Assembly (NCBI GenBank): GCA_012839445.1
Contig: DUNI01000145.1
Span: forward strand, 1-54,796
Length of the DNA: 54,796 bases
Direction of reading: 5' to 3'
Origin: Bacillota bacterium
GTDB taxonomy: Bacteria; Bacillota; DTU030; DUMP01
Of the stretch, positions 1 to 54,796 are shown piece by piece. The position numbers were made by a program, and so were the translations under genes. The notes below the pieces were generated by a model that was given only the letters and a program-made list of their open reading frames with translations, searched no databases and was not told the DNA's origin. How positions within the stretch are numbered: position 1 is the first letter of the stretch; every line of letters begins with the position of its first letter.

Positions 1-1
1 T

Positions 2-2464
2 AATAGCCCGGCGGTTAGGGAAGCGCGACGGACAATTCTGGAGCTTATCATAGCGAATCACCCACTCGATTGCCTAACTTGCGAAGCTAATGGCAAATGC
101 AAACTGCAGCAATATTGTTATGACTACGGTGTAAAGGATACACCGTATCGAGGCGAGACCCGGCAGTACGAAATTGATGACAGTAACCCGTTTATAGAAC
201 GAGATATGGAGAAATGCATTCTTTGCGGTAAATGTGTGCGCGTGTGTGGCGAAGTACAAGGTGTTCATGCTATTGGGTATATTGACCGTGGCTTTGACAC
301 CAAAGTGGGCACCTTATTTGACGGAAAGCTGGCTGATTCCCCGTGCTTGTCCTGCGGCCAGTGCATTTATATGTGTCCCGTTGGGGCTTTAACGGCCAAA
401 CCCAGTCATGGTTTGGGACGAGATTACGAAGTAGAAAAAGTGACTACTACATGTCCGTATTGTGGTGTGGGTTGTCAAATGGCACTAAACGTTAAAAACG
501 ACAGAATCGTAGGTGTTACCAATATTGCCGATACTCCTAACCAGGGATATCTATGTGTTAAGGGACGCTTTGGCTATGACTTTGTCCATAGCCCAGAACG
601 GCTAACGAAACCCCTTATTAAGAAAAATGGCAAATTTGAAGAAGCCACCTGGGATGAAGCCTTGGATTTGGTGGCAGATAAGTTGGGTAGTATCAAAACT
701 GAATACGGGCCAGATGCTATTGCCGGTTTGACTTCGGCCAAATGTACCAACGAGGAAAACTATTTGTTCCAGAAATTCATGCGGGCGGTGATTGGCACCA
801 ATAATATTGATCACTGTGCCCGTCTGTGACACGCTCCTACCGTAGCCGGTCTGGCTACTGCATTTGGGAGTGGCGCCATGACAAACAGTATTGAGGAAAT
901 TGAACAGGCTCAGGTTATTTTGGCTGTAGGCACAAACACGACCGAAACCCATCCTGTAATTGGAACCAGAGTTCACAAAGCTATTACCCGTCACGGAGCT
1001 AAACTTATAGTTATCGATCCGCGTAAGACCACTATGGCTGAGCGGGCGGATATTTGGTTGCAGCCTTGGCCCGGTACTAATGTAGCGGTGGCCAACGGGT
1101 TATTAAACGTCATTATTACCGAAGACTTGGCGGATTCTGCTTTTATTGAGGAACGCACGGAGAATTTTGACGCGGTTAAAGAAGCTGTAGCTGACTATAC
1201 CCCGGAAAAAGTAGAAGAAATCAGCGGTGTTCCTGCTGGCGATTTGAGAGCGGCGGCACGGCTGTATGCTAGTTGTGACCGGGGCAGCATTCTTTATACT
1301 ATGGGCCTTACTCAGCATACTACTGGAACTGACGGGGTACTTTCTATGGCCAACCTAGCCCTGGCTACAGGAAACCTAGGTAAGTCGGGTACCGGTGTGA
1401 ATCCCCTACGGGGCCAAAACAATGTTCAGGGTGCCTGTGACATGGGTGGACTGCCTGATGTTTTCACCGGATATCAGAAAGTCTTCGATGCAGCAGCACG
1501 CGAAAAGTTTGAGCAGGCCTGGGGCGTAGCTGATCTACCATCTGAAGTGGGTCTTAAGATGGGGCAGATTTTCAAGGGTGCCGGTGAAGGAACTGTGAAG
1601 GGCATATATATCATGGGCGAAAACCCACTTCTTAGTGAACCGGATATAAACCATGCTAAAAAATGTCTAGAAAATCTTGATTTTCTTGTGGTCCAAGACA
1701 TCTTCCTAACAGAGACGGCTGAACTGGCTGACGTGGTTCTTCCTGCTGCTTCCTTTGCTGAAAAAGAAGGCACGTTTACCAATACAGAACGTCGTGTATC
1801 CCGGGTTCGGCAGGCTATTTCTCCGCGGGGAGAAGCTAAGCCAGATTGGGAAATTATCTGCGAGCTGGCCCAGCGGTTAGGGTACCCCATGAGCTATGAC
1901 CACCCGGCCAAGATCATGAAAGAAATTGCTTCGTTGACGCCGAGCTATGCAGGCATGGATTACGAACGGCTGGAAAATGGTGGCTTACAGTGGCCGTGCC
2001 CTAATAAAGAACATCCTGGTACTTCGTATTTGCATAAAGGCGAGTTCTCACGGGGCAAAGGGAAATTTAATCCGGTGAAATACAAGCCGGCGGCTGAGCT
2101 GCCAGATGAAGAATATCCGTTCTACCTGACCACAGGTCGGATCCTTTATCATTATCACGGTGGAACCATGACCAGAAAGGTGGAGGGGTTAAACGAGCTA
2201 GCACCTTGTGGACTTTTGGAAATAAACTGTGAAGATGCAGCTAAACTCGGTATTAAGGATGGAGAAGTCGTTCGTGTTATCTCACGGCGAGGAAGCATTA
2301 CTCCGCAGGCGGAAGTAACGGATAGAGTGAAACCAGGGCTTATGTTTATCGCTATGCACTACAAAGAAGCTGCAGCTAATGTTCTTACCAAAGCTGTTTA
2401 CGACCCGGTTTCCGGAATTCCGGAATACAAAGTGTCAGCGGTGAAGGTGGAGAAAATAGATTAA
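2..2464 (+). CDS. fdhA: Formate dehydrogenase catalytic subunit, selenocysteine-containing (5' partial)
   Basis: Molybdenum- or tungsten-pterin enzyme that interconverts formate and CO2. The frame is open from base 2, so the true start and any N-terminal [2Fe-2S] domain lie outside the window; 820 residues are visible. In order: a His/Cys-ligated cluster motif (HPLDCLTCEANGKC), two ferredoxin [4Fe-4S] motifs (CILCGKCVRVC and CLSCGQCIYMC), the catalytic-domain cluster (CPYCGVGC, then C in GYLCVKG), the molybdopterin oxidoreductase domain, and a C-terminal molydopterin-dinucleotide-binding domain. At 827-829 the codon is TGA inside the invariant active-site context (DHCARL-U-HAPTV), and the frame continues to 2464 with full homology, so it is read as selenocysteine. 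The N-terminal Fe-S layout resembles NAD(P)-linked or electron-bifurcating formate dehydrogenases, whose diaphorase subunits would be encoded upstream. Identity is secure; the electron partner is inferred. Confidence 0.96.
827..872 (+). promoter_or_regulatory. Bacterial SECIS element with UGA selenocysteine codon
   Basis: TGA at 827-829 is followed at once by a hairpin. The upper stem GTAGCC (842-847) pairs with GGCTAC (853-858) around the loop GGTCT, and a lower stem CTCC (834-837) pairs with GGAG (867-870). A GGUCU apical loop close behind the UGA is the hallmark of the E. coli fdhF SECIS bound by SelB. The host must therefore carry selA, selB, selC and selD, none of which are in this window. 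Confidence 0.85.
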
Positions 2465-2495
2465 CGGAGCTTGAAGCTGAGGGAATATGTCCATT

Positions 2496-2533
2496 AGCGG
2501 TGCAGCAGGGACGGTGTCATCTGCTGCACCGCT
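2496..2533 (+). terminator. Perfect 12-bp hairpin after fdhA
   Basis: AGCGGTGCAGCA (2496-2507) and TGCTGCACCGCT (2522-2533) are perfect inverted repeats around a 14-nt loop. No T-tract follows, so it may be a partial terminator, an mRNA-stabilising hairpin or a processing site that sets fdhA expression apart from that of the transporter gene downstream. Confidence 0.5.
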
Positions 2534-2606
2534 GGAAACAGCCCGGTCTAAAAGATAAGCTAGAGTGTAGGTTAAAAAGAGGCCGATTTTGAAGGAGGTT
2601 CAAAAG

Positions 2607-3470
2607 ATGGATCGCATGTTTAGTACACCGGCGGAGACAGCACAGGGACTGCTGAATTTTGGAAAAGGGAAAGGCAATCTCAGTGGCACTAATATGGTGT
2701 TACTGGGAATTTTGGCCGGTGTGTACATTGCCTTGGCAGCTCAGCTGGCTACCATTGCCACCAACGACGTAAGCGCTTTTTTTGGCGACGGTATTTCACG
2801 GGTGGTTATGGGATTAACGTTTACCTTAGGCTTGATGTTGGTAGTAATTGCCGGGGCAGAGCTTTGGACAGGAAATAACCTTATGGTTCCCGCCGCATAC
2901 TGTGGAGTCATTAGCTGGGGACAACTGTTTAAAAACTGGGTTTTGGTTTATTTTAGCAACTTCTTAGGTTCCCTGATCATGGTTTGGTTGATGGCGGGTA
3001 CAGGGCTTTGGCAAGCCAATGGGGGGGCTGTAGGAGCCCGTGCTTTGGGAATAGCTTTGGGGAAAGTGCAGCTTAGCTTTGGTGCTGCTGTTGCCCGGGG
3101 TATTCTCTGTAACATGTTAGTGACATTGGCGGTAATCTTGGCTCTATCGGCCAAGGATATAAGTGGCAAGCTTTGGGGCATGTTCTTTCCCATTGCTGCT
3201 TTTGTAACCAGTGGTTTTGAGCATAGTATCGCCAATATGTATTTTGTACCGGCTGGCATAATGCTCACTGCTGATACCAAAGTGGTAGAGGTTTTTGGTA
3301 AAGACGTATCAGCCCTTACTTGGGGAAACTTCATCTCTAACAACTTAATTCCGGTAACCATAGGCAATTTAATTGGTGGTGCTTTTATTATTGCTACCGG
3401 CTATTACCTAATTTATATTAAGCCAACACAGGTAAAGCAAGACAAAACAATTAGCGCACCAGGAAAATAA
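2607..3470 (+). CDS. Formate/nitrite transporter family channel (FocA/FdhC-like)
   Basis: Pentameric FNT-family membrane channel that would move formate across the cytoplasmic membrane. The 287-residue protein has about six hydrophobic helices and family signatures: PAETAQ near the N-terminus, GAELWTGNN in the second/third helix region, and GFEHSIANMYFVP in the broken helix near the pore. The ATG at 2607 is chosen because GGAGG (2593-2597) sits about nine bases upstream; an in-frame TTG at 2589 lies upstream of that site and is unlikely. Its position between fdhA and mobA/fdhD makes formate the likely substrate; nitrite cannot be excluded from sequence alone. Confidence 0.93.
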   Translation: MDRMFSTPAETAQGLLNFGKGKGNLSGTNMVLLGILAGVYIALAAQLATIATNDVSAFFGDGISRVVMGLTFTLGLMLVVIAGAELWTGNNLMVPAAYCGVISWGQLFKNWVLVYFSNFLGSLIMVWLMAGTGLWQANGGAVGARALGIALGKVQLSFGAAVARGILCNMLVTLAVILALSAKDISGKLWGMFFPIAAFVTSGFEHSIANMYFVPAGIMLTADTKVVEVFGKDVSALTWGNFISNNLIPVTIGNLIGGAFIIATGYYLIYIKPTQVKQDKTISAPGK

Positions 3471-3500
3471 GAAGGTTTCTCTTAAGGAGGGGTAGTGGCC

Positions 3501-4142
3501 ATGGCGGGCATAATCCTGGCCGGAGGAAAAGGAAAGCGGCTTGGGGGGAAAAAGAAGGCTCTTTATTCTTTAGCCGGCAAGCCCATGCTTGAACATGTAA
3601 TAACAAGGCTGGATCCGCTATTTGATCGCCTTATTTTGGTTACTAACACGCCTGAGCTGTATTCTGATTTTCCTGGAATGGTAGTAACGGATATTCATCC
3701 TGGCCATGGCCCCTTGAGCGGCATTGAAGCCGGCCTTATAGCAGCAGGGGTAGGATTTCATTTTGTCACTGGTTGCGATATGCCTTGTTTGAATCCGAGA
3801 CTCATTGAATTTTTACGCAAAAGGGGCAGGGACTACGATATTGTAGTCCCGCGCCTCGGACACTACATTGAACCGCTTCATTCATTTTACCGTTACGACA
3901 TCTTGCCACATATTACGGCCTTGATTAGCACCGGCAATTACCGGCTTAGTGCTCTACTGACGGCACCACTTAAAGTGCTGCACGTAAATGAAAACGAGAT
4001 CAAGAACTTTGATCCCGATCTTAGCAGCTTTCTTAACATTAATACCACTGCCGATGTATTGCGGGCCGAAATAATGCTGACACAAGGGGAGAAAAGAAGT
4101 GAAACCAACGGTGACTACGAACATTGCCAAATGGAAAAATAA
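3501..4142 (+). CDS. mobA: Molybdenum cofactor guanylyltransferase
   Basis: Transfers GMP from GTP to molybdopterin to make the dinucleotide cofactor needed by formate dehydrogenase. The 213-residue protein opens with the nucleotidyltransferase signature LAGGKGKRLGGKKKAL. It carries GHGPLSGIEAGL, and then VTGCDMPCLNP, in which the Asp is the expected metal ligand. AAGGAGG (3484-3490) is ten bases before the ATG at 3501; the GTG at 3495 is too close to it. The gene lies 30 bp after the transporter and its 3' end overlaps fdhD by 44 bp, indicating one transcript for maturation of the dehydrogenase. Some family members use CTP or act on the tungsten cofactor. Confidence 0.92.
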   Translation: MAGIILAGGKGKRLGGKKKALYSLAGKPMLEHVITRLDPLFDRLILVTNTPELYSDFPGMVVTDIHPGHGPLSGIEAGLIAAGVGFHFVTGCDMPCLNPRLIEFLRKRGRDYDIVVPRLGHYIEPLHSFYRYDILPHITALISTGNYRLSALLTAPLKVLHVNENEIKNFDPDLSSFLNINTTADVLRAEIMLTQGEKRSETNGDYEHCQMEK

Positions 4143-4884
4143 TAACTGGCAAATGGAAAAGGATCTAGTTGTGCGGGAGGATGTAGTCGCTGTTTATTTT
4201 AATGAGCAGGAGCTGGTAAGACTTCATTGTTCACCGGATCACGTGGACGAACTGGTGGTGGGATACCTTAAGGCCAGTGGGTTGGTTAAGCAAAAAAGTG
4301 ATATAACCAATCTTAAGGTAATTGCCGAAGAAAATACAGTCTATGTAAGTGCGTTAGGGAGTTTTACTACTGCTACTTCTTACGATCCCATTTCAGTAAC
4401 CACGGGCTGTGGCCAGGGGCCTGCCTTTTATCACTGCTGGCAAGGCGATCCTCTTTTGTCCCCGGTAACATCTACGGTTAAGCTAAGTCCTAAAGAAATA
4501 CTATCGTTGGTTCGGGAGTTACATGGACAATCGGAGTTGTTTAAGTTGACAGGGGGGGTACATAGTGCTGCTTTAGGTGACACCCAAGGACTCATGAGTT
4601 TCCGTCAGGACATTGGACGTCATAATGCCGTGGACAAGGTGATCGGAAACTGCATCCTTGAAAACATTACCACTGAGGACAAGGCGCTTATTGTTAGTGG
4701 TCGGATATCATCGGATATTATATTTAAGGCGGCTTTATCTAAATTTCCGCTGGTGGTTTCACCTTCGGCACCAACTCATTTGGCAATAGACTTAGCACGT
4801 CGCTTAGGTGTAACAGTGGTTGGCTTTGCCCGTGGAACACGTCTTAGCGTATATAGCGAAGTCTGGCGCCTACAAAAAGAGTGA
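4099..4884 (+). CDS. fdhD: Formate dehydrogenase accessory sulfurtransferase FdhD
   Basis: FdhD carries sulfur from a cysteine desulfurase to the Mo/W cofactor of formate dehydrogenase and is required for activity. The 261-residue protein has the family blocks GGVHSAAL, RQDIGRHNAVDKVIG, SGRISSDIIFKAA and SAPTHLAIDLA. The GTG start at 4099 follows a purine-rich AAGGGGAGAAAAG site and lies inside mobA, which suggests translational coupling. Odd point: the sulfur-carrying segment reads TTGCGQGPAF, so it keeps one cysteine but not the second Cys of the CxxC seen in the E. coli protein. Single-Cys versions are believed to occur in clostridial homologues, so loss of function is not implied. Confidence 0.95.
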   Translation: MKPTVTTNIAKWKNNNWQMEKDLVVREDVVAVYFNEQELVRLHCSPDHVDELVVGYLKASGLVKQKSDITNLKVIAEENTVYVSALGSFTTATSYDPISVTTGCGQGPAFYHCWQGDPLLSPVTSTVKLSPKEILSLVRELHGQSELFKLTGGVHSAALGDTQGLMSFRQDIGRHNAVDKVIGNCILENITTEDKALIVSGRISSDIIFKAALSKFPLVVSPSAPTHLAIDLARRLGVTVVGFARGTRLSVYSEVWRLQKE

Positions 4885-5113
4885 TTGCCAGCAATCTAAC
4901 AATTTGCTAGTTGTAAACGTTATGACTAGCCACGATGAACATTAATATTCTTTTCATGTGACCTCGAAATATCAATGATTATGTTAGCATTATAACTACC
5001 AATTGAATGAATAATGACGGATAATGCAACAACATGCTGATTGGACCATTAACACAGTACCGACATGTTTAGGCCTATGGAGTTTCTGGGCCATATAAAA
5101 ATACATACATTAA

Positions 5114-5166
5114 AGCGAGCTTTGATTGTTGGGCGAGATTAACCCAGCACCAAAGCCTGCTTTTTT
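5114..5166 (+). terminator. Rho-independent terminator downstream of fdhD
   Basis: A long hairpin: GCTTTG pairs with CAAAGC, an inner stem TGTTGGG pairs with CCCAGCA, and an outer AGC pairs with GCT. A T6 run (5161-5166) follows directly. It lies about 230 nt after fdhD, so it may end the formate operon or a small transcript that begins within the gap. Confidence 0.75.
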
Positions 5167-5491
5167 ATTAGCGATGCATTGAGCAAGTTTCCCCAGGCTA
5201 GATATGGTAAAGCCTGTTAGAAAGATGCCAATATAATTGTACATTGTGATAGTGAATTAACAAACTACGTCAAAGAGAACAAGGATGTTATATCATCGAA
5301 AACAGGAGTAAAAGCGCAGGATAGAAGAATATCCAGCTAAAACAACAAGTGGTCAACGCTGAACATGTGTATTGGGGTATTAAGCGGCAATTGTATCTAG
5401 GTAGGGTGGTCAGCGTAGGTATGATCCTGATAGCTGTAGCTCAAATTGGGAACGCTATGTGACATTAGGATAACAATTGGCACTGAATTTG

Positions 5492-5500
5492 TGTTATAAT
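5492..5500 (+). promoter_or_regulatory. Extended -10 promoter for the rnf operon (candidate)
   Basis: TGTTATAAT is a perfect extended -10 (TGnTATAAT). No good -35 is present at 17 bp, which extended -10 promoters can tolerate. Transcription would start near 5507 and give a leader of about 260 nt before rnfC. Confidence 0.5.
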
Positions 5501-5768
5501 GAACAACGATATCCTGGATTTGATCTAGATTGTGTTTTGAAATGGGCTTATTTTTGCCTCTTGGTGCTAACGAGTCAGGGACGTTTTTTTGTTGGAACTT
5601 ATCTATCATGTTGCCTGTTTGGCCGCTGGCGAATTGCAAAAGGCCAAGAAAAATTGTTTAAAAAGAACAAGGAATTCATGGTACTATGTTGAAGTACGAC
5701 AAGGTTGTCACTGCAGAATTATTTGGTTTTATAGTAGTTTTATAGTAACGGAGGAGTGAGAGACAAGT

Positions 5769-7085
5769 ATGGGACTTAGGACTTTTGTAGGCGGGGTGCA
5801 CCCTGCCCCTTCAAAGGGTAGAACAGGGGATAGTCCCGTGGTGACGGCCCCGTTACCGCAGAAAGTAGTAATACCTCTAGCTCAAGGTGGCGCTCCTTGT
5901 GACCCCTTGGTGAAGGTAGGGGATAAGGTGCAGGTGGGGCAAAAGATTGGTGAAAGCCAGGCTTTTGTTTCTGCACCGGTACACGCCAGTATATCAGGTA
6001 ATGTTACTGCTATCGAACCTGTTGCTTGCCCAAATGGCCGTACTAGTTTAGCAGTGGTGATTGAAAGTGACGGCAATGACATCTGGCTAAATACTACTGG
6101 CGGCAGCAGCTTAGATGCTATGTCGCCGGCTGACATTAAGGGGCTGGTTCGAGAAGCAGGGTTGGTGGGCATGGGCGGTGCAATGTTTCCTACCCATGTT
6201 AAGATTTCACCGCCGCCTGGGAAAAGCTTTGACGCCGTCATTATTAATGGAGCCGAGTGCGAGCCTTACCTAACCTGCGACCAGCGTTTGCTGGTGGAAG
6301 AGACGGAAAGCATTGTTCTTGGCTTAAAAGCATGGCTTAAGGTTACCGGAGCAAAAAAAGGCTATATTGGAATTGAAGACAACAAGCGAGAAGCTATTGC
6401 TGCCATCAAGGCAGCTGTGACGGAAGAAAAAGATATTGAAGTTGTGCCGCTTATGACTAAGTTTCCTCAGGGTTCGGAGAAACAACTGATTGCATCTATC
6501 TTAGGACGGGAAGTTCCTTCCGGCGGTTTGCCGGTGGACGCCGGTGCGTTAGTGCAAAACGTCGGCACAACTTATGCTCTGTCTCAAGCTATTACCGCTG
6601 GGAAACCTTTGGTAGAGCGGGTGGTTACGGTAACCGGTACACCCCTTAAGAAGCCCCTGAACATCAGAACGAGAATAGGAACGCTTTTTAGCGATTTATT
6701 GTCTTTCTGTGAGCTGGATGGTGAAATAGGAAAGCTTATTAGCGGTGGTCCTATGATGGGTATAGCCCAAACCAGGGCCGATGTGCCGGTGCTAAAGGGG
6801 ACATCGGGTATTTTGGTATTGTCACCGCAAGAGGCCAGACCATTACCGGAAAGGGCCTGTATTCGCTGTGGACGCTGTGTGGATGCTTGTCCCATAGGAC
6901 TTATTCCTACTTTATTGGATCAATATTGTCGTCACGAAATGTGGGAACAGGCGACTCAGGGCCATGTAGCTGATTGCATTGAGTGTGGATCGTGTGCTTA
7001 TGTCTGTCCATCTAAGCGTCACTTGGTGCCGGCTTTACGGTTAGGAAAAGCAGAAGTTATGGCGCAACGGCGCCGTAAGAAATAG
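5769..7085 (+). CDS. rnfC: Rnf complex subunit C (NADH/ferredoxin-linked, Fe-S)
   Basis: Peripheral subunit of the membrane Rnf complex, which couples ferredoxin oxidation and NAD+ reduction to Na+ or H+ export; RnfC is the NADH-reactive subunit. The 438 residues start with the typical GGVHPAPSKG segment, followed by a Complex I 51-kDa-like NAD/FMN-binding domain (GLVGMGGAMFPTHVK, then NGAECEPYLTCDQRL). An SLBB-like section comes next, then two [4Fe-4S] motifs, CIRCGRCVDACP and CIECGSCAYVCP, near the C-terminus. It is the first gene of the operon and has a GGAGGAG ribosome site. The family usually has this length, and nothing is missing. Confidence 0.95.
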   Translation: MGLRTFVGGVHPAPSKGRTGDSPVVTAPLPQKVVIPLAQGGAPCDPLVKVGDKVQVGQKIGESQAFVSAPVHASISGNVTAIEPVACPNGRTSLAVVIESDGNDIWLNTTGGSSLDAMSPADIKGLVREAGLVGMGGAMFPTHVKISPPPGKSFDAVIINGAECEPYLTCDQRLLVEETESIVLGLKAWLKVTGAKKGYIGIEDNKREAIAAIKAAVTEEKDIEVVPLMTKFPQGSEKQLIASILGREVPSGGLPVDAGALVQNVGTTYALSQAITAGKPLVERVVTVTGTPLKKPLNIRTRIGTLFSDLLSFCELDGEIGKLISGGPMMGIAQTRADVPVLKGTSGILVLSPQEARPLPERACIRCGRCVDACPIGLIPTLLDQYCRHEMWEQATQGHVADCIECGSCAYVCPSKRHLVPALRLGKAEVMAQRRRKK

Positions 7086-7097
7086 GGGGAGAGGAAT

Positions 7098-8075
7098 ATG
7101 GCTGACAAGAACATTCTCCTAAGCGAGGGGGAGCTGTTGGTGTCTTCTTCGCCCCATATTAGGGCAGAGGAGACGGTGGATTGGCTTATGTGGCAGGTGG
7201 TAATAGCTTTGCTTCCGGCTGCCATAAGCAGTGTTTATTTCTTTGGTTTTCGTTCGCTTTTTCTTATGGTGCTTGGTGTGGCTACTGCTGTGCTTACTGA
7301 AGCAGCGGTAGAAAAAGCACTAGGAAAAGAGATAACGATAAAAGACGGCAGCGCTGCTGTTACGGGCTTGTTATTGGCTTTTAATGTCCCGGCTAATGCT
7401 CCTTGGTGGTTAGTGGTTTTAGGTGCTATTTTTGCTATTGCAGTCGTCAAGCAGACGTTTGGCGGGCTTGGTTATAATTTCGTTAATCCGGCGCTTACTG
7501 CCCGTGCCTTTCTGTTGGCGGCTTGGCCCCAGTATTTAGCCGGTAATTTTCCTTTACCGCTGGATACCATAACCGGTGCTACACCGTTGGCTATTCTTGA
7601 TGGAACGGCAGCCGGAACTTTACCGTCGTATCTAGATCTTTTTTTAGGTAATGTGGGTGGTGTCTTAGGTGAGACATCGGCATTGGCTCTGTTAGTGGGC
7701 GGCCTCTACCTTATTTGGCAAAAGGTGATCGATTGGCGTACACCGGTTGCATTTATTGGTACGGTAGCGGTGCTCAGCTGGGCTTTTGGCGGTAACGGCG
7801 GCTTGTTTACAGGTGATCCGTTATATCATGTGCTAGCTGGTGGACTTATGCTAGGTGCTTTCTTCATGGCCACCGATTATGTTACTTCCCCGGTTACACC
7901 CAAGGGTAGGCTTGGTTTTGGTGTTGGCTGCGGCATTATAACGGTGCTAATTCGTCTTTGGGGTGGTTATCCAGAGGGAGTCTCTTATTCCATTCTGCTG
8001 ATGAATTTGTTGGTACCGTTTCTTGAGCGGTGGACGGTTCCTCGGGTTTACGGTACAAAGTCTGCCCAGGCATAA
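7098..8075 (+). CDS. rnfD: Rnf complex subunit D (flavinylated membrane subunit)
   Basis: Integral membrane subunit that carries covalent FMN on a threonine and lies on the electron path across the membrane. The 325-residue protein is mostly hydrophobic helices. The flavinylation motif is visible as DTITGATPLA, and GGLGYNFVNPALTARAFLL is the strongly conserved NQR2/RnfD block. It starts 12 bp after rnfC with a GGGGGAGAGG ribosome site. The FMN would be attached by the ApbE encoded downstream in the same cluster. The next gene is rnfE, not rnfG. Confidence 0.95.
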   Translation: MADKNILLSEGELLVSSSPHIRAEETVDWLMWQVVIALLPAAISSVYFFGFRSLFLMVLGVATAVLTEAAVEKALGKEITIKDGSAAVTGLLLAFNVPANAPWWLVVLGAIFAIAVVKQTFGGLGYNFVNPALTARAFLLAAWPQYLAGNFPLPLDTITGATPLAILDGTAAGTLPSYLDLFLGNVGGVLGETSALALLVGGLYLIWQKVIDWRTPVAFIGTVAVLSWAFGGNGGLFTGDPLYHVLAGGLMLGAFFMATDYVTSPVTPKGRLGFGVGCGIITVLIRLWGGYPEGVSYSILLMNLLVPFLERWTVPRVYGTKSAQA

Positions 8076-8092
8076 ACTAGGGAGGTGGGAAA

Positions 8093-8695
8093 ATGAAAAA
8101 GCTGTGGAATATATTTTTCAACGGCATTATTAATGAGAACCCAACACTCCGTTTGGTCATTGGTATGTGTGCGCCACTGGCAGTAACGACAACAGTGGCT
8201 AACGGATTCTGGATGGGTGTTGCTGTAATCTTTGTGTTGACGGCTTCTAACATTTTGATATCAGCTCTAAGAAAGATTGTTCCGGATCAGATTCGTATTC
8301 CTATTTTTGTAGTGGTCATTGCCACTTTTACCACAGTGGCCGATTTGAGCTTAAAAGCTATTCAGCCTGACATTCATGCTAAATTAGGTGTGTTTGTTCC
8401 GTTAATCGTAGTGAACTGTATTATCCTGGCTCGAGCCGAAGCCTTCGCCAGCAAGAATAATGTTCTGGATTCGGCTGTGGATGGTATGGGTATGGCAATT
8501 GGTTTTACTTTGGCCCTTATCCTGTTGGCCACCATCCGCGAGGTACTTGGTAATGGTACTTGGTGGGGTATTAGAGTGTTGCCGGCTGGATTTGAACCTG
8601 CTATTGTCATGATTCTGCCACCGGGGGCCTTTGTTTGTTTAGGCTATTTATTAGGCGGCCTGAACCTTCTTACCGGAAAGACAGGCGAGAACTGA
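8093..8695 (+). CDS. rnfE: Rnf complex subunit E
   Basis: Integral membrane subunit (NQR4/RnfE family) with about six helices, 200 residues. Conserved blocks are NPTLRLVIGMCAPLAVTT near the N-terminus, FVPLIVVNCIILARAEAFAS, and DGMGMAIGFTLAL followed by ATIREVLGNG. RnfE and RnfA are paralogues inserted in opposite orientation, and together they bind a [2Fe-2S] cluster through paired cysteines, consistent with the cysteines in MCAP and NCII. It begins 17 bp after rnfD, where rnfG would be expected in the usual C-D-G-E-A-B order. Confidence 0.94.
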   Translation: MKKLWNIFFNGIINENPTLRLVIGMCAPLAVTTTVANGFWMGVAVIFVLTASNILISALRKIVPDQIRIPIFVVVIATFTTVADLSLKAIQPDIHAKLGVFVPLIVVNCIILARAEAFASKNNVLDSAVDGMGMAIGFTLALILLATIREVLGNGTWWGIRVLPAGFEPAIVMILPPGAFVCLGYLLGGLNLLTGKTGEN

Positions 8696-8709
8696 GGAGG
8701 GAAATCAAC

Positions 8710-9297
8710 GTGCAGTACCTGGCCATTATTATCGGTGGTGTGTTGGTAAATAATTATATTTTTAGCCGATTTTTAGGTCTATGCCCTTTTTGGGGTGTTT
8801 CAAAACAGGTGGAAACGGCTACCGGTATGAGCATGGCAGTAGTTTTCGTGATGGTTATAGCATCGGCAGTTACTTGGATAGTAAATAAGTATTTGCTGGT
8901 TAGCTTTGGATTGCAATATATGCAAACAATAGTTTTTATCTTGGTTATTGCTGCCCTGGTACAGCTGGTAGAAATGGTAATTCTAAAGGTTAGTCCAGTG
9001 CTATACCAGGCTCTGGGTATTTATTTACCCCTTATCACCACTAACTGTGCTGTATTGGGTGTAGCTCTTTTGAACATTAGCGAGGACTATGGTTTTTTGG
9101 AAAGCATTGTTAACGGAGCCGCCAGTGCTATCGGCTGGTCGTTGGCGATTATTCTTTTCGCCAGCATTCGTGAGCGCTGGGCTTTTGCTGATATTCCGCC
9201 TAGCATGAGAGGTTTTCCTATTGCCATTGTAGCTACCGGACTCATGTCTATTGCTTTCTTTGGTTTCCAAGGGTTGTTTAGAGGTATCCTTTTTTAG
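8710..9297 (+). CDS. rnfA: Rnf complex subunit A
   Basis: Integral membrane subunit (NQR5/RnfA family), 195 residues with about six helices. Signatures are NNYIFSRFLGLCPFWGVS at the N-terminus and YLPLITTNCAVLGVALLN in the middle; the cysteines match those that share an Fe-S cluster with RnfE. The GTG at 8710 is chosen because GAGGAGGG (8694-8701) lies about eight bases before it. Upstream in-frame codons belong to the end of rnfE read in another frame. It is followed 13 bp later by rnfB. Confidence 0.94.
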   Translation: MQYLAIIIGGVLVNNYIFSRFLGLCPFWGVSKQVETATGMSMAVVFVMVIASAVTWIVNKYLLVSFGLQYMQTIVFILVIAALVQLVEMVILKVSPVLYQALGIYLPLITTNCAVLGVALLNISEDYGFLESIVNGAASAIGWSLAIILFASIRERWAFADIPPSMRGFPIAIVATGLMSIAFFGFQGLFRGILF

Positions 9298-9310
9298 GGG
9301 GTGACAATAA

Positions 9311-10129
9311 ATGGTAAAGGCTATTCTTACTTTAGGCGGTCTCGGACTGCTATTTGGCATCTTTTTAGGTGTTGCCTACCGCAAGTTTGCTGTAGAAAAG
9401 GACCCTAAGGCGGAAGAAGTTTTAGCGGTACTTCCCGGAGCTAACTGTGGTGCTTGCGGTTTTCCAGGCTGCAGTGGATTAGCAGAAGCTATCGCCAAGG
9501 GGGAGGCACCGGCCAATGCTTGTAAGGCTGGGGGAGCTTCGTTAGCAGAGATTGTGGCCCAAGTTATGGGCGTGGAGGCTTCCGCCGAGGATGCCAAAGT
9601 TGCCCGCCTTATGTGTCGGGGCGGGGAAGAGAAAGCTGTACGCCGGGCTAAATATGTGGGATTAACTGATTGCCGCAGCGCCAAGACAGTAGGTTCCGGT
9701 GGAAAAGCCTGCACCTTCGGTTGCTTGGGCTTGGGCAATTGTGTGCGCGCTTGTCCCTTTGGAGCCATGAGTATGGGTGCAGATGGATTACCAGTAATAA
9801 ATCCGGAAATTTGCACTGGGTGTGGTGTTTGTGTAGAGACCTGCCCTCAGGGAGTGCTGTCTTTGGTGCCAGCCCAGAATAGAGTTTTTGTAGCTTGTAG
9901 TTCTACGGCACCGGGTCGTGAAGTGCGCAAGACTTGCCAGGTGGGATGCATTGCCTGCCGCATTTGCGAAAGGACTTGTGAGCATGATGCCATTCATGTT
10001 GAAAACAACCTGGCTAAAATAGATTATAGTAAGTGTACCAACTGCGGTCGCTGTGCCGAAAAGTGCCCGCAAAAGATTATTATTAATGAGACTGCTGCTA
10101 CAGATGATAAACAGGCTACCGCAATATAA
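9311..10129 (+). CDS. rnfB: Rnf complex subunit B (polyferredoxin)
   Basis: Electron-entry subunit that accepts electrons from reduced ferredoxin. One N-terminal membrane helix (about residues 4-24) is followed by the Fe-S domain motif NCGACGFPGC. Four ferredoxin-like [4Fe-4S] sites follow: CLGLGNCVRACPFGA, CTGCGVCVETCPQG, CIACRICERTCEHDA and CTNCGRCAEKCPQK. At 272 residues it is of the clostridial type with extra clusters. Its GGGGGTGA ribosome site follows the rnfA stop immediately, so it is translated from the same message. Confidence 0.95.
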   Translation: MVKAILTLGGLGLLFGIFLGVAYRKFAVEKDPKAEEVLAVLPGANCGACGFPGCSGLAEAIAKGEAPANACKAGGASLAEIVAQVMGVEASAEDAKVARLMCRGGEEKAVRRAKYVGLTDCRSAKTVGSGGKACTFGCLGLGNCVRACPFGAMSMGADGLPVINPEICTGCGVCVETCPQGVLSLVPAQNRVFVACSSTAPGREVRKTCQVGCIACRICERTCEHDAIHVENNLAKIDYSKCTNCGRCAEKCPQKIIINETAATDDKQATAI

Positions 10130-10141
10130 GAAATAGCATGT

Positions 10142-10173
10142 TAGGCATATGTTTTGTGGCCTATTTTGTTTTA
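10142..10173 (+). terminator. Weak terminator candidate after rnfB
   Basis: TAGGC and GCCTA form a 5-bp stem around a 12-nt loop, followed by the T-rich TTTTGTTTT. The short stem makes it at best a partial stop between rnfB and apbE. Confidence 0.35.
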
Positions 10174-10210
10174 TACTGATGTGGCGTTTAGTCACCGGTT
10201 TGATTATGTC

Positions 10211-10262
10211 CAGGCAGTGAGCTTATTCTTTCTGGTTCTTAAGAAAGAATAAGCCTTGCCTG
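10211..10262 (+). other. Large hairpin between rnfB and apbE
   Basis: GCTTATTCTTTCT (10221-10233) and AGAAAGAATAAGC (10242-10254) form a perfect 13-bp stem with an 8-nt loop, extended across a small internal loop by CAGGCA/TGCCTG. No T-tract follows. It probably stabilises or processes the message, adjusting apbE expression relative to rnf. Confidence 0.6.
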
Positions 10263-10285
10263 AGATTCAAAAAAGGTGAGTTTGA

Positions 10286-11323
10286 GTGCGAAAAACAACT
10301 ATGAAAGTGGCTGTTCTGTTAGTTTTGACAGTTATTTGGCTAAGCGGCTGCAAAAGAGCACCCAAAGAAGCCCATAGGACGGAATTCCTTATGGATACCA
10401 CCATAACAATCACCGCCTATGGCTCGCAGTCTGAACAAGCAGTAGAAGCGGCTTTTGCTGAAATGAGGCGCTTGGCTGATTTAATGAATGCAAATGATTC
10501 TAACAGCGAAGTGGCTCTAATTAATAAGAATGCCGGCTTGAAGCCAGTTAGGGTAAGTCCGGAGACATTTAAGCTGCTGGAAATGTCTCTTGAGTACAGT
10601 GAGCTCTCAAACGGAGCCTTTGATGTTACAGTGCGACCACTGGTGGAACTTTGGGGTATTGGTAAAAAGGACAAGTATGTACCGTCAGAGGACGAAATTC
10701 AGCAAGTCCTTAAGCTGGTGGATTATCGAAAGATAATACTGGATCCCCAAAAGAGGACAGTGTTCTTGTCGGTACCAGGCATGGGCATAGATTTAGGAGG
10801 AGTAGCTAAAGGATATGCTGCTGACCAGGCCAAAGAAGTGCTAAAGAAATATAAAGTTAATTCGGCTTTAATCGGGGCTGGAGGTAATATTTGGGCTATG
10901 GGTGTAAGACCGGATGGCCAAAAGTGGAGGATTGGTATTCGCCATCCGCGCCCAGAAACAGGCAATCAGCTCATGGCTGTGCTTCCCTGCCAGGATGTGA
11001 CTGTTGTTACCTCAGGCGATTACGAGCGTTATTTTGTTAGAGACGGTATGCGCTATCATCATATTTTTGACCCACGTACAGGACGTCCGGCTAATAAGCT
11101 GATATCGGCCACTGTTGTCGGAACTAACAGTGCTGAGGCGGACATTTTGTCCACGGCTCTATTTGTTTTGGGTGCAGAACAAGGGCAGACTCTAATCGGC
11201 AAACTGGAACACGCTGGAGCAGTGCTAATGACGCCAGAGTCACAGGTTTTTAAGGCTGGGAGCCATTTGTCAGAGTTGGAACTTGTTTATGAAGAGGGGA
11301 AAACCAGTGACGCAAGGAGATAA
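10286..11323 (+). CDS. apbE: FAD:protein FMN transferase (ApbE), lipoprotein
   Basis: Attaches FMN from FAD covalently to threonine residues of RnfD-type and RnfG-type subunits on the outer face of the membrane. The 345 residues start with a lipoprotein signal (hydrophobic stretch ending in the lipobox LSGC). The ApbE core follows: MDTTITI, the GAFDVTVRPLVELWG block, DLGGVAKGYAAD, GGNIWAMG, and the HIFDPRTGRPA metal/FAD-site motif. The GTG start at 10286 has AAAGGTGAG upstream. Its place directly after rnfB fits a role in maturing RnfD. Confidence 0.95.
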   Translation: MRKTTMKVAVLLVLTVIWLSGCKRAPKEAHRTEFLMDTTITITAYGSQSEQAVEAAFAEMRRLADLMNANDSNSEVALINKNAGLKPVRVSPETFKLLEMSLEYSELSNGAFDVTVRPLVELWGIGKKDKYVPSEDEIQQVLKLVDYRKIILDPQKRTVFLSVPGMGIDLGGVAKGYAADQAKEVLKKYKVNSALIGAGGNIWAMGVRPDGQKWRIGIRHPRPETGNQLMAVLPCQDVTVVTSGDYERYFVRDGMRYHHIFDPRTGRPANKLISATVVGTNSAEADILSTALFVLGAEQGQTLIGKLEHAGAVLMTPESQVFKAGSHLSELELVYEEGKTSDARR

Positions 11324-11699
11324 AACGGTGTTGATCGTTGTGCTTCTGGTAGTGCTGTTAGTAGGAGGCTTCATATGGCTGTGGAAAAATCATAGCCAAG
11401 TCACTGATGTTGATGTTCCCCAAGTTGTGATTGAGGTAAACGGGGAGATTAAGGAACAATTCCCCTTGACCGATCTTGAACCGGGTGACCGGCGCCAGAT
11501 TGAAGGTGCGCTAGGGTATAGTGTGGTTAAAGGTGGAGAAAATAAGGTGATGATGGTAGAATCACCCTGCCCTGACAAAATTTGTATAGGGATGGGTTGG
11601 ATAAGTCACCCTGGAGAGGCCATTGTTTGTCTGCCTAACCGAGTGATAATACGTGTAATTGGTTCGGACAAGCTTGATTTGGATGGTGTGAGTCAGTGA
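11307..11699 (+). CDS. NusG domain II-containing protein (membrane-anchored)
   Basis: A small protein (130 residues) with one N-terminal membrane helix and a NusG-II-like outer domain. The most conserved part is ESPCPDKICIGMGWI followed by VCLPNRVII, which is typical of this family in Clostridia. The function is not established; homologues commonly sit next to apbE/Rnf genes and Gx transporters, which suggests a link to flavin or redox complexes at the membrane. The GTG at 11307 is preferred: GAGGGG is about eight bases upstream and the start overlaps the end of apbE by 17 bp. The two cysteines could bind metal or form a disulfide. Confidence 0.8.
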   Translation: MTQGDKTVLIVVLLVVLLVGGFIWLWKNHSQVTDVDVPQVVIEVNGEIKEQFPLTDLEPGDRRQIEGALGYSVVKGGENKVMMVESPCPDKICIGMGWISHPGEAIVCLPNRVIIRVIGSDKLDLDGVSQ

Positions 11700-11711
11700 G
11701 GAGATGAGGTC

Positions 11712-12296
11712 ATGGTTGGCAGCGGAGAACAAACGAGACGGCTACTGCGGCTGTCGCTTCTGGTAGCCGGAGGTACGGTGTTACACGTGGTGGAATCATA
11801 TTTACCTGCCTTGGGTACTCTGCCAGGGGCCAAGCTGGGATTGGCTAACATTGTGACCATGCTGGCTTTAGTGGCCTATTCTCCAACAGATACCTGGAAA
11901 GTGGTAGGTCTTAGAGTTCTGTTAGGATCCCTTTTGGGGGGCACTTTTCTCACCACCACTTTTTTCTTAAGTACAGCCGGTGCTATCGGCAGTGCCAGCG
12001 TTATGATGTTAGCGTTAAAAATAGGTAAGAATTCGCTTAGCACTGTAGGCATCAGTATTTTGGGGGCTGTGGCTCATAACGTGTCACAACTTCTTGTGGC
12101 TGCTTTTCTCACCCAAAGCTGGGGAATTTTTTTCTACCTTCCGTATCTTTTACTGTTTGCTTTGCCTACAGGATATTTTATTGGCACTTTGACTAGTTTT
12201 ATCTTACGTGCCACCCCTTTTTTTCGGAAACAGGAACCGGCTGGAAATGAAAGGGATCGACAGGACTTAGGCCGTGAATGTGGAATATGTCAATAA
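11712..12296 (+). CDS. Gx transporter family protein (annotated elsewhere as heptaprenyl diphosphate synthase component I)
   Basis: A hydrophobic protein of 194 residues with several membrane helices and the conserved segment LPGAKLGLANIVTMLAL near the N-terminus, followed by a LGSLLGGTFLT-type glycine-rich helix. The name heptaprenyl diphosphate synthase component I is inherited and probably misleading, since the protein looks like an ECF S-component-like transporter. It begins 12 bp after the NusG-II gene and ends just before the DUF4321 gene. Its place next to apbE suggests supply of a flavin or quinone-type compound, but no substrate can be read from the sequence. Confidence 0.75.
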   Translation: MVGSGEQTRRLLRLSLLVAGGTVLHVVESYLPALGTLPGAKLGLANIVTMLALVAYSPTDTWKVVGLRVLLGSLLGGTFLTTTFFLSTAGAIGSASVMMLALKIGKNSLSTVGISILGAVAHNVSQLLVAAFLTQSWGIFFYLPYLLLFALPTGYFIGTLTSFILRATPFFRKQEPAGNERDRQDLGRECGICQ

Positions 12297-12331
12297 GCTT
12301 TCATTCCCCAACCAAAGGAGGATTGATTTTT

Positions 12332-12577
12332 GTGCGCAGATATCGCAGCACCGGCCTCTTGGTGGTTCTTCTGTTGGCTGGCGCTTTTATTGGCGGTGTA
12401 TTAGGTAAGCTGTTCGTTGATTATCTTCCTTTTTTAGCGCTGAGCCAGACAGTGGGCTTGACTCCCACGACCATAAATCTCAGTGTGGTAGAAATCACCT
12501 TTGGTCTTGGCCTTCATTTTAGTGTGGCTGGGGCTATTGGGTTGCTATTAGGATATCTGCTGTATCGGCAGCTATAA
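12332..12577 (+). CDS. DUF4321 family small membrane protein
   Basis: An 81-residue protein with two predicted membrane helices and a glycine-rich first helix (LLAGAFIGGVLG). It matches the short DUF4321 proteins of Clostridia in length and in the VVEITFGL segment; its function is unknown. The GTG at 12332 is used because AAAGGAGG (12314-12321) lies ten bases upstream. An earlier in-frame ATG at 12278 is upstream of that site and overlaps the preceding gene. It is usually found just before maf/radC, as here. Confidence 0.7.
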   Translation: MRRYRSTGLLVVLLLAGAFIGGVLGKLFVDYLPFLALSQTVGLTPTTINLSVVEITFGLGLHFSVAGAIGLLLGYLLYRQL

Positions 12578-12601
12578 TTTAGGGTAGGACGAGATATATA
12601 G

Positions 12602-13270
12602 ATGAAACAATTAGTTTTGGCCTCAAAGTCACCACGGCGTCGGGAGCTTCTGGCTAATCTGGGGGTATCTTTTAAAGTAATGCCCAGCCAAGCGAAAGAG
12701 GCCGATGTTAACGAAGGAGATCCTGGACGGCTCGTGGAAAAATTAGCTCGGCGTAAAGCCGAGGCAGTGGCGTTTACATTGCCAAAAGCTTGCGAGTCAT
12801 TGGTGATTGGCGCTGACACTATTGTTGTGCTCGATGGAATTGTCTTAGGCAAACCAAAGGACCATCATCATGCTAGTGCTATGCTAAGGTCTTTGTCGGG
12901 GCGCTGGCACCAGGTTCTTACTGGGGTAGCGATTTCTGATCCGGAATCCGGTCAGACCTTGTCCACTCACGAAATTACTTCAGTAAAGTTTCGATCTCTC
13001 AGCGCCGAGGAAATCGCCGCTTATGTAGCAACAAAAGAACCATTGGACAAGGCTGGTGGCTATGGGATTCAAGAAAAGGGTGCTTTGTTAGTAGAACGAA
13101 TTGACGGCTGTTACTTTAATGTGGTGGGTTTGCCACTGGTAAAACTGGCAGAGTTATTGGCCCGCTTTGGAGTAAACATTTTGGAAGAGGAGAGGGAAGC
13201 CGAGCGTGAAGTACCACCTAACTCTGAGAGAGTTGCCGCCGGACAGTCGTCCGCGCGAACGGTTGATTAA
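12602..13270 (+). CDS. maf: Maf-family nucleoside triphosphate pyrophosphatase
   Basis: Hydrolyses dTTP/UTP or modified pyrimidine triphosphates to monophosphates and is linked to cell division arrest in Bacillus. The 222-residue protein has the N-terminal LASKSPRRRELL signature, ADTIVVLDG with its catalytic Asp, GKPKDHHHA, and the GGYGIQEKGA block. The C-terminus runs about 20 residues past the usual end and overlaps radC by 65 bp, which explains its unusual charged tail (EEEREAERE). It heads the cell-shape cluster maf-radC-mreBCD. Confidence 0.93.
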   Translation: MKQLVLASKSPRRRELLANLGVSFKVMPSQAKEADVNEGDPGRLVEKLARRKAEAVAFTLPKACESLVIGADTIVVLDGIVLGKPKDHHHASAMLRSLSGRWHQVLTGVAISDPESGQTLSTHEITSVKFRSLSAEEIAAYVATKEPLDKAGGYGIQEKGALLVERIDGCYFNVVGLPLVKLAELLARFGVNILEEEREAEREVPPNSERVAAGQSSARTVD

Positions 13271-13928
13271 ACAGGGGGCGGAAAGCTTAGCCACAGCTGA
13301 GCTACTGGCCATTGTTTTGCGCACTGGAAGCAGGGGACGAACGGCTATACAAGTGGCCCAGCAGTTGTTGGCTGTAGGCGGTGAGGATAGGCCCTTACGT
13401 TATTTAGCTACGGCTGACATTAATGAGTTGGCTGCTTTTCCGGGTATGGGACCTGCTAAAGCTACTCAGATTAAGGCTGCTTTGGAGCTAGGTAAACGGT
13501 TGGTCCAGGAAGAGACTGGCCGAACTGACTTCGTCCGTTCCCCCGAGGATGTATACTTTTTGATGAAACACCGTATGCGTTATCTAGATCGTGAACATTT
13601 TTGCGCCATTATGCTCAATACTAAAAACCAAGTTTTGGCTCAGGAGACCGTGGCTGTGGGAAGCCTGAGTGCCGCCTTGGTTCATCCTCGAGAGTTATTT
13701 AAGGGGTGCATCCGAAAGAGTGCAGCGGCAGTGATATTGGTTCATAATCATCCTAGTGGTGACCCTGAACCCAGTCCAGAGGATATTAAACTAACAGATC
13801 GCATGTCACAAGCAGGCGCACTTATTGGTATCCAGGTGCTAGATCATGTGATTATCGGTGATGGGCGATATGTTAGTCTTAGGGAGAGGGGTTTCATCAA
13901 TTCAACAGCTTTTGATAGTAGTAGGTAA
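13206..13928 (+). CDS. radC: RadC family JAB/MPN metalloprotein
   Basis: RadC proteins have a JAB1/MPN-type metal site; the original DNA-repair assignment is in doubt. The 240 residues hold an N-terminal UPF0758 helix-hairpin-helix region (ELAAFPGMGPAKATQIKAA) and the C-terminal HNHPSGDPEPSPEDIKLTD motif, which supplies the zinc ligands and Ser. The GTG start at 13206 follows GGAGAGGG inside the end of maf, so the two are translationally coupled. It is commonly placed upstream of mreB in Firmicutes. Confidence 0.92.
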   Translation: MKYHLTLRELPPDSRPRERLIKQGAESLATAELLAIVLRTGSRGRTAIQVAQQLLAVGGEDRPLRYLATADINELAAFPGMGPAKATQIKAALELGKRLVQEETGRTDFVRSPEDVYFLMKHRMRYLDREHFCAIMLNTKNQVLAQETVAVGSLSAALVHPRELFKGCIRKSAAAVILVHNHPSGDPEPSPEDIKLTDRMSQAGALIGIQVLDHVIIGDGRYVSLRERGFINSTAFDSSR

Positions 13929-13953
13929 GTCGGAGAAAGGAGTCTAGGAGTAG

Positions 13954-14997
13954 ATGGTCATAAGCTTCATCCTCAACCAATTTTCTCGTGATATGGGCAT
14001 TGACCTTGGGACGGCTAATACTCTAGCATTTGTTAAAAACCGCGGGATTGTTCTGCAGGAACCATCGGTAGTCGCGATCCAGCGAGACACCGGGGCCAAT
14101 CTGGCTGTGGGCGAGGAAGCCAAACGCATGATTGGTCGCACTCCGGGTAACATAGTTGCTATTCGTCCGATGAAGGACGGTGTGATAGCTGACTTTGATG
14201 TGACTCAAGCTATGATGCGTCACTTTATCACCAAAGCTAATCGGGCTCGAGGTTTGCTTAAACCGCGGGTTATTGTCAGTATTCCTTCTGGCGTGACTGA
14301 AGTAGAGAAGCGAGCAGTATTAGACGCTACTTTGCAGGCAGGTGCACGAGAAGCTTTTCTTATTGAAGAGCCCATGGCAGCAGCCATTGGGGCAGAGCTA
14401 CCGGTGCACGAGCCTACTGGAAATATGATTGTGGACATTGGTGGTGGTACCACAGAAGTGGCTGTAATTTCTTTAGGCGGCATTGTAACCAGTCGCTCCA
14501 TCCGGATCGGCGGTGACGAGTTGGATGAAGCTATTGTACAATATATTAAGCGCACTTATAATTTAATGATTGGTGAACGAACAGCCGAAGACGTAAAGAT
14601 CAATCTGGGGTCGGCTTTTTTGACCGAGGAGCTTCAAGATACGGAACGAGAAATAAGAGGTCGTGATTTAGTAACAGGGTTGCCCAAAACCATTCGTGTA
14701 ACAGCGGCTGAAATCCACGAAGCGTTAGCTGAACCAGTAGCGGCTATTGTGGAAGCAGTGAAGGTTACTCTAGAGAAAACACCGCCGGAACTGGCTGCTG
14801 ATATTATGGATCGGGGCATTGTGATGACCGGTGGTGGCTCTTTGTTGCATGGTATTGACATATTGCTGCAGGAGGAAACAGGCATGCCTGTACATGTGGC
14901 AGAAAATGCACTTACCTGTGTGGCTATGGGCACCGGCAAGGCGTTGGATGAGATTGATGTATTAGGTCGGGTGCTGATCGCACCCAAACGCGGTTAA
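13954..14997 (+). CDS. mreB: Rod shape-determining protein MreB
   Basis: Bacterial actin that forms filaments under the membrane and guides the elongation machinery. The 347 residues show the actin-fold ATPase motifs: [16 protein letters not shown] (phosphate 1), [16 protein letters not shown] (phosphate 2) and [11 protein letters not shown] (adenosine). EPSVVA and [14 protein letters not shown] are MreB-specific. An AGAAAGGAG ribosome site precedes the ATG, which is followed by a short amphipathic stretch ([12 protein letters not shown]) that may help membrane binding. First of the mreB-mreC-mreD-mrdA series. Confidence 0.96.
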
Positions 14998-15013
14998 GGA
15001 AGGCGGTATTGCC

Positions 15014-15832
15014 ATGCCTGAGCAGGAACGAAATTATAAATACCTGCTTTTGGCTGTGGCCACGGTGCTCCTAACCCTTCTTATGAGTATTGCGGCCAAG
15101 CAAGGGGGGAAAATTGACCCGACAGAAGGGTTTTTACAGGATGTACTGATGCCGGTTCAAAAGGTTATCTTAGCTTTTACCCATAAGATTGACTCCACAA
15201 TAAACTATGTTTCTGAAATTAGACGTCTTGGAGTGGAAAACGAACACCTTGAAACCGAGTTGGCCCAGCTAAAGGCAAAAGAACATGTTATGATTGAAAT
15301 ATGGAATGAGAATGTTCGCCTGCGTAAGCTTCTAGATTTGCCACCGGCGATGGAGGAATTCAATTTGCTGCCTGCTCGGGTAGTAGCCCGTGATCCAAGT
15401 AATTGGTACGAAACCATGGTGATTGACCAGGGTACTGAGGCAGGGGTTCAGGTAGGGAGTGTTGTTGTAACAAATGCTGGGGTGGTAGGACGAGTGAACA
15501 AAGTCTCTACTAGAAGCGCTGAGGTGTTACTTATCAGCGACCAGCGGAGCGCTATCGGGGCCATGGGGCAAACAAGTCGGGATGTTGGTATAGTTAAAGG
15601 TGGTGACAGCGGGGGAGACTGTCGTCTTGTTTACTTACCGCGAAGTGCCACCATAAGAACAGGGGAGACTGTCATAACCTCTGGCTTAGGAGGTGTCTTT
15701 CCAAAGGGATTAGTGCTGGGGCGAGTAGCTGAAGTGAGTGCTGAAGACTATGGTTTAGGAAAGTTTGCCCGTGTACAGCCGGCGGTGGATCTAGATCATT
15801 TAGAGGAAGTGTTGGTGGTCATTGGATCGTAA
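15014..15832 (+). CDS. mreC: Rod shape-determining protein MreC
   Basis: Bitopic membrane scaffold that links MreB filaments to PBP2 and RodA outside the membrane. 272 residues: one N-terminal helix (about 10-28), a coiled coil (about 65-100) rich in E/L/K, and a periplasm-type beta domain with the conserved ARVVARDPSNWYETMVIDQG and GVVGRVNKV segments. It lies 16 bp after mreB, in the usual order. Confidence 0.94.
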   Translation: MPEQERNYKYLLLAVATVLLTLLMSIAAKQGGKIDPTEGFLQDVLMPVQKVILAFTHKIDSTINYVSEIRRLGVENEHLETELAQLKAKEHVMIEIWNENVRLRKLLDLPPAMEEFNLLPARVVARDPSNWYETMVIDQGTEAGVQVGSVVVTNAGVVGRVNKVSTRSAEVLLISDQRSAIGAMGQTSRDVGIVKGGDSGGDCRLVYLPRSATIRTGETVITSGLGGVFPKGLVLGRVAEVSAEDYGLGKFARVQPAVDLDHLEEVLVVIGS

Positions 15833-15849
15833 AGCTAGGGGAGAGGAAT

Positions 15850-16374
15850 ATGGAGTTTTCCGGTAAACGCTTTTTAATGATAGCCGGAAGTATGTTGGGT
15901 ATGTTGGTGCTCCAAAGCACGCTCTTTTACAATTTGAGAATCTTTGGTACCAGACCCGACCTGATTTTGGCTGTTGTAGGATCAATTGCTTTGCTGCGCG
16001 GTTGGGCCCAAGGACTATTATGGGGTGTTTTAGGGGGGCTTTTAGAGGACCTTATTACTGGTAGTTTACCAGGGAGCCATGCCCTTGCAAAAAGCATTAC
16101 CGGGTTTATTTTAGGGCTGCTGGAAGGGAAGGTATTTAAAGAGAACACTCTTCTTCCAGCAGTAGCTCTCTTTGTTGGCAGTTTGATTGAAGGCATTATA
16201 TTTTTTATGGCGGCCGGTGCTTTTGGCCACATAAAATGGAGTTTTATTACAGCTTTACGTAGAACCGTATGGCCATCCGCTGTTGTTACGGCTGTGTTTG
16301 CTCCAGTAGTCTATCGCTTATGTGAACACCTGTACGAGCCGCCGCGTTTCGGTCAGCGGGGGCGTTCCTTATGA
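15850..16374 (+). CDS. mreD: Rod shape-determining protein MreD
   Basis: Small polytopic membrane protein (174 residues, about five helices) of the elongasome. It is recognised by the N-terminal LQSTLFYNLRIFGTRPDLIL pattern and the GLLEDLITGSLPG block, together with its place between mreC and the PBP2 gene. It probably holds the MreC-PBP2-RodA assembly in the membrane. GGGGAGAGG precedes the ATG. Confidence 0.9.
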   Translation: MEFSGKRFLMIAGSMLGMLVLQSTLFYNLRIFGTRPDLILAVVGSIALLRGWAQGLLWGVLGGLLEDLITGSLPGSHALAKSITGFILGLLEGKVFKENTLLPAVALFVGSLIEGIIFFMAAGAFGHIKWSFITALRRTVWPSAVVTAVFAPVVYRLCEHLYEPPRFGQRGRSL

Positions 16375-16386
16375 GGTGAGTAATAT

Positions 16387-18240
16387 ATGAATTCTAAAGT
16401 ATTAGAACGACGTTTAACATATATGACCATAATGGCGGTATTAGTTTTTACTATTCTTACGGGTCGGCTGGGCTATCTACAACTGGTAGAAGGCGAGAAG
16501 TTTGAGAAAATGGCTACAGAAAACCGAATTCGACTGTTAGCCTTAGAAGCTCCTCGCGGTGATTTTCTAGATCGTAAAGGGCGACTGCTGGTGACCAGTC
16601 GGTTAGCCCCGGTAATAAGCGTTGTTCCTATGGACATGGATGATCCTGATGCTACTTTAGGACGATTGAGTGAGATTTTAGGATACGATGTCAAGCAAAC
16701 TGTTCATGATACTGTGCAACGACTGCAGGAACGAAAGGAATACCGTCCCTACACGCCTATACGTATTGCCACTGATGCTGATATTAACACCCTGACTAAA
16801 ATTGCCGAACACCAATTAGAGCTTCCTGGTGTAATGATCGAAGAGCAGCCGGTGCGCGATTATGTACTGGGCGATGTGGGAGCACATGTATTTGGCTATG
16901 TAAGGGAAATTTCCAGGGAAGAACTGGAGACGTGGCGTGATAAAGGCTACAAAATGGGCGACATCGTTGGTAAAACCGGACTTGAGCGTGTGTACGATGA
17001 ATACATTAGGGGTGAAACTGGGGGACAACAAGTAGAAGTAGATGCCCACGGAAGGGCGATAAAAATCCTCCCTGGAAAACAAATGCCGGTCCCTGGGTAT
17101 AGCCTCAAACTTACCTTGGATCGGGATGTTCAAGAGGCAGCAGTACTGGGACTGCGAGAATCCATGGAAAACATTAAACGTGAATTTCCAACCAAAGCAG
17201 CGGCGGCAGTAGCTATCGATGTTCGCACCGGCGGTATTTTAGCTATGGCTAGCGAGCCATCGTTCGATCCTAATATATTCACCACGGAAACTATTCCGCC
17301 GGACATCTGGACTAGCATAAACGATCCCAAGTGGCAACCGCAACTTAATCGAGCTATCCGTGGTGTCTACCCACCGGGTTCCACTTTCAAAATGGTTACG
17401 GCTACAGCTGGATTGGAAACAGGTGTTATTAAACCCGAAGATACCATTGTAGATCGAGGCGTGTATTGGCGGGTGGAACCGAAAAAATGCTGGAAGGCCG
17501 GAGGCCATGGTGTGGTCAATCTAACCCGAGCTATAGCTGTGTCTTGCAATGTGTACTTTTATGATCTGGGCTATCGCACCGGTATTGACGGACTTAATAA
17601 ATACACAGCTTTGTATGGTTTAGGCCAACCCACAGGGGTGGACTTGTATCCAGTGGAAGCTACGGGCCTGCTGGCCACTCCGGAATGGAAATTAGAGAAC
17701 TACAAGACGTTGGGCCTTGGCAAACCAGAACCGTGGCAACCGGGTGAGACTTTAAGCGCGGCTATTGGTCAGGGGTTTTCGGCGTTTACGCCGCTGCAGA
17801 TGGCAAACTATATTGCTACTATAGCCAACGGCGGTACCCGTTACCGTCCTTATCTGGCCAGCGAAGTAATTGATCCAGACGGTAAGGTGGAGCGGACGAT
17901 AGAGCCCCAGGTTATTGAGGAACTTAATCTTAAGCCGGAGACAGTGGCTGCTGTAAAAGAAGGCATGCATTTGGTAACGACGGGGGAAGGAACAGCTAGT
18001 TACTACTTTCAAGGATTTCCGATCCCGGTAGCCGGGAAAACAGGTACAGCCCAGAACTCACAAGGTGCTGATCACGGTTGGTTTGTAGGGTTTGCTCCTT
18101 ACGAAGAACCTGAGATAGCAATAGCGGTTTTGGTGGAAGAGGGCGGCCATGGCGGTTCGGCTGCGACTCCGGTGTTCAGACGAATTCTGGAAGCCTATTT
18201 TGGATTGCCCACTGAAACGGACACGGAAGAGACACTTTAG
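16387..18240 (+). CDS. mrdA: Penicillin-binding protein 2 (elongation-specific transpeptidase)
   Basis: Class B PBP that cross-links peptidoglycan during elongation together with RodA. 617 residues: N-terminal membrane helix (about 13-33), PBP dimerisation domain (about 55-225), transpeptidase domain with the active-site SxxK in PPGSTFKMVT, SxN in AVSCNVYFYDLG and KTG in VAGKTGTAQN. GKTGLERVYDEYIRG is the PBP2-specific linker. It follows mreD by 12 bp and is closed by a terminator (18291-18320), so the mre-mrdA unit ends here. Confidence 0.95.
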   Translation: MNSKVLERRLTYMTIMAVLVFTILTGRLGYLQLVEGEKFEKMATENRIRLLALEAPRGDFLDRKGRLLVTSRLAPVISVVPMDMDDPDATLGRLSEILGYDVKQTVHDTVQRLQERKEYRPYTPIRIATDADINTLTKIAEHQLELPGVMIEEQPVRDYVLGDVGAHVFGYVREISREELETWRDKGYKMGDIVGKTGLERVYDEYIRGETGGQQVEVDAHGRAIKILPGKQMPVPGYSLKLTLDRDVQEAAVLGLRESMENIKREFPTKAAAAVAIDVRTGGILAMASEPSFDPNIFTTETIPPDIWTSINDPKWQPQLNRAIRGVYPPGSTFKMVTATAGLETGVIKPEDTIVDRGVYWRVEPKKCWKAGGHGVVNLTRAIAVSCNVYFYDLGYRTGIDGLNKYTALYGLGQPTGVDLYPVEATGLLATPEWKLENYKTLGLGKPEPWQPGETLSAAIGQGFSAFTPLQMANYIATIANGGTRYRPYLASEVIDPDGKVERTIEPQVIEELNLKPETVAAVKEGMHLVTTGEGTASYYFQGFPIPVAGKTGTAQNSQGADHGWFVGFAPYEEPEIAIAVLVEEGGHGGSAATPVFRRILEAYFGLPTETDTEETL

Positions 18241-18290
18241 CCAGCCGCTTTTTAGGTAACTAAGAGTCATTATGTCTAAAGGTGGAAAAA

Positions 18291-18320
18291 TGCGGGGTAA
18301 AATCCCCCGTATTTTTTTAT
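18291..18320 (+). terminator. Rho-independent terminator after mrdA
   Basis: TGCGGGG pairs with CCCCGTA around a short loop TAAAATC, followed by T7. It separates the mre operon from minC and lies upstream of the chosen minC start. Confidence 0.75.
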
Positions 18321-18424
18321 TGGAAAAAGCAGGATTTTCCTACAGCGAGTTAGAATTAAATGGAACAGGACCAAACTGTAATCTTAGAGCACCGTCAAGT
18401 AGGGCCTTAGGGAGAGGGTACGAA

Positions 18425-19141
18425 ATGATTAAAGAGGAAGCGGTATTTAAAGGTACACGTGACGGACTACTCATTATCCTTGATGATCATTGCGAATTTA
18501 AGCAGGTAGTGGCCAAGCTTAGAAGTAAGTTAGAAGCTGCCAGAGGCTTTTTTGAGGGGGCGCATGTAATTATTGATCCAGGGACAAGGGAGCTTACAAA
18601 CAGGCAAAGAAAGACCTTGTCCAGGCTGGTCAATAGTCAGGCAGGGCTTACCTTGAAGGGGTTTAACAATGAAAAGCTAGCAGAAATAGATGATGAAGAA
18701 TCCGGCGCATCGGAAGTGAAGGGGGCCGAGCTTCACGATCAGGCTGTGTCTACATCTGTTTCAGGGACGGTTTCTGATCTACCGGTAATGTTCATTGACC
18801 GCAATTTGCGTTGCGGACAACAGGTGAACTTTGCCGGTCATGTGGTGATAACCGGAGATGTGAACCCAGGGGCAGAGGTTATCGCTGACGGTAATGTTTT
18901 AGTAACTGGAGCCCTACGGGGGTTAGTACACGCCGGTGCCAGTGGAGACCAGCAGGCTTTTGTAGTAGCTTATCGTTTAGAGCCGAGCCAGCTTCGAATA
19001 GCCGGCGTGTTTACACGTTCACCAGACGATGAAGCACGTCAATTTGCCGGGCGACCCGAAATAGCACGCCTGCGCAATGGAACCGTAATAGTGGAACAAA
19101 ATGCTGTAAACCAAACACTATCCTTGGTGCAACGGGGCTAG
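18425..19141 (+). CDS. minC: Septum site-determining protein MinC
   Basis: Inhibitor of FtsZ ring assembly, recruited to the membrane by MinD. The 238-residue protein has an N-terminal FtsZ-inhibiting domain (KGTRDGLLIILDD) and a C-terminal right-handed beta-helix (GHVVITGDVNPGAEVIADG, LVTGALRGLVHAG) that binds MinD. The frame is open for 51 codons before the ATG, but those codons cross the terminator after mrdA. AGGGAGAGGG (18410-18419) marks 18425 as the start. First gene of minCDE. Confidence 0.93.
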   Translation: MIKEEAVFKGTRDGLLIILDDHCEFKQVVAKLRSKLEAARGFFEGAHVIIDPGTRELTNRQRKTLSRLVNSQAGLTLKGFNNEKLAEIDDEESGASEVKGAELHDQAVSTSVSGTVSDLPVMFIDRNLRCGQQVNFAGHVVITGDVNPGAEVIADGNVLVTGALRGLVHAGASGDQQAFVVAYRLEPSQLRIAGVFTRSPDDEARQFAGRPEIARLRNGTVIVEQNAVNQTLSLVQRG

Positions 19142-19159
19142 ATAAAAGGAGGAATGGCA

Positions 19160-19960
19160 ATGGGAGAAGTAATAGTTATTACATCCGGCAAGGGTGGCGT
19201 TGGCAAAACTACCACAGCAGCAAACCTAGGTACCGCCCTAGCGTTAAATGAGCACCGGGTGGTCTTACTGGATGCTGATATTGGTCTGCGAAACCTTGAT
19301 GTAGTCATGGGGTTAGAGAATCGTATTGTCTACGACTTGGTGGATGTAACAGCGAAGGTTTGCCGACTAAAGCAAGCACTTATCCGCGACAAGCGATTTA
19401 ATGAGCATTTATTCTTGTTGCCGGCAGCCCAAACCAGGGATAAGACTGCAGTTACACCTGAGGAAATGAAGGATCTCACAGAAGAATTGAAAGCAGAGTT
19501 TGACTTTATACTGGTTGATTGTCCGGCTGGCATTGAGCAGGGTTTTCGAAACGCTATCTCAGGGGCTGACCGCGCTATTGTGGTTACTACACCGGAGGTT
19601 TCTGCTGTACGTGATGCTGACCGCATTATTGGTTTGTTGGAAGCTTCTGAAATGGGAGAAGTTCAACTTCTTATCAATCGTATCCGTCCGCGGATGGTCA
19701 AACGTGGCGATATGATGGATATCGATGACATTATCGATATTTTGGCCGTGGATTTGGTTGGAGTAGTGCCCGAAGATGATTGCATAGTGGTGGCAACAAA
19801 CCGTGGCGAACCAACGGCCTTAGACAGCACATCCCGTTCCGGTCAAGCCTTTCGTAATATTGCCCGGCGCGTTACTGGGGAGCAAGTACCGCTCATGCCT
19901 TTGGAGGCAGAAGAAGGACTTATAGCTCGGGTAAGGCATTTGCTGGGATTTGGCAGTTAG
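19160..19960 (+). CDS. minD: Septum site-determining protein MinD
   Basis: Deviant-Walker ATPase that binds the membrane when loaded with ATP and positions MinC. 266 residues: the P-loop is SGKGGVGKTTTAANLG, then LLDADIGLRNLD, VDCPAGIEQGF and TTPEVSAVRDADRIIGLLE. The C-terminus carries the amphipathic membrane-targeting helix (about LIARVRHLLGF). The ATG at 19160 lies seven bases after AGGAGG; the ATG at 19154 would sit only one base from it. Confidence 0.96.
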   Translation: MGEVIVITSGKGGVGKTTTAANLGTALALNEHRVVLLDADIGLRNLDVVMGLENRIVYDLVDVTAKVCRLKQALIRDKRFNEHLFLLPAAQTRDKTAVTPEEMKDLTEELKAEFDFILVDCPAGIEQGFRNAISGADRAIVVTTPEVSAVRDADRIIGLLEASEMGEVQLLINRIRPRMVKRGDMMDIDDIIDILAVDLVGVVPEDDCIVVATNRGEPTALDSTSRSGQAFRNIARRVTGEQVPLMPLEAEEGLIARVRHLLGFGS

Positions 19961-19983
19961 AGGCTGAGGAAGGAGAGATAGTA

Positions 19984-20259
19984 GTGTTAGATATTCTAGG
20001 CAAAGTTTTTGGACGCGACGAAGCCCCCAGTAAAGAGATTGCCAAGGAGCGGTTGCGCCTGGTGTTGGTGCATGATCGGGCGACAGTGTCGCCGCAATTC
20101 TTGGAGCTCATAAAAGAAGAAGTTATCGCTGTGATTACAGAGTACATGGAGATTGACACTGACGGAGTGGAAGTTAGTATCCACAGTTTGGAACGTTCGG
20201 TGGCGTTAGTGGCAAGCTTACCTATTAAGAGGATGAAACGGGCTGTTAAAGCCGTATAA
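19984..20259 (+). CDS. minE: Cell division topological specificity factor MinE
   Basis: Stimulates MinD ATPase and drives pole-to-pole oscillation, keeping the division site at midcell. 91 residues, with the IAKERLRLVLVHDRA anti-MinCD segment and a C-terminal dimer domain. The GTG start is preceded by AGGAAGGAGAG. Presence of MinE instead of DivIVA-only control indicates an oscillating Min system, as in many Clostridia. Confidence 0.94.
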   Translation: MLDILGKVFGRDEAPSKEIAKERLRLVLVHDRATVSPQFLELIKEEVIAVITEYMEIDTDGVEVSIHSLERSVALVASLPIKRMKRAVKAV

Positions 20260-20273
20260 TTGCCTGGACGATT

Positions 20274-20320
20274 CAGGGAGAAACACTTATAATAATAATG
20301 GCGGTTAGTATTTCTCCCTG
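20274..20320 (+). promoter_or_regulatory. Inverted repeat spanning the rodA ribosome site
   Basis: CAGGGAGAAA (20274-20283) and TTTCTCCCTG (20311-20320) are a perfect 10-bp inverted repeat around 27 nt that includes TATAAT (20288-20293). The right arm runs into the CTGGAGGG ribosome site of rodA (20318-20325), so pairing could limit initiation. Confidence 0.5.
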
Positions 20321-20329
20321 GAGGGCACT

Positions 20330-21421
20330 ATGCTAGATAAGCGCTTACTAAAGAATTTAGATTATGTAATCATTGCTGTGGTGGTACTCCTTACCACCAT
20401 CAGCTTTTTTGTTATTGCCAGTGCCAGCCCAGAAAGCCCATACTACCATGTTAAGCGGCAAGGAGTATGGGTGGCGTTGGGGTTGGTGTTGTTTGTTTTG
20501 ACGCTTTCTATTGATTATCACGATTTAGCCCATTATACGAAATACCTGTATTATATTAACTTGGTTTTGTTGGCATCTGTATTTATCTTTGGTCGCGAGG
20601 CGAAAGGTGCTCAACGCTGGTTACGAGTAGGGTCTCTGGAATTGCAACCTTCAGAGCTGGCAAAACTAATAATAATTATTACACTTGCTGACTTGTTATC
20701 TAAGCGAGCTTCTTCCATACGCTCCATTCGGGATTTACTGCCGGTATTTATCCATGTGGGATTGCCTATGCTTCTTATTTTGAAGCAGCCTGATTTGGGG
20801 ACGTCATTAGTTTTTATCGGGTTGTTGCTGGGGATGCTATTTGTTGCTGGTATCAAGTGGCAGTACCTGGCTGGGTTATGTGGTCTCGGCGGTGCTCTGG
20901 CTCCAATGCTGTTTTATTTGTTAGAGCCTTATCAGCGAAAACGTATACTGGTAGTGTTTAATCCTTATATTGACCCTACCGGAGATGGCTATAACGTGAT
21001 TCAATCTATGATTGCCATCGGTTCCGGACGTGTATGGGGAAAAGGTTGGTTTGCAGGTACCCAAAACCGGCTTGGTTTTCTGCCGGAACAGCATACGGAC
21101 TTTATCTTTTCGGTAATAGGTGAAGAGCTTGGGTTCGTTCGTGCGGCAGGGATTTTGCTCTTATATTTTATCCTGATTTATCGCGGGATCCGTGTAGCCA
21201 TGAAAGCTAGGGATGATTTTGGTGCTTTGATTGCTACCGGCGTAGTTATTATGTTTACTTTCCACATTCTTGTTAACGTGGGCATGACTATAGGTATCAT
21301 GCCGGTTACAGGCATTCCGCTGCCTTTTATGAGCTATGGCGGCAGCTCGTATCTTAGTAATATGATGGCGTTGGGGCTGCTGTTGAATGTCTACATGCGT
21401 CGCCAAAAGATTCTTTTTTGA
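20330..21421 (+). CDS. rodA: Peptidoglycan glycosyltransferase RodA (SEDS family)
   Basis: Polymerises lipid II into glycan strands during cell elongation, partnered by PBP2. The 363 residues span about ten membrane helices. Family blocks are GAQRWLRVGSLELQPSELAKL, where the SEDS motif lies, LKQPDLGTSLVF, IAIGSGRVWGKGW, FLPEQHTDFIFSVIGEELGF with the catalytic Asp, and GIPLPFMSYGGSS. It ends the min cluster, separated from the PBP2 gene by minCDE, and sits behind the hairpin at 20274-20320. FtsW/SpoVE are close relatives; context favours RodA. Confidence 0.92.
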   Translation: MLDKRLLKNLDYVIIAVVVLLTTISFFVIASASPESPYYHVKRQGVWVALGLVLFVLTLSIDYHDLAHYTKYLYYINLVLLASVFIFGREAKGAQRWLRVGSLELQPSELAKLIIIITLADLLSKRASSIRSIRDLLPVFIHVGLPMLLILKQPDLGTSLVFIGLLLGMLFVAGIKWQYLAGLCGLGGALAPMLFYLLEPYQRKRILVVFNPYIDPTGDGYNVIQSMIAIGSGRVWGKGWFAGTQNRLGFLPEQHTDFIFSVIGEELGFVRAAGILLLYFILIYRGIRVAMKARDDFGALIATGVVIMFTFHILVNVGMTIGIMPVTGIPLPFMSYGGSSYLSNMMALGLLLNVYMRRQKILF

Positions 21422-21435
21422 ATGGAGGAAACGGC

Positions 21436-22590
21436 TTGAATTATCCTGTAGCCTTGGTACCATGTAGTAGCTATAATGAGAGGACAGTTATGCACGCTGT
21501 GCAAGATGCACTAGAATACTTGGGAGGGCTAGAGAGCTTTGTCCAACCGGGGCAGCGCGTGTTGCTGAAGACAAATCTACTTACTAAGCGCCCCCCGGAG
21601 GATGCCGTTACCACTCATCCGGCAGTGGTGACGGCTGTTGTTCACGAGGTGCTAAGGGTTGGGGGCAAGCCGATCATTTATGATAGCCCAGGGGGGCCCT
21701 TTACTAAAGCAGCACTAGAGAGCATTTACGAGGTCTGCGGTTTGGCCCAGGTAGCAAGAGAGACAGGCGCAGAACTAAATTGGAATACGGCGGAAGTTAC
21801 TGTGTCGGCGCCGGAAGAAGCTCGTGTCCGCAACTTTATTTTGAGCCAAGCAGTATCTTCAGCTGATGTTATTATTAATTTACCAAAACTAAAAAGCCAT
21901 GGCCTTACACGCTATACTGGAGCGGTGAAGAACTTGTTTGGTTGCATACCAGGGCTACATAAAGCCCAGTATCATCTTCAATTGCCTGCATTGGATCGGT
22001 TTGCAGACTTTTTGCTGGATTTAGCTTTAACTGTAAAGCCAGCACTTACGATCATGGATGCTGTGGTAGGTATGGAAGGGGAGGGCCCATCAGCAGGCAC
22101 ACCGCGAACGTTGGGCTATCTTCTGGCCAGTCCATCGGTGTTTGCTCTGGATGTTGCAGCTGTTACCATGATCGGTCTTAAAGCGGATGAAGTGCCGACT
22201 ACTCACTTAGCTAAAAAGCGCGGTTTGATGACTCATTCAGCGGATAAAATTGTAGTGGGAGCTAACTTGAGAAAGGCAATAGTTAGCGATTTTGAGGTAC
22301 CACCACCGGGCGGGACTAGTTTTCGATTGCTGGGTTACCGGTTGCCACCCAAACTATTAAAGCTAGCAGGAGGTTTGTTGGGTGCACGACCTGTTTTCGA
22401 CGCTGAGCAATGCCGACGCTGCGGTATCTGTGTCAGAAGTTGTCCGGCCAAAGCTATAACCTTGGCCGGTAAGAGTCCCACAGTTAACCTCAAAAAGTGC
22501 ATTCGTTGTTTCTGTTGCCAAGAGCTATGTCCCGTACAGTCTGTGACCATTTACCGGCCTTGGTTAAGCAGATGGTTGCTTAGGCCGTAG
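21436..22590 (+). CDS. DUF362 domain protein with C-terminal 2[4Fe-4S] ferredoxin domain
   Basis: 384 residues. The N-terminal DUF362 domain (LLKTNLLTKRPPEDAVTTHP, DSPGG, INLPKLKSHGLTRYTGAVKN) is of unknown biochemical role. The C-terminal ferredoxin domain has CRRCGICVRSCPAKAI and CIRCFCCQELCPVQS, so it would carry two [4Fe-4S] clusters and probably transfers electrons. The TTG at 21436 is chosen because TGGAGGAA lies about seven bases before it; an upstream in-frame TTG overlaps the rodA stop. A terminator follows. No pathway can be assigned. Confidence 0.85.
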   Translation: MNYPVALVPCSSYNERTVMHAVQDALEYLGGLESFVQPGQRVLLKTNLLTKRPPEDAVTTHPAVVTAVVHEVLRVGGKPIIYDSPGGPFTKAALESIYEVCGLAQVARETGAELNWNTAEVTVSAPEEARVRNFILSQAVSSADVIINLPKLKSHGLTRYTGAVKNLFGCIPGLHKAQYHLQLPALDRFADFLLDLALTVKPALTIMDAVVGMEGEGPSAGTPRTLGYLLASPSVFALDVAAVTMIGLKADEVPTTHLAKKRGLMTHSADKIVVGANLRKAIVSDFEVPPPGGTSFRLLGYRLPPKLLKLAGGLLGARPVFDAEQCRRCGICVRSCPAKAITLAGKSPTVNLKKCIRCFCCQELCPVQSVTIYRPWLSRWLLRP

Positions 22591-22613
22591 ACAATAAGAA
22601 TTGCAATAAAGAG

Positions 22614-22640
22614 CTCTGCCTTACACGGCAGGGTTTTTGT
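22614..22640 (+). terminator. Terminator after the DUF362 gene
   Basis: CTCTGCC pairs with GGCAGGG (one G-U pair) around TTACAC, and a T5 run follows. It separates the rodA/DUF362 transcript from the ArsR unit. Confidence 0.7.
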
Positions 22641-22663
22641 TTCTCCAAAACTTACTAAAAGGG

Positions 22664-22692
22664 TTGTAATAACATAAAGGAAGGACTATAAT
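22664..22692 (+). promoter_or_regulatory. Sigma-A promoter for the arsR-radical SAM unit
   Basis: TTGTAA (22664-22669) and a perfect TATAAT (22687-22692) are separated by 17 bp. Transcription would start near 22699, inside the palindrome that follows. Confidence 0.65.
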
Positions 22693-22694
22693 TG

Positions 22695-22714
22695 AATTAA
22701 GCAACTGTTTAATT
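22695..22714 (+). promoter_or_regulatory. Candidate ArsR operator
   Basis: AATTAA-N8-TTAATT begins two bases after the -10 box and covers the expected start point. AT-rich inverted repeats at this position are typical of SmtB/ArsR repressor sites, so autoregulation by the next gene is likely. Confidence 0.45.
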
Positions 22715-22755
22715 GTTAGTGCGTTAACGATATCTCATACATTGGAGGTGAGGCG

Positions 22756-23133
22756 ATGCTAGAGGCTCGGGGTCAATCCGAAATAGCAGAAGGTAGCACA
22801 CATTGTGACTTGCGCGCCGAGGTGGCGGCGCTGACAGGAATTGGAGAATTGTTCAAGATTCTGTCCGATGATACTCGCAGCAAGCTTCTTTTTGCACTGG
22901 GGCGACGTGAATTATGTGTACGAGAAATGGCACACCTGGTGGGTTTGAGTTTGCCGGCAGTGTCACACCATTTGCGTATTTTGCATCATCAGCGGTTAGT
23001 TAGAAAGAGACGCGCCGGAAAAGAAGTATTTTATTCATTGCGTAACCGTGAAGTAATAGCCATAATTCTAGCGGCTTTGGCCCACGCCCAGGATTTGGGA
23101 CTTGTAGCCTCGCTTGAACCAGCCACTATTTGA
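22756..23133 (+). CDS. ArsR/SmtB family transcriptional regulator
   Basis: A 125-residue winged helix-turn-helix repressor. The DNA-binding part reads ELFKILSDDTRSKLLFAL, then LVGLSLPAVSHHLRILHHQ, and the wing KRRAGKEVFYSL. Metal-sensing members place cysteines in ELCVC(D/E)LA; here the motif is ELCVREMA with a single Cys, plus a second possible ligand in HCDL near the N-terminus, as in CadC-like sensors. The ligand is therefore uncertain. A GGAGGTGAGG ribosome site precedes the ATG. It shares an upstream promoter/operator with the radical SAM gene. Confidence 0.88.
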   Translation: MLEARGQSEIAEGSTHCDLRAEVAALTGIGELFKILSDDTRSKLLFALGRRELCVREMAHLVGLSLPAVSHHLRILHHQRLVRKRRAGKEVFYSLRNREVIAIILAALAHAQDLGLVASLEPATI

Positions 23134-23229
23134 AGATAATAAATGAAATTGAATGGTATCTGGAGGTGAGAGATGTAACCGGTAAGGTAGAATCGGGGAG
23201 TAAAAGATTAGTATAGGAGGAATATATTA

Positions 23230-24618
23230 ATGGCTATTTTTGACAACGGGCCCTTTTCTATGGCACATGTCAAGAAAGCTGCAACAGACTTAGCTCTTGA
23301 TCAAACCCTGAAATACCTGAGCCGGGACCCGGAGCAAAATTTGCCCCGTATCCTGGATTTCGCGGAAAGAATAGCGCCTGATGAGGGACAAAAGAAGAAC
23401 ATAAGGGCATTGAGAACTCGTATGCTAGGCGATGAGAAGATCATGGCCCAAATTAAGCGGCTGGTACACAACCCACGCATGTTGAAAAATTTTCTTAGTA
23501 TATGGGTAGTTAATGCCATGCTCCTAGGCGGGCCGCGTCGCAATGTATTAATGAAGGAACTGGGTATTCACATACCAAGCCTAATATTGGTAGATCCGAC
23601 TTCAGCTTGCAACCTGCGTTGTACTGGTTGCTGGGCTGGAGAATATAAGAAAACTGATCGCCTAGAGCCGGAACTTCTGGATCGGATATTCAACGAAGCT
23701 AAAGAGCTGGGAATTTATTGGGTTGCTCTTTCCGGAGGAGAGCCTTTTGCCTATCCGGAGCTTTTAGATGTGGTAGCTCGCCATCCCGATATGGGATTTA
23801 TGGCATATACCAATGGTACTCTTATTGATGACCAGGTGGCTGACCGATTGGCTAAGGTGGCTAACCTTTCACCTGCTTTTAGCTTGGAGGGTTGGCGTGA
23901 AGAAACGGATGCTCGCCGCGGAGAAGGTGTTTTTGATCAAGTAATGGCCGCCATGGATCGGCTTCGTGAACGCAGCGTTTATTTTGGTACTTCCATCACA
24001 GTCACGCGAAATAATATCGACACCTTGTTCTCAGATGAATTTATGGATTTCTTAGTGGATAAGGGCGCAACTTACGCTTGGAGTTTCCACTATGTACCTA
24101 TAGGCCGTGGACCAGACCTAGACATGATGATAACACCGGAGCAACGGGCTTGGCTGGTGAAACGGGTGGCCGAGATTCGGATGACGAAGCCTATATTATT
24201 GGCTGACTTCTGGAACGATGGCCACTTTACCAGTGGTTGTATTGCTGGGGGTCGTATGTTTTTCCATATTAATGCGGCTGGAATGGTAGAACCATGTGCA
24301 TTTGTGCATTTTGCCACTGATAACATTCGAGACAAGAGTCTAAAAGAAGTCCTGGCATCGCCGCTGTTTACTGCATATCAAAAGCGGCAGCCGTTCAATA
24401 AGAACCATTATGCTCCTTGTCCAATTATCGATGCACCGCAAGCTTTGCGGGATATTGTAGAAGAAACTGGCGCTCAGCCCACTCATGACGGAGCACAAGA
24501 CGTGCTTACCGGAACACAAGCCAGCTTTCTTGACCAACGCTCAAAAAATTGGCTTCAGGTGGCCGATGAGCTGGAAGAACGCTATTTTGGCCAAGCATCG
24601 CAACAGGCGGGCAAGTAA
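23230..24618 (+). CDS. Radical SAM protein with SPASM-like C-terminus
   Basis: 462 residues. The radical SAM cluster motif is CNLRCTGC (Cys127, Cys131, Cys134), within DPTSACNLRCTGCWAGEY, and SGGEP (the SAM-binding GGE) follows. The C-terminal part has cysteines in SGCIAGGR, EPCAF and APCPI, resembling SPASM/twitch domains that hold auxiliary Fe-S clusters in peptide- or cofactor-modifying enzymes. About 110 N-terminal residues form a helical extension. AGGAGG lies ahead of the ATG. No precursor peptide gene was seen nearby, so the substrate is unknown; co-transcription with an ArsR regulator suggests induction by a metal, metalloid or redox signal. Confidence 0.8.
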   Translation: MAIFDNGPFSMAHVKKAATDLALDQTLKYLSRDPEQNLPRILDFAERIAPDEGQKKNIRALRTRMLGDEKIMAQIKRLVHNPRMLKNFLSIWVVNAMLLGGPRRNVLMKELGIHIPSLILVDPTSACNLRCTGCWAGEYKKTDRLEPELLDRIFNEAKELGIYWVALSGGEPFAYPELLDVVARHPDMGFMAYTNGTLIDDQVADRLAKVANLSPAFSLEGWREETDARRGEGVFDQVMAAMDRLRERSVYFGTSITVTRNNIDTLFSDEFMDFLVDKGATYAWSFHYVPIGRGPDLDMMITPEQRAWLVKRVAEIRMTKPILLADFWNDGHFTSGCIAGGRMFFHINAAGMVEPCAFVHFATDNIRDKSLKEVLASPLFTAYQKRQPFNKNHYAPCPIIDAPQALRDIVEETGAQPTHDGAQDVLTGTQASFLDQRSKNWLQVADELEERYFGQASQQAGK

Positions 24619-24635
24619 TTTGATTCTATGAAATG

Positions 24636-24679
24636 GACATTAGATTGCCCGGGTCGGGAGGCCCGGGCAATCTAATGTC
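24636..24679. terminator. Perfect 18-bp hairpin after the radical SAM gene
   Basis: The arms at 24636-24653 and 24662-24679 are perfect complements (core GATTGCCCGGG / CCCGGGCAATC) with an 8-nt loop. The 3' side has A-rich rather than T-rich sequence, so it is not a textbook rho-independent terminator on either strand. It most likely ends or protects the upstream message. Confidence 0.55.
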
Positions 24680-24749
24680 ACAAAAAAAGAAAGAAGGAAA
24701 ATAGCCTCCTGCGGCGAAGGGAAAGAGCGGAAACAAGGAGGCTTAATTT

Positions 24750-25235
24750 ATGATTGATCCTAGTGTCTTCGTGGCTCCGGGAGCCCATATTCTAGGTCAA
24801 GTTAATATTGGAGCTGAATCAAGCATTTGGTTTGGTAGCATTGTGCGAGGAGATGTGGACACCATAACCATTGGGCACGGTTGCAATGTGCAAGATGGTG
24901 CGGTTATTCATGTAAGCCGTGGATTTCCGGTAGTATTAGAAGATTGGGTATCGGTGGCTCATGGTGCCGTCGTACATGGATCATATATAGAAGAGGGGAC
25001 TCTAATTGGTATAGGTGCAATTGTGCTCGATGGGGCTCGCGTTGGGAAAGAAACAGTGGTGGGTGCAGGGAGCTTGGTAGTTGGGGGTACAGTAATTCCA
25101 CCACGAAGTTTGGTATTAGGGCAGCCGGCGCGAGTGGTCAGAGAATTGTCTGATGAAGAAGTAGAATCATTTCGAGAGACAGCTTATAGATACGTGAAGT
25201 ATGCTCAGCGCTACCTAAAAAATGAATGGAAATGA
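24750..25235 (+). CDS. Gamma-class carbonic anhydrase-like hexapeptide-repeat protein
   Basis: A 161-residue left-handed beta-helix protein built of hexapeptide repeats (for example IGAESS, VGAGSL, IPPRSL). Candidate zinc ligands are in IHVSRGF, SVAHGAVVHGS, and the family segment NVQDGAVIH. The C-terminus is a helix (ETAYRYVKYAQRYLK). Gamma-carbonic anhydrases interconvert CO2 and bicarbonate, which would suit a CO2-handling anaerobe, but many homologues (YrdA/PaaY-like) have no proven activity. CAAGGAGG precedes the ATG. Confidence 0.85.
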   Translation: MIDPSVFVAPGAHILGQVNIGAESSIWFGSIVRGDVDTITIGHGCNVQDGAVIHVSRGFPVVLEDWVSVAHGAVVHGSYIEEGTLIGIGAIVLDGARVGKETVVGAGSLVVGGTVIPPRSLVLGQPARVVRELSDEEVESFRETAYRYVKYAQRYLKNEWK

Positions 25236-25245
25236 GGGGGCGAGC

Positions 25246-26043
25246 ATGGACTTTTGGCGAGATAAGGTGGTACTGGTAACCGGTGCTTCTCGGGGCATTG
25301 GTCGGGCATTGACCGATGAGTTGGCTCATTTTGGTGCGAGACTGGTGCTGACTGCACGAGGTGAGAATGAACTAGAGCTTACTGCTAGTCGGATTTCTGC
25401 CATAGGAGCGGAGTGCGTTTTTATGACAGCTGATGTGCAAGATGAAGCAGCGGTTCAGCAGGTGGTACGCTACGGTGTGGAGCGATTAGGCCGGTTAGAT
25501 GTTCTTATCAATAATGCTGGTGTTGGCCTTCGTGGACAGGTAGATACTTTAGAGCCGGCTTTACTTATGGAGGCACTGGCAGTAAATGTTATTGGGCCGT
25601 TAAATTTTATTCGGGCAGCAACACCGCTATTCAAAGAGCAACGAACAGGACTAATAATAAATATTGCTTCGTTGGGCGCTATTCAAGCGGCTCCCAACAT
25701 TGGAGGATACGCTGCTACCAAGGCGGCCTTGGCTAAGTTGGGGGAGGCACTACATCTAGAACTTGAAGAGAACGGTATAAGAGTATGTACTGCCTACCCG
25801 GGATCAGCTCGTACGGAGTTTCGTAATCATGCTCTAGGTACAGCTTACCGGGGGCACGAACCTCGTTTGTCAAGGATTGCTCCGGAGCTGGTAGCCAAAC
25901 AAATTTTACAACAGGCAGCTCAAGGAAAGAGAGAAATATACGTGACCCGTAAAGACCGGTGTTTTGCGTATTTAGCACGTATAGCACCTCGCTTTGCAGA
26001 TTTTTTGGTTGGGCGGGCTTTTCGCCAGACCAAAGGAATATAA
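25246..26043 (+). CDS. Short-chain dehydrogenase/reductase
   Basis: NAD(P)-dependent oxidoreductase of 265 residues. The Rossmann motif TGASRGIGRAL, the NNAGVG stabilising motif, catalytic Ser in NIASLGA and YxxxK in YAATKAALAK are all present, in the classical SDR order; the basic residue after TGAS suggests NADP(H). The ATG at 25246 is chosen for the GAGGGGGCGAG site; it follows the carbonic anhydrase gene by 10 bp. The substrate cannot be predicted; the general form resembles acyl or sterol-type reductases (COG0300). Confidence 0.87.
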   Translation: MDFWRDKVVLVTGASRGIGRALTDELAHFGARLVLTARGENELELTASRISAIGAECVFMTADVQDEAAVQQVVRYGVERLGRLDVLINNAGVGLRGQVDTLEPALLMEALAVNVIGPLNFIRAATPLFKEQRTGLIINIASLGAIQAAPNIGGYAATKAALAKLGEALHLELEENGIRVCTAYPGSARTEFRNHALGTAYRGHEPRLSRIAPELVAKQILQQAAQGKREIYVTRKDRCFAYLARIAPRFADFLVGRAFRQTKGI

Positions 26044-26077
26044 ATCTAAGTGGTAGTTGGGCCAAGGGGGGTAACAG

Positions 26078-26506
26078 ATGCGGATAGTCCCGGTAGAAAC
26101 TCAAGATCTCCCGCAGGTGAAAAAACTTTTGGAAGAAGTTAATCTTTCTTTAGCTGGAATTGAAGAGCATTTTCAGCATTTCCTGAAACTAATGGTAGAT
26201 GGCGAGCTTGTGGCAGTGGCTGGTCTCGAACTTTATAGCACTATAGGTTTGCTTAGGTCGATAGCAGTGATACCGGAATATCGGCACTCAGGGCTAGGAC
26301 GTGGATTAATCCGGGCAATGATTAATAAAGCGCGCGCTTTAGAGCTAACTCACCTGTATCTTCTCACTGAAACAGCAGCAGAGTACTTTAGGCAGTTTGG
26401 TTTTCGCCCTATTGGACGCAGGGATGTTCATCCAGCAATAGAAAAATCAGAGCAGTTTCGCTCCGCTTCCCTTGAAGATGCTGTTTGTATGCACCTTAAG
26501 TTATGA
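26078..26506 (+). CDS. GNAT family N-acetyltransferase
   Basis: 142 residues with the acetyl-CoA-binding segment IAVIPEYRHSGLGRGLIRAM (motif A, R-x-x-G-x-G) and C-terminal FRQFGFRPIGRRD. The overall form resembles the ArsN2-type acetyltransferases found with arsenic-resistance genes; an ArsR-family regulator lies 3 kb upstream, but no arsenic pump or reductase is present, so the substrate remains open. AAGGGGGG precedes the ATG. Confidence 0.8.
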   Translation: MRIVPVETQDLPQVKKLLEEVNLSLAGIEEHFQHFLKLMVDGELVAVAGLELYSTIGLLRSIAVIPEYRHSGLGRGLIRAMINKARALELTHLYLLTETAAEYFRQFGFRPIGRRDVHPAIEKSEQFRSASLEDAVCMHLKL

Positions 26507-26630
26507 GATGTTGTAACCTGTGTCTTAAAGTCTGTGGCAGGATTATTTTACCCTTTGCGGAATTATTAAATAGCAGGGCAAAATTGAATTTGTACTGGAC
26601 GGTAAATCCATAGGGAATTAAAACAAAGGG

Positions 26631-28484
26631 GTGATTAATCTGCAAGGGGGTTACTTAAGAAAACTACTTCGGGTAAACTTAACGGCAGGTACAATTGAAG
26701 TTGCTGAATTGAGCGAGGATCTGGCTCGTGGGTATATAGGTGGGAGTGGTTTAGGGGCAGCGCTTTTGTTTGCTGAGTCTAAGGCGGATACGCCGCCACT
26801 TTCTCCCGATAACCCGTTGCTTTTTCTTACAGGGCCGCTAACCGGTACACGAGTCTTGGCTTCAGGGCGCTATGCAGTGGTGACAAGGTCACCTCTTACT
26901 GGGATATGGGCTGAAGCTGATGCAGGGGGACAATTTGGATCACAGCTTAAGTGGGCAGGCTTCGATGGTGTTATTTTTACCGGGAAAGCCCCGGAACCGG
27001 TTTACTTATACATTACCAACGGGCGAGCTGAACTCCGGCCTGCCCAGGGAATTTGGGGTCAAGATACTTATGTTACCGATGAGTTAATCCGCGCTGAAAC
27101 CACAGCTGGGGCCAGTGTAGCATGTATTGGTCCGGCAGGTGAGAAGGGCGTGCTGTTTGCTGCCATTATGAGTGAGGGGCGGCATAGTCGTGCTGCTGGA
27201 CGCGCCGGTGTCGGTGCCGTAATGGGATCCAAGAATCTAAAAGCAGTGGCGGTTCATGGTACGGGATCAGTTTCGGTGGCCCGGCCAGATAAGTTGGAGC
27301 AATCACTTCGGGCTCTGGCACCGACCCTGGTGAAAAACAGCCGGGCCCGTAGTCAATATGGTACAGCCGGTGGTTTAATGGGGGCGGAGACGATTGGCGA
27401 TTTCCCCATAAAAAACTGGCAGTTAGGAGTTTGGGTGAAAGGGGCGGCCCGAATTTCTGGACAGGTTATGGCTCAAACGATTCTTACCGGGCGCTATTAT
27501 TGCGATCGCTGTCCAGTGGGGTGTGGCCGTGAGGTGGCTGTAAACACTCCTTGGGGCCAAGTGGTGGGGGCTGGACCTGAGTATGAGACTTTAGGCATGC
27601 TAGGTGGCCTGTGTATGGTGGACGACTTGCCGGCTGTATGTTATGCCAATGATTTATGTAACCGCTTGGGCCTGGATACTATTTCTACCGGTGCAGCGGT
27701 GGCTTTTGCCATGGAGTGCTTTGAGCACGGTTTGTTAAGCACCGGCCATACGGGTGGTCTTGACTTAACTTGGGGGAATGCTGATGCTGTAATTAAGCTA
27801 ATAGGGCAAATAGCTCAGCGGCAGGGCCTAGGTTCCCTGTTAGCCCAGGGTACGGTGAAGGCGGCTGATGAGATCGGCGGGTTGGCCCACGAGTTTACAG
27901 TTCATAGTAAGGGCTTGGAAATGCCGGCGCATGATCCTCGTGCTTACAGCAGTTTGGCTTTGGCCTACGCCACGTCTAATCGCGGTGCCTGCCATTTACA
28001 AGGGTTTACCCATGCACTGGAAGCGTCAGTTACTATGCCGGAGCTTGGATTTCCCGAAATATTGGATCGGTTTTCGACCGATCAAAAAGGGGCTATGACA
28101 GCAGCTATGCAAGACCTGATGTCCCTTTTTGATTCTTTGAAAGTGTGCAAGTTCATGATTTACGGCGGTGTAAAAGTAACTCATTTAGTGGAATGGTTAA
28201 ACCTGGTTACCGATTGGGATTTAGGCCAGAAAGATTTTCTTTTTATCGGCGAGCGCATCTTTAATCTTAAACGATTGTATAATGTCCGCTTAGGTATCAG
28301 CCGTAAAGATGACATACTTTCAGCACGGGTGCTATCAGAGAAAAAAGGCGGAGGCGCTGGTGAGCACCTTCCGCATTTGGGACGTATGTTAAGCAACTAC
28401 TATGATATCCGAGGTTGGGACTCAAATGGAATACCCACGAAGGAGACAATTAGGCGTTTAGACCTTGAGAATTTTGTTGGCTAA
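26631..28484 (+). CDS. Aldehyde:ferredoxin oxidoreductase (tungsten-type)
   Basis: Oxidises aldehydes to carboxylic acids with ferredoxin, or reduces acids in the opposite direction, using a bis-pterin tungsten cofactor and one [4Fe-4S] cluster. 617 residues. The N-terminal AFOR domain has LRVNLTAGTIE, GGSGLGAALLF and RYAVVTRSPLTG. The cluster ligands are CDRCPVGC plus Cys in DSLKVCKF. LGLDTISTGAAVAFAMEC and GLEMPAHDPRAYSSLALAYATSNRGACH are pterin/active-site blocks. The start is uncertain: AAAGGGGTGAT (26625-26635), a near-perfect ribosome site, overlaps the GTG at 26631, so a CTG at 26640 may be used. It works with ferredoxin like Rnf and FdhA in this window. Confidence 0.93.
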   Translation: MINLQGGYLRKLLRVNLTAGTIEVAELSEDLARGYIGGSGLGAALLFAESKADTPPLSPDNPLLFLTGPLTGTRVLASGRYAVVTRSPLTGIWAEADAGGQFGSQLKWAGFDGVIFTGKAPEPVYLYITNGRAELRPAQGIWGQDTYVTDELIRAETTAGASVACIGPAGEKGVLFAAIMSEGRHSRAAGRAGVGAVMGSKNLKAVAVHGTGSVSVARPDKLEQSLRALAPTLVKNSRARSQYGTAGGLMGAETIGDFPIKNWQLGVWVKGAARISGQVMAQTILTGRYYCDRCPVGCGREVAVNTPWGQVVGAGPEYETLGMLGGLCMVDDLPAVCYANDLCNRLGLDTISTGAAVAFAMECFEHGLLSTGHTGGLDLTWGNADAVIKLIGQIAQRQGLGSLLAQGTVKAADEIGGLAHEFTVHSKGLEMPAHDPRAYSSLALAYATSNRGACHLQGFTHALEASVTMPELGFPEILDRFSTDQKGAMTAAMQDLMSLFDSLKVCKFMIYGGVKVTHLVEWLNLVTDWDLGQKDFLFIGERIFNLKRLYNVRLGISRKDDILSARVLSEKKGGGAGEHLPHLGRMLSNYYDIRGWDSNGIPTKETIRRLDLENFVG

Positions 28485-28551
28485 TACCAGTAGGGGTAAC
28501 CTATGAGGTTGTCTGCCTTGTACAAGACGTGGGTAAAAGAGGGGGAATTAC

Positions 28552-29367
28552 ATGCGTGTCGGCCTGGTGGGTGCGGGGCAAGGTGGCAGCCGGGTATTGT
28601 CTGTGTTGCACCGCCTTCCGGAAATTGAGATTGTGGGTGTTGTAGATCGTGATCCGGAGGCGCCTGGTATGAAGCAGGCACTTGAGTTTGGGGTTTCTAC
28701 ATGGGACGATATGTCTATGTTAATTCAGCAGCCAAAATTAGACATGATTATTGAAGTGACAGGTGTGGAAGCAGTGCAAGACACCTTGAGAAAGAGTCTT
28801 CCGCCAGGCTGCCATTTGGTTGATGCTGATGCGGCTCGCCTACTGGTTAGCGTAGCTTTTGCTCAGGGAGCAATGGTAGATCAAGTTAAGAAAACAGCAG
28901 CCCAAATAGCCGGCTTTGCCGAAGAAATTAGCCAGGCACTAGCAGCCTGGCAGGAGAAAGCGCAAGCGGTGGATACTCTTAGCCGAGAAGTGGCAGAGGC
29001 AGGCACACAAGCGGCGGCCGGTGTTGAGAGTACGGCTGGAATACTAGAGTTTATTCGTAAGTTGGCCCGCCAAACTAACATTCTGGGTTTAAATGCCAGC
29101 ATTGAGGCGGCGCGGGCAGGCGAAAGCGGTCGTGGTTTTGCTGTGGTGGCGTCTGAGGTGCGCAAATTAGCTGCCGAAAGTGATGAGTCGGTAGAAAAGG
29201 CGGCTGGAGCTATTGAAGGTTTACAGGAATTTTTGCAAAATGTACGTGCTTCTATGGATGAGACGTTGGTGGCTACGGAAACACAGGTTAGTTTGGCCGA
29301 AAAGATTAGTGGCAGTTTGCAATCTTTAACTGAATCAGGGGCAGAACTGGCACAACTGGAGAACTAG
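28552..29367 (+). CDS. Soluble chemoreceptor-like protein with N-terminal Rossmann domain
   Basis: 271 residues without membrane helix or HAMP domain. Residues 1-105 form an NAD(P)-binding Rossmann fold of the aspartate/homoserine-dehydrogenase type: [12 protein letters not shown] (GxGxxG), [11 protein letters not shown] (acidic residue after beta-2, favouring NAD), [11 protein letters not shown]. Residues about 108-271 form a methyl-accepting chemotaxis signalling hairpin whose tip is [18 protein letters not shown] and [15 protein letters not shown], where CheA and CheW bind. It is not known to be a dehydrogenase; the dinucleotide domain probably acts as a redox or nucleotide sensor. It lies 67 bp after AOR with its own GAGGGGG ribosome site. 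No che genes are in the window. Confidence 0.85.
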
Positions 29368-29885
29368 CTGTAGAGAACGGTGCCAAGTCCAGCTGCCAGC
29401 AGTAGAGTTACAATAGGATCTAGGTGAAACCGTCGAATAGCTATAAATGCTCCTACCGATATGGCCAAGCTAGAGACAGATTGAATTGAGGACGGCATAA
29501 TTCCCCAGGTAGCAGCGGCAATAAGAGCTACTACTGCTGGACGGATGCCGGTGAATGCAGCCTGCACTGTGTCCAGTGTGTTGTATTTTAGAAAGAGAAG
29601 GGTAAGGCTAAGGACTACTATTAGCGATGGTGTTACCACGCCCAGGGTTGCTGCCGCAGAACCGAAAATCCCAGCCATTTTATACCCAACGAAAGTTGCG
29701 GCATTAATAGCGATGGGGCCGGGTGTTACCTGCGAAATAGCTACTACATCGACAAACTGGGACAGATTTAGCCAGCTATTATTGGTTACGATCTCTTTTT
29801 GTATAAGTGGCAGCATAGCATAACCACCGCCGAAGCTAAATAGGCCAATCTTAAAAAAGGTTAGGAAAAGTTGAGTGTAGATCAT
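29364..29885 (-). CDS. Chromate transporter family protein, second half-size subunit
   Basis: 173-residue CHR-family membrane protein with [42 protein letters not shown] and a C-terminal hydrophobic part. Short CHR proteins come in pairs, each half of a full-length ChrA. It overlaps the upstream partner by 4 bp (ATGA), so they are translationally coupled. Chromate or sulfate export is the family label; the natural substrate in an anaerobe is uncertain. Its 3' end meets the chemoreceptor-like gene tail to tail with a 4-bp overlap. Confidence 0.88.
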
Positions 29886-30550
29886 GAGTTACCGCCTCGA
29901 CTTTCGTTGCTGTCTTGGTTGTAACTTGATTGCTGTTGGGAGGATTCATATGAAGGAGCTTGTCTGGAGCTATTTAATACCAGGCCTGTAATTGCTGCCG
30001 CAATGATTACAAATACAGGATGCAGCTGTACCGGAATAAGAAGAACCAGGGCTGCAATGGATAGTAAAGCACCACGCCAGTTTTTGATGGTGTTTTTGCC
30101 AACGTCATAAACCGCTGAAGCCATTAAGGCTACAATGGCAGGACGCATTCCTGTTAGGGCAGCACGGACAAAGCGGTTTTCTTGAATTCCGAGAAAGAAA
30201 GTGGCTACAATAAGCAGGATAAAAAATGAAGGCAAAGTGGCTCCTAACACAGCAGCTAATGTGCCTTGAAGGCCACTTAATTTGTAGCCGGTAATTACAG
30301 CGATGTTCACGGCTATGGGTCCCGGCGAACTTTGCGCTATGGCAATAGCGTCTACAAACTCTTCATCTCGGAGCCACTTTGATTTTGCTACCAGAGATTT
30401 TCGAATAAGGGGTAACATAGCATAGCCACCCCCAAAGGTAAAAGCTCCGATGGACAAAAAAGACCAAAAAAGACGGCCCGGAGTGGGCGCAACGTAAGAT
30501 GATTCAGTAGCAGCGGAGGATTCAATATTGTGGGTGGAAGGTGTTTTCAT
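29882..30550 (-). CDS. Chromate transporter family protein, first half-size subunit
   Basis: 222 residues with the CHR signatures [19 protein letters not shown] and IAQSSPGPIAVNIAVITGYKL, the partner of the 173-residue protein encoded next. It has a longer hydrophilic N-terminus and a Ser/Gln/Asn-rich C-terminal tail (YESSQQQSSYNQDSN). The ATG at 30550 is preferred because GAGGT lies about nine bases before it; a GTG at 30565 is possible. The two half-size proteins are expected to function as a heteromer. Confidence 0.86.
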   Translation of the reverse strand: MKTPSTHNIESSAATESSYVAPTPGRLFWSFLSIGAFTFGGGYAMLPLIRKSLVAKSKWLRDEEFVDAIAIAQSSPGPIAVNIAVITGYKLSGLQGTLAAVLGATLPSFFILLIVATFFLGIQENRFVRAALTGMRPAIVALMASAVYDVGKNTIKNWRGALLSIAALVLLIPVQLHPVFVIIAAAITGLVLNSSRQAPSYESSQQQSSYNQDSNESRGGNS

Positions 30551-30734
30551 ATGCGGATACCTCACACGTCGGATTATTTTCTATTACAGGATATCATAAT
30601 GCGACTATTTCTGCCAATGCCACTGTTGTATGAGCGGAATGGACTACAAGAATTTTGTTTTGTAGATGTTAACAGTGGTTCGTAATATGAGAACCTTTTG
30701 AAGGCTGGATGTATTGGAGAAGGGAGCAGCTTGC

Positions 30735-31691
30735 ATGGGGAAAAACGATGGTAGCTGGAAGGGTTTTACTATGATGATAGTTGTTATTGTGCTGCTCCTG
30801 GCTTTGTTTATGGTTTTGGCCACAAGAAAAGGGGTTGGGCCGTTAAGGCAACGCTCGCCGATTTTGGTGCCTTCTGGTATTAGCAGGTCGGATTTAGTTG
30901 TTATCGGCCGTTCGATCCGTTTAGATGGTCAGGTAACCGGATCAGTTGTGGCTATAATGGGTGATACCTATGTGACGGGTGGTGTGGATCGAGATATAGT
31001 AGTTTTGGGTGGCACGGCGGTGTTGATGTCATCGGCTGTAGTGGCCGGTGATGTGGTGGTTATTGGAGGGAACCTGCAATTGGCTGATGGAGCCCATGTA
31101 GGTGGGCGAACAGTCTCACTGGAGTTGCCGCAAATCAGTTGGCCCCAATGGCGAACCAAAGTACCGCTTTGGTTTGGGCGGGGCTTCTCATTACCGTGGA
31201 CTTTAAACTGGGATCTAAGGGTGCATCGAAGCTTAAAGTTGCTATCTGGTTTGCTTCTTGGCTGGTTGGTTATAGCTTTGCTACCGGGAAATATTGCTAA
31301 TATGGTTGATGCTTTGGGATCTAACTGGGTTCAGTTTACCTTAGTGGGGATCATGAGCTACTCGGTAGCCATAGTGCTAATTATTTTAGCCTTCGTTACC
31401 ATTGTAGGCATACCGTTATCGTTGTTATTGGTTTTGGGTTTGGCTGTGGTACGCTTGTTGGCTCAGGTGACTGTAGGTGTTTTTGTCGGGCAGATGCTAT
31501 TGGATCGTTTGTCCAGCCAACAAATGAGTCAATCGGCAGCGTTACTTGTTGGTCTGCTGACCTTGTCAATGCTTGAAACCATACCGGGACTGAACATTAT
31601 TATTAAGACTCTGGCCGCTTTGGCGGGGGTGGGTGTTGTGGTTGGCACTCGCTGTGGTAGTGGACGAAACCGGTTTTGGCCACAGGTATGA
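30735..31691 (+). CDS. Polymer-forming (bactofilin-like) domain membrane protein
   Basis: 318 residues. An N-terminal membrane helix (about 11-31) is followed by repeated short beta-strand units (VVIGRSIRLDGQVTGSVVAI, GGVDRDIVVLGGTAVL, VVAGDVVVIGGNLQL) like the beta-helix of bactofilins. Three to four C-terminal membrane helices with LVIALLPGNIA and FVTIVGIPLSLLLVLGLA follow. It ends in a basic tail. This architecture is common in Firmicutes and archaea, often annotated polymer-forming cytoskeletal protein, with unknown role. The ATG at 30735 follows GAAGGGA; the upstream TTG at 30714 lacks a ribosome site. Confidence 0.75.
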   Translation: MGKNDGSWKGFTMMIVVIVLLLALFMVLATRKGVGPLRQRSPILVPSGISRSDLVVIGRSIRLDGQVTGSVVAIMGDTYVTGGVDRDIVVLGGTAVLMSSAVVAGDVVVIGGNLQLADGAHVGGRTVSLELPQISWPQWRTKVPLWFGRGFSLPWTLNWDLRVHRSLKLLSGLLLGWLVIALLPGNIANMVDALGSNWVQFTLVGIMSYSVAIVLIILAFVTIVGIPLSLLLVLGLAVVRLLAQVTVGVFVGQMLLDRLSSQQMSQSAALLVGLLTLSMLETIPGLNIIIKTLAALAGVGVVVGTRCGSGRNRFWPQV

Positions 31692-31765
31692 TATAGAGTG
31701 GATTGGATGTTAGTTCATTGGGTTTAAGAAAAGTACAACAGACGTTTTTGTATTAGTAATCCGGT

Positions 31766-32455
31766 TCAAGGTATGTCCCGTCGCCATAGTATAAGGCCAA
31801 AAATAGCCAGGATTGTGAGTACAGTTAAGGCTCGCCCAGTAATGGCCACAGTAGCGTTAAGAAAGAATTGCTCTGGAAACATTTTTATCAGATTATCTTT
31901 GGCCGGATCCAGCTGCCATAGCATATTGTCAAAGGAAATTAAGTGGAAATAGGTAAACGCTTGGCTGAAATCGAGCTTTACGGCTAATAGAAGAAGTAGA
32001 AAAAGCACAATGCCGCCGGTGCTCCCTATGCCGATGGCGGTAACAATTATACGCCAAGCCCGGTGTTTCCTGAAGGTTAATAACAATGTTATTCCCGTTA
32101 ACAACAGCACCATTGCCAGATTGCGTATAGTAAATCCCAGACGAAATAAGTGATAGACATCAACTAAATGAGCCAATTCGTGGTCTTTATATAATGGCTG
32201 TGGGCCGTAATCGGTGGGTATAATAATCTGAGGTGAGGCTATGTGGCCATGGTAATAGTCCTGCAATGCCCGGCTGAACTGTAAATAGTTAGAGGCGCTG
32301 AATCCAGTGGCATGTTCCAGACCTAATTTTTGATGTTGATGTAGGTAAAATTGTTCAGAGAAGGCGATACTTTCCACGGCTAGTAAAGTAATTAATACCG
32401 GCACCGATATGGCTATTAACAAGGCAGCCAAGCGGACGGCTGTTTTTTGTTTCAT
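31766..32455 (-). CDS. DUF1461/TIGR01906 membrane protein, Lit-like lipoprotein transacylase
   Basis: 229 residues, about four membrane helices (near 10-30, 115-135, 145-170, 205-225) with a large outer loop. Conserved blocks DHELAHLVDVYHLF and FTYFHLISFDNMLW contain the histidines that match the family pattern. Characterised members in Enterococcus and Bacillus (Lit) move an acyl chain within lipoproteins to give the lyso form; the same activity is inferred here, not shown. The ATG at 32455 follows GGAGGTG on the minus strand; 47 further in-frame codons upstream are rejected because they overlap the divergent promoter region. Confidence 0.72.
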   Translation of the reverse strand: MKQKTAVRLAALLIAISVPVLITLLAVESIAFSEQFYLHQHQKLGLEHATGFSASNYLQFSRALQDYYHGHIASPQIIIPTDYGPQPLYKDHELAHLVDVYHLFRLGFTIRNLAMVLLLTGITLLLTFRKHRAWRIIVTAIGIGSTGGIVLFLLLLLAVKLDFSQAFTYFHLISFDNMLWQLDPAKDNLIKMFPEQFFLNATVAITGRALTVLTILAIFGLILWRRDIP

Positions 32456-32568
32456 GACTATACACCTCCAACTATTTTTGGTACTGCTGTTACTAAAATA
32501 ATAATAACACGAACCGCGATGTTTCTGAGCAAAGAAAGAGGGCAAAATGTGACCAAAATATCCAGCCG

Positions 32569-32597
32569 TTGCTATACCCAATAGGTATAGGTACAAT
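32569..32597 (+). promoter_or_regulatory. Promoter with an embedded palindrome upstream of the GGR-family gene
   Basis: TTGCTA (32569-32574) and TACAAT (32592-32597) are 17 bp apart. The spacer contains CTATACC-N5-GGTATAG (32572-32590), a perfect 7-bp inverted repeat. A regulator binding there would block RNA polymerase or act at the spacer as MerR-type activators do. The leader to the start codon is about 75 nt. Confidence 0.6.
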
Positions 32598-32678
32598 TAG
32601 GAAAGATGTTATGAAAAGCGCTGAGGCCGGTAACAATAGGGAAATGTGTGGTCTTATTTGCGGGAGTGAAGAATTGAT

Positions 32679-33848
32679 ATGGGATTGCATACTGCTGAAG
32701 TAATTGTAGTGGGTGGTGGCCCAGCCGGTTCTACGGTGGCTGGACACCTAGCAGAAAGAGGCTTGGATGTTTTGGTGCTGGATAAGGATAGATTTGGGCG
32801 CAATAAACCGTGCGCAGGTGGTATTACTGCCCGGGCGTTATCGGCGTTGGGATTTGCTTTACCTGAAAAGATAGTGCGTGAAGAATGTCACGTTTTTCGG
32901 GCAGTTATGGGAGATAAGGTGCGTGAAGTTCGGTTCAGTGAACCTTATGCTATCACTGTGGACCGCAGGGAGCTCGATGCTTTCTTACTGCAGCGGGCAG
33001 AACAGTTGGGTGCTGTAGTGCACATGAATGAAGAAGTGCTAGCAGTGCAGCCACAGACAGATGGTATGCTGGTGCAAACAGCGGAGGCTGCTTACAGGGC
33101 ACCTTTAGTTATAGGTGCCGATGGCTTTCCCAGCCGAGTAGCGCGGACTTTTGGTCGTAAAGGCCTCTTGACAGCTGCGGCGTGTTTGTGTGCCGACGTT
33201 TCTTTGCCTTCAGACAGTAGCCGCTTTCATGGGGTTTTAGAGACGCACTGGGGACTATTTCGCTGGGGTTATGCTTGGGTATTTCCCAAGAAAGATCATT
33301 TGTCTGTGGGCTTGGGAACTTGGGACGGCTGCCGGAAAGATCTAAAATCTTTATGGGCACGTTTTGTTCGGTCACAAGGCTTACCTACAGCGAAAGCCAA
33401 AGGGCATCTGATTCCCATTGGAGGAACAACCCAATTGATTACAGCTGATAATCTTATACTGGTAGGGGATGCAGCCGGTTTTGCAGATCCGCTGACCGGT
33501 GAAGGGCTGTACTATGCTTTTGCGTCGGCCAGGGAAGCAGCAGATACTATCTTGTCATTGAAACGGTCAGGACTACCTTATACCGCTAATAACCTGGCTC
33601 GCTACAAGAAAACCTGTTGGGAATTGTTTGGTCGAGACCTAAAATGTGCAGCGCGCTTGAACAAAATAGCTCAACGTTATCCAGAATTGTGGCAGCAAGC
33701 CTTTAGTGAACCCACCAATTGGTTTGCGCAAGCGCTAAAGGTGGTTCAAGGGGAAAAGAGCTATCGACAGCTGTACTATTGGGCCTTGCCCCGGTTACCA
33801 TGGCTATGGGCACGAAAGAATATAACAAAAAAGGCCGAGGTGATGTAA
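32679..33848 (+). CDS. Geranylgeranyl reductase family flavoprotein
   Basis: 389-residue FAD enzyme: dinucleotide fold VVGGGPAGSTVAGHLAERG, the family motif KPCAGGITARAL, a second FAD motif LVGDAAGFADPLTGEGLYYA, and a helical C-terminus. GGR-family enzymes saturate isoprenoid double bonds (archaeal lipids, chlorophyll, menaquinone side chains); in a clostridium the substrate may be a polyprenoid or quinone tail. It lies alone behind its own promoter and is followed without a gap by the YhaM-like gene. Confidence 0.83.
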   Translation: MGLHTAEVIVVGGGPAGSTVAGHLAERGLDVLVLDKDRFGRNKPCAGGITARALSALGFALPEKIVREECHVFRAVMGDKVREVRFSEPYAITVDRRELDAFLLQRAEQLGAVVHMNEEVLAVQPQTDGMLVQTAEAAYRAPLVIGADGFPSRVARTFGRKGLLTAAACLCADVSLPSDSSRFHGVLETHWGLFRWGYAWVFPKKDHLSVGLGTWDGCRKDLKSLWARFVRSQGLPTAKAKGHLIPIGGTTQLITADNLILVGDAAGFADPLTGEGLYYAFASAREAADTILSLKRSGLPYTANNLARYKKTCWELFGRDLKCAARLNKIAQRYPELWQQAFSEPTNWFAQALKVVQGEKSYRQLYYWALPRLPWLWARKNITKKAEVM

Positions 33849-34871
33849 GTGGGAGATAAATCACTTAAGAAAAAATACATTAATGCACTTCAAGTAGGGG
33901 AAAGGGTTAACGATTATTTTGTAGCTACCGGTGCAACATTGACCCCCTTTCGTCCGGAAAGTGGCAAGAGCGGTTGCTTTCTTCGTTGTACCCTCTCCGA
34001 TCGCAGCGGTTCGCTACCAGCGATTATGTGGGAGGGTGGGGAAGACGTTTTTCCTAGACTACAAGGCAATGCCATTGTACGTGTTTTAGGGACTGTAGGG
34101 CAGTATCGCGGTGAGCTTCAGGTGGTGGTAGACAGACTTACAACAGCTGTGGGTTCAGTAGATCCTTCTTGTTTCTTACCGCAAGCACCTCGGTCACGTC
34201 AGGAGATGGAAAAAGAATTACAAATAGCCATAAAGAAAGTGCAAACAGAACCGCTCTCCTGGCTTCTAAACGATTTATTTTCTGACCAGTCATTTTACCG
34301 GCATTTTATACAGGCACCGGCAGCTAAAAATGTCCACCATGCTTATCTTGGCGGATTGTTGGAACATACTTTAGAGACATTTTGTTTTGCTACTGTTGTT
34401 GCTAACCGGTATCCCGAGTACATAAATCGGGACTTACTCTTTACAGGTGCAATCCTCCATGACTGTGGTAAGATTATCGAGTATGAATGGGAAGGACTGG
34501 CTTTTTCACTTACCGACCAGGGAAGACTGTTCGGGCATTTGGTTCTAGGGGCCAAACTAGTGGAAGAAAGAATAGGGAGACATTCAAACTTTCCGGTAGC
34601 TATAAAGCAAGAACTAATCCACATGATTTTGTCCCACCATGGTACCCAAGAATGGGGCTCACCGCAGCCTCCTAAGACCATCAATGCTTTTGCACTTCAC
34701 CATGTGGATTACCTTAGTTCCGAACTGAACCATTTTCAGGGACTATTGGATGGAGCCAGTGCATCAGCATCAGGACTGTGGACAGCAATGGACTGGAAAC
34801 TGGGGCGCAGTGTTTTCAGGGGATTTCTAACTTGTGACAATGCTGCTGCTGCTCGGGAAGGAGAGGACTAA
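33849..34871 (+). CDS. YhaM-like 3'-5' exoribonuclease (OB-fold plus HD domain)
   Basis: 340 residues: an N-terminal OB-fold nucleic-acid-binding domain (RCTLSDRSGSLPAIMWEG; residues about 20-110) and an HD phosphohydrolase domain with VHHAYLGGLLEHTLE, AILHDCGKI (HD pair) and HMILSHHGTQEWGS. B. subtilis YhaM with the same layout degrades RNA and single-stranded DNA 3'-5' with Mn. The GTG at 33849 follows the stop of the upstream gene directly with GAGGTGAT inside that gene's end, so the two are co-translated. Confidence 0.85.
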   Translation: MGDKSLKKKYINALQVGERVNDYFVATGATLTPFRPESGKSGCFLRCTLSDRSGSLPAIMWEGGEDVFPRLQGNAIVRVLGTVGQYRGELQVVVDRLTTAVGSVDPSCFLPQAPRSRQEMEKELQIAIKKVQTEPLSWLLNDLFSDQSFYRHFIQAPAAKNVHHAYLGGLLEHTLETFCFATVVANRYPEYINRDLLFTGAILHDCGKIIEYEWEGLAFSLTDQGRLFGHLVLGAKLVEERIGRHSNFPVAIKQELIHMILSHHGTQEWGSPQPPKTINAFALHHVDYLSSELNHFQGLLDGASASASGLWTAMDWKLGRSVFRGFLTCDNAAAAREGED

Positions 34872-34873
34872 GC

Positions 34874-35272
34874 TTGGAAAGGACCTTGGCTCTAATTAAA
34901 CCTGACGCTGTAAAACGGGGCCTTTGTGGTGAGGTGTTACGGCGCATAGAACGCCAAGGCCTAAAAATTTGTGGCCTGAAGATGATGAATCTTAGTCTTG
35001 AATTAGCAGAGCAACATTATGCACAGCATTGCGAGCAACCGTTCTTTGAGGACTTAGTACAATTTATTACATCAGGTCCGGTAGTGGCAGTTATTGTTTC
35101 GGGTCAAGATGCCATAGCAAGGGTTCGTCGTCTCATAGGAGATACCAAAGCAGCTGCCCCAGGTACCATTCGTGGTGATTTTGCTACTTCGGTGACAGCT
35201 AATGTGGTACATGGTTCGGATTCTCCTGAAAGTGCAGCTCGGGAACTGGCTCGCTTTTTCCCGTCCGAGTGA
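34874..35272 (+). CDS. ndk: Nucleoside diphosphate kinase
   Basis: Exchanges the terminal phosphate between nucleoside triphosphates and diphosphates through a phospho-histidine. 132 residues: KPDAVKRGL at the N-terminus, then APGTIRGDFA and the active-site NVVHGSDSPESA. The segment before APGTIRGD is IGDTKA, about two residues shorter than the usual GATNPxxA loop, which may alter nucleotide contacts. TTG start two bases after the previous stop, with GAAGGAGAGG upstream. A strong terminator follows. Confidence 0.94.
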   Translation: MERTLALIKPDAVKRGLCGEVLRRIERQGLKICGLKMMNLSLELAEQHYAQHCEQPFFEDLVQFITSGPVVAVIVSGQDAIARVRRLIGDTKAAAPGTIRGDFATSVTANVVHGSDSPESAARELARFFPSE

Positions 35273-35368
35273 GTCTACTGCTACACTAGCAGTTGTATTG
35301 CAGGCACACGACACGAGTTGTTGGCGCTGGCGAAAGACCTGTGGCAATCGCAAGAGGTGCATCAAGAT

Positions 35369-35407
35369 AAAAATACCCCTGCTTGTCAAATAAGCAGGGG
35401 TATTTTT
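35369..35407 (+). terminator. Strong (bidirectional-type) terminator after ndk
   Basis: AAAAATACCCCTGCTT and AAGCAGGGGTATTTTT form a perfect 16-bp stem with a 7-nt loop. The A5/T5 ends give a T-tract on either strand. Confidence 0.85.
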
Positions 35408-35502
35408 GTCTGCGCTGTGTGGCCTAGAACCATTTCATAACATTTAGTAAGGCAGCATACATTGTATGGATGACTAGGACATAGACCGTAGGGGGACGAG
35501 GG

Positions 35503-36432
35503 ATGCAGCTACGACATGGGTTAGTCGTTGGGTGGATAGTGGTGGCGCTTATAATAAGCCAAGGAGTATCGGCGACACCAGAGACACGCTCGGGTTTGTG
35601 TAATTGTGAGGCTGTACGCTTACTTAGTATGCGCTCTCCACCTCTTAAAGGCCCTGATGTGGTTGAACTTCAAGAGCGTCTGACCCGGTTGGGGTTTTAC
35701 CGTGGCCCCATAGATGGCATATATGGATCGACCTTGGCCCAAGCTGTAAAAAAGATGCAAGCTACATTAGGATTGCCAGTGAACGGAAAAATGGATGAAC
35801 GTACCTGGGAGGCACTGGCACTGTATGAGACCAGACCAGCAGGAGCATTGTTATCACCCCCTACTGGAGAAATAAGTATTCTGGTGGATATCGATACCCA
35901 GACACTGATAGTATATAGCGACGGTGTACCCTACAAGCTTTACCCGGTGGCTATTGGCAAACCGGAGTCACCCACGCCGGCAGGTGAGTGGGTAATCACA
36001 GAAAAAGCTGCTGGCTGGCAGGGTGCTACGGGCATACGATGGATGCGACTTTCGAACCCCTGGGGCAGTTACGGCATTCATGGCACCAACAACCCAATGT
36101 CCATAGGACAGATGGCCAGTGCCGGCTGTGTGCGGATGTTTAATGAAGATGTGGCCGAGCTGTATGAGTGGGTTAATATTGGGGCGTTGGTGGTGCTTAA
36201 GAGAGGCGGGACTGTTAGTCCGATGCGCGCTCTTTTTAAAACAGGAGCGGTGGGGCAGGATGTGGTTTATCTGCAATGGCGTCTAAGGCAGCTAGGATTT
36301 GATCCGGGCCGAGCAGATGGTGTTTTTGGAGAAGAAACAGCTCGAGCGGTAGCGGCTTGGCAAAAATACCGAGGACTTAAGGTCAGCGGCGTAGTTGACG
36401 AGAACCTGCTGTTCCTTTTTGGTTTACTTTAA
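35503..36432 (+). CDS. L,D-transpeptidase with two peptidoglycan-binding domains
   Basis: Secreted cell-wall enzyme, 309 residues: signal peptide (about 1-24), PG_binding_1 domain (about 48-108; LQERLTRLGFYRGPIDGIYG), YkuD L,D-transpeptidase catalytic domain (about 124-234) with His193 in GIHGTNNP and Cys209 in SAGCVRMF, then a second PG_binding_1 domain (about 245-305). It makes 3-3 cross-links or links proteins to peptidoglycan, and in sporeformers may act on the spore cortex. ATG with GGGGGACGAGGG upstream. Confidence 0.9.
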   Translation: MQLRHGLVVGWIVVALIISQGVSATPETRSGLCNCEAVRLLSMRSPPLKGPDVVELQERLTRLGFYRGPIDGIYGSTLAQAVKKMQATLGLPVNGKMDERTWEALALYETRPAGALLSPPTGEISILVDIDTQTLIVYSDGVPYKLYPVAIGKPESPTPAGEWVITEKAAGWQGATGIRWMRLSNPWGSYGIHGTNNPMSIGQMASAGCVRMFNEDVAELYEWVNIGALVVLKRGGTVSPMRALFKTGAVGQDVVYLQWRLRQLGFDPGRADGVFGEETARAVAAWQKYRGLKVSGVVDENLLFLFGLL

Positions 36433-36449
36433 GATGGGAGGGAGATGCC

Positions 36450-37700
36450 CTGGGGAAAAAACGAACATGGAGGTTGCTGGCAACCATCCTTACCAGTTTA
36501 TTTTGTTTGGCTTTGTGGCTGTGGTGGCGCTTATTACCTGGAAGACAGATTTATCCTGAAATTAGGCCGGAAAAAAAATATTCAGTAGTGCTGTGGGATT
36601 TTGATCGTCCGCTGGCTGGCCATGAAAGCTACCGAGAAGAATTACTAAGTGAAATTCAGGCGTTTAACCGGGACTTTCCCAACATTGAGGTAGATGTGAA
36701 ACTGTTTCCGTGGGATCAAGGTGAGCAAGTGGCAACAGCTATCTTGCGACGGCAGGATGTGCCCGATGTTCTCTCCAGTGGACCCATTGAAAATCTGGAT
36801 TTTGGACGTCGTGTATTGTTGTCGCCCCAACACCTGACAGAGGAAAGCCGGCTTGGATATGTACCGCTGGCTATGAGTGCTTTAGAACAAGGAGGAGAAT
36901 ATGCCTTTTGGCCACGATATATAAAGCCGCAACTATACTTAGCTAATACCAACTTGCTTCAAATCGCCGGTGTAGAACTATCAACGCTGGAACAATACGG
37001 GCTCGGATGGGCAGACATGCTTGAATTAGGACAGAAATTGAGCCAACTCCCAGCCCGACCTTTTGTGTTAGCTAGTTTTGATTATGAAGGGTTGCTAACG
37101 GCAGTAGCTCCACGAGAAGTAGAAGAGGCCTCGGCAGCATCGTCCAACTGGCCCCAAAAGGCAGCAGTTACTGCGGCGGCACGGCTAAAACAGCTTCAAG
37201 ATCGGGGTTTTTTGCCCCCAAATGCCAGTCAAGATAATTATAGTGGTGTTAGAGAGTTTTTTGCCGGACAAGCAGCTTTGCTAGCGCCGGCAGAACCATG
37301 GCTGATACGGGCAGTTGAAGGCAGAAGCGATCGGATTGAGAGGGGGTTATTAGACCCAGGAGAAAACAGACCTTTCCCAACAGCGTTAATAGCACCCAAA
37401 TTAGATCCTACCTCAGGTCTGCCGGCACAAGTGGAGGTGCTGGTGGTGTTTCGTCGACGCCGGGCTGCTGACGAAATTAGGGCAGCAGTGGAATTGGCCC
37501 AACATTTGAGCCGCTCAGGAACCTTGTCAGCCAAACTGGATTTATTACCTGCCTATGGTCCGAGCCAGGATACGTGGTGTGAAGCTTGGGAACTGGGGAA
37601 CGAGGCAACGCTTCTTCAGGTGTGTGAGCACGGTCGAATAGTCAGCCCTTATCCAAATACCGGATTAGAGGGAAAAGATGTTCTGGGTCGAATTAAATAG
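36450..37700 (+). CDS. Membrane-anchored extracellular solute-binding-like protein
   Basis: 416 residues from a CTG start, chosen because GGAGG (36437-36441) is eight bases before it and because it supplies the positively charged start GKKRTWR of the signal anchor (helix about 9-28). A TTG at 36474 would remove the charge and has no spaced ribosome site. There is no lipobox Cys. The rest resembles family-1 substrate-binding proteins: YSVVLWDFDRP, FNRDFPNIEVDVKLFPW, and FVLASFDYEG. There are no ABC transporter genes next to it, so it may act in sensing or in spore/germination functions; its ligand is unknown. Confidence 0.7.
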   Translation: MGKKRTWRLLATILTSLFCLALWLWWRLLPGRQIYPEIRPEKKYSVVLWDFDRPLAGHESYREELLSEIQAFNRDFPNIEVDVKLFPWDQGEQVATAILRRQDVPDVLSSGPIENLDFGRRVLLSPQHLTEESRLGYVPLAMSALEQGGEYAFWPRYIKPQLYLANTNLLQIAGVELSTLEQYGLGWADMLELGQKLSQLPARPFVLASFDYEGLLTAVAPREVEEASAASSNWPQKAAVTAAARLKQLQDRGFLPPNASQDNYSGVREFFAGQAALLAPAEPWLIRAVEGRSDRIERGLLDPGENRPFPTALIAPKLDPTSGLPAQVEVLVVFRRRRAADEIRAAVELAQHLSRSGTLSAKLDLLPAYGPSQDTWCEAWELGNEATLLQVCEHGRIVSPYPNTGLEGKDVLGRIK

Positions 37701-37745
37701 AAAGATAGAGAAAAGTTACCAGTTGAAATAACAAGGAGCGACATT

Positions 37746-40088
37746 ATGCCGGCGCTGATTTCTATTACATTACTTTTTGCCGCAGGTATAGTAACCTCAC
37801 ATCACTTACCTTTTAGTTGGTGGCTCATGCTGGCGGTAGCAGCACTTGTTTTTGGTTTTTTGGTTGCCATGCGCAACAATCGCAAGGCGGTAAGTATAAT
37901 CATTTTGCTGTTGGCCTTTTTGGCCGGTGCCCTAAGGTTGGCCTTGCTTGATGTGCATTTGGACGAGTTAGAGTTGTATGTTGACAAAGTTATCACCGTA
38001 GAAGGGACAGTGGTGCGCGAAGCTGAGCCTGCTATGGCTGGAACAAGTTATGTGTTGGCGGTGCGTTTGGCGGGGGATACCAAACTGCAGCCGCTTAAAG
38101 GGCGGGTATTGCTACGAGATCTTAGACCTGAAGGAGAGACTTATTATTACGGCGATTTAGTTCGGGTTCGAGGCAAGTTAGTTCGGCCACAAGGCGCAGC
38201 TAACTTTGGTCAGTTTGACTACCGAGCTTATTTAGAACGACGTGGTATACATAATCAGATGGCAGTTTTCGAAGAGGGTTCCATCGAAAAAATAGCCGGG
38301 GACACCGGAAATCCCATCTTAAATCACATCTTTGAAGTTAGACGACGGTATGTAAAAGTGGCAGATATTCTGCCTCCCACTGAAGCTGCACTCCTGAGAG
38401 CGTTGACTCTAGGTGAGCGCTACATGATTTCACCGGAAATAGTAGATTTATTTACGGCCAGCGGTACGGTTCATCTCATGGCTGTATCCGGAGTACATGT
38501 TGGGTTGGTGGCAGCTCTTGTTTTAGGGCTAGGGCGGTTACTGCGCTTTCCATTCTTACTCCAAGGCATACTTACTGCCCTGACTATTAGTCTGTATGTT
38601 ATTTGGACAGGGTTTACCCCATCGGCTATTCGGGCTGGGATTATGTTCATGTTGGGTCTGCTAGGGTTGGCTACCGGCCGGCCCAAAAATTCACTTGTGG
38701 CTTTAGCGGCAGCAGCACTAATCTTGTTGATAGCTAACCCGTTAAATCTTTTTGATATGGGTTTTCAATTGTCTTTTGCGGCTACTTTGGGCATTTTGTA
38801 TTTTGGTTCACAGTTGATTGTTTCCGATAGCAAGTGGCGTCGATGGTGTACACCTGTGATCGTTTCGTTGGCAGCTCAAGCCTGCACCTGGCCTCTTACG
38901 GCTTATTATTTTAGTGGAGTATCTTTGGTAGGTTTCTTAGCCAGTGTGGCAGCTATTCCCGTAGCTAGCTTGGCACTTACTTTTGGCCTAATCGGTCTTG
39001 TTATCGGGGCTTGGTATCTACCGGCAGGAAAAATTCTGCTGGGTGTGGCTGGAATGGCTCTGGTTGTCCTAACTTCCTTGGCCCGTTTCTTTGCCCGGCT
39101 ACCGTGGGCTTTTGTCTATATAAGAAGACCTTCTGTTGTTTTTATAGCAATTTATTACTTGGCCATATTCACTGCACCGTATTTTTTACGGGCTGGCTCA
39201 GGTAAAATTCGGCTACGGCGGTGGTTGTTCGTTGGTCTAACGTTGGTTTTGCTGGTTGTTAGCTGGCGTGGCCCTGGTTCTTCAACTCTTATTGTGGATT
39301 TTCTTGCTGTAGGGCAGGGAGATGCAATCTTAATACGTTCGCCTTCAGGCCAAGCAGCTCTAATCGACGCTGGCCCTCGATTAAGTATGGAAAAGAGTGT
39401 GTGGGACGCCGGAGAAAAAATTCTGTTGCCATACCTGCGAGCCCAGGGTGTTCACCGCCTAGAATTAGTGTTTTTTACCCATGGTGATATGGATCACACT
39501 GGAGGCGGAGCGGCCATTATCAGTGGTGTGCCTGTAGGTGCGGTGATAGCGCCGGCTAACTTTGACGGTATCGGGGCTGATTTGATCAGAGGAGAACTGG
39601 AGCAAAGAGGGGTACCGCTGTATAATGGCACTAGAGGACTTAGGGTCGATCTGGGTGCGGGGGTAGAGGTTATGGTCCTTAGCCCGCCTGTGGAGACCAT
39701 TGTTTCCGATGACTTAGCAAACGATAATTCGTTAGTGCTATATTTACGCTACGGTCAGTCCGGCTTCTTGTTTACAGGTGATGCCGGTAAACCGGCAGAA
39801 CAATACTTGCTTAAACAAGGGTTTCCTGGCCCAGTAAATGTGTTAAAAGTGGCCCACCATGGCGCGGACACTGCTACAACACAAGAATTTATTGAACAGC
39901 TAAGCCCCCAACTAGCTGTGATTTCGGTCGGAAAGAACAACTTTGGCCATCCGAGTCCGGCAACAGTGGGACGGCTGCTTGATAACGGTGTTCACGTCAT
40001 GCGCACTGATGAAGCCGGACAAGTTCGTATTGAGAGTGATGGCCAGATGCTTTGGTTTACCAGTCGGAAAAGGGGTAATGGGAAGTGA
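37746..40088 (+). CDS. comEC: DNA internalization-related competence protein ComEC/Rec2
   Basis: Membrane channel for DNA uptake, 780 residues: N-terminal DUF4131 domain (about 20-180), the Competence domain with many helices (about 215-490; VHLMAVSGVHVGLVAALV, TPSAIRAGIMFML), and a C-terminal metallo-beta-lactamase domain (FLAVGQGDAILIRSPSGQAALIDAG, FTHGDMDHTGGG, FTGDAGKPAEQ, VAHHGA). The domain order is complete. Clostridia usually retain comEC next to holA even when natural competence is unproven. The stop overlaps the holA start. Confidence 0.94.
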   Translation: MPALISITLLFAAGIVTSHHLPFSWWLMLAVAALVFGFLVAMRNNRKAVSIIILLLAFLAGALRLALLDVHLDELELYVDKVITVEGTVVREAEPAMAGTSYVLAVRLAGDTKLQPLKGRVLLRDLRPEGETYYYGDLVRVRGKLVRPQGAANFGQFDYRAYLERRGIHNQMAVFEEGSIEKIAGDTGNPILNHIFEVRRRYVKVADILPPTEAALLRALTLGERYMISPEIVDLFTASGTVHLMAVSGVHVGLVAALVLGLGRLLRFPFLLQGILTALTISLYVIWTGFTPSAIRAGIMFMLGLLGLATGRPKNSLVALAAAALILLIANPLNLFDMGFQLSFAATLGILYFGSQLIVSDSKWRRWCTPVIVSLAAQACTWPLTAYYFSGVSLVGFLASVAAIPVASLALTFGLIGLVIGAWYLPAGKILLGVAGMALVVLTSLARFFARLPWAFVYIRRPSVVFIAIYYLAIFTAPYFLRAGSGKIRLRRWLFVGLTLVLLVVSWRGPGSSTLIVDFLAVGQGDAILIRSPSGQAALIDAGPRLSMEKSVWDAGEKILLPYLRAQGVHRLELVFFTHGDMDHTGGGAAIISGVPVGAVIAPANFDGIGADLIRGELEQRGVPLYNGTRGLRVDLGAGVEVMVLSPPVETIVSDDLANDNSLVLYLRYGQSGFLFTGDAGKPAEQYLLKQGFPGPVNVLKVAHHGADTATTQEFIEQLSPQLAVISVGKNNFGHPSPATVGRLLDNGVHVMRTDEAGQVRIESDGQMLWFTSRKRGNGK

Positions 40089-41110
40089 AATGGAAACAAG
40101 TATGGCAGCAGCTGGAACAAAAGCAGGTAGCCTCGTGCTACCTGTTAATGGGAGAAGAAACTTTTTTGCTTCGACAAACAGTGGACAAGATCGAAGCTGC
40201 GTTAGGACTGAGTGAATTAAGGGATCTAAACGTAGAAAAACTGGTAGCTGCTGATATGGACAGTACAACCTTGGCTGCTGCTGTGGCGCAAGCACCTTGG
40301 TTGGCACACCGACGGTTGGTGGTAGTTTGGGGCTTGAATCCGCCAGCAGGTCGAAAGAAAAAGACCAGGAGTAAAACAGCCTCCAGACAGTCTGAGTTAC
40401 TGGAGGATTTACCGTCAATAATCAATAACCTGCCGCCCACAGTCTGCTTGGTTCTTTGTACCAATGAAGTTGTAGATAGAAGATACAAGATGGTTAAAGC
40501 TGTGGCCAAGAATGGGGTTGTGCTGGATTTTTCCCATCTTAAGGGACAAGAACTGGAAAAATGGGTAGCCCAGCGAGGGAAGAAACTCGGTCTTAAGTGG
40601 GAGCGAGGTGCAGTTGATTATCTAATTCAACGAACAGGGCAAGGTTTAGAGCGTATTGAAATGGAATTGCAGAAGTTGGTTGCTTATGTCGGTAGTAAAG
40701 GCCAGGTGGGACGTGGTGAAATTAACCTATTGGTTCCTGAATCACGGGAAAGCCGGGTGTTTGCTCTAACAGACGCAGTACTGGCCAGGAATCGCGAACA
40801 ATCCTTGTATGTTTTGGAAGAGCTCTTAAGGCAAGGAGAAACACCCATTGGCCTAGTTGGGTTATTGGCATACCAAGTTCGGGTAGTAGGCTTGGCCAAG
40901 GCAGCTCTGGAAGAAGGGACAAAACCTTATGATGTGGCCAGAACCTTAAAAGTACATCCGTTTGTAGCCCAGAAAGCTGTCGCCCAGAGCCGGCGTTTTA
41001 GCTGGGAAGAGTTGTACAATCTCATTTTGAAGCTAGCTGCAGCTGACTTAAAACTAAAAAGCACCAGTTTGCCGGCCCAACTGGTGCTGGAAGAAGTAAT
41101 CTTATCGTAG
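40085..41110 (+). CDS. holA: DNA polymerase III subunit delta
   Basis: Clamp-loader subunit that opens the sliding clamp during replication. 341 residues: CYLLMGEETFLLRQTVDKI, RRLVVVWGL, and KGQELEKWVAQRGKKLGLKW match the family, and the C-terminal helical domain has QVRVVGLAKAALEEG and LKLKSTSLPAQLVLEEVIL. Starts with GTG inside the comEC stop (4-bp overlap), so it is translationally coupled. Its 3' end faces rpsT, which lies on the other strand. Confidence 0.93.
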   Translation: MKWKQVWQQLEQKQVASCYLLMGEETFLLRQTVDKIEAALGLSELRDLNVEKLVAADMDSTTLAAAVAQAPWLAHRRLVVVWGLNPPAGRKKKTRSKTASRQSELLEDLPSIINNLPPTVCLVLCTNEVVDRRYKMVKAVAKNGVVLDFSHLKGQELEKWVAQRGKKLGLKWERGAVDYLIQRTGQGLERIEMELQKLVAYVGSKGQVGRGEINLLVPESRESRVFALTDAVLARNREQSLYVLEELLRQGETPIGLVGLLAYQVRVVGLAKAALEEGTKPYDVARTLKVHPFVAQKAVAQSRRFSWEELYNLILKLAAADLKLKSTSLPAQLVLEEVILS

Positions 41111-41148
41111 TATTTTCTGGTGGTAGCTTTATATATTCAAACAAGAAG

Positions 41149-41188
41149 CCCCTTCCTGAGCTCCTAGTATGGGTAAGCAGGGAAGGGG
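41149..41188 (-). terminator. Terminator of rpsT (minus strand)
   Basis: CCCCTTCCTG and CAGGGAAGGGG form a stem with one bulge. On the minus strand the hairpin is followed by a pyrimidine-rich CTTCTTGTTTG. It sits between the converging holA and rpsT genes. Confidence 0.65.
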
Positions 41189-41192
41189 TGTG

Positions 41193-41471
41193 TTATTCGG
41201 CAGCCGCGTTTTCTATAGCGTTTAGACGGCGCGAAAGCTGTGCTTTTTTGCGCGCGGCATTATTCTTATGGATTACACCTTTGGTAGCGGCTTTGTCGAT
41301 AACACTGAAGGCGTTGTTCAGGCTAGCTAGAATTATTTCGGTGTCGTTAGTTTCAACAGCTTCATTGAACCGCCGGATAGAAGTGCGCATGCGAGATTTT
41401 ATCATAGCATTGTGCAAGCGCCGTTTTTCACTAACACGAATGCGTTTGCGTGCAGACTTAATGTTTGCCAT
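41193..41471 (-). CDS. rpsT: 30S ribosomal protein S20
   Basis: 92 residues: MANIKSARKRIRVSEKRRL at the N-terminus and SRMRTSIRRFNEAV, then KGVIHKNNAARKKAQLSRRL near the C-terminus, all typical of S20, which binds the 5' domain of 16S rRNA. The ATG at 41471 follows GGAGGTGA on the minus strand; 19 upstream codons are rejected. It is alone on the minus strand between holA and spoIIP, with its own promoter and terminator. Confidence 0.96.
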   Translation of the reverse strand: MANIKSARKRIRVSEKRRLHNAMIKSRMRTSIRRFNEAVETNDTEIILASLNNAFSVIDKAATKGVIHKNNAARKKAQLSRRLNAIENAAAE

Positions 41472-41518
41472 TAACTTCACCTCCCTAGGTCCACCGTACC
41501 ACATAAACTCACTAGCAC

Positions 41519-41547
41519 ATTGTACCATGGGCCTTAGGGAAAAGCAA
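41519..41547 (-). promoter_or_regulatory. rpsT promoter (minus strand)
   Basis: Read on the minus strand: TTGCTT (41547-41542), 17 bp, TACAAT (41524-41519). It gives a leader of about 40 nt to the ATG at 41471. Confidence 0.65.
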
Positions 41548-41738
41548 GAATGGGTTCCCTAGAGGCAAAAGCTGTACAAGACTGTTAGTCTTAATTACTA
41601 CGGCAAAAATATTTATCTTCTTTGTTAAGGCCAAGGTTAGGTTCGGTGTGGGGTTAGGGTCTAAACTTCACCTTAGCAGAATACGTTTCTAGTATGCGAT
41701 GTAACCACCAAGGCTTTAATAATGAAGAGGTGAAGTTG

Positions 41739-42893
41739 GTGCGCTGGCATATGATATATCGGCGATGGCGTCAAGGCGCGCCATTTATTAAAGGTGTTTT
41801 ATTGGTGACTGCCGGCTTTTGTTTGGTAAGCTTGGCAGCAGCCGGTTTGCCGCGACTAAATTTTCCTTCAGCAGTTCCTGCTCTAGCAGATGGAGGGCGT
41901 GATTTTCCTGGACAAGGATTATTCCGTAAGATATTGGAGTCTTATGAAATGGATTTTACCCGTGTTTTTGAACAGGGATTGCCTTTTTTTTGTCGGCGTC
42001 AATTATATGAGGCCGACGACACAACAGGCTCGAGCTTCTTGCTTCCCTGGCTTAAAAACCCTAGGAAACTAGGAATGGATTTGCGGCCTCTAAGTTTAGT
42101 ACAAAGTGAACTGGGATGGTTTGAATTAGCAGTCCGGGGTGGCAGTAGGAATCAAGATCAGTCTTTACCGGACGAGTCTTACCTGGTTAGTCCCGAACCA
42201 AAATCAGCACCAGTGGAAAACCCAAAGAGAGAAGTGCTACAGCCGACAATAAGACCTGAAGGGCCAGCAAAGGTAGCTATCTATCATACCCATACTTCTG
42301 AAGACTATGTACCGAGCTGTGGTAACAGTCATACTTATGGTCAAGAAGCAGGCATAGTTGCAGTTGGCCGCGAATTGGCTAGTAAATTAGAGCAGAAACA
42401 TAGGATCCGCTGCCTTCACGATACTTCTGTGCATGATACGCCTGTCTATCGTGAAGCTTACTTACGATCAGGTAACACTGTGGAAAAACTAATAAAGGAG
42501 AACCCGGAGCTAGAGATTATTTTGGATGTTCACCGTGATGCTTTTACCAAAGATGTTACTAAATCACGTACTATGACTACTACAACAATTAATGACCAAC
42601 AGGTAGCTCGGATTTATATTGTGGTGGGTACAGATCGGCTCGGGTTGACTCATCCTAACTGGCAACAAAACCATGCCTTTGCCTTGGAATTGCAGCAACA
42701 ATTGGAAGCCTTATATCCTGGTCTATCCCGTGGAATCAAGATTGACACGGCGCGCTTTAATCAGCATTTACATAGCCGACTTGTATTGATCGAAATTGGC
42801 GGTGATCAAAATACACTGGAAGAAGCCAAGTTGGGTGCCGGTTATTTGGCCGATGTACTGGTAGCTTGGTTAAGAAACCAGACAGAAAACTAG
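41739..42893 (+). CDS. spoIIP: Stage II sporulation protein P
   Basis: Peptidoglycan amidase/endopeptidase that with SpoIID and SpoIIM degrades wall during engulfment of the forespore. 384 residues: N-terminal membrane helix, low-complexity linker with many prolines (about 125-160), then the catalytic domain with VAIYHTHTSEDYVPS, the ILDVHRDAF metal site and VLIEIGGDQNTLEEA. The GTG at 41739 is chosen because GAAGAGG lies eight bases before it. Direct evidence of a sporulation pathway. The spore protease gene gpr, often just upstream, is not here. Confidence 0.92.
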   Translation: MRWHMIYRRWRQGAPFIKGVLLVTAGFCLVSLAAAGLPRLNFPSAVPALADGGRDFPGQGLFRKILESYEMDFTRVFEQGLPFFCRRQLYEADDTTGSSFLLPWLKNPRKLGMDLRPLSLVQSELGWFELAVRGGSRNQDQSLPDESYLVSPEPKSAPVENPKREVLQPTIRPEGPAKVAIYHTHTSEDYVPSCGNSHTYGQEAGIVAVGRELASKLEQKHRIRCLHDTSVHDTPVYREAYLRSGNTVEKLIKENPELEIILDVHRDAFTKDVTKSRTMTTTTINDQQVARIYIVVGTDRLGLTHPNWQQNHAFALELQQQLEALYPGLSRGIKIDTARFNQHLHSRLVLIEIGGDQNTLEEAKLGAGYLADVLVAWLRNQTEN

Positions 42894-42932
42894 TAAATTC
42901 CGGCAGAGATCATCTCCAGTGTCAGGTCTCGG

Positions 42933-42961
42933 TTGCTGCCGACTGGGCTAAATGGTATAAT
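42933..42961 (+). promoter_or_regulatory. lepA promoter
   Basis: TTGCTG (42933-42938), 17 bp spacer, TATAAT (42956-42961), 34 bp before the lepA ATG. Only 39 bp separate the spoIIP stop from it. Confidence 0.7.
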
Positions 42962-42995
42962 TTTTGATAGCAAGCCTAGAGGAAGGCGGGAATCC

Positions 42996-44798
42996 ATGAC
43001 CAGTAGTATAGCTTATGTCCGCAATTTTTGCATTATCGCCCATATTGACCATGGTAAGTCGACCTTGGCTGACAGAATGCTAGAGCAGACCGGGGCCTTT
43101 TCTGCCCGTGAGATGCAAGACCAGGTGCTCGATCAGATGGACCTGGAGCGTGAACGTGGCATTACCATCAAACTTACTCCGGTTCGCTTGACTTACCAGG
43201 CCCAAGATGGGCAAGAGTACAAATACAACCTGATTGATACACCGGGGCACGTAGATTTTAGCTATGAAGTCTCGCGTAGTTTGGCTGCCTGTGAAGGGGC
43301 CTTGCTAGTGGTGGACGCAACCCAAGGGATCGAGGCTCAAACACTAGCTAATGCTTATCTGGCCTTAGAACACGATCTGACGATTATTCCGGTTATCAAC
43401 AAAATTGACCTACCATCGGCTAACCCCGACATGGCGAAAAAAGAGATAGAGGAAGTACTGGGGCTGGACCCAGATTCGGCCGTGCTCTGCAGTGCTAAAA
43501 CCGGACAGGGTGTGTCGGAAATTCTAGAAGCCATTGCTCGGCGGATTCCACCACCGCAGGGAGAAGTATCAGATCCGTTGGCAGCGCTTATTTTCGATTC
43601 TAAGTTTGATCCTTACCGTGGCGTTATTGCCTATATTCGTGTTATGCAAGGGAGTATTAAGGTAGGGCAGCAGATTCGTCTTTTGGCCACAGGAAAGGAC
43701 TACGAGGTGGATGAAGTAGGGTTTTTCGGCAGCGATTTTATTCCGGTGCCAGAATTGGGCCCAGGTGACGTAGGTTATCTAAGCGCCGGTATTAAGGATA
43801 TTCAGGATGCCCGTGTAGGTGATACTATCACTGATATTGATCGCCCGGTGGCTAAACCTCTTCCAGGCTATCGACATCTGCGTCCCATGGTGTATTGTGG
43901 TTTGTACCCACAAGAAGCTAGTGATTATAATCTTCTCAGAGAATCCCTGGAGAAGCTGCAGCTAAATGATTCTGCTTTGGTTTTTGAATTGGAAACGTCT
44001 GCAGCTTTGGGCTTTGGGTTTCGTTGTGGTTTTTTGGGCTTACTTCATATGGAAATTGTTCAAGAGCGTTTGGAACGCGAGTTTAATGTCCATATTATTG
44101 CTACAGCGCCGAATGTGATCTATGAAATAACTACTACTGACGGCGAAGTGCTGTCTATGGATAGCCCGGCTAAATTGCCGCCACCTAACGAAATAGAAAG
44201 TTTCGCCGAACCTTTTGTGCGAGGAACCATCATTGTTCCCAGCGAGTTTATTGGCGCGGTAATGGAGTTGGCTCAGGAAAAACGGGGAACATATCATAAC
44301 ATGGAGTACTTGGACGAAAATAGGGTTGTCATCACTTATGATTTGCCTTTGTCTGAGATCATCTTTGATTTCTTTGATTTGCTCAAGTCACGCACCCGGG
44401 GCTATGCCTCTTTAGATTACGATTATTTAGGCCATCGTCCCGGTGATTTGGTCAAGCTTGATATATTAATCAATGGTGAGCCGGTGGATGCCCTATCACT
44501 GATTGTCCATCGTGAGCGGGCCAGGCAGCAGGGACGTAATTTAGTGGAAAGGTTGAGAAGCTTAATACCGCGCCAGCTTTTTGATGTGCCTATCCAGGCG
44601 GCGGTAGGAAGTCAGATCATTGCTCGTGAGACTGTAAAAGCATTGCGTAAAGACGTGTTGGCCAAATGCTATGGCGGCGATGTAAGTCGCAAGAGAAAGC
44701 TGTTAGAAAAGCAAAAAGAAGGCAAGAGACGGATGAAGCAAGTTGGTAATGTGGAAATTCCGCAAGAGGCCTTCATGGCTGTATTGAAGGTGAAGTGA
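42996..44798 (+). CDS. lepA: Elongation factor 4 (LepA)
   Basis: Ribosome-bound GTPase that can back-translocate or help subunit assembly under stress. 600 residues: G1 [12 protein letters not shown], the switch I region ERGITIKL, G3 [15 protein letters not shown]4 NKIDLP, and the LepA-specific C-terminal domain with [20 protein letters not shown] and [17 protein letters not shown]. The ATG at 42996 follows AGAGGAAGG; 21 upstream in-frame codons overlap the promoter and are not coding. Full length for the family. Confidence 0.97.
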
Positions 44799-44802
44799 AA
44801 CA

Positions 44803-45942
44803 GTGAGTAAAGGGCCGGCACTTTATATCCATGTTCCTTTTTGTGTCCGCAAGTGTTATTACTGTGACTTTGCTTCCCAGCCCTATTCGAGTAGTGCTGC
44901 CATGCAATATTTATATGCATTGGAACAGGAAGCTCAGATTTTTCTGACCTCCTGGCCCCGGGGCCAGGAGGTGTCTTCAATTTATGTTGGTGGGGGGACA
45001 CCTACCGTACTTGTGTCAGAGGAGCTTGAGCAGGTGCTTGCGGTAGCATCTGCTTTTCCCCGAGCATCAACCATAGAGTGGACTGTGGAGGCTAATCCGG
45101 GCACACTTACCTTGGACAAACTTAGAGTTCTTAAGGCAGCTGGTGTTAACCGTCTGAGTCTTGGGGTTCAAAGTTTTGACGATACTATACTGACTTTCTT
45201 AGGCCGAACTCACACCGGTGCCGAAGCCAAAACCGCATGGTACAATGCACGGCAGGTGGGTTTTGATAACTTAAGCTTGGATCTTATTTATGCCGTCCCG
45301 GGGCAAAGTTTAACCAGTTGGCGACAGACGTTGAAAGAAGCCTTAGCTTTGGCACCTGAACATATTTCTACTTATAGCCTCATGATTGAAGAGGGGACTG
45401 AGTTTGGTCGTCGAGGTTTGACTCCTGTTTCCCAGGAGCTGGACTTGGCCCAGTATGAGGAAGCACAGGCTGTACTACAAAAGGCTGGGCTCTGTCAATA
45501 CGAAATTTCCAACTTTGCTTGTCCTGGGTTTTCCTGCCGGCATAATTTGGTTTATTGGTATAACGAACCGTATCTGGGCTTAGGGCCGTCGGCCACGTCC
45601 TATCTGGCAGGAGAAAGACGGACTAACGTAAGAAATGTCAGTGAATATGTACAATGTTTAAACCAAGGAAGATTGCCGGTAGCGGATAGGGAATCGGCAA
45701 CGCCCGAACTGGCCCGGGCTGAGACGGTAATCTTAAGTCTAAGACTAAGAGAGGGCCTATCGCGTCGGCGGTTTCGTGAACGTTTTGGTCAGGATATAGG
45801 TGATGTTTATTCTGAAGCTATTCACCGGTTGACTGAGTATAATCTAGTAACCATGGATGAAGACAGCCTTCGGCTTACTGATAAGGGTCTACCGCTGGCT
45901 AATCAGGTGGCTATGGCTTTCTTACCAAACAACCCTTCTTGA
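44803..45942 (+). CDS. hemW: Heme chaperone HemW (HemN-like radical SAM)
   Basis: 379 residues: IHVPFCVRKCYYCDF supplies the CxxxCxxC radical SAM ligands, followed by VGGGTPTVL and VEANPGTL, GVNRLSLGVQSFDD, LDLIYAVPGQS and the HemN C-terminal domain. It lacks the N-terminal extension needed for coproporphyrinogen oxidase activity, so it belongs to the HemW group that delivers heme. GTG start four bases after the lepA stop. Its stop codon lies inside the -35 box of the next operon. Confidence 0.9.
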   Translation: MSKGPALYIHVPFCVRKCYYCDFASQPYSSSAAMQYLYALEQEAQIFLTSWPRGQEVSSIYVGGGTPTVLVSEELEQVLAVASAFPRASTIEWTVEANPGTLTLDKLRVLKAAGVNRLSLGVQSFDDTILTFLGRTHTGAEAKTAWYNARQVGFDNLSLDLIYAVPGQSLTSWRQTLKEALALAPEHISTYSLMIEEGTEFGRRGLTPVSQELDLAQYEEAQAVLQKAGLCQYEISNFACPGFSCRHNLVYWYNEPYLGLGPSATSYLAGERRTNVRNVSEYVQCLNQGRLPVADRESATPELARAETVILSLRLREGLSRRRFRERFGQDIGDVYSEAIHRLTEYNLVTMDEDSLRLTDKGLPLANQVAMAFLPNNPS

Positions 45943-45967
45943 CAAGGCCAGATATTGGTGTTATCGT
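45939..45967 (+). promoter_or_regulatory. Promoter of the hrcA-dnaK heat-shock operon
   Basis: TTGACA (45939-45944), 17 bp, TATCGT (45962-45967). The TGA stop of hemW is part of the -35 box. The CIRCE operator starts 13 bp after the -10 box, at about +7. Confidence 0.7.
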
Positions 45968-45980
45968 GGGGATGGACTCA

Positions 45981-46007
45981 TTAGCACTCTCCCCAAGAGA
46001 GTGCTAA
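45981..46007 (+). promoter_or_regulatory. CIRCE operator (HrcA binding site)
   Basis: TTAGCACTC-N9-GAGTGCTAA, a perfect match to the CIRCE consensus. HrcA bound here represses the operon; heat inactivates HrcA unless a chaperonin refolds it. Confidence 0.96.
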
Positions 46008-46036
46008 CGGGGGATCGTTTGAAGGGGGTGGGGAAA

Positions 46037-47074
46037 GTGTTGAGCGAACGCAAGCGAGAAGTACTTAGGGCCGTCGTATCAGAGTATGTAAATACTGCCG
46101 AGCCTGTTGGGTCGCGCACGCTCGTCCGCCGCCATGATCTTGGTGTTAGCACGGCTACTATTAGAAACGAGATGGCCGATTTGGAGGAAATGGGCTATCT
46201 TGAGCAACCGCATGTGTCTGCAGGGCGAGTTCCATCTGACAGTGGCTACCGATTTTACGTGGACAATTTGATGGAACAAGATCAGCTTACAGGTTCTGAG
46301 CAGGATTTGCTAAATCAGTTAGCTGGGATAACAACACGAGAAGCAGATACAGTGCTGGCATCTGCGTCCAGATTACTATCTCAGATCTCCAATTATGTGG
46401 GTTTAGTTACCAGTCCCCGTATTCACACGAGCCGGCTGACATCGGTGAAGCTGGTACATTTGGATCACCGGCTGGCTTTAGCCCTGCTGTTTACTGACAA
46501 CGGGCAGGTGGAGAGTCGGGTAATGGTTTTGCCACCAGAAATAGAGCCTGCAGATATGGAAAATTTAGCTGCTTATTTTACCCATCGTTTGGCCGGTAAA
46601 CCGATTGAGGAAATTACCAGCCAGCTGTTAGACGAGGTTTATGAAGAACTATTAGAAAACGTAAGACATAGTTGCGATTTATTAGGCCAGATTGCTAGTG
46701 CACTTATGGCTTGGCTTAAGGCAAGTGCACGTGGCCGGGTGTATATGGGTGGGGCTCATAATATTTTGAAACAGCCTGAGTTTCAGGATTTAGAAAAGGT
46801 TCGGCGTCTACTGGCTCTGCTGGAGGAGGAACCGATCCTGCTTCAATTGCTACAACGTGATCCTGGAACTATGGTTACTATCGGTCGCGAGAACCAATTG
46901 CCAGTAATGCAGGACTGCACAGTGGTGTCTGCTACTTATGCAGTTAACGGACGGCCAGCGGGAACGCTGGCAGTTTTAGGGCCGACTCGTATGAACTATG
47001 CTCATGTGATTTCGGTATTGGAATACATGTCAGGTTGTCTGGAACAAGCTTTTTCAGGTAAAGATAAAGACTAG
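46037..47074 (+). CDS. hrcA: Heat-inducible transcription repressor HrcA
   Basis: 345 residues: N-terminal winged helix (LSERKREVLRAVVSEYVNTAEPVGSRTL, HDLGVSTATIRNEMADLEEMGYLEQPHVSAGRVPSDSGYRFYVD), then the dimer/GAF-like domain, ending in VSATYAVNGRPAGTLAVLGPTRMNYAHVISVLEYMS. The whole family pattern is present. GTG at 46037 (or TTG at 46040) lies eight bases after GAAGGGGG, 30 bp beyond the CIRCE. The repressor therefore controls itself and the chaperones behind it. Confidence 0.95.
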   Translation: MLSERKREVLRAVVSEYVNTAEPVGSRTLVRRHDLGVSTATIRNEMADLEEMGYLEQPHVSAGRVPSDSGYRFYVDNLMEQDQLTGSEQDLLNQLAGITTREADTVLASASRLLSQISNYVGLVTSPRIHTSRLTSVKLVHLDHRLALALLFTDNGQVESRVMVLPPEIEPADMENLAAYFTHRLAGKPIEEITSQLLDEVYEELLENVRHSCDLLGQIASALMAWLKASARGRVYMGGAHNILKQPEFQDLEKVRRLLALLEEEPILLQLLQRDPGTMVTIGRENQLPVMQDCTVVSATYAVNGRPAGTLAVLGPTRMNYAHVISVLEYMSGCLEQAFSGKDKD

Positions 47075-47106
47075 TGGGCCGCATTGAGGGGAAGGAGTAG
47101 ATGTTG

Positions 47107-48690
47107 ATGAAGCAAGGAGCCGGGGGGGCCGAAGTGGACGAACGCTTGGCTGCCCTGATTTCCAATGCCAATGCCATTCGAGCTATAGCTGCTGCGGTGG
47201 AAGGTACCATTGGGCCAAAGGGTTTAGACACTATGCTTGTGGATCGATTCGGCGAGGTTACCATTACCAATGACGGTGTTACAATTTTGGAGCAAATGGA
47301 TGTGAACCATCCTGCTGCCCGGATGCTTATTAATGTGGCGCGAGCTCAACAGGATGAAATTGGCGATGGTACTACCACCTGCACTATTTTGGCCAAGGCC
47401 TTAGTTAGTGAAGGGGTAAACCACGTGATTCGGGGCGTGCCTGTTATTAGGGTGATTGAGGGTGTGCGTTATGGCATTGAGCGGGCACTGGAAATCATTA
47501 AGCAGCATGCCTGTCCGGTTAAGGATTTGCAAGATCCTGTTCTTGGGCGCATTGCTTACATTGCCGGGAGGGAAAATAAAGATATTGCCGAGTTGGTGGT
47601 ACAGGCTGCTCGGCTAATTGGCGAAGAAAAACTCCACGATGATAATTTCCGCCTAGCTGATACCGTATTAGCTCAAGAAGGAGCCGACAACGAAGTATTT
47701 ATGGGATTAGTTCTGGATCGTGAGCGCTTAAGCAGCCAAATGCCCGAAGAGAAGGAAAATATTAAGGTGTTAGTGCTGGATGATGCGCTGGATCCTGAGG
47801 AAATAGAAGAGGAAGCTCTAGGTACGGAAACTGGTTTTAATAAATACCTGGAGCTGCAGGAAGAATTTCGCCGGAACCTAAGCAAATTGGTAGACTTAGG
47901 TGTGGGCTTGGTACTTACTAGCCGTACGGTCCATAATATTGGAGAAGAAATTTTGACTGATGCCGGCGTTTTTGTGGTGGATCGGTTGGCGAGCGATTCC
48001 TTGCGACTGGCAGCAGAACATACTGGAGCCCGGCTAGTCAAACGGTCGGCCCTTAAGAAGACAGCGGAAGAGTTAGAGAAATACTTAGGCTTTGCCGGTA
48101 AGGTTTATGAAGATGAGAAGCTGGGCCAGGTGCGGATTTTGGGCGGAAAAGGAAAACCTATGGCTACTGTGCTGGTGGGCGCTGCTACCGAAGAAGTGGT
48201 GGGTGAGCGACAACGTATCGCACGCGATGCAGCGTCTTCGCTTCAGGCTGCAGTCAAGGGAGGGATTGTTCCAGGAGGCGGGACTCTGGAGATAACTGTA
48301 GCCCGCGAATTGGCGGCTAACCGCCAGGAAAAGCAAGGAATGAGTGCTTATGGCGTTGATGCAGTGGTGGAGGCTCTAAAACGTCCCTTGGCCCAAATTG
48401 CTGCCAACGCAGGCTTTAACCCCCTGGAAAAAGTGGAGCAAGTATTTGCAGCCCAGTTGAACGCGGAATCTAACGATCTGGGTATCAACTGCGAGAACGG
48501 AGAAATAGCTTCTTTGACTGAACTTGGAATTTCCGACCCGGCCTTAGTAAAAAGCTATGCTCTCAGGGCTGCCGGTGAAGTAGCAGAAGCTATCTTGCGC
48601 ATAGATACCATTATTAAGCGCAAGGATCCTGTTAGCCCTCCGGGCGGTGCCGAGGAAAGTGGCGACGGTGCAGCTGCCCTTGACTTTTAG
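47107..48690 (+). CDS. Archaeal-type (group II/III) chaperonin, thermosome-like
   Basis: 527 residues, clearly of the TCP-1/thermosome branch, not GroEL: VEGTIGPKGLDTMLVDRFG, TITNDGVTILEQMDVNHPAARM, DEIGDGTTTCTILAKAL for ATP binding and hydrolysis, and SSLQAAVKGGIVPGGGTLE in the C-terminal equatorial domain. Group II chaperonins use a built-in helical lid and no GroES, and no groES is nearby. A bacterial subset, described in Carboxydothermus hydrogenoformans and relatives, lies in the dnaK operon, as here. It ends in an acidic DGAAALDF tail, without a GGM repeat. ATG 47107 has AAGGAG nine bases upstream; ATG 47101 is too near. It may refold HrcA, the usual role of GroEL. Confidence 0.9.
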   Translation: MKQGAGGAEVDERLAALISNANAIRAIAAAVEGTIGPKGLDTMLVDRFGEVTITNDGVTILEQMDVNHPAARMLINVARAQQDEIGDGTTTCTILAKALVSEGVNHVIRGVPVIRVIEGVRYGIERALEIIKQHACPVKDLQDPVLGRIAYIAGRENKDIAELVVQAARLIGEEKLHDDNFRLADTVLAQEGADNEVFMGLVLDRERLSSQMPEEKENIKVLVLDDALDPEEIEEEALGTETGFNKYLELQEEFRRNLSKLVDLGVGLVLTSRTVHNIGEEILTDAGVFVVDRLASDSLRLAAEHTGARLVKRSALKKTAEELEKYLGFAGKVYEDEKLGQVRILGGKGKPMATVLVGAATEEVVGERQRIARDAASSLQAAVKGGIVPGGGTLEITVARELAANRQEKQGMSAYGVDAVVEALKRPLAQIAANAGFNPLEKVEQVFAAQLNAESNDLGINCENGEIASLTELGISDPALVKSYALRAAGEVAEAILRIDTIIKRKDPVSPPGGAEESGDGAAALDF

Positions 48691-48710
48691 CGTTTTGAGG
48701 TGGTGAGGCA

Positions 48711-49412
48711 TTGATAGAAGAACGTGCAAAAGAGGATGTATTCAAAGAGAAAAAGTCCGAGAACACGGTTGACGATGTTCAACAGTCAGCTGGTGAGGTG
48801 AACGGTAAGGATGCCGGAGTAAATGCCGGCAGCGAGGATAACAAGCAAATAGAACTGGCTACTAAACTGAAAGAAGCTGAAGAGACTGCTGCAGGTTATT
48901 TGGCCCAACTTACTCGCCTGCAGGCCGACTTTGTTAATTTCCGTCGGCGTATGGAGCGTGAGCGTGCGGAGCAAATAAGATATGCTAATGAACAATTATT
49001 TCATAAGTTGTTACCTGTTGTGGATAATCTAGAGCGAGCAATTGAGGCTGGAAAAAAGGCTAAATCTACAGAGCCGCTGCTTGAAGGTATAAACCAGGTA
49101 CTAAAACAATTTCTGGCTGTGCTGGAAAAGGAAGGTGTTACGCCTTTAGATCCTGGTATAGGGCAGCCTTTTGATCCCAATTACCAGGAGGCGTTAATGC
49201 GCGAAGAAGGAGAAGCGGAAGTTGTGGTCCAGGAGTTATTGCGTGGATGGTGCTATCATGAACGTGTGCTACGGCCAACACTGGTAAAAGTAGGGCCACA
49301 TGCAACTGATCACCAGGCAACACCTGAGACTGAAACTAAAGACGAGACTCCTGATACAGTGGCTATTGATAACAAGAAAAAGACAACCGGTACCAAGGAG
49401 GTAGAAAAATAG
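48711..49412 (+). CDS. grpE: Nucleotide exchange factor GrpE
   Basis: 233 residues: a charged, variable N-terminus, a long coiled coil ([20 protein letters not shown]-like helix, residues about 45-90; [13 protein letters not shown]), and the beta domain with [20 protein letters not shown] and [17 protein letters not shown]. It releases ADP from DnaK. The TTG start at 48711 has GAGGTGGTGAGG upstream. C-terminal extension of about 40 polar residues is longer than usual. Confidence 0.94.
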
Positions 49413-49413
49413 G

Positions 49414-51264
49414 ATGGCAAAAGTCATTGGCATTGATCTAGGTACAACCAATTCTGTGGTTGCAGTTATGGAAGGCGGAGAACCGACTATAATAACTAAC
49501 GCAGAAGGAAGCCGACTAACTCCTTCAGTAGTGGCTTTTACCAAAGACGGCGAGCGAATAGTGGGCCAGGTGGCCCGACGCCAAGCCATAACCAACCCTG
49601 AGCGGACTATTGGATCTATTAAGCGACATATGGGTTCGAATTATAAATCACGTGTTGATGGTAAGGAGTATACTCCCCAAGAAACTTCGGCTATGATTTT
49701 GCAGAAATTAAAGAGTGATGCTGAAGCCTACTTAGGTGAGTCAGTGACTCAGGCCGTTATTACTGTACCGGCCTATTTTAGTGATAGCCAGCGGCAGGCC
49801 ACGAAAGATGCCGGGGTTATTGCCGGTTTGGAGGTCCTGCGGATTATCAATGAACCTACGGCTGCGGCTTTAGCTTATGGGCTGGAGAAAGGTCAAGATC
49901 AGACAATATTGGTCTATGACTTAGGCGGAGGCACTTTTGACGTATCTTTATTGGAACTTGGAGATGGCGTGTTCGAAGTTAAGGCTACCAGTGGCAACAC
50001 TAAGCTTGGCGGAGATGATTTTGACCAGCGTATTATAGATTACGTGGCTGATGAATTTAAGAAAGAACAGGGAATTGATCTTAGACAGGATAAGATGGCC
50101 CGGCAACGTCTTAAAGAAGCAGCTGAGAAGGCTAAGATCGAGTTATCCAGCTTGCTTAGTGCTACTATCAATCTCCCTTTTATTACGGCTGATGCCAGTG
50201 GTCCCAAGCATTTGGAGATGTCCTTAACACGGGCTAAATTTGAAGAGCTGACCCGAGATTTAGTGGAGGCTAGCATGGGTCCCACGCGACAGGCTTTAAG
50301 CGATGCCGGTTTAGAACCTAGTGATGTAGACAAAATATTACTCGTAGGTGGATCCACCAGGATACCGGCAGTGCAAGAAGCTATTAGTAGCTATTTTGGC
50401 AAGGAGCCCCATAAAGGGGTTAACCCTGATGAGTGTGTGGCCATGGGAGCTGCTATTCAAGCTGGGGTATTGGCTGGCGAAGTCAAAGACGTATTGCTCT
50501 TGGACGTTACGCCGCTCTCCTTAGGTATCGAAACCTTGGGTGGAGTGTTTACCAAAATCATCGAGCGCAATACGACCATCCCTACAGCCAAGAGCCAAAT
50601 ATTTTCCACAGCTGCTGACGGCCAAACCGGCGTGGACATTCATGTTTTGCAGGGCGAGCGGGCCATGGCGGCAGACAACAAGACTTTGGGCCGCTTTGAA
50701 CTGACGGGAATTCCACCGGCGCCGCGCGGTGTACCAAAAATTGAGGTTACGTTTGATATCGATGCTAACGGTATTGTGCATGTTTCAGCCAAAGACATGG
50801 GTACCGGTAAGGAACAGTCCATTACTATCAAGTCTTCCAGTGGGTTAAGCGACGAAGAGATCGAGCGTATGCGCCAAGAGGCGGACCGGCATGCTGCTGA
50901 GGATGAGCAGCGTCGCCAATTTGTTGAAGCCAAGAACCAGGCTGATGCTTTGGTGTACAGTGCCGAAAAGACCATCAAAGAGGCCGAGGGCAAGGTGGAT
51001 AAAGCCTCCATTGATACGGCCAAAGAAGCTCTGGAGCAGCTAAAAGAGAAACTAAATAGTGATGATACCGAGGCTATAAAACAGGCTAGCGAAAAGCTCT
51101 CTGAAGCCCTTTATGCTGTAAGTTCAGCTCTTTATGCTAAAACCGAGCAAGAAAAAGGTACCGAGGCTGCCGGACAGCAGCAGGCTAACAATGCCGGACC
51201 CCAAACAGGAACAGATGACAATGTGGTGGACGCTGACTACAAGGTAGAGGATGATAAGAAGTAA
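49414..51264 (+). CDS. dnaK: Chaperone protein DnaK (Hsp70)
   Basis: 616 residues: ATPase motifs [36 protein letters not shown] and [16 protein letters not shown]; substrate-binding domain with [19 protein letters not shown]; helical lid and an acidic C-terminal tail ([14 protein letters not shown]). Two bases after grpE, with CAAGGAGGTAG upstream. It partners with DnaJ and GrpE encoded on either side. Confidence 0.98.
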
Positions 51265-51291
51265 AGGGCATAAAGGCGGAGGTTGATTAGG

Positions 51292-52440
51292 TTGGCCGAA
51301 AAACGCGATTATTACGAAGTACTTGGCGTGCCGCGCACGGCCAGCCAAGAAGAAATCAAGAAAGCCTACCGGAAACAAGCACGTAAATATCACCCCGATG
51401 TAAACCCCGGGGATCCAACTGCCGAAGAGAAGTTTAAGGAAGTTAACGAAGCATACGAGGTCTTAAGTGATTCACAAAAAAAGGCCCAGTATGACCAGTT
51501 TGGACATGCTGCTTTCGATGCTTCAGCTTTTGGTGGCCAAGGTGGTGCCGACTTTGGTGGATTTGGTGGCAATTTTGGTTTCGATATCTTTGGTGACATA
51601 TTCGATATGTTTAGCGGTCGTCAAGGAAGAAGTCAGCGGACTGGACCTGAGCGCGGTGCTGATTTGCAGTATGATTTGGATATTACGTTAGAAGAAGCTG
51701 CGACAGGCATTGAAAGGGAAATCGAAGTTTTCCGGGAAGAAAAGTGCAATACTTGTGATGGTAGCGGTGCTGCTCCCGGCACTTCTCCCAGCACTTGTTC
51801 GAGCTGCGGTGGTACAGGGGAGCTTAGGCAGGAACGGACGACACCATTTGGGCGCATGGTGAATGTTACCACCTGCGTGCGTTGTGGCGGCCGCGGGAAG
51901 GTTATTTTAGAACCATGTAAGGATTGCGGGGGTAGTGGTCATAAGCGCCGTGCCCGCCGTATTCTTGTGCGAGTGCCAGCAGGGGTAGATACCGGAGCGC
52001 GGTTGCGCCTAGCAGGTGAAGGTGGCCTTGGAGTGCGCGGGGGTCCCCCAGGTGACTTATATGTGTTTATTACCATTCGGCCCCACAAAGTATTCGAACG
52101 GCAAGGGGACAACTTGTTTACCCAGGTTAAGATTAATATGACGCAGGCGGCACTGGGCACAGAAACCGACGTTCCTATTTTAGGAGGCACAGCTAAACTG
52201 ACTATTCCCCCAGGTACTCAAAGTGGCACTCACTTTCGCTTACGTGGTAAAGGGATGCCTCTTTTACGTGGTCATGGCCGTGGCGATTTGTTAGTACGCG
52301 TAATAGTAAGCATACCGAAAAGGCTTACACCAAAACAAAGAGAATTGCTTAAAGAGCTGGCAGAAACGTTTGGAGACGATGTTCGGGACGATGATGATAA
52401 AGGATTCTTCAAGAAAATGCGCGATGCATTGGGGAAATAG
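51292..52440 (+). CDS. dnaJ: Chaperone protein DnaJ
   Basis: 382 residues: J domain with YHPDVNPG, where the HPD loop activates DnaK; Gly/Phe-rich linker ([13 protein letters not shown]); four zinc-finger repeats [32 protein letters not shown]; and C-terminal substrate-binding domains. The TTG at 51292 is chosen because GGAGG (51278-51282) is nine bases upstream; a TTG at 51283 overlaps it. Complete for the type-I DnaJ family. Confidence 0.97.
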
Positions 52441-52467
52441 TGAAGTGATGAAAGGGAGGGGTCCTCG

Positions 52468-53400
52468 ATGAAAGAATGGGCAGAAATCAGTATTCAGACG
52501 GCCCAGGAAGCGGTGGAAGCAGTAGCCAACGTCCTGCATGAAGCCGGCGCCGGTGGCGTAGTTATCGAGGACCCAGCCCAGTTAGCCGGGAGAGCAGAGG
52601 AGTTTGGCATCGGTGAACTACCGGAGGTATTGCCTCCAGCCGGCAACATAACTGTAAAGGCGTATTTACCAGTGAATACAGAACTGGAATTTAGGCTAAA
52701 AGCTCTTCAAGAAGAACTTAACAGGGTGCTGCACTTTTTATCAGTACCAGGAGAGATAACACTGCAAAAGGTAGCCGAAGAAGAATGGGCTACAGCTTGG
52801 AAAACATACTACAAAGCTTTCCGTATTGGTGAACAGATTGTGATCAAACCGGCATGGGAAGAGTGCCAAACAAAAACGGGCGATATTGTTATTGAACTTG
52901 ATCCAGGCATGGCTTTTGGTACAGGGAATCATCCTACCACTACCATGGCCCTGGCTTTGTTGGAGCGGTATTTAAAGTCAGGGGATAAGGTATTTGACAT
53001 TGGAACGGGTTCGGGAGTTTTGGCTATTGCTGCTGCCAAACTAGGGGCAGCTGAAGTACTGGCGGTAGACAAAGACCCAGTGGCAGTGGAAGCTGCTTGG
53101 GAAAACTGCCGGCGCAATAACGTGATCGAGAAAGTGGCAGTGCTACCTGGGGATCTATTTGAGGAGCTGTCGGGGCTGGCAGATTTAGTTGTTGCTAACA
53201 TTACCGCTGATGTCTTACTCCTTCTTATTGAAGAGTTGCCATTTTATTTGTCTTCTCAAGGAGTGTTTATCGGTAGCGGTGTCATAGATCCTTATTTCGA
53301 TGATATCAAGGAAGCTTTAGTGGACAAAGGCTTTAGACTACTTGAAATTATGGGCCGAGAAGAATGGGTAGCTTTTGCTGCCAGCCGGGAGGAATTGTAG
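52468..53400 (+). CDS. prmA: Ribosomal protein L11 methyltransferase
   Basis: Trimethylates ribosomal protein L11. 310 residues: substrate-recognition N-terminal domain, linker with EEEWATAWKTYYKAFRIGE, SAM-binding domain with DPGMAFGTGNHPTT, DIGTGSGVLAIAAAKLGA and VVANITADVLL. GGGAGGGG precedes the ATG. Genes prmA and rsmE follow dnaJ in many Clostridia, so they are probably heat-shock co-transcribed. Confidence 0.94.
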   Translation: MKEWAEISIQTAQEAVEAVANVLHEAGAGGVVIEDPAQLAGRAEEFGIGELPEVLPPAGNITVKAYLPVNTELEFRLKALQEELNRVLHFLSVPGEITLQKVAEEEWATAWKTYYKAFRIGEQIVIKPAWEECQTKTGDIVIELDPGMAFGTGNHPTTTMALALLERYLKSGDKVFDIGTGSGVLAIAAAKLGAAEVLAVDKDPVAVEAAWENCRRNNVIEKVAVLPGDLFEELSGLADLVVANITADVLLLLIEELPFYLSSQGVFIGSGVIDPYFDDIKEALVDKGFRLLEIMGREEWVAFAASREEL

Positions 53401-54147
53401 GTGCACCGCTTTTTTGCCAGGCCGGATCAGTTTCAAAATGGAAAGGTTTTTATTGATAGCGTGGAAGCCCGTCACATAAAAAAGGTGTTGCGGTTGAAGG
53501 CAGGCACCATAATTCGGGTATTTGACGGGTTGGGACACGAATATGAAGTACAATTGGCGCCTTCAGAAGGCGGTACAATGTGGGGACAGGTTATGGCTCC
53601 AGTGGACACTATAAGAGAGCCAAAACTGAAAGTTACCTTGGCTCAAGGATTGGGTAAAGGTGACAAAAATGATTTAGTGGTACAAAAAGCCACCGAAATT
53701 GGTGTTCAGGCTATTATACCGGTGGCTTGCAAGCGGTCGATAGTAAAACTGTCTACCAAGACTACCAAGGAAGAGCGGTTGCGCCGTGTGGCTAAGGAGG
53801 CAGCTAAACAATGTGGTCGGGCTGTGGTGCCATCTGTGGAACCGGCGTGTTCTTTCAATGATTTATTGCGTTACTTTCCTAAATACGATGCAGTGCTGTT
53901 CCTATGGGAAAAAGAACGGGTTCAAGATCTTAAACATACTCTACAGAAGATACGACAACAATCTAGCCCCACGCGCTTATTGGTACTAGTAGGGCCAGAA
54001 GGGGGCTTTACTGACACTGAAGCCAGTCAAGCCACCGAGCGGGGGGCGCAAGCAGTAAGCCTGGGGCCTCGAATTTTACGTACAGAAACAGCCGGTCTAG
54101 TGGCGTTGAGCGCGATCTTATACGAATTTGATGAACTTACTACATAA
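53401..54147 (+). CDS. rsmE: 16S rRNA (uracil(1498)-N(3))-methyltransferase
   Basis: 248 residues: N-terminal PUA-like part (EARHIKKVLRLKAGTIIRVF), SPOUT methyltransferase domain with VGPEGGFTDTEA and SLGPRILRTETAGLVALSAI, which form the knotted SAM site. It methylates U1498 of 16S rRNA. GTG starts directly after the prmA stop (no gap), so it is coupled to prmA. Confidence 0.95.
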   Translation: MHRFFARPDQFQNGKVFIDSVEARHIKKVLRLKAGTIIRVFDGLGHEYEVQLAPSEGGTMWGQVMAPVDTIREPKLKVTLAQGLGKGDKNDLVVQKATEIGVQAIIPVACKRSIVKLSTKTTKEERLRRVAKEAAKQCGRAVVPSVEPACSFNDLLRYFPKYDAVLFLWEKERVQDLKHTLQKIRQQSSPTRLLVLVGPEGGFTDTEASQATERGAQAVSLGPRILRTETAGLVALSAILYEFDELTT

Positions 54148-54208
54148 ATGATCGTTGTGTGTCAGTCAGTGCGGTCTTTAAAGGTTGAGAAAGAAAGTAG
54201 GTAATTCT

Positions 54209-54730
54209 GTGACCAAACGGGTTGCTTTCAGTACCTTAGGATGCAAGGTAAACCAATCCGAAACTGAAGCCATGAAGGAATTATTTCGAGAACGCGGATA
54301 CGAAGTTGTGAAGTTTGGAAAACCGGCCGATGTCTATGTTATCAATACTTGCACTGTTACCAATGCGGCTGATAGAAAATCGCGGCAGCTAGTGCGGAGG
54401 GCGAGCCGGCGGGCACCGGATGCTATTGTGGCTGTGGTTGGCTGTTGGCCCCAAGTAGCTGCGGATAAAGTAGAGGCATTACCCCAGGTGGACGTTATTA
54501 TTGGTACTGCTGAGCGTTCACAGGTGGTGGACCTGGTAGAAGAAGCAGCTCGTACCAAGAAACGGGTACAAAGGGTGGTACCGGTGCTCAAAAAAGCGGA
54601 GTTTGAAGAGATGCCGCTGGATTATTCCACTCATACCAGGGCATTTCTCAAGATCCAAGATGGATGTAACCGGTTTTGTAGCTATTGTATTATTCCTTAT
54701 AGACGACTTCTAACCGGTCCGCGGGCATAA
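54209..54730 (+). CDS. mtaB: tRNA (t6A37) methylthiotransferase MtaB, 3' truncated at the fold-back
   Basis: Radical SAM enzyme that turns t6A37 of tRNA into ms2t6A37. Visible: UPF0004 domain with [25 protein letters not shown] and VVGCWPQ (cluster ligands), then the radical SAM motif [14 protein letters not shown]. The genuine coding part ends at 54700. The remaining codons (RRLLTGPRA, stop 54728-54730) come from the inverted repeat, not the gene: the family continues [11 protein letters not shown], which is encoded by the reverse complement of 54701-54726. GTG 54209 follows GTAGGTAA, while the upstream TTG 54185 has no suitably spaced ribosome site. Only about 164 real residues are present. 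Confidence 0.9.
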
Positions 54731-54796
54731 GGAATAATACAATAGCTACAAAACCGGTTACATCCATCTTGGATCTTGAGAAATGCCCTGGTATGA
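54631..54796. repeat. Perfect 70-bp inverted repeat at the right edge (fold-back)
   Basis: Positions 54631-54700 and 54727-54796 are exact reverse complements, separated by 26 bp. The spacer, read in reverse complement, continues the mtaB frame (ARGPVRSR), so the right arm plus spacer is the opposite strand of the same locus. This is the signature of a fold-back amplification chimera or an assembly error at a contig end. Confidence 0.9.

Follow-up and report, generated by a model that had tools for sequence, protein, structure and literature searches.

A predicted soluble chemoreceptor with a dehydrogenase-type Rossmann input domain, a candidate reader of intracellular redox state

Introduction

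Steering by internal metabolic state has mostly been explained through FAD-, heme- or PAS-based receptors, and Rossmann sensors that read NADH are known from the Rex repressors. The stretch of DNA analysed here (the window, 54,796 nucleotides) carries a gene that joins an NAD-type Rossmann domain to the signalling hairpin of a methyl-accepting chemotaxis protein (MCP), and it stands directly after an aldehyde ferredoxin oxidoreductase (AOR) family gene. What would such a receptor sense, and does its neighbour give the answer? An earlier note, made from the letters of this DNA, had proposed a cytoplasmic receptor that reads a dinucleotide or a dehydrogenase-type ligand, coupled through the AOR gene to aldehyde or redox metabolism. 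We denote the protein Rossmann-MCP.

Results

A Rossmann domain joined directly to a chemotaxis hairpin

The Rossmann-MCP reading frame (Table 1) opens with an ATG start preceded by a good ribosome-binding stretch, aaaagagggggaattacATG, 67 bp past the stop of the AOR gene. In Pfam its N-terminus matches NAD_binding_3 (residues 7-93, E=4.9e-8, 34.1 bits, cut-off 24) and GFO_IDH_MocA (residues 1-88, E=8.5e-8, 33.3 bits, cut-off 24), and its C-terminus matches MCPsignal (PF00015, residues 134-267, E=1.5e-26, 93.8 bits, cut-off 34.6). No match to HAMP, Cache, PAS or globin domains was found in the protein by Pfam. A membrane helix is not expected either: the highest 19-residue Kyte-Doolittle mean is 1.18, as against 2.2-2.5 in the three other MCPs of the genome, all of which have membrane-type hydrophobic stretches. 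Lacking both a transmembrane helix and a HAMP domain, Rossmann-MCP classes by its sequence as a soluble (cytoplasmic) chemoreceptor. The same joint between Rossmann domain and hairpin recurs in full-length homologues at 31-60% identity, and a frameshift, a fusion artefact or an assembly artefact can therefore be ruled out. The architecture that the earlier note had described, an NAD-type GxGxxG domain on an MCP hairpin with a CheA/CheW-contact tip and no membrane helix, HAMP or classical sensor domain, is thus confirmed by the Pfam matches, the hydropathy, the homologues and the conservation of the tip (below).

On the opposite strand, a chromate-transporter-like gene pair (29364-30565 of the window) converges on Rossmann-MCP, the end of the nearer gene overlapping that of the receptor by 4 bp.

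Table 1. Features of the Rossmann-MCP locus, in coordinates of the window
Feature	Position	Strand	Basis
GNAT acetyltransferase	26078..26506	+	gene order; Pfam of orthologue in L077
AOR (aldehyde ferredoxin oxidoreductase) family gene, upstream neighbour	26631..28484	+	AFOR_N/AFOR_C
Rossmann-MCP gene, 271 aa plus stop	28552..29367	+	ORF, Pfam domains, full-length homologues
Rossmann input domain (NAD_binding_3 / GFO_IDH_MocA-like), residues 1-91	28552..28824	+	Pfam, AF2 model, fold matches to NAD-dependent dehydrogenases
GAGQGG dinucleotide-binding loop (predicted), residues 7-12	28570..28587	+	78-sequence alignment
Asp32, just past strand 26-31, expected NAD ribose contact	28645..28647	+	invariant 78/78
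Thr70-Gly71 after strand 65-68, expected nucleotide-pocket lip	28759..28764	+	T70 invariant, G71 77/78
Hairpin N-terminal arm, residues 92-170, continuous with last Rossmann helix	28825..29061	+	models' secondary structure; MCPsignal 134-267
Hairpin tip, CheA/CheW contact region, residues 171-202	29062..29157	+	conservation; alignment to 2ch7, 3g6b, 1qu7
Hairpin C-terminal arm; protein ends 80 residues past tip residue E191	29158..29364	+	arm lengths

A short hairpin with an intact tip

The residues of the hairpin tip are common to Rossmann-MCP, its homologues and the solved MCPs 2ch7, 3g6b and 1qu7, and together with the MCPsignal score they place the protein, as far as its sequence tells, in the MCP superfamily PF00015. 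The C-terminal arm is about half as long as that of two resident membrane MCPs, with 80 residues from tip to end versus 154-155; the third resident MCP is not comparable, since it is extended at the C-terminus and has 280 residues past the tip. With the N-terminal arm counted from residue 97, the arms measure 94 and 80 residues here and 101 and 86 in the commonest form of the wider family. The arms of Rossmann-MCP are therefore about one heptad shorter per side than the commonest ones, which fits a loss of coiled-coil layers in pairs.

Methylation sites are typical of MCPs without being universal, and their absence is no bar to membership of PF00015. Rossmann-MCP has no match to the methylation-site consensus [ASTG]xx[EQ][EQ]xx[ASTG] in its 271 residues, as compared with 4 to 6 per protein among the genome's three other MCPs. 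At least one match is present in 45 of 56 Rossmann-MCPs, so that the absence is a trait of this member and not of the family. From the missing consensus and the short C-terminal arm we infer that the usual adaptation probably does not act on this receptor; CheR/CheB adaptation would be weak or none, a conclusion that we do not extend to the whole Rossmann-MCP family.

The genome encodes a chemotaxis pathway

The genome encodes one CheA. A single stretch of contig C229 carries this five-domain kinase (Hpt, P2, H-kinase_dim, HATPase_c, CheW) along with CheW, CheC and CheD, and the same contig encodes a sigma factor of the sigma-70 family and, upstream, proteins of SRP54 and ParA type resembling FlhF and FlhG. 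The chemotaxis and flagellar regulatory genes that the cytoplasmic-receptor reading calls for are thus present in the genome. All 72 domain-bearing genomes tested contain CheA, as compared with 326 of the 398 genomes in the phylum sample (a base rate of 82%, kinship uncorrected); since this statistic ignores kinship, we regard the association of CheA with the Rossmann domain as suggestive. We regard it as very probable that Rossmann-MCP is a soluble receptor acting on CheA/CheW.

In another genome of the same family we observed an unusual coupling protein, a 486-residue frame with three CheW domains located near a second CheA-like frame (G006:C22:15325-16728, reverse strand).

The input domain resembles half of a dehydrogenase

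AlphaFold2 folded residues 1-116 as a Rossmann domain with a pLDDT of 83.6, from an alignment of two sequences (the query and one relative), and so bore out the fold that the earlier note had expected. The order of elements is E2-6, H10-20, E26-31, H38-45, H54-58, E65-68, H73-82, E88-90 and H92-115, and the last helix, from residue 92, runs on to the end of the model; in a full-length single-sequence model of low confidence (pLDDT 68.5) it continues to residue 155.

Acylating acetaldehyde dehydrogenases are the nearest solved relatives in sequence and fold. They were the best matches in a profile search of the PDB with the Rossmann domain (1nvm, E=4.3e-8; Rex 5zz5 came at E=0.0093), and they headed the Foldseek comparison against the PDB (4jn6, 1nvm, 4lrt and 7z3s, the first three at E values of 6e-6 to 2e-5) together with NAD-bound sugar dehydrogenases. 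VIA-align gave the model a Z of 12.8 to NAD-bound GenD2 (rmsd 3.6, 106 aligned), 12.6 and 12.5 to acetaldehyde dehydrogenases, and 10.0 to Rex 3wg9. Rossmann-MCP itself fails as an acylating acetaldehyde dehydrogenase: TIGR03215 scores 27.9 bits against a cut-off of 282, and the C-terminal domain that bears the catalytic Cys is missing. The TIGR03215 match is confined to residues 1-95, which indicates that the sensor consists of a dehydrogenase's nucleotide-binding half and lacks the catalytic one.

A conserved dinucleotide-binding signature

We aligned 78 Rossmann domains, gathered with a profile built from the family itself, which favours motif-keeping members; in this set G7, G9, G12, D32, A43 and T70 are invariant (78/78), G71 and V75 show one change each, and G11 is kept in 75. 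The invariant signature holds under both MCP and sigma-54 outputs (see below), and the dinucleotide-binding residues are therefore not lost in homologues. A dinucleotide site in working order would be expected to retain this pattern.

In Rossmann folds, binding of the NAD ribose is usually signalled by an Asp that follows the second strand. We take the glycine loop to bind the pyrophosphate of the ligand and Asp32 its adenosine ribose, as in the family at large. With profile scores above the cut-off, a GxGxxG loop and an acidic residue after the second strand, the domain can be classed as an NAD(P)-binding Rossmann domain, and its predicted binding of a dinucleotide is likely. Asp32 is the one residue that argues for NAD over NADP; many of the 78 domains have K, R or Q at residue 10, within the GxGxGG loop, so the preference for NAD is not certain.

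Binding a dinucleotide is not necessarily sensing it. The NAD(H) could be bound permanently in a structural role, and the receptor could sense a substrate of the dehydrogenase type, for instance an aldehyde, a dicarboxylate or an amino acid. In the parent enzymes a second substrate always takes part, and the A37-P38-G39 motif and T70-G71 are conserved beyond the minimal Rossmann fold; the substrate-binding half is absent, however, the MCP helix beginning at residue 92 with no known substrate pocket left, and we consider substrate sensing rather unlikely. A second possibility is a pseudo-enzyme, in which the small domain, devoid of its catalytic half, binds no small ligand and serves as a docking or dimerisation platform tying the receptor array to a metabolic enzyme. 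There is a parallel in RtcR, whose CARF domain, a Rossmann-type input of a sigma-54 activator, is reported to bind RtcA/RtcB (PMC9650030). A scaffold would have no need of the glycine loop and Asp32, yet both are kept in 78/78 domains across several outputs, which makes a docking role distinctly improbable.

One input domain, several outputs

Among 398 genomes drawn evenly from the phylum, 117 carry the Rossmann domain, which spans more than 20 families of this one phylum. We classified 80 loci, comprising 56 short Rossmann-MCPs, 7 longer MCPs, 15 PAS/sigma-54 activators and 2 incomplete cases; another 20 loci brought in Rossmann-PAS-HTH_8 proteins, one Rossmann-GAF-PAS-HD-GYP protein, MCPs that are shorter still and domains of about 134 aa that stand alone. 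The output labels cluster strongly on a tree of the domain (4 changes, versus 20.7 when shuffled), and the tree shows at least one interleaving of sigma-54 with MCP forms, with many forks unresolved on 115 columns. This interleaving suggests that the domain has been re-coupled to different outputs.

The sigma-54 forms carry PAS, AAA+ and a Fis-type HTH as output. Fumarase adjoins them in 8 of the 15 loci, succinate dehydrogenase in 6 and MeaB, which is associated with methylmalonyl-CoA mutase, in 4, and these neighbours point to central, redox-linked metabolism. The Rossmann-PAS-sigma-54 activators that lie beside fumarase, and partly beside succinate dehydrogenase and methylmalonyl-CoA genes (L085, L086, L116, L120-L123 and L135), are candidate redox regulators of propionate/C4 metabolism.

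The same neighbours bear on the chief rival to NAD(H) sensing, in which the receptor is as described and its ligand is CoA, an acyl-CoA or another adenine nucleotide, so that it would report acyl-CoA or energy status. The nearest solved relatives are CoA-acylating enzymes that use both NAD and CoA, the sigma-54 proteins with this domain adjoin MeaB (4 loci) and fumarase (8), and Pfam gives Rossmann-MCP a weak CoA_binding match (E=0.056). That match lies far under the cut-off, however, and Asp32, which never varies, sits where Rossmann folds that bind the NAD ribose usually have their Asp. Published models do place CoA where these enzymes bind NAD; they are tempered by a crystal structure with distinct adenine sites, solved for an aldehyde dehydrogenase from a different family (PMC4762007). 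On balance we judge a CoA-type ligand unlikely.

Several other members of the domain family were recorded. L247 (G110:C1:747500-753500) joins the same input domain to GAF-PAS-HD-GYP and is likely a cyclic-di-GMP phosphodiesterase, and L251-L254 encode proteins of about 303-309 aa in which Rossmann and PAS domains are combined with a Fis-type HTH and no AAA+ domain is present. Stand-alone copies of about 124-136 aa with no output, which are possible partner proteins, occur at L240, L241 and L034; the last of these (5989-6360, about 124 aa) is in Azospirillum oryzae and is a copy found outside this phylum. Another locus (L016, 1477-2250, reverse strand, genome G021) encodes a short soluble MCP with a different N-terminal domain, for which Pfam gives only MCPsignal above the cut-off, and it suggests that further soluble sensor types exist.

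Searching the contigs of close relatives with the single Rossmann-MCP protein returned two partial matches only. Among viral contigs the full protein found ordinary MCP matches only and the Rossmann profile found none, and among plasmids the Rossmann domain matched three records weakly, the strongest match lying in an unannotated part of a 2.6 Mb Acetoanaerobium record.

The AOR neighbour is mostly a local coincidence

The proximity of the AOR gene had led the earlier note to suggest coupling to aldehyde or redox metabolism, in which case Rossmann-MCP would be a dedicated sensor of AOR activity or of aldehydes. The two genes are on the same strand, 67 bp apart, and the gap between them has no terminator-like site and promoter-like sites at chance level only; co-transcription is therefore plausible, as a local matter. 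The arrangement also recurs in one other genome, G003 of genus g2, where the AOR is 70% identical. Against this, AOR adjoins Rossmann-MCP in only 2 of the 80 loci, namely in this genome (G000) and in G003, which amounts to 2 of 5 in family f1; three other genomes of the family (G004, G006 and G007) keep the GNAT gene beside Rossmann-MCP and have no AOR at the locus. AOR is moreover multicopy in genomes of the family, with up to 11 matches in G003. The linkage is thus not conserved in other genomes, and we reject AOR as a functional partner in general; its adjacency is mostly coincidental, and a receptor dedicated to it is very improbable.

GNAT and SDR genes are the recurrent neighbours of Rossmann-MCP within its own family, the GNAT gene lying at most two genes upstream in all 5 family-f1 loci. 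Elsewhere the receptor gene sits between spmB and rluB (11 loci, in the order spmB, Rossmann-MCP, rluB) or comes after ParA/ParB-type genes (3 loci). A general intracellular signal accounts for these varied housekeeping contexts better than a product of AOR would.

Further upstream in the window (22756-26506, forward strand), genes for an ArsR-like regulator, a radical SAM protein, a hexapeptide protein, an SDR and the GNAT stand in a row that is largely conserved in the family (L076-L079) and looks like a metabolic or metalloid-related cluster.

Discussion

The analysis describes a dehydrogenase-related Rossmann domain that, in the predicted structure, runs through one continuous helix into a short MCP hairpin with an intact tip, in a genome that has one CheA. 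The cytoplasmic receptor proposed by the earlier note is supported by the signature kept in 78/78 domains and by the che genes of the genome. The best explanation we can offer, which we hold with middling confidence, is that Rossmann-MCP reports a dinucleotide, probably NAD(H), to CheA; redox sensing through NAD(H) itself we regard as a balanced proposition.

In the mechanism that we propose, the dinucleotide, most likely NAD(H), would bind between the GAGQGG loop, Asp32 and Thr70-Gly71. Its occupancy, or the redox form of its nicotinamide, would shift the helix beginning at residue 92, which is continuous with the hairpin, and this movement would pass along the signalling hairpin and change the activity of CheA. 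The outcome would be a redox or energy taxis that is read inside the cell. Without the usual adaptation, Rossmann-MCP could report the absolute metabolic state.

Several known systems share parts of this design. HemAT and YfmS of Bacillus subtilis are soluble receptors (PMC7542364), and Rossmann-MCP is like them in being predicted as cytoplasmic and HAMP-free, with an N-terminal sensor joined directly to the MCP hairpin; its sensor is an NAD-type Rossmann domain with no globin match, unlike the heme globin fold of HemAT. The soluble MCPs TlpT and TlpC of Rhodobacter sphaeroides form CheA/CheW arrays in the cytoplasm (PMC3964821); Rossmann-MCP is predicted to be soluble like them, and they differ from its 271 residues in being 567-580 aa long with other N-termini. 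The closest solved relative in sequence and fold is the N-terminal domain of DmpF/BphJ-type acylating acetaldehyde dehydrogenases (1nvm, 4lrt, 4jn6, 7z3s), but Rossmann-MCP has the MCP hairpin in place of their catalytic domain. By analogy with the redox-sensing Rex repressors, it would read NADH/NAD+ to switch its output; unlike Rex, which has an N-terminal winged helix and acts on transcription, it starts with the Rossmann fold at residue 1 and has no DNA-binding domain. The Rossmann-PAS-sigma-54 activators of the phylum (such as L085, L120 and L135) share its input domain and the same invariant residues, and differ in the output.

In the literature searched, with most subscription journals and preprints outside it, we found no description of Rossmann-MCP, of the combination NAD_binding_3 plus MCPsignal, or of Rossmann sigma-54 regulators. 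A survey of Clostridiales sigma-54 activators names PAS, GAF, ACT, CBS and other input domains, with no Rossmann domain in the portion consulted (PMC6615313). Soluble receptors and NADH-reading Rossmann sensors are thus both known, while their combination in Rossmann-MCP and the reuse of the domain with several outputs are apparently undescribed; in databases, proteins of this kind may carry no more specific name than methyl-accepting chemotaxis protein.

Since sigma-54 activators and an HD-GYP protein carry this domain too, the best view of it is as a metabolic input module of general use. Its spread over more than 20 families and its sigma-54 reuse beside fumarase, succinate dehydrogenase and methylmalonyl-CoA genes suggest such a general role, where Pfam sees a generic oxidoreductase fold only. 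More tentatively, as a possibility that we would not yet favour, the domain could be a widespread and freely recombined NAD(H)-reading module that connects redox state to chemotaxis, to sigma-54-dependent C4/propionate transcription and to cyclic-di-GMP turnover, comparable to Rex without being a repressor.

If the module reading is true, it would provide a direct sensor for energy taxis in anaerobes. At 271 aa and soluble, as predicted, Rossmann-MCP is amenable to purification and testing. A dehydrogenase NAD domain, stripped down and used as a sensor, would, if our reading is true, form a direct link between the central redox cofactor and the motor. Receptors of this type occur in dozens of related bacteria of anaerobic type and may let a cell steer by the redox state of its interior.
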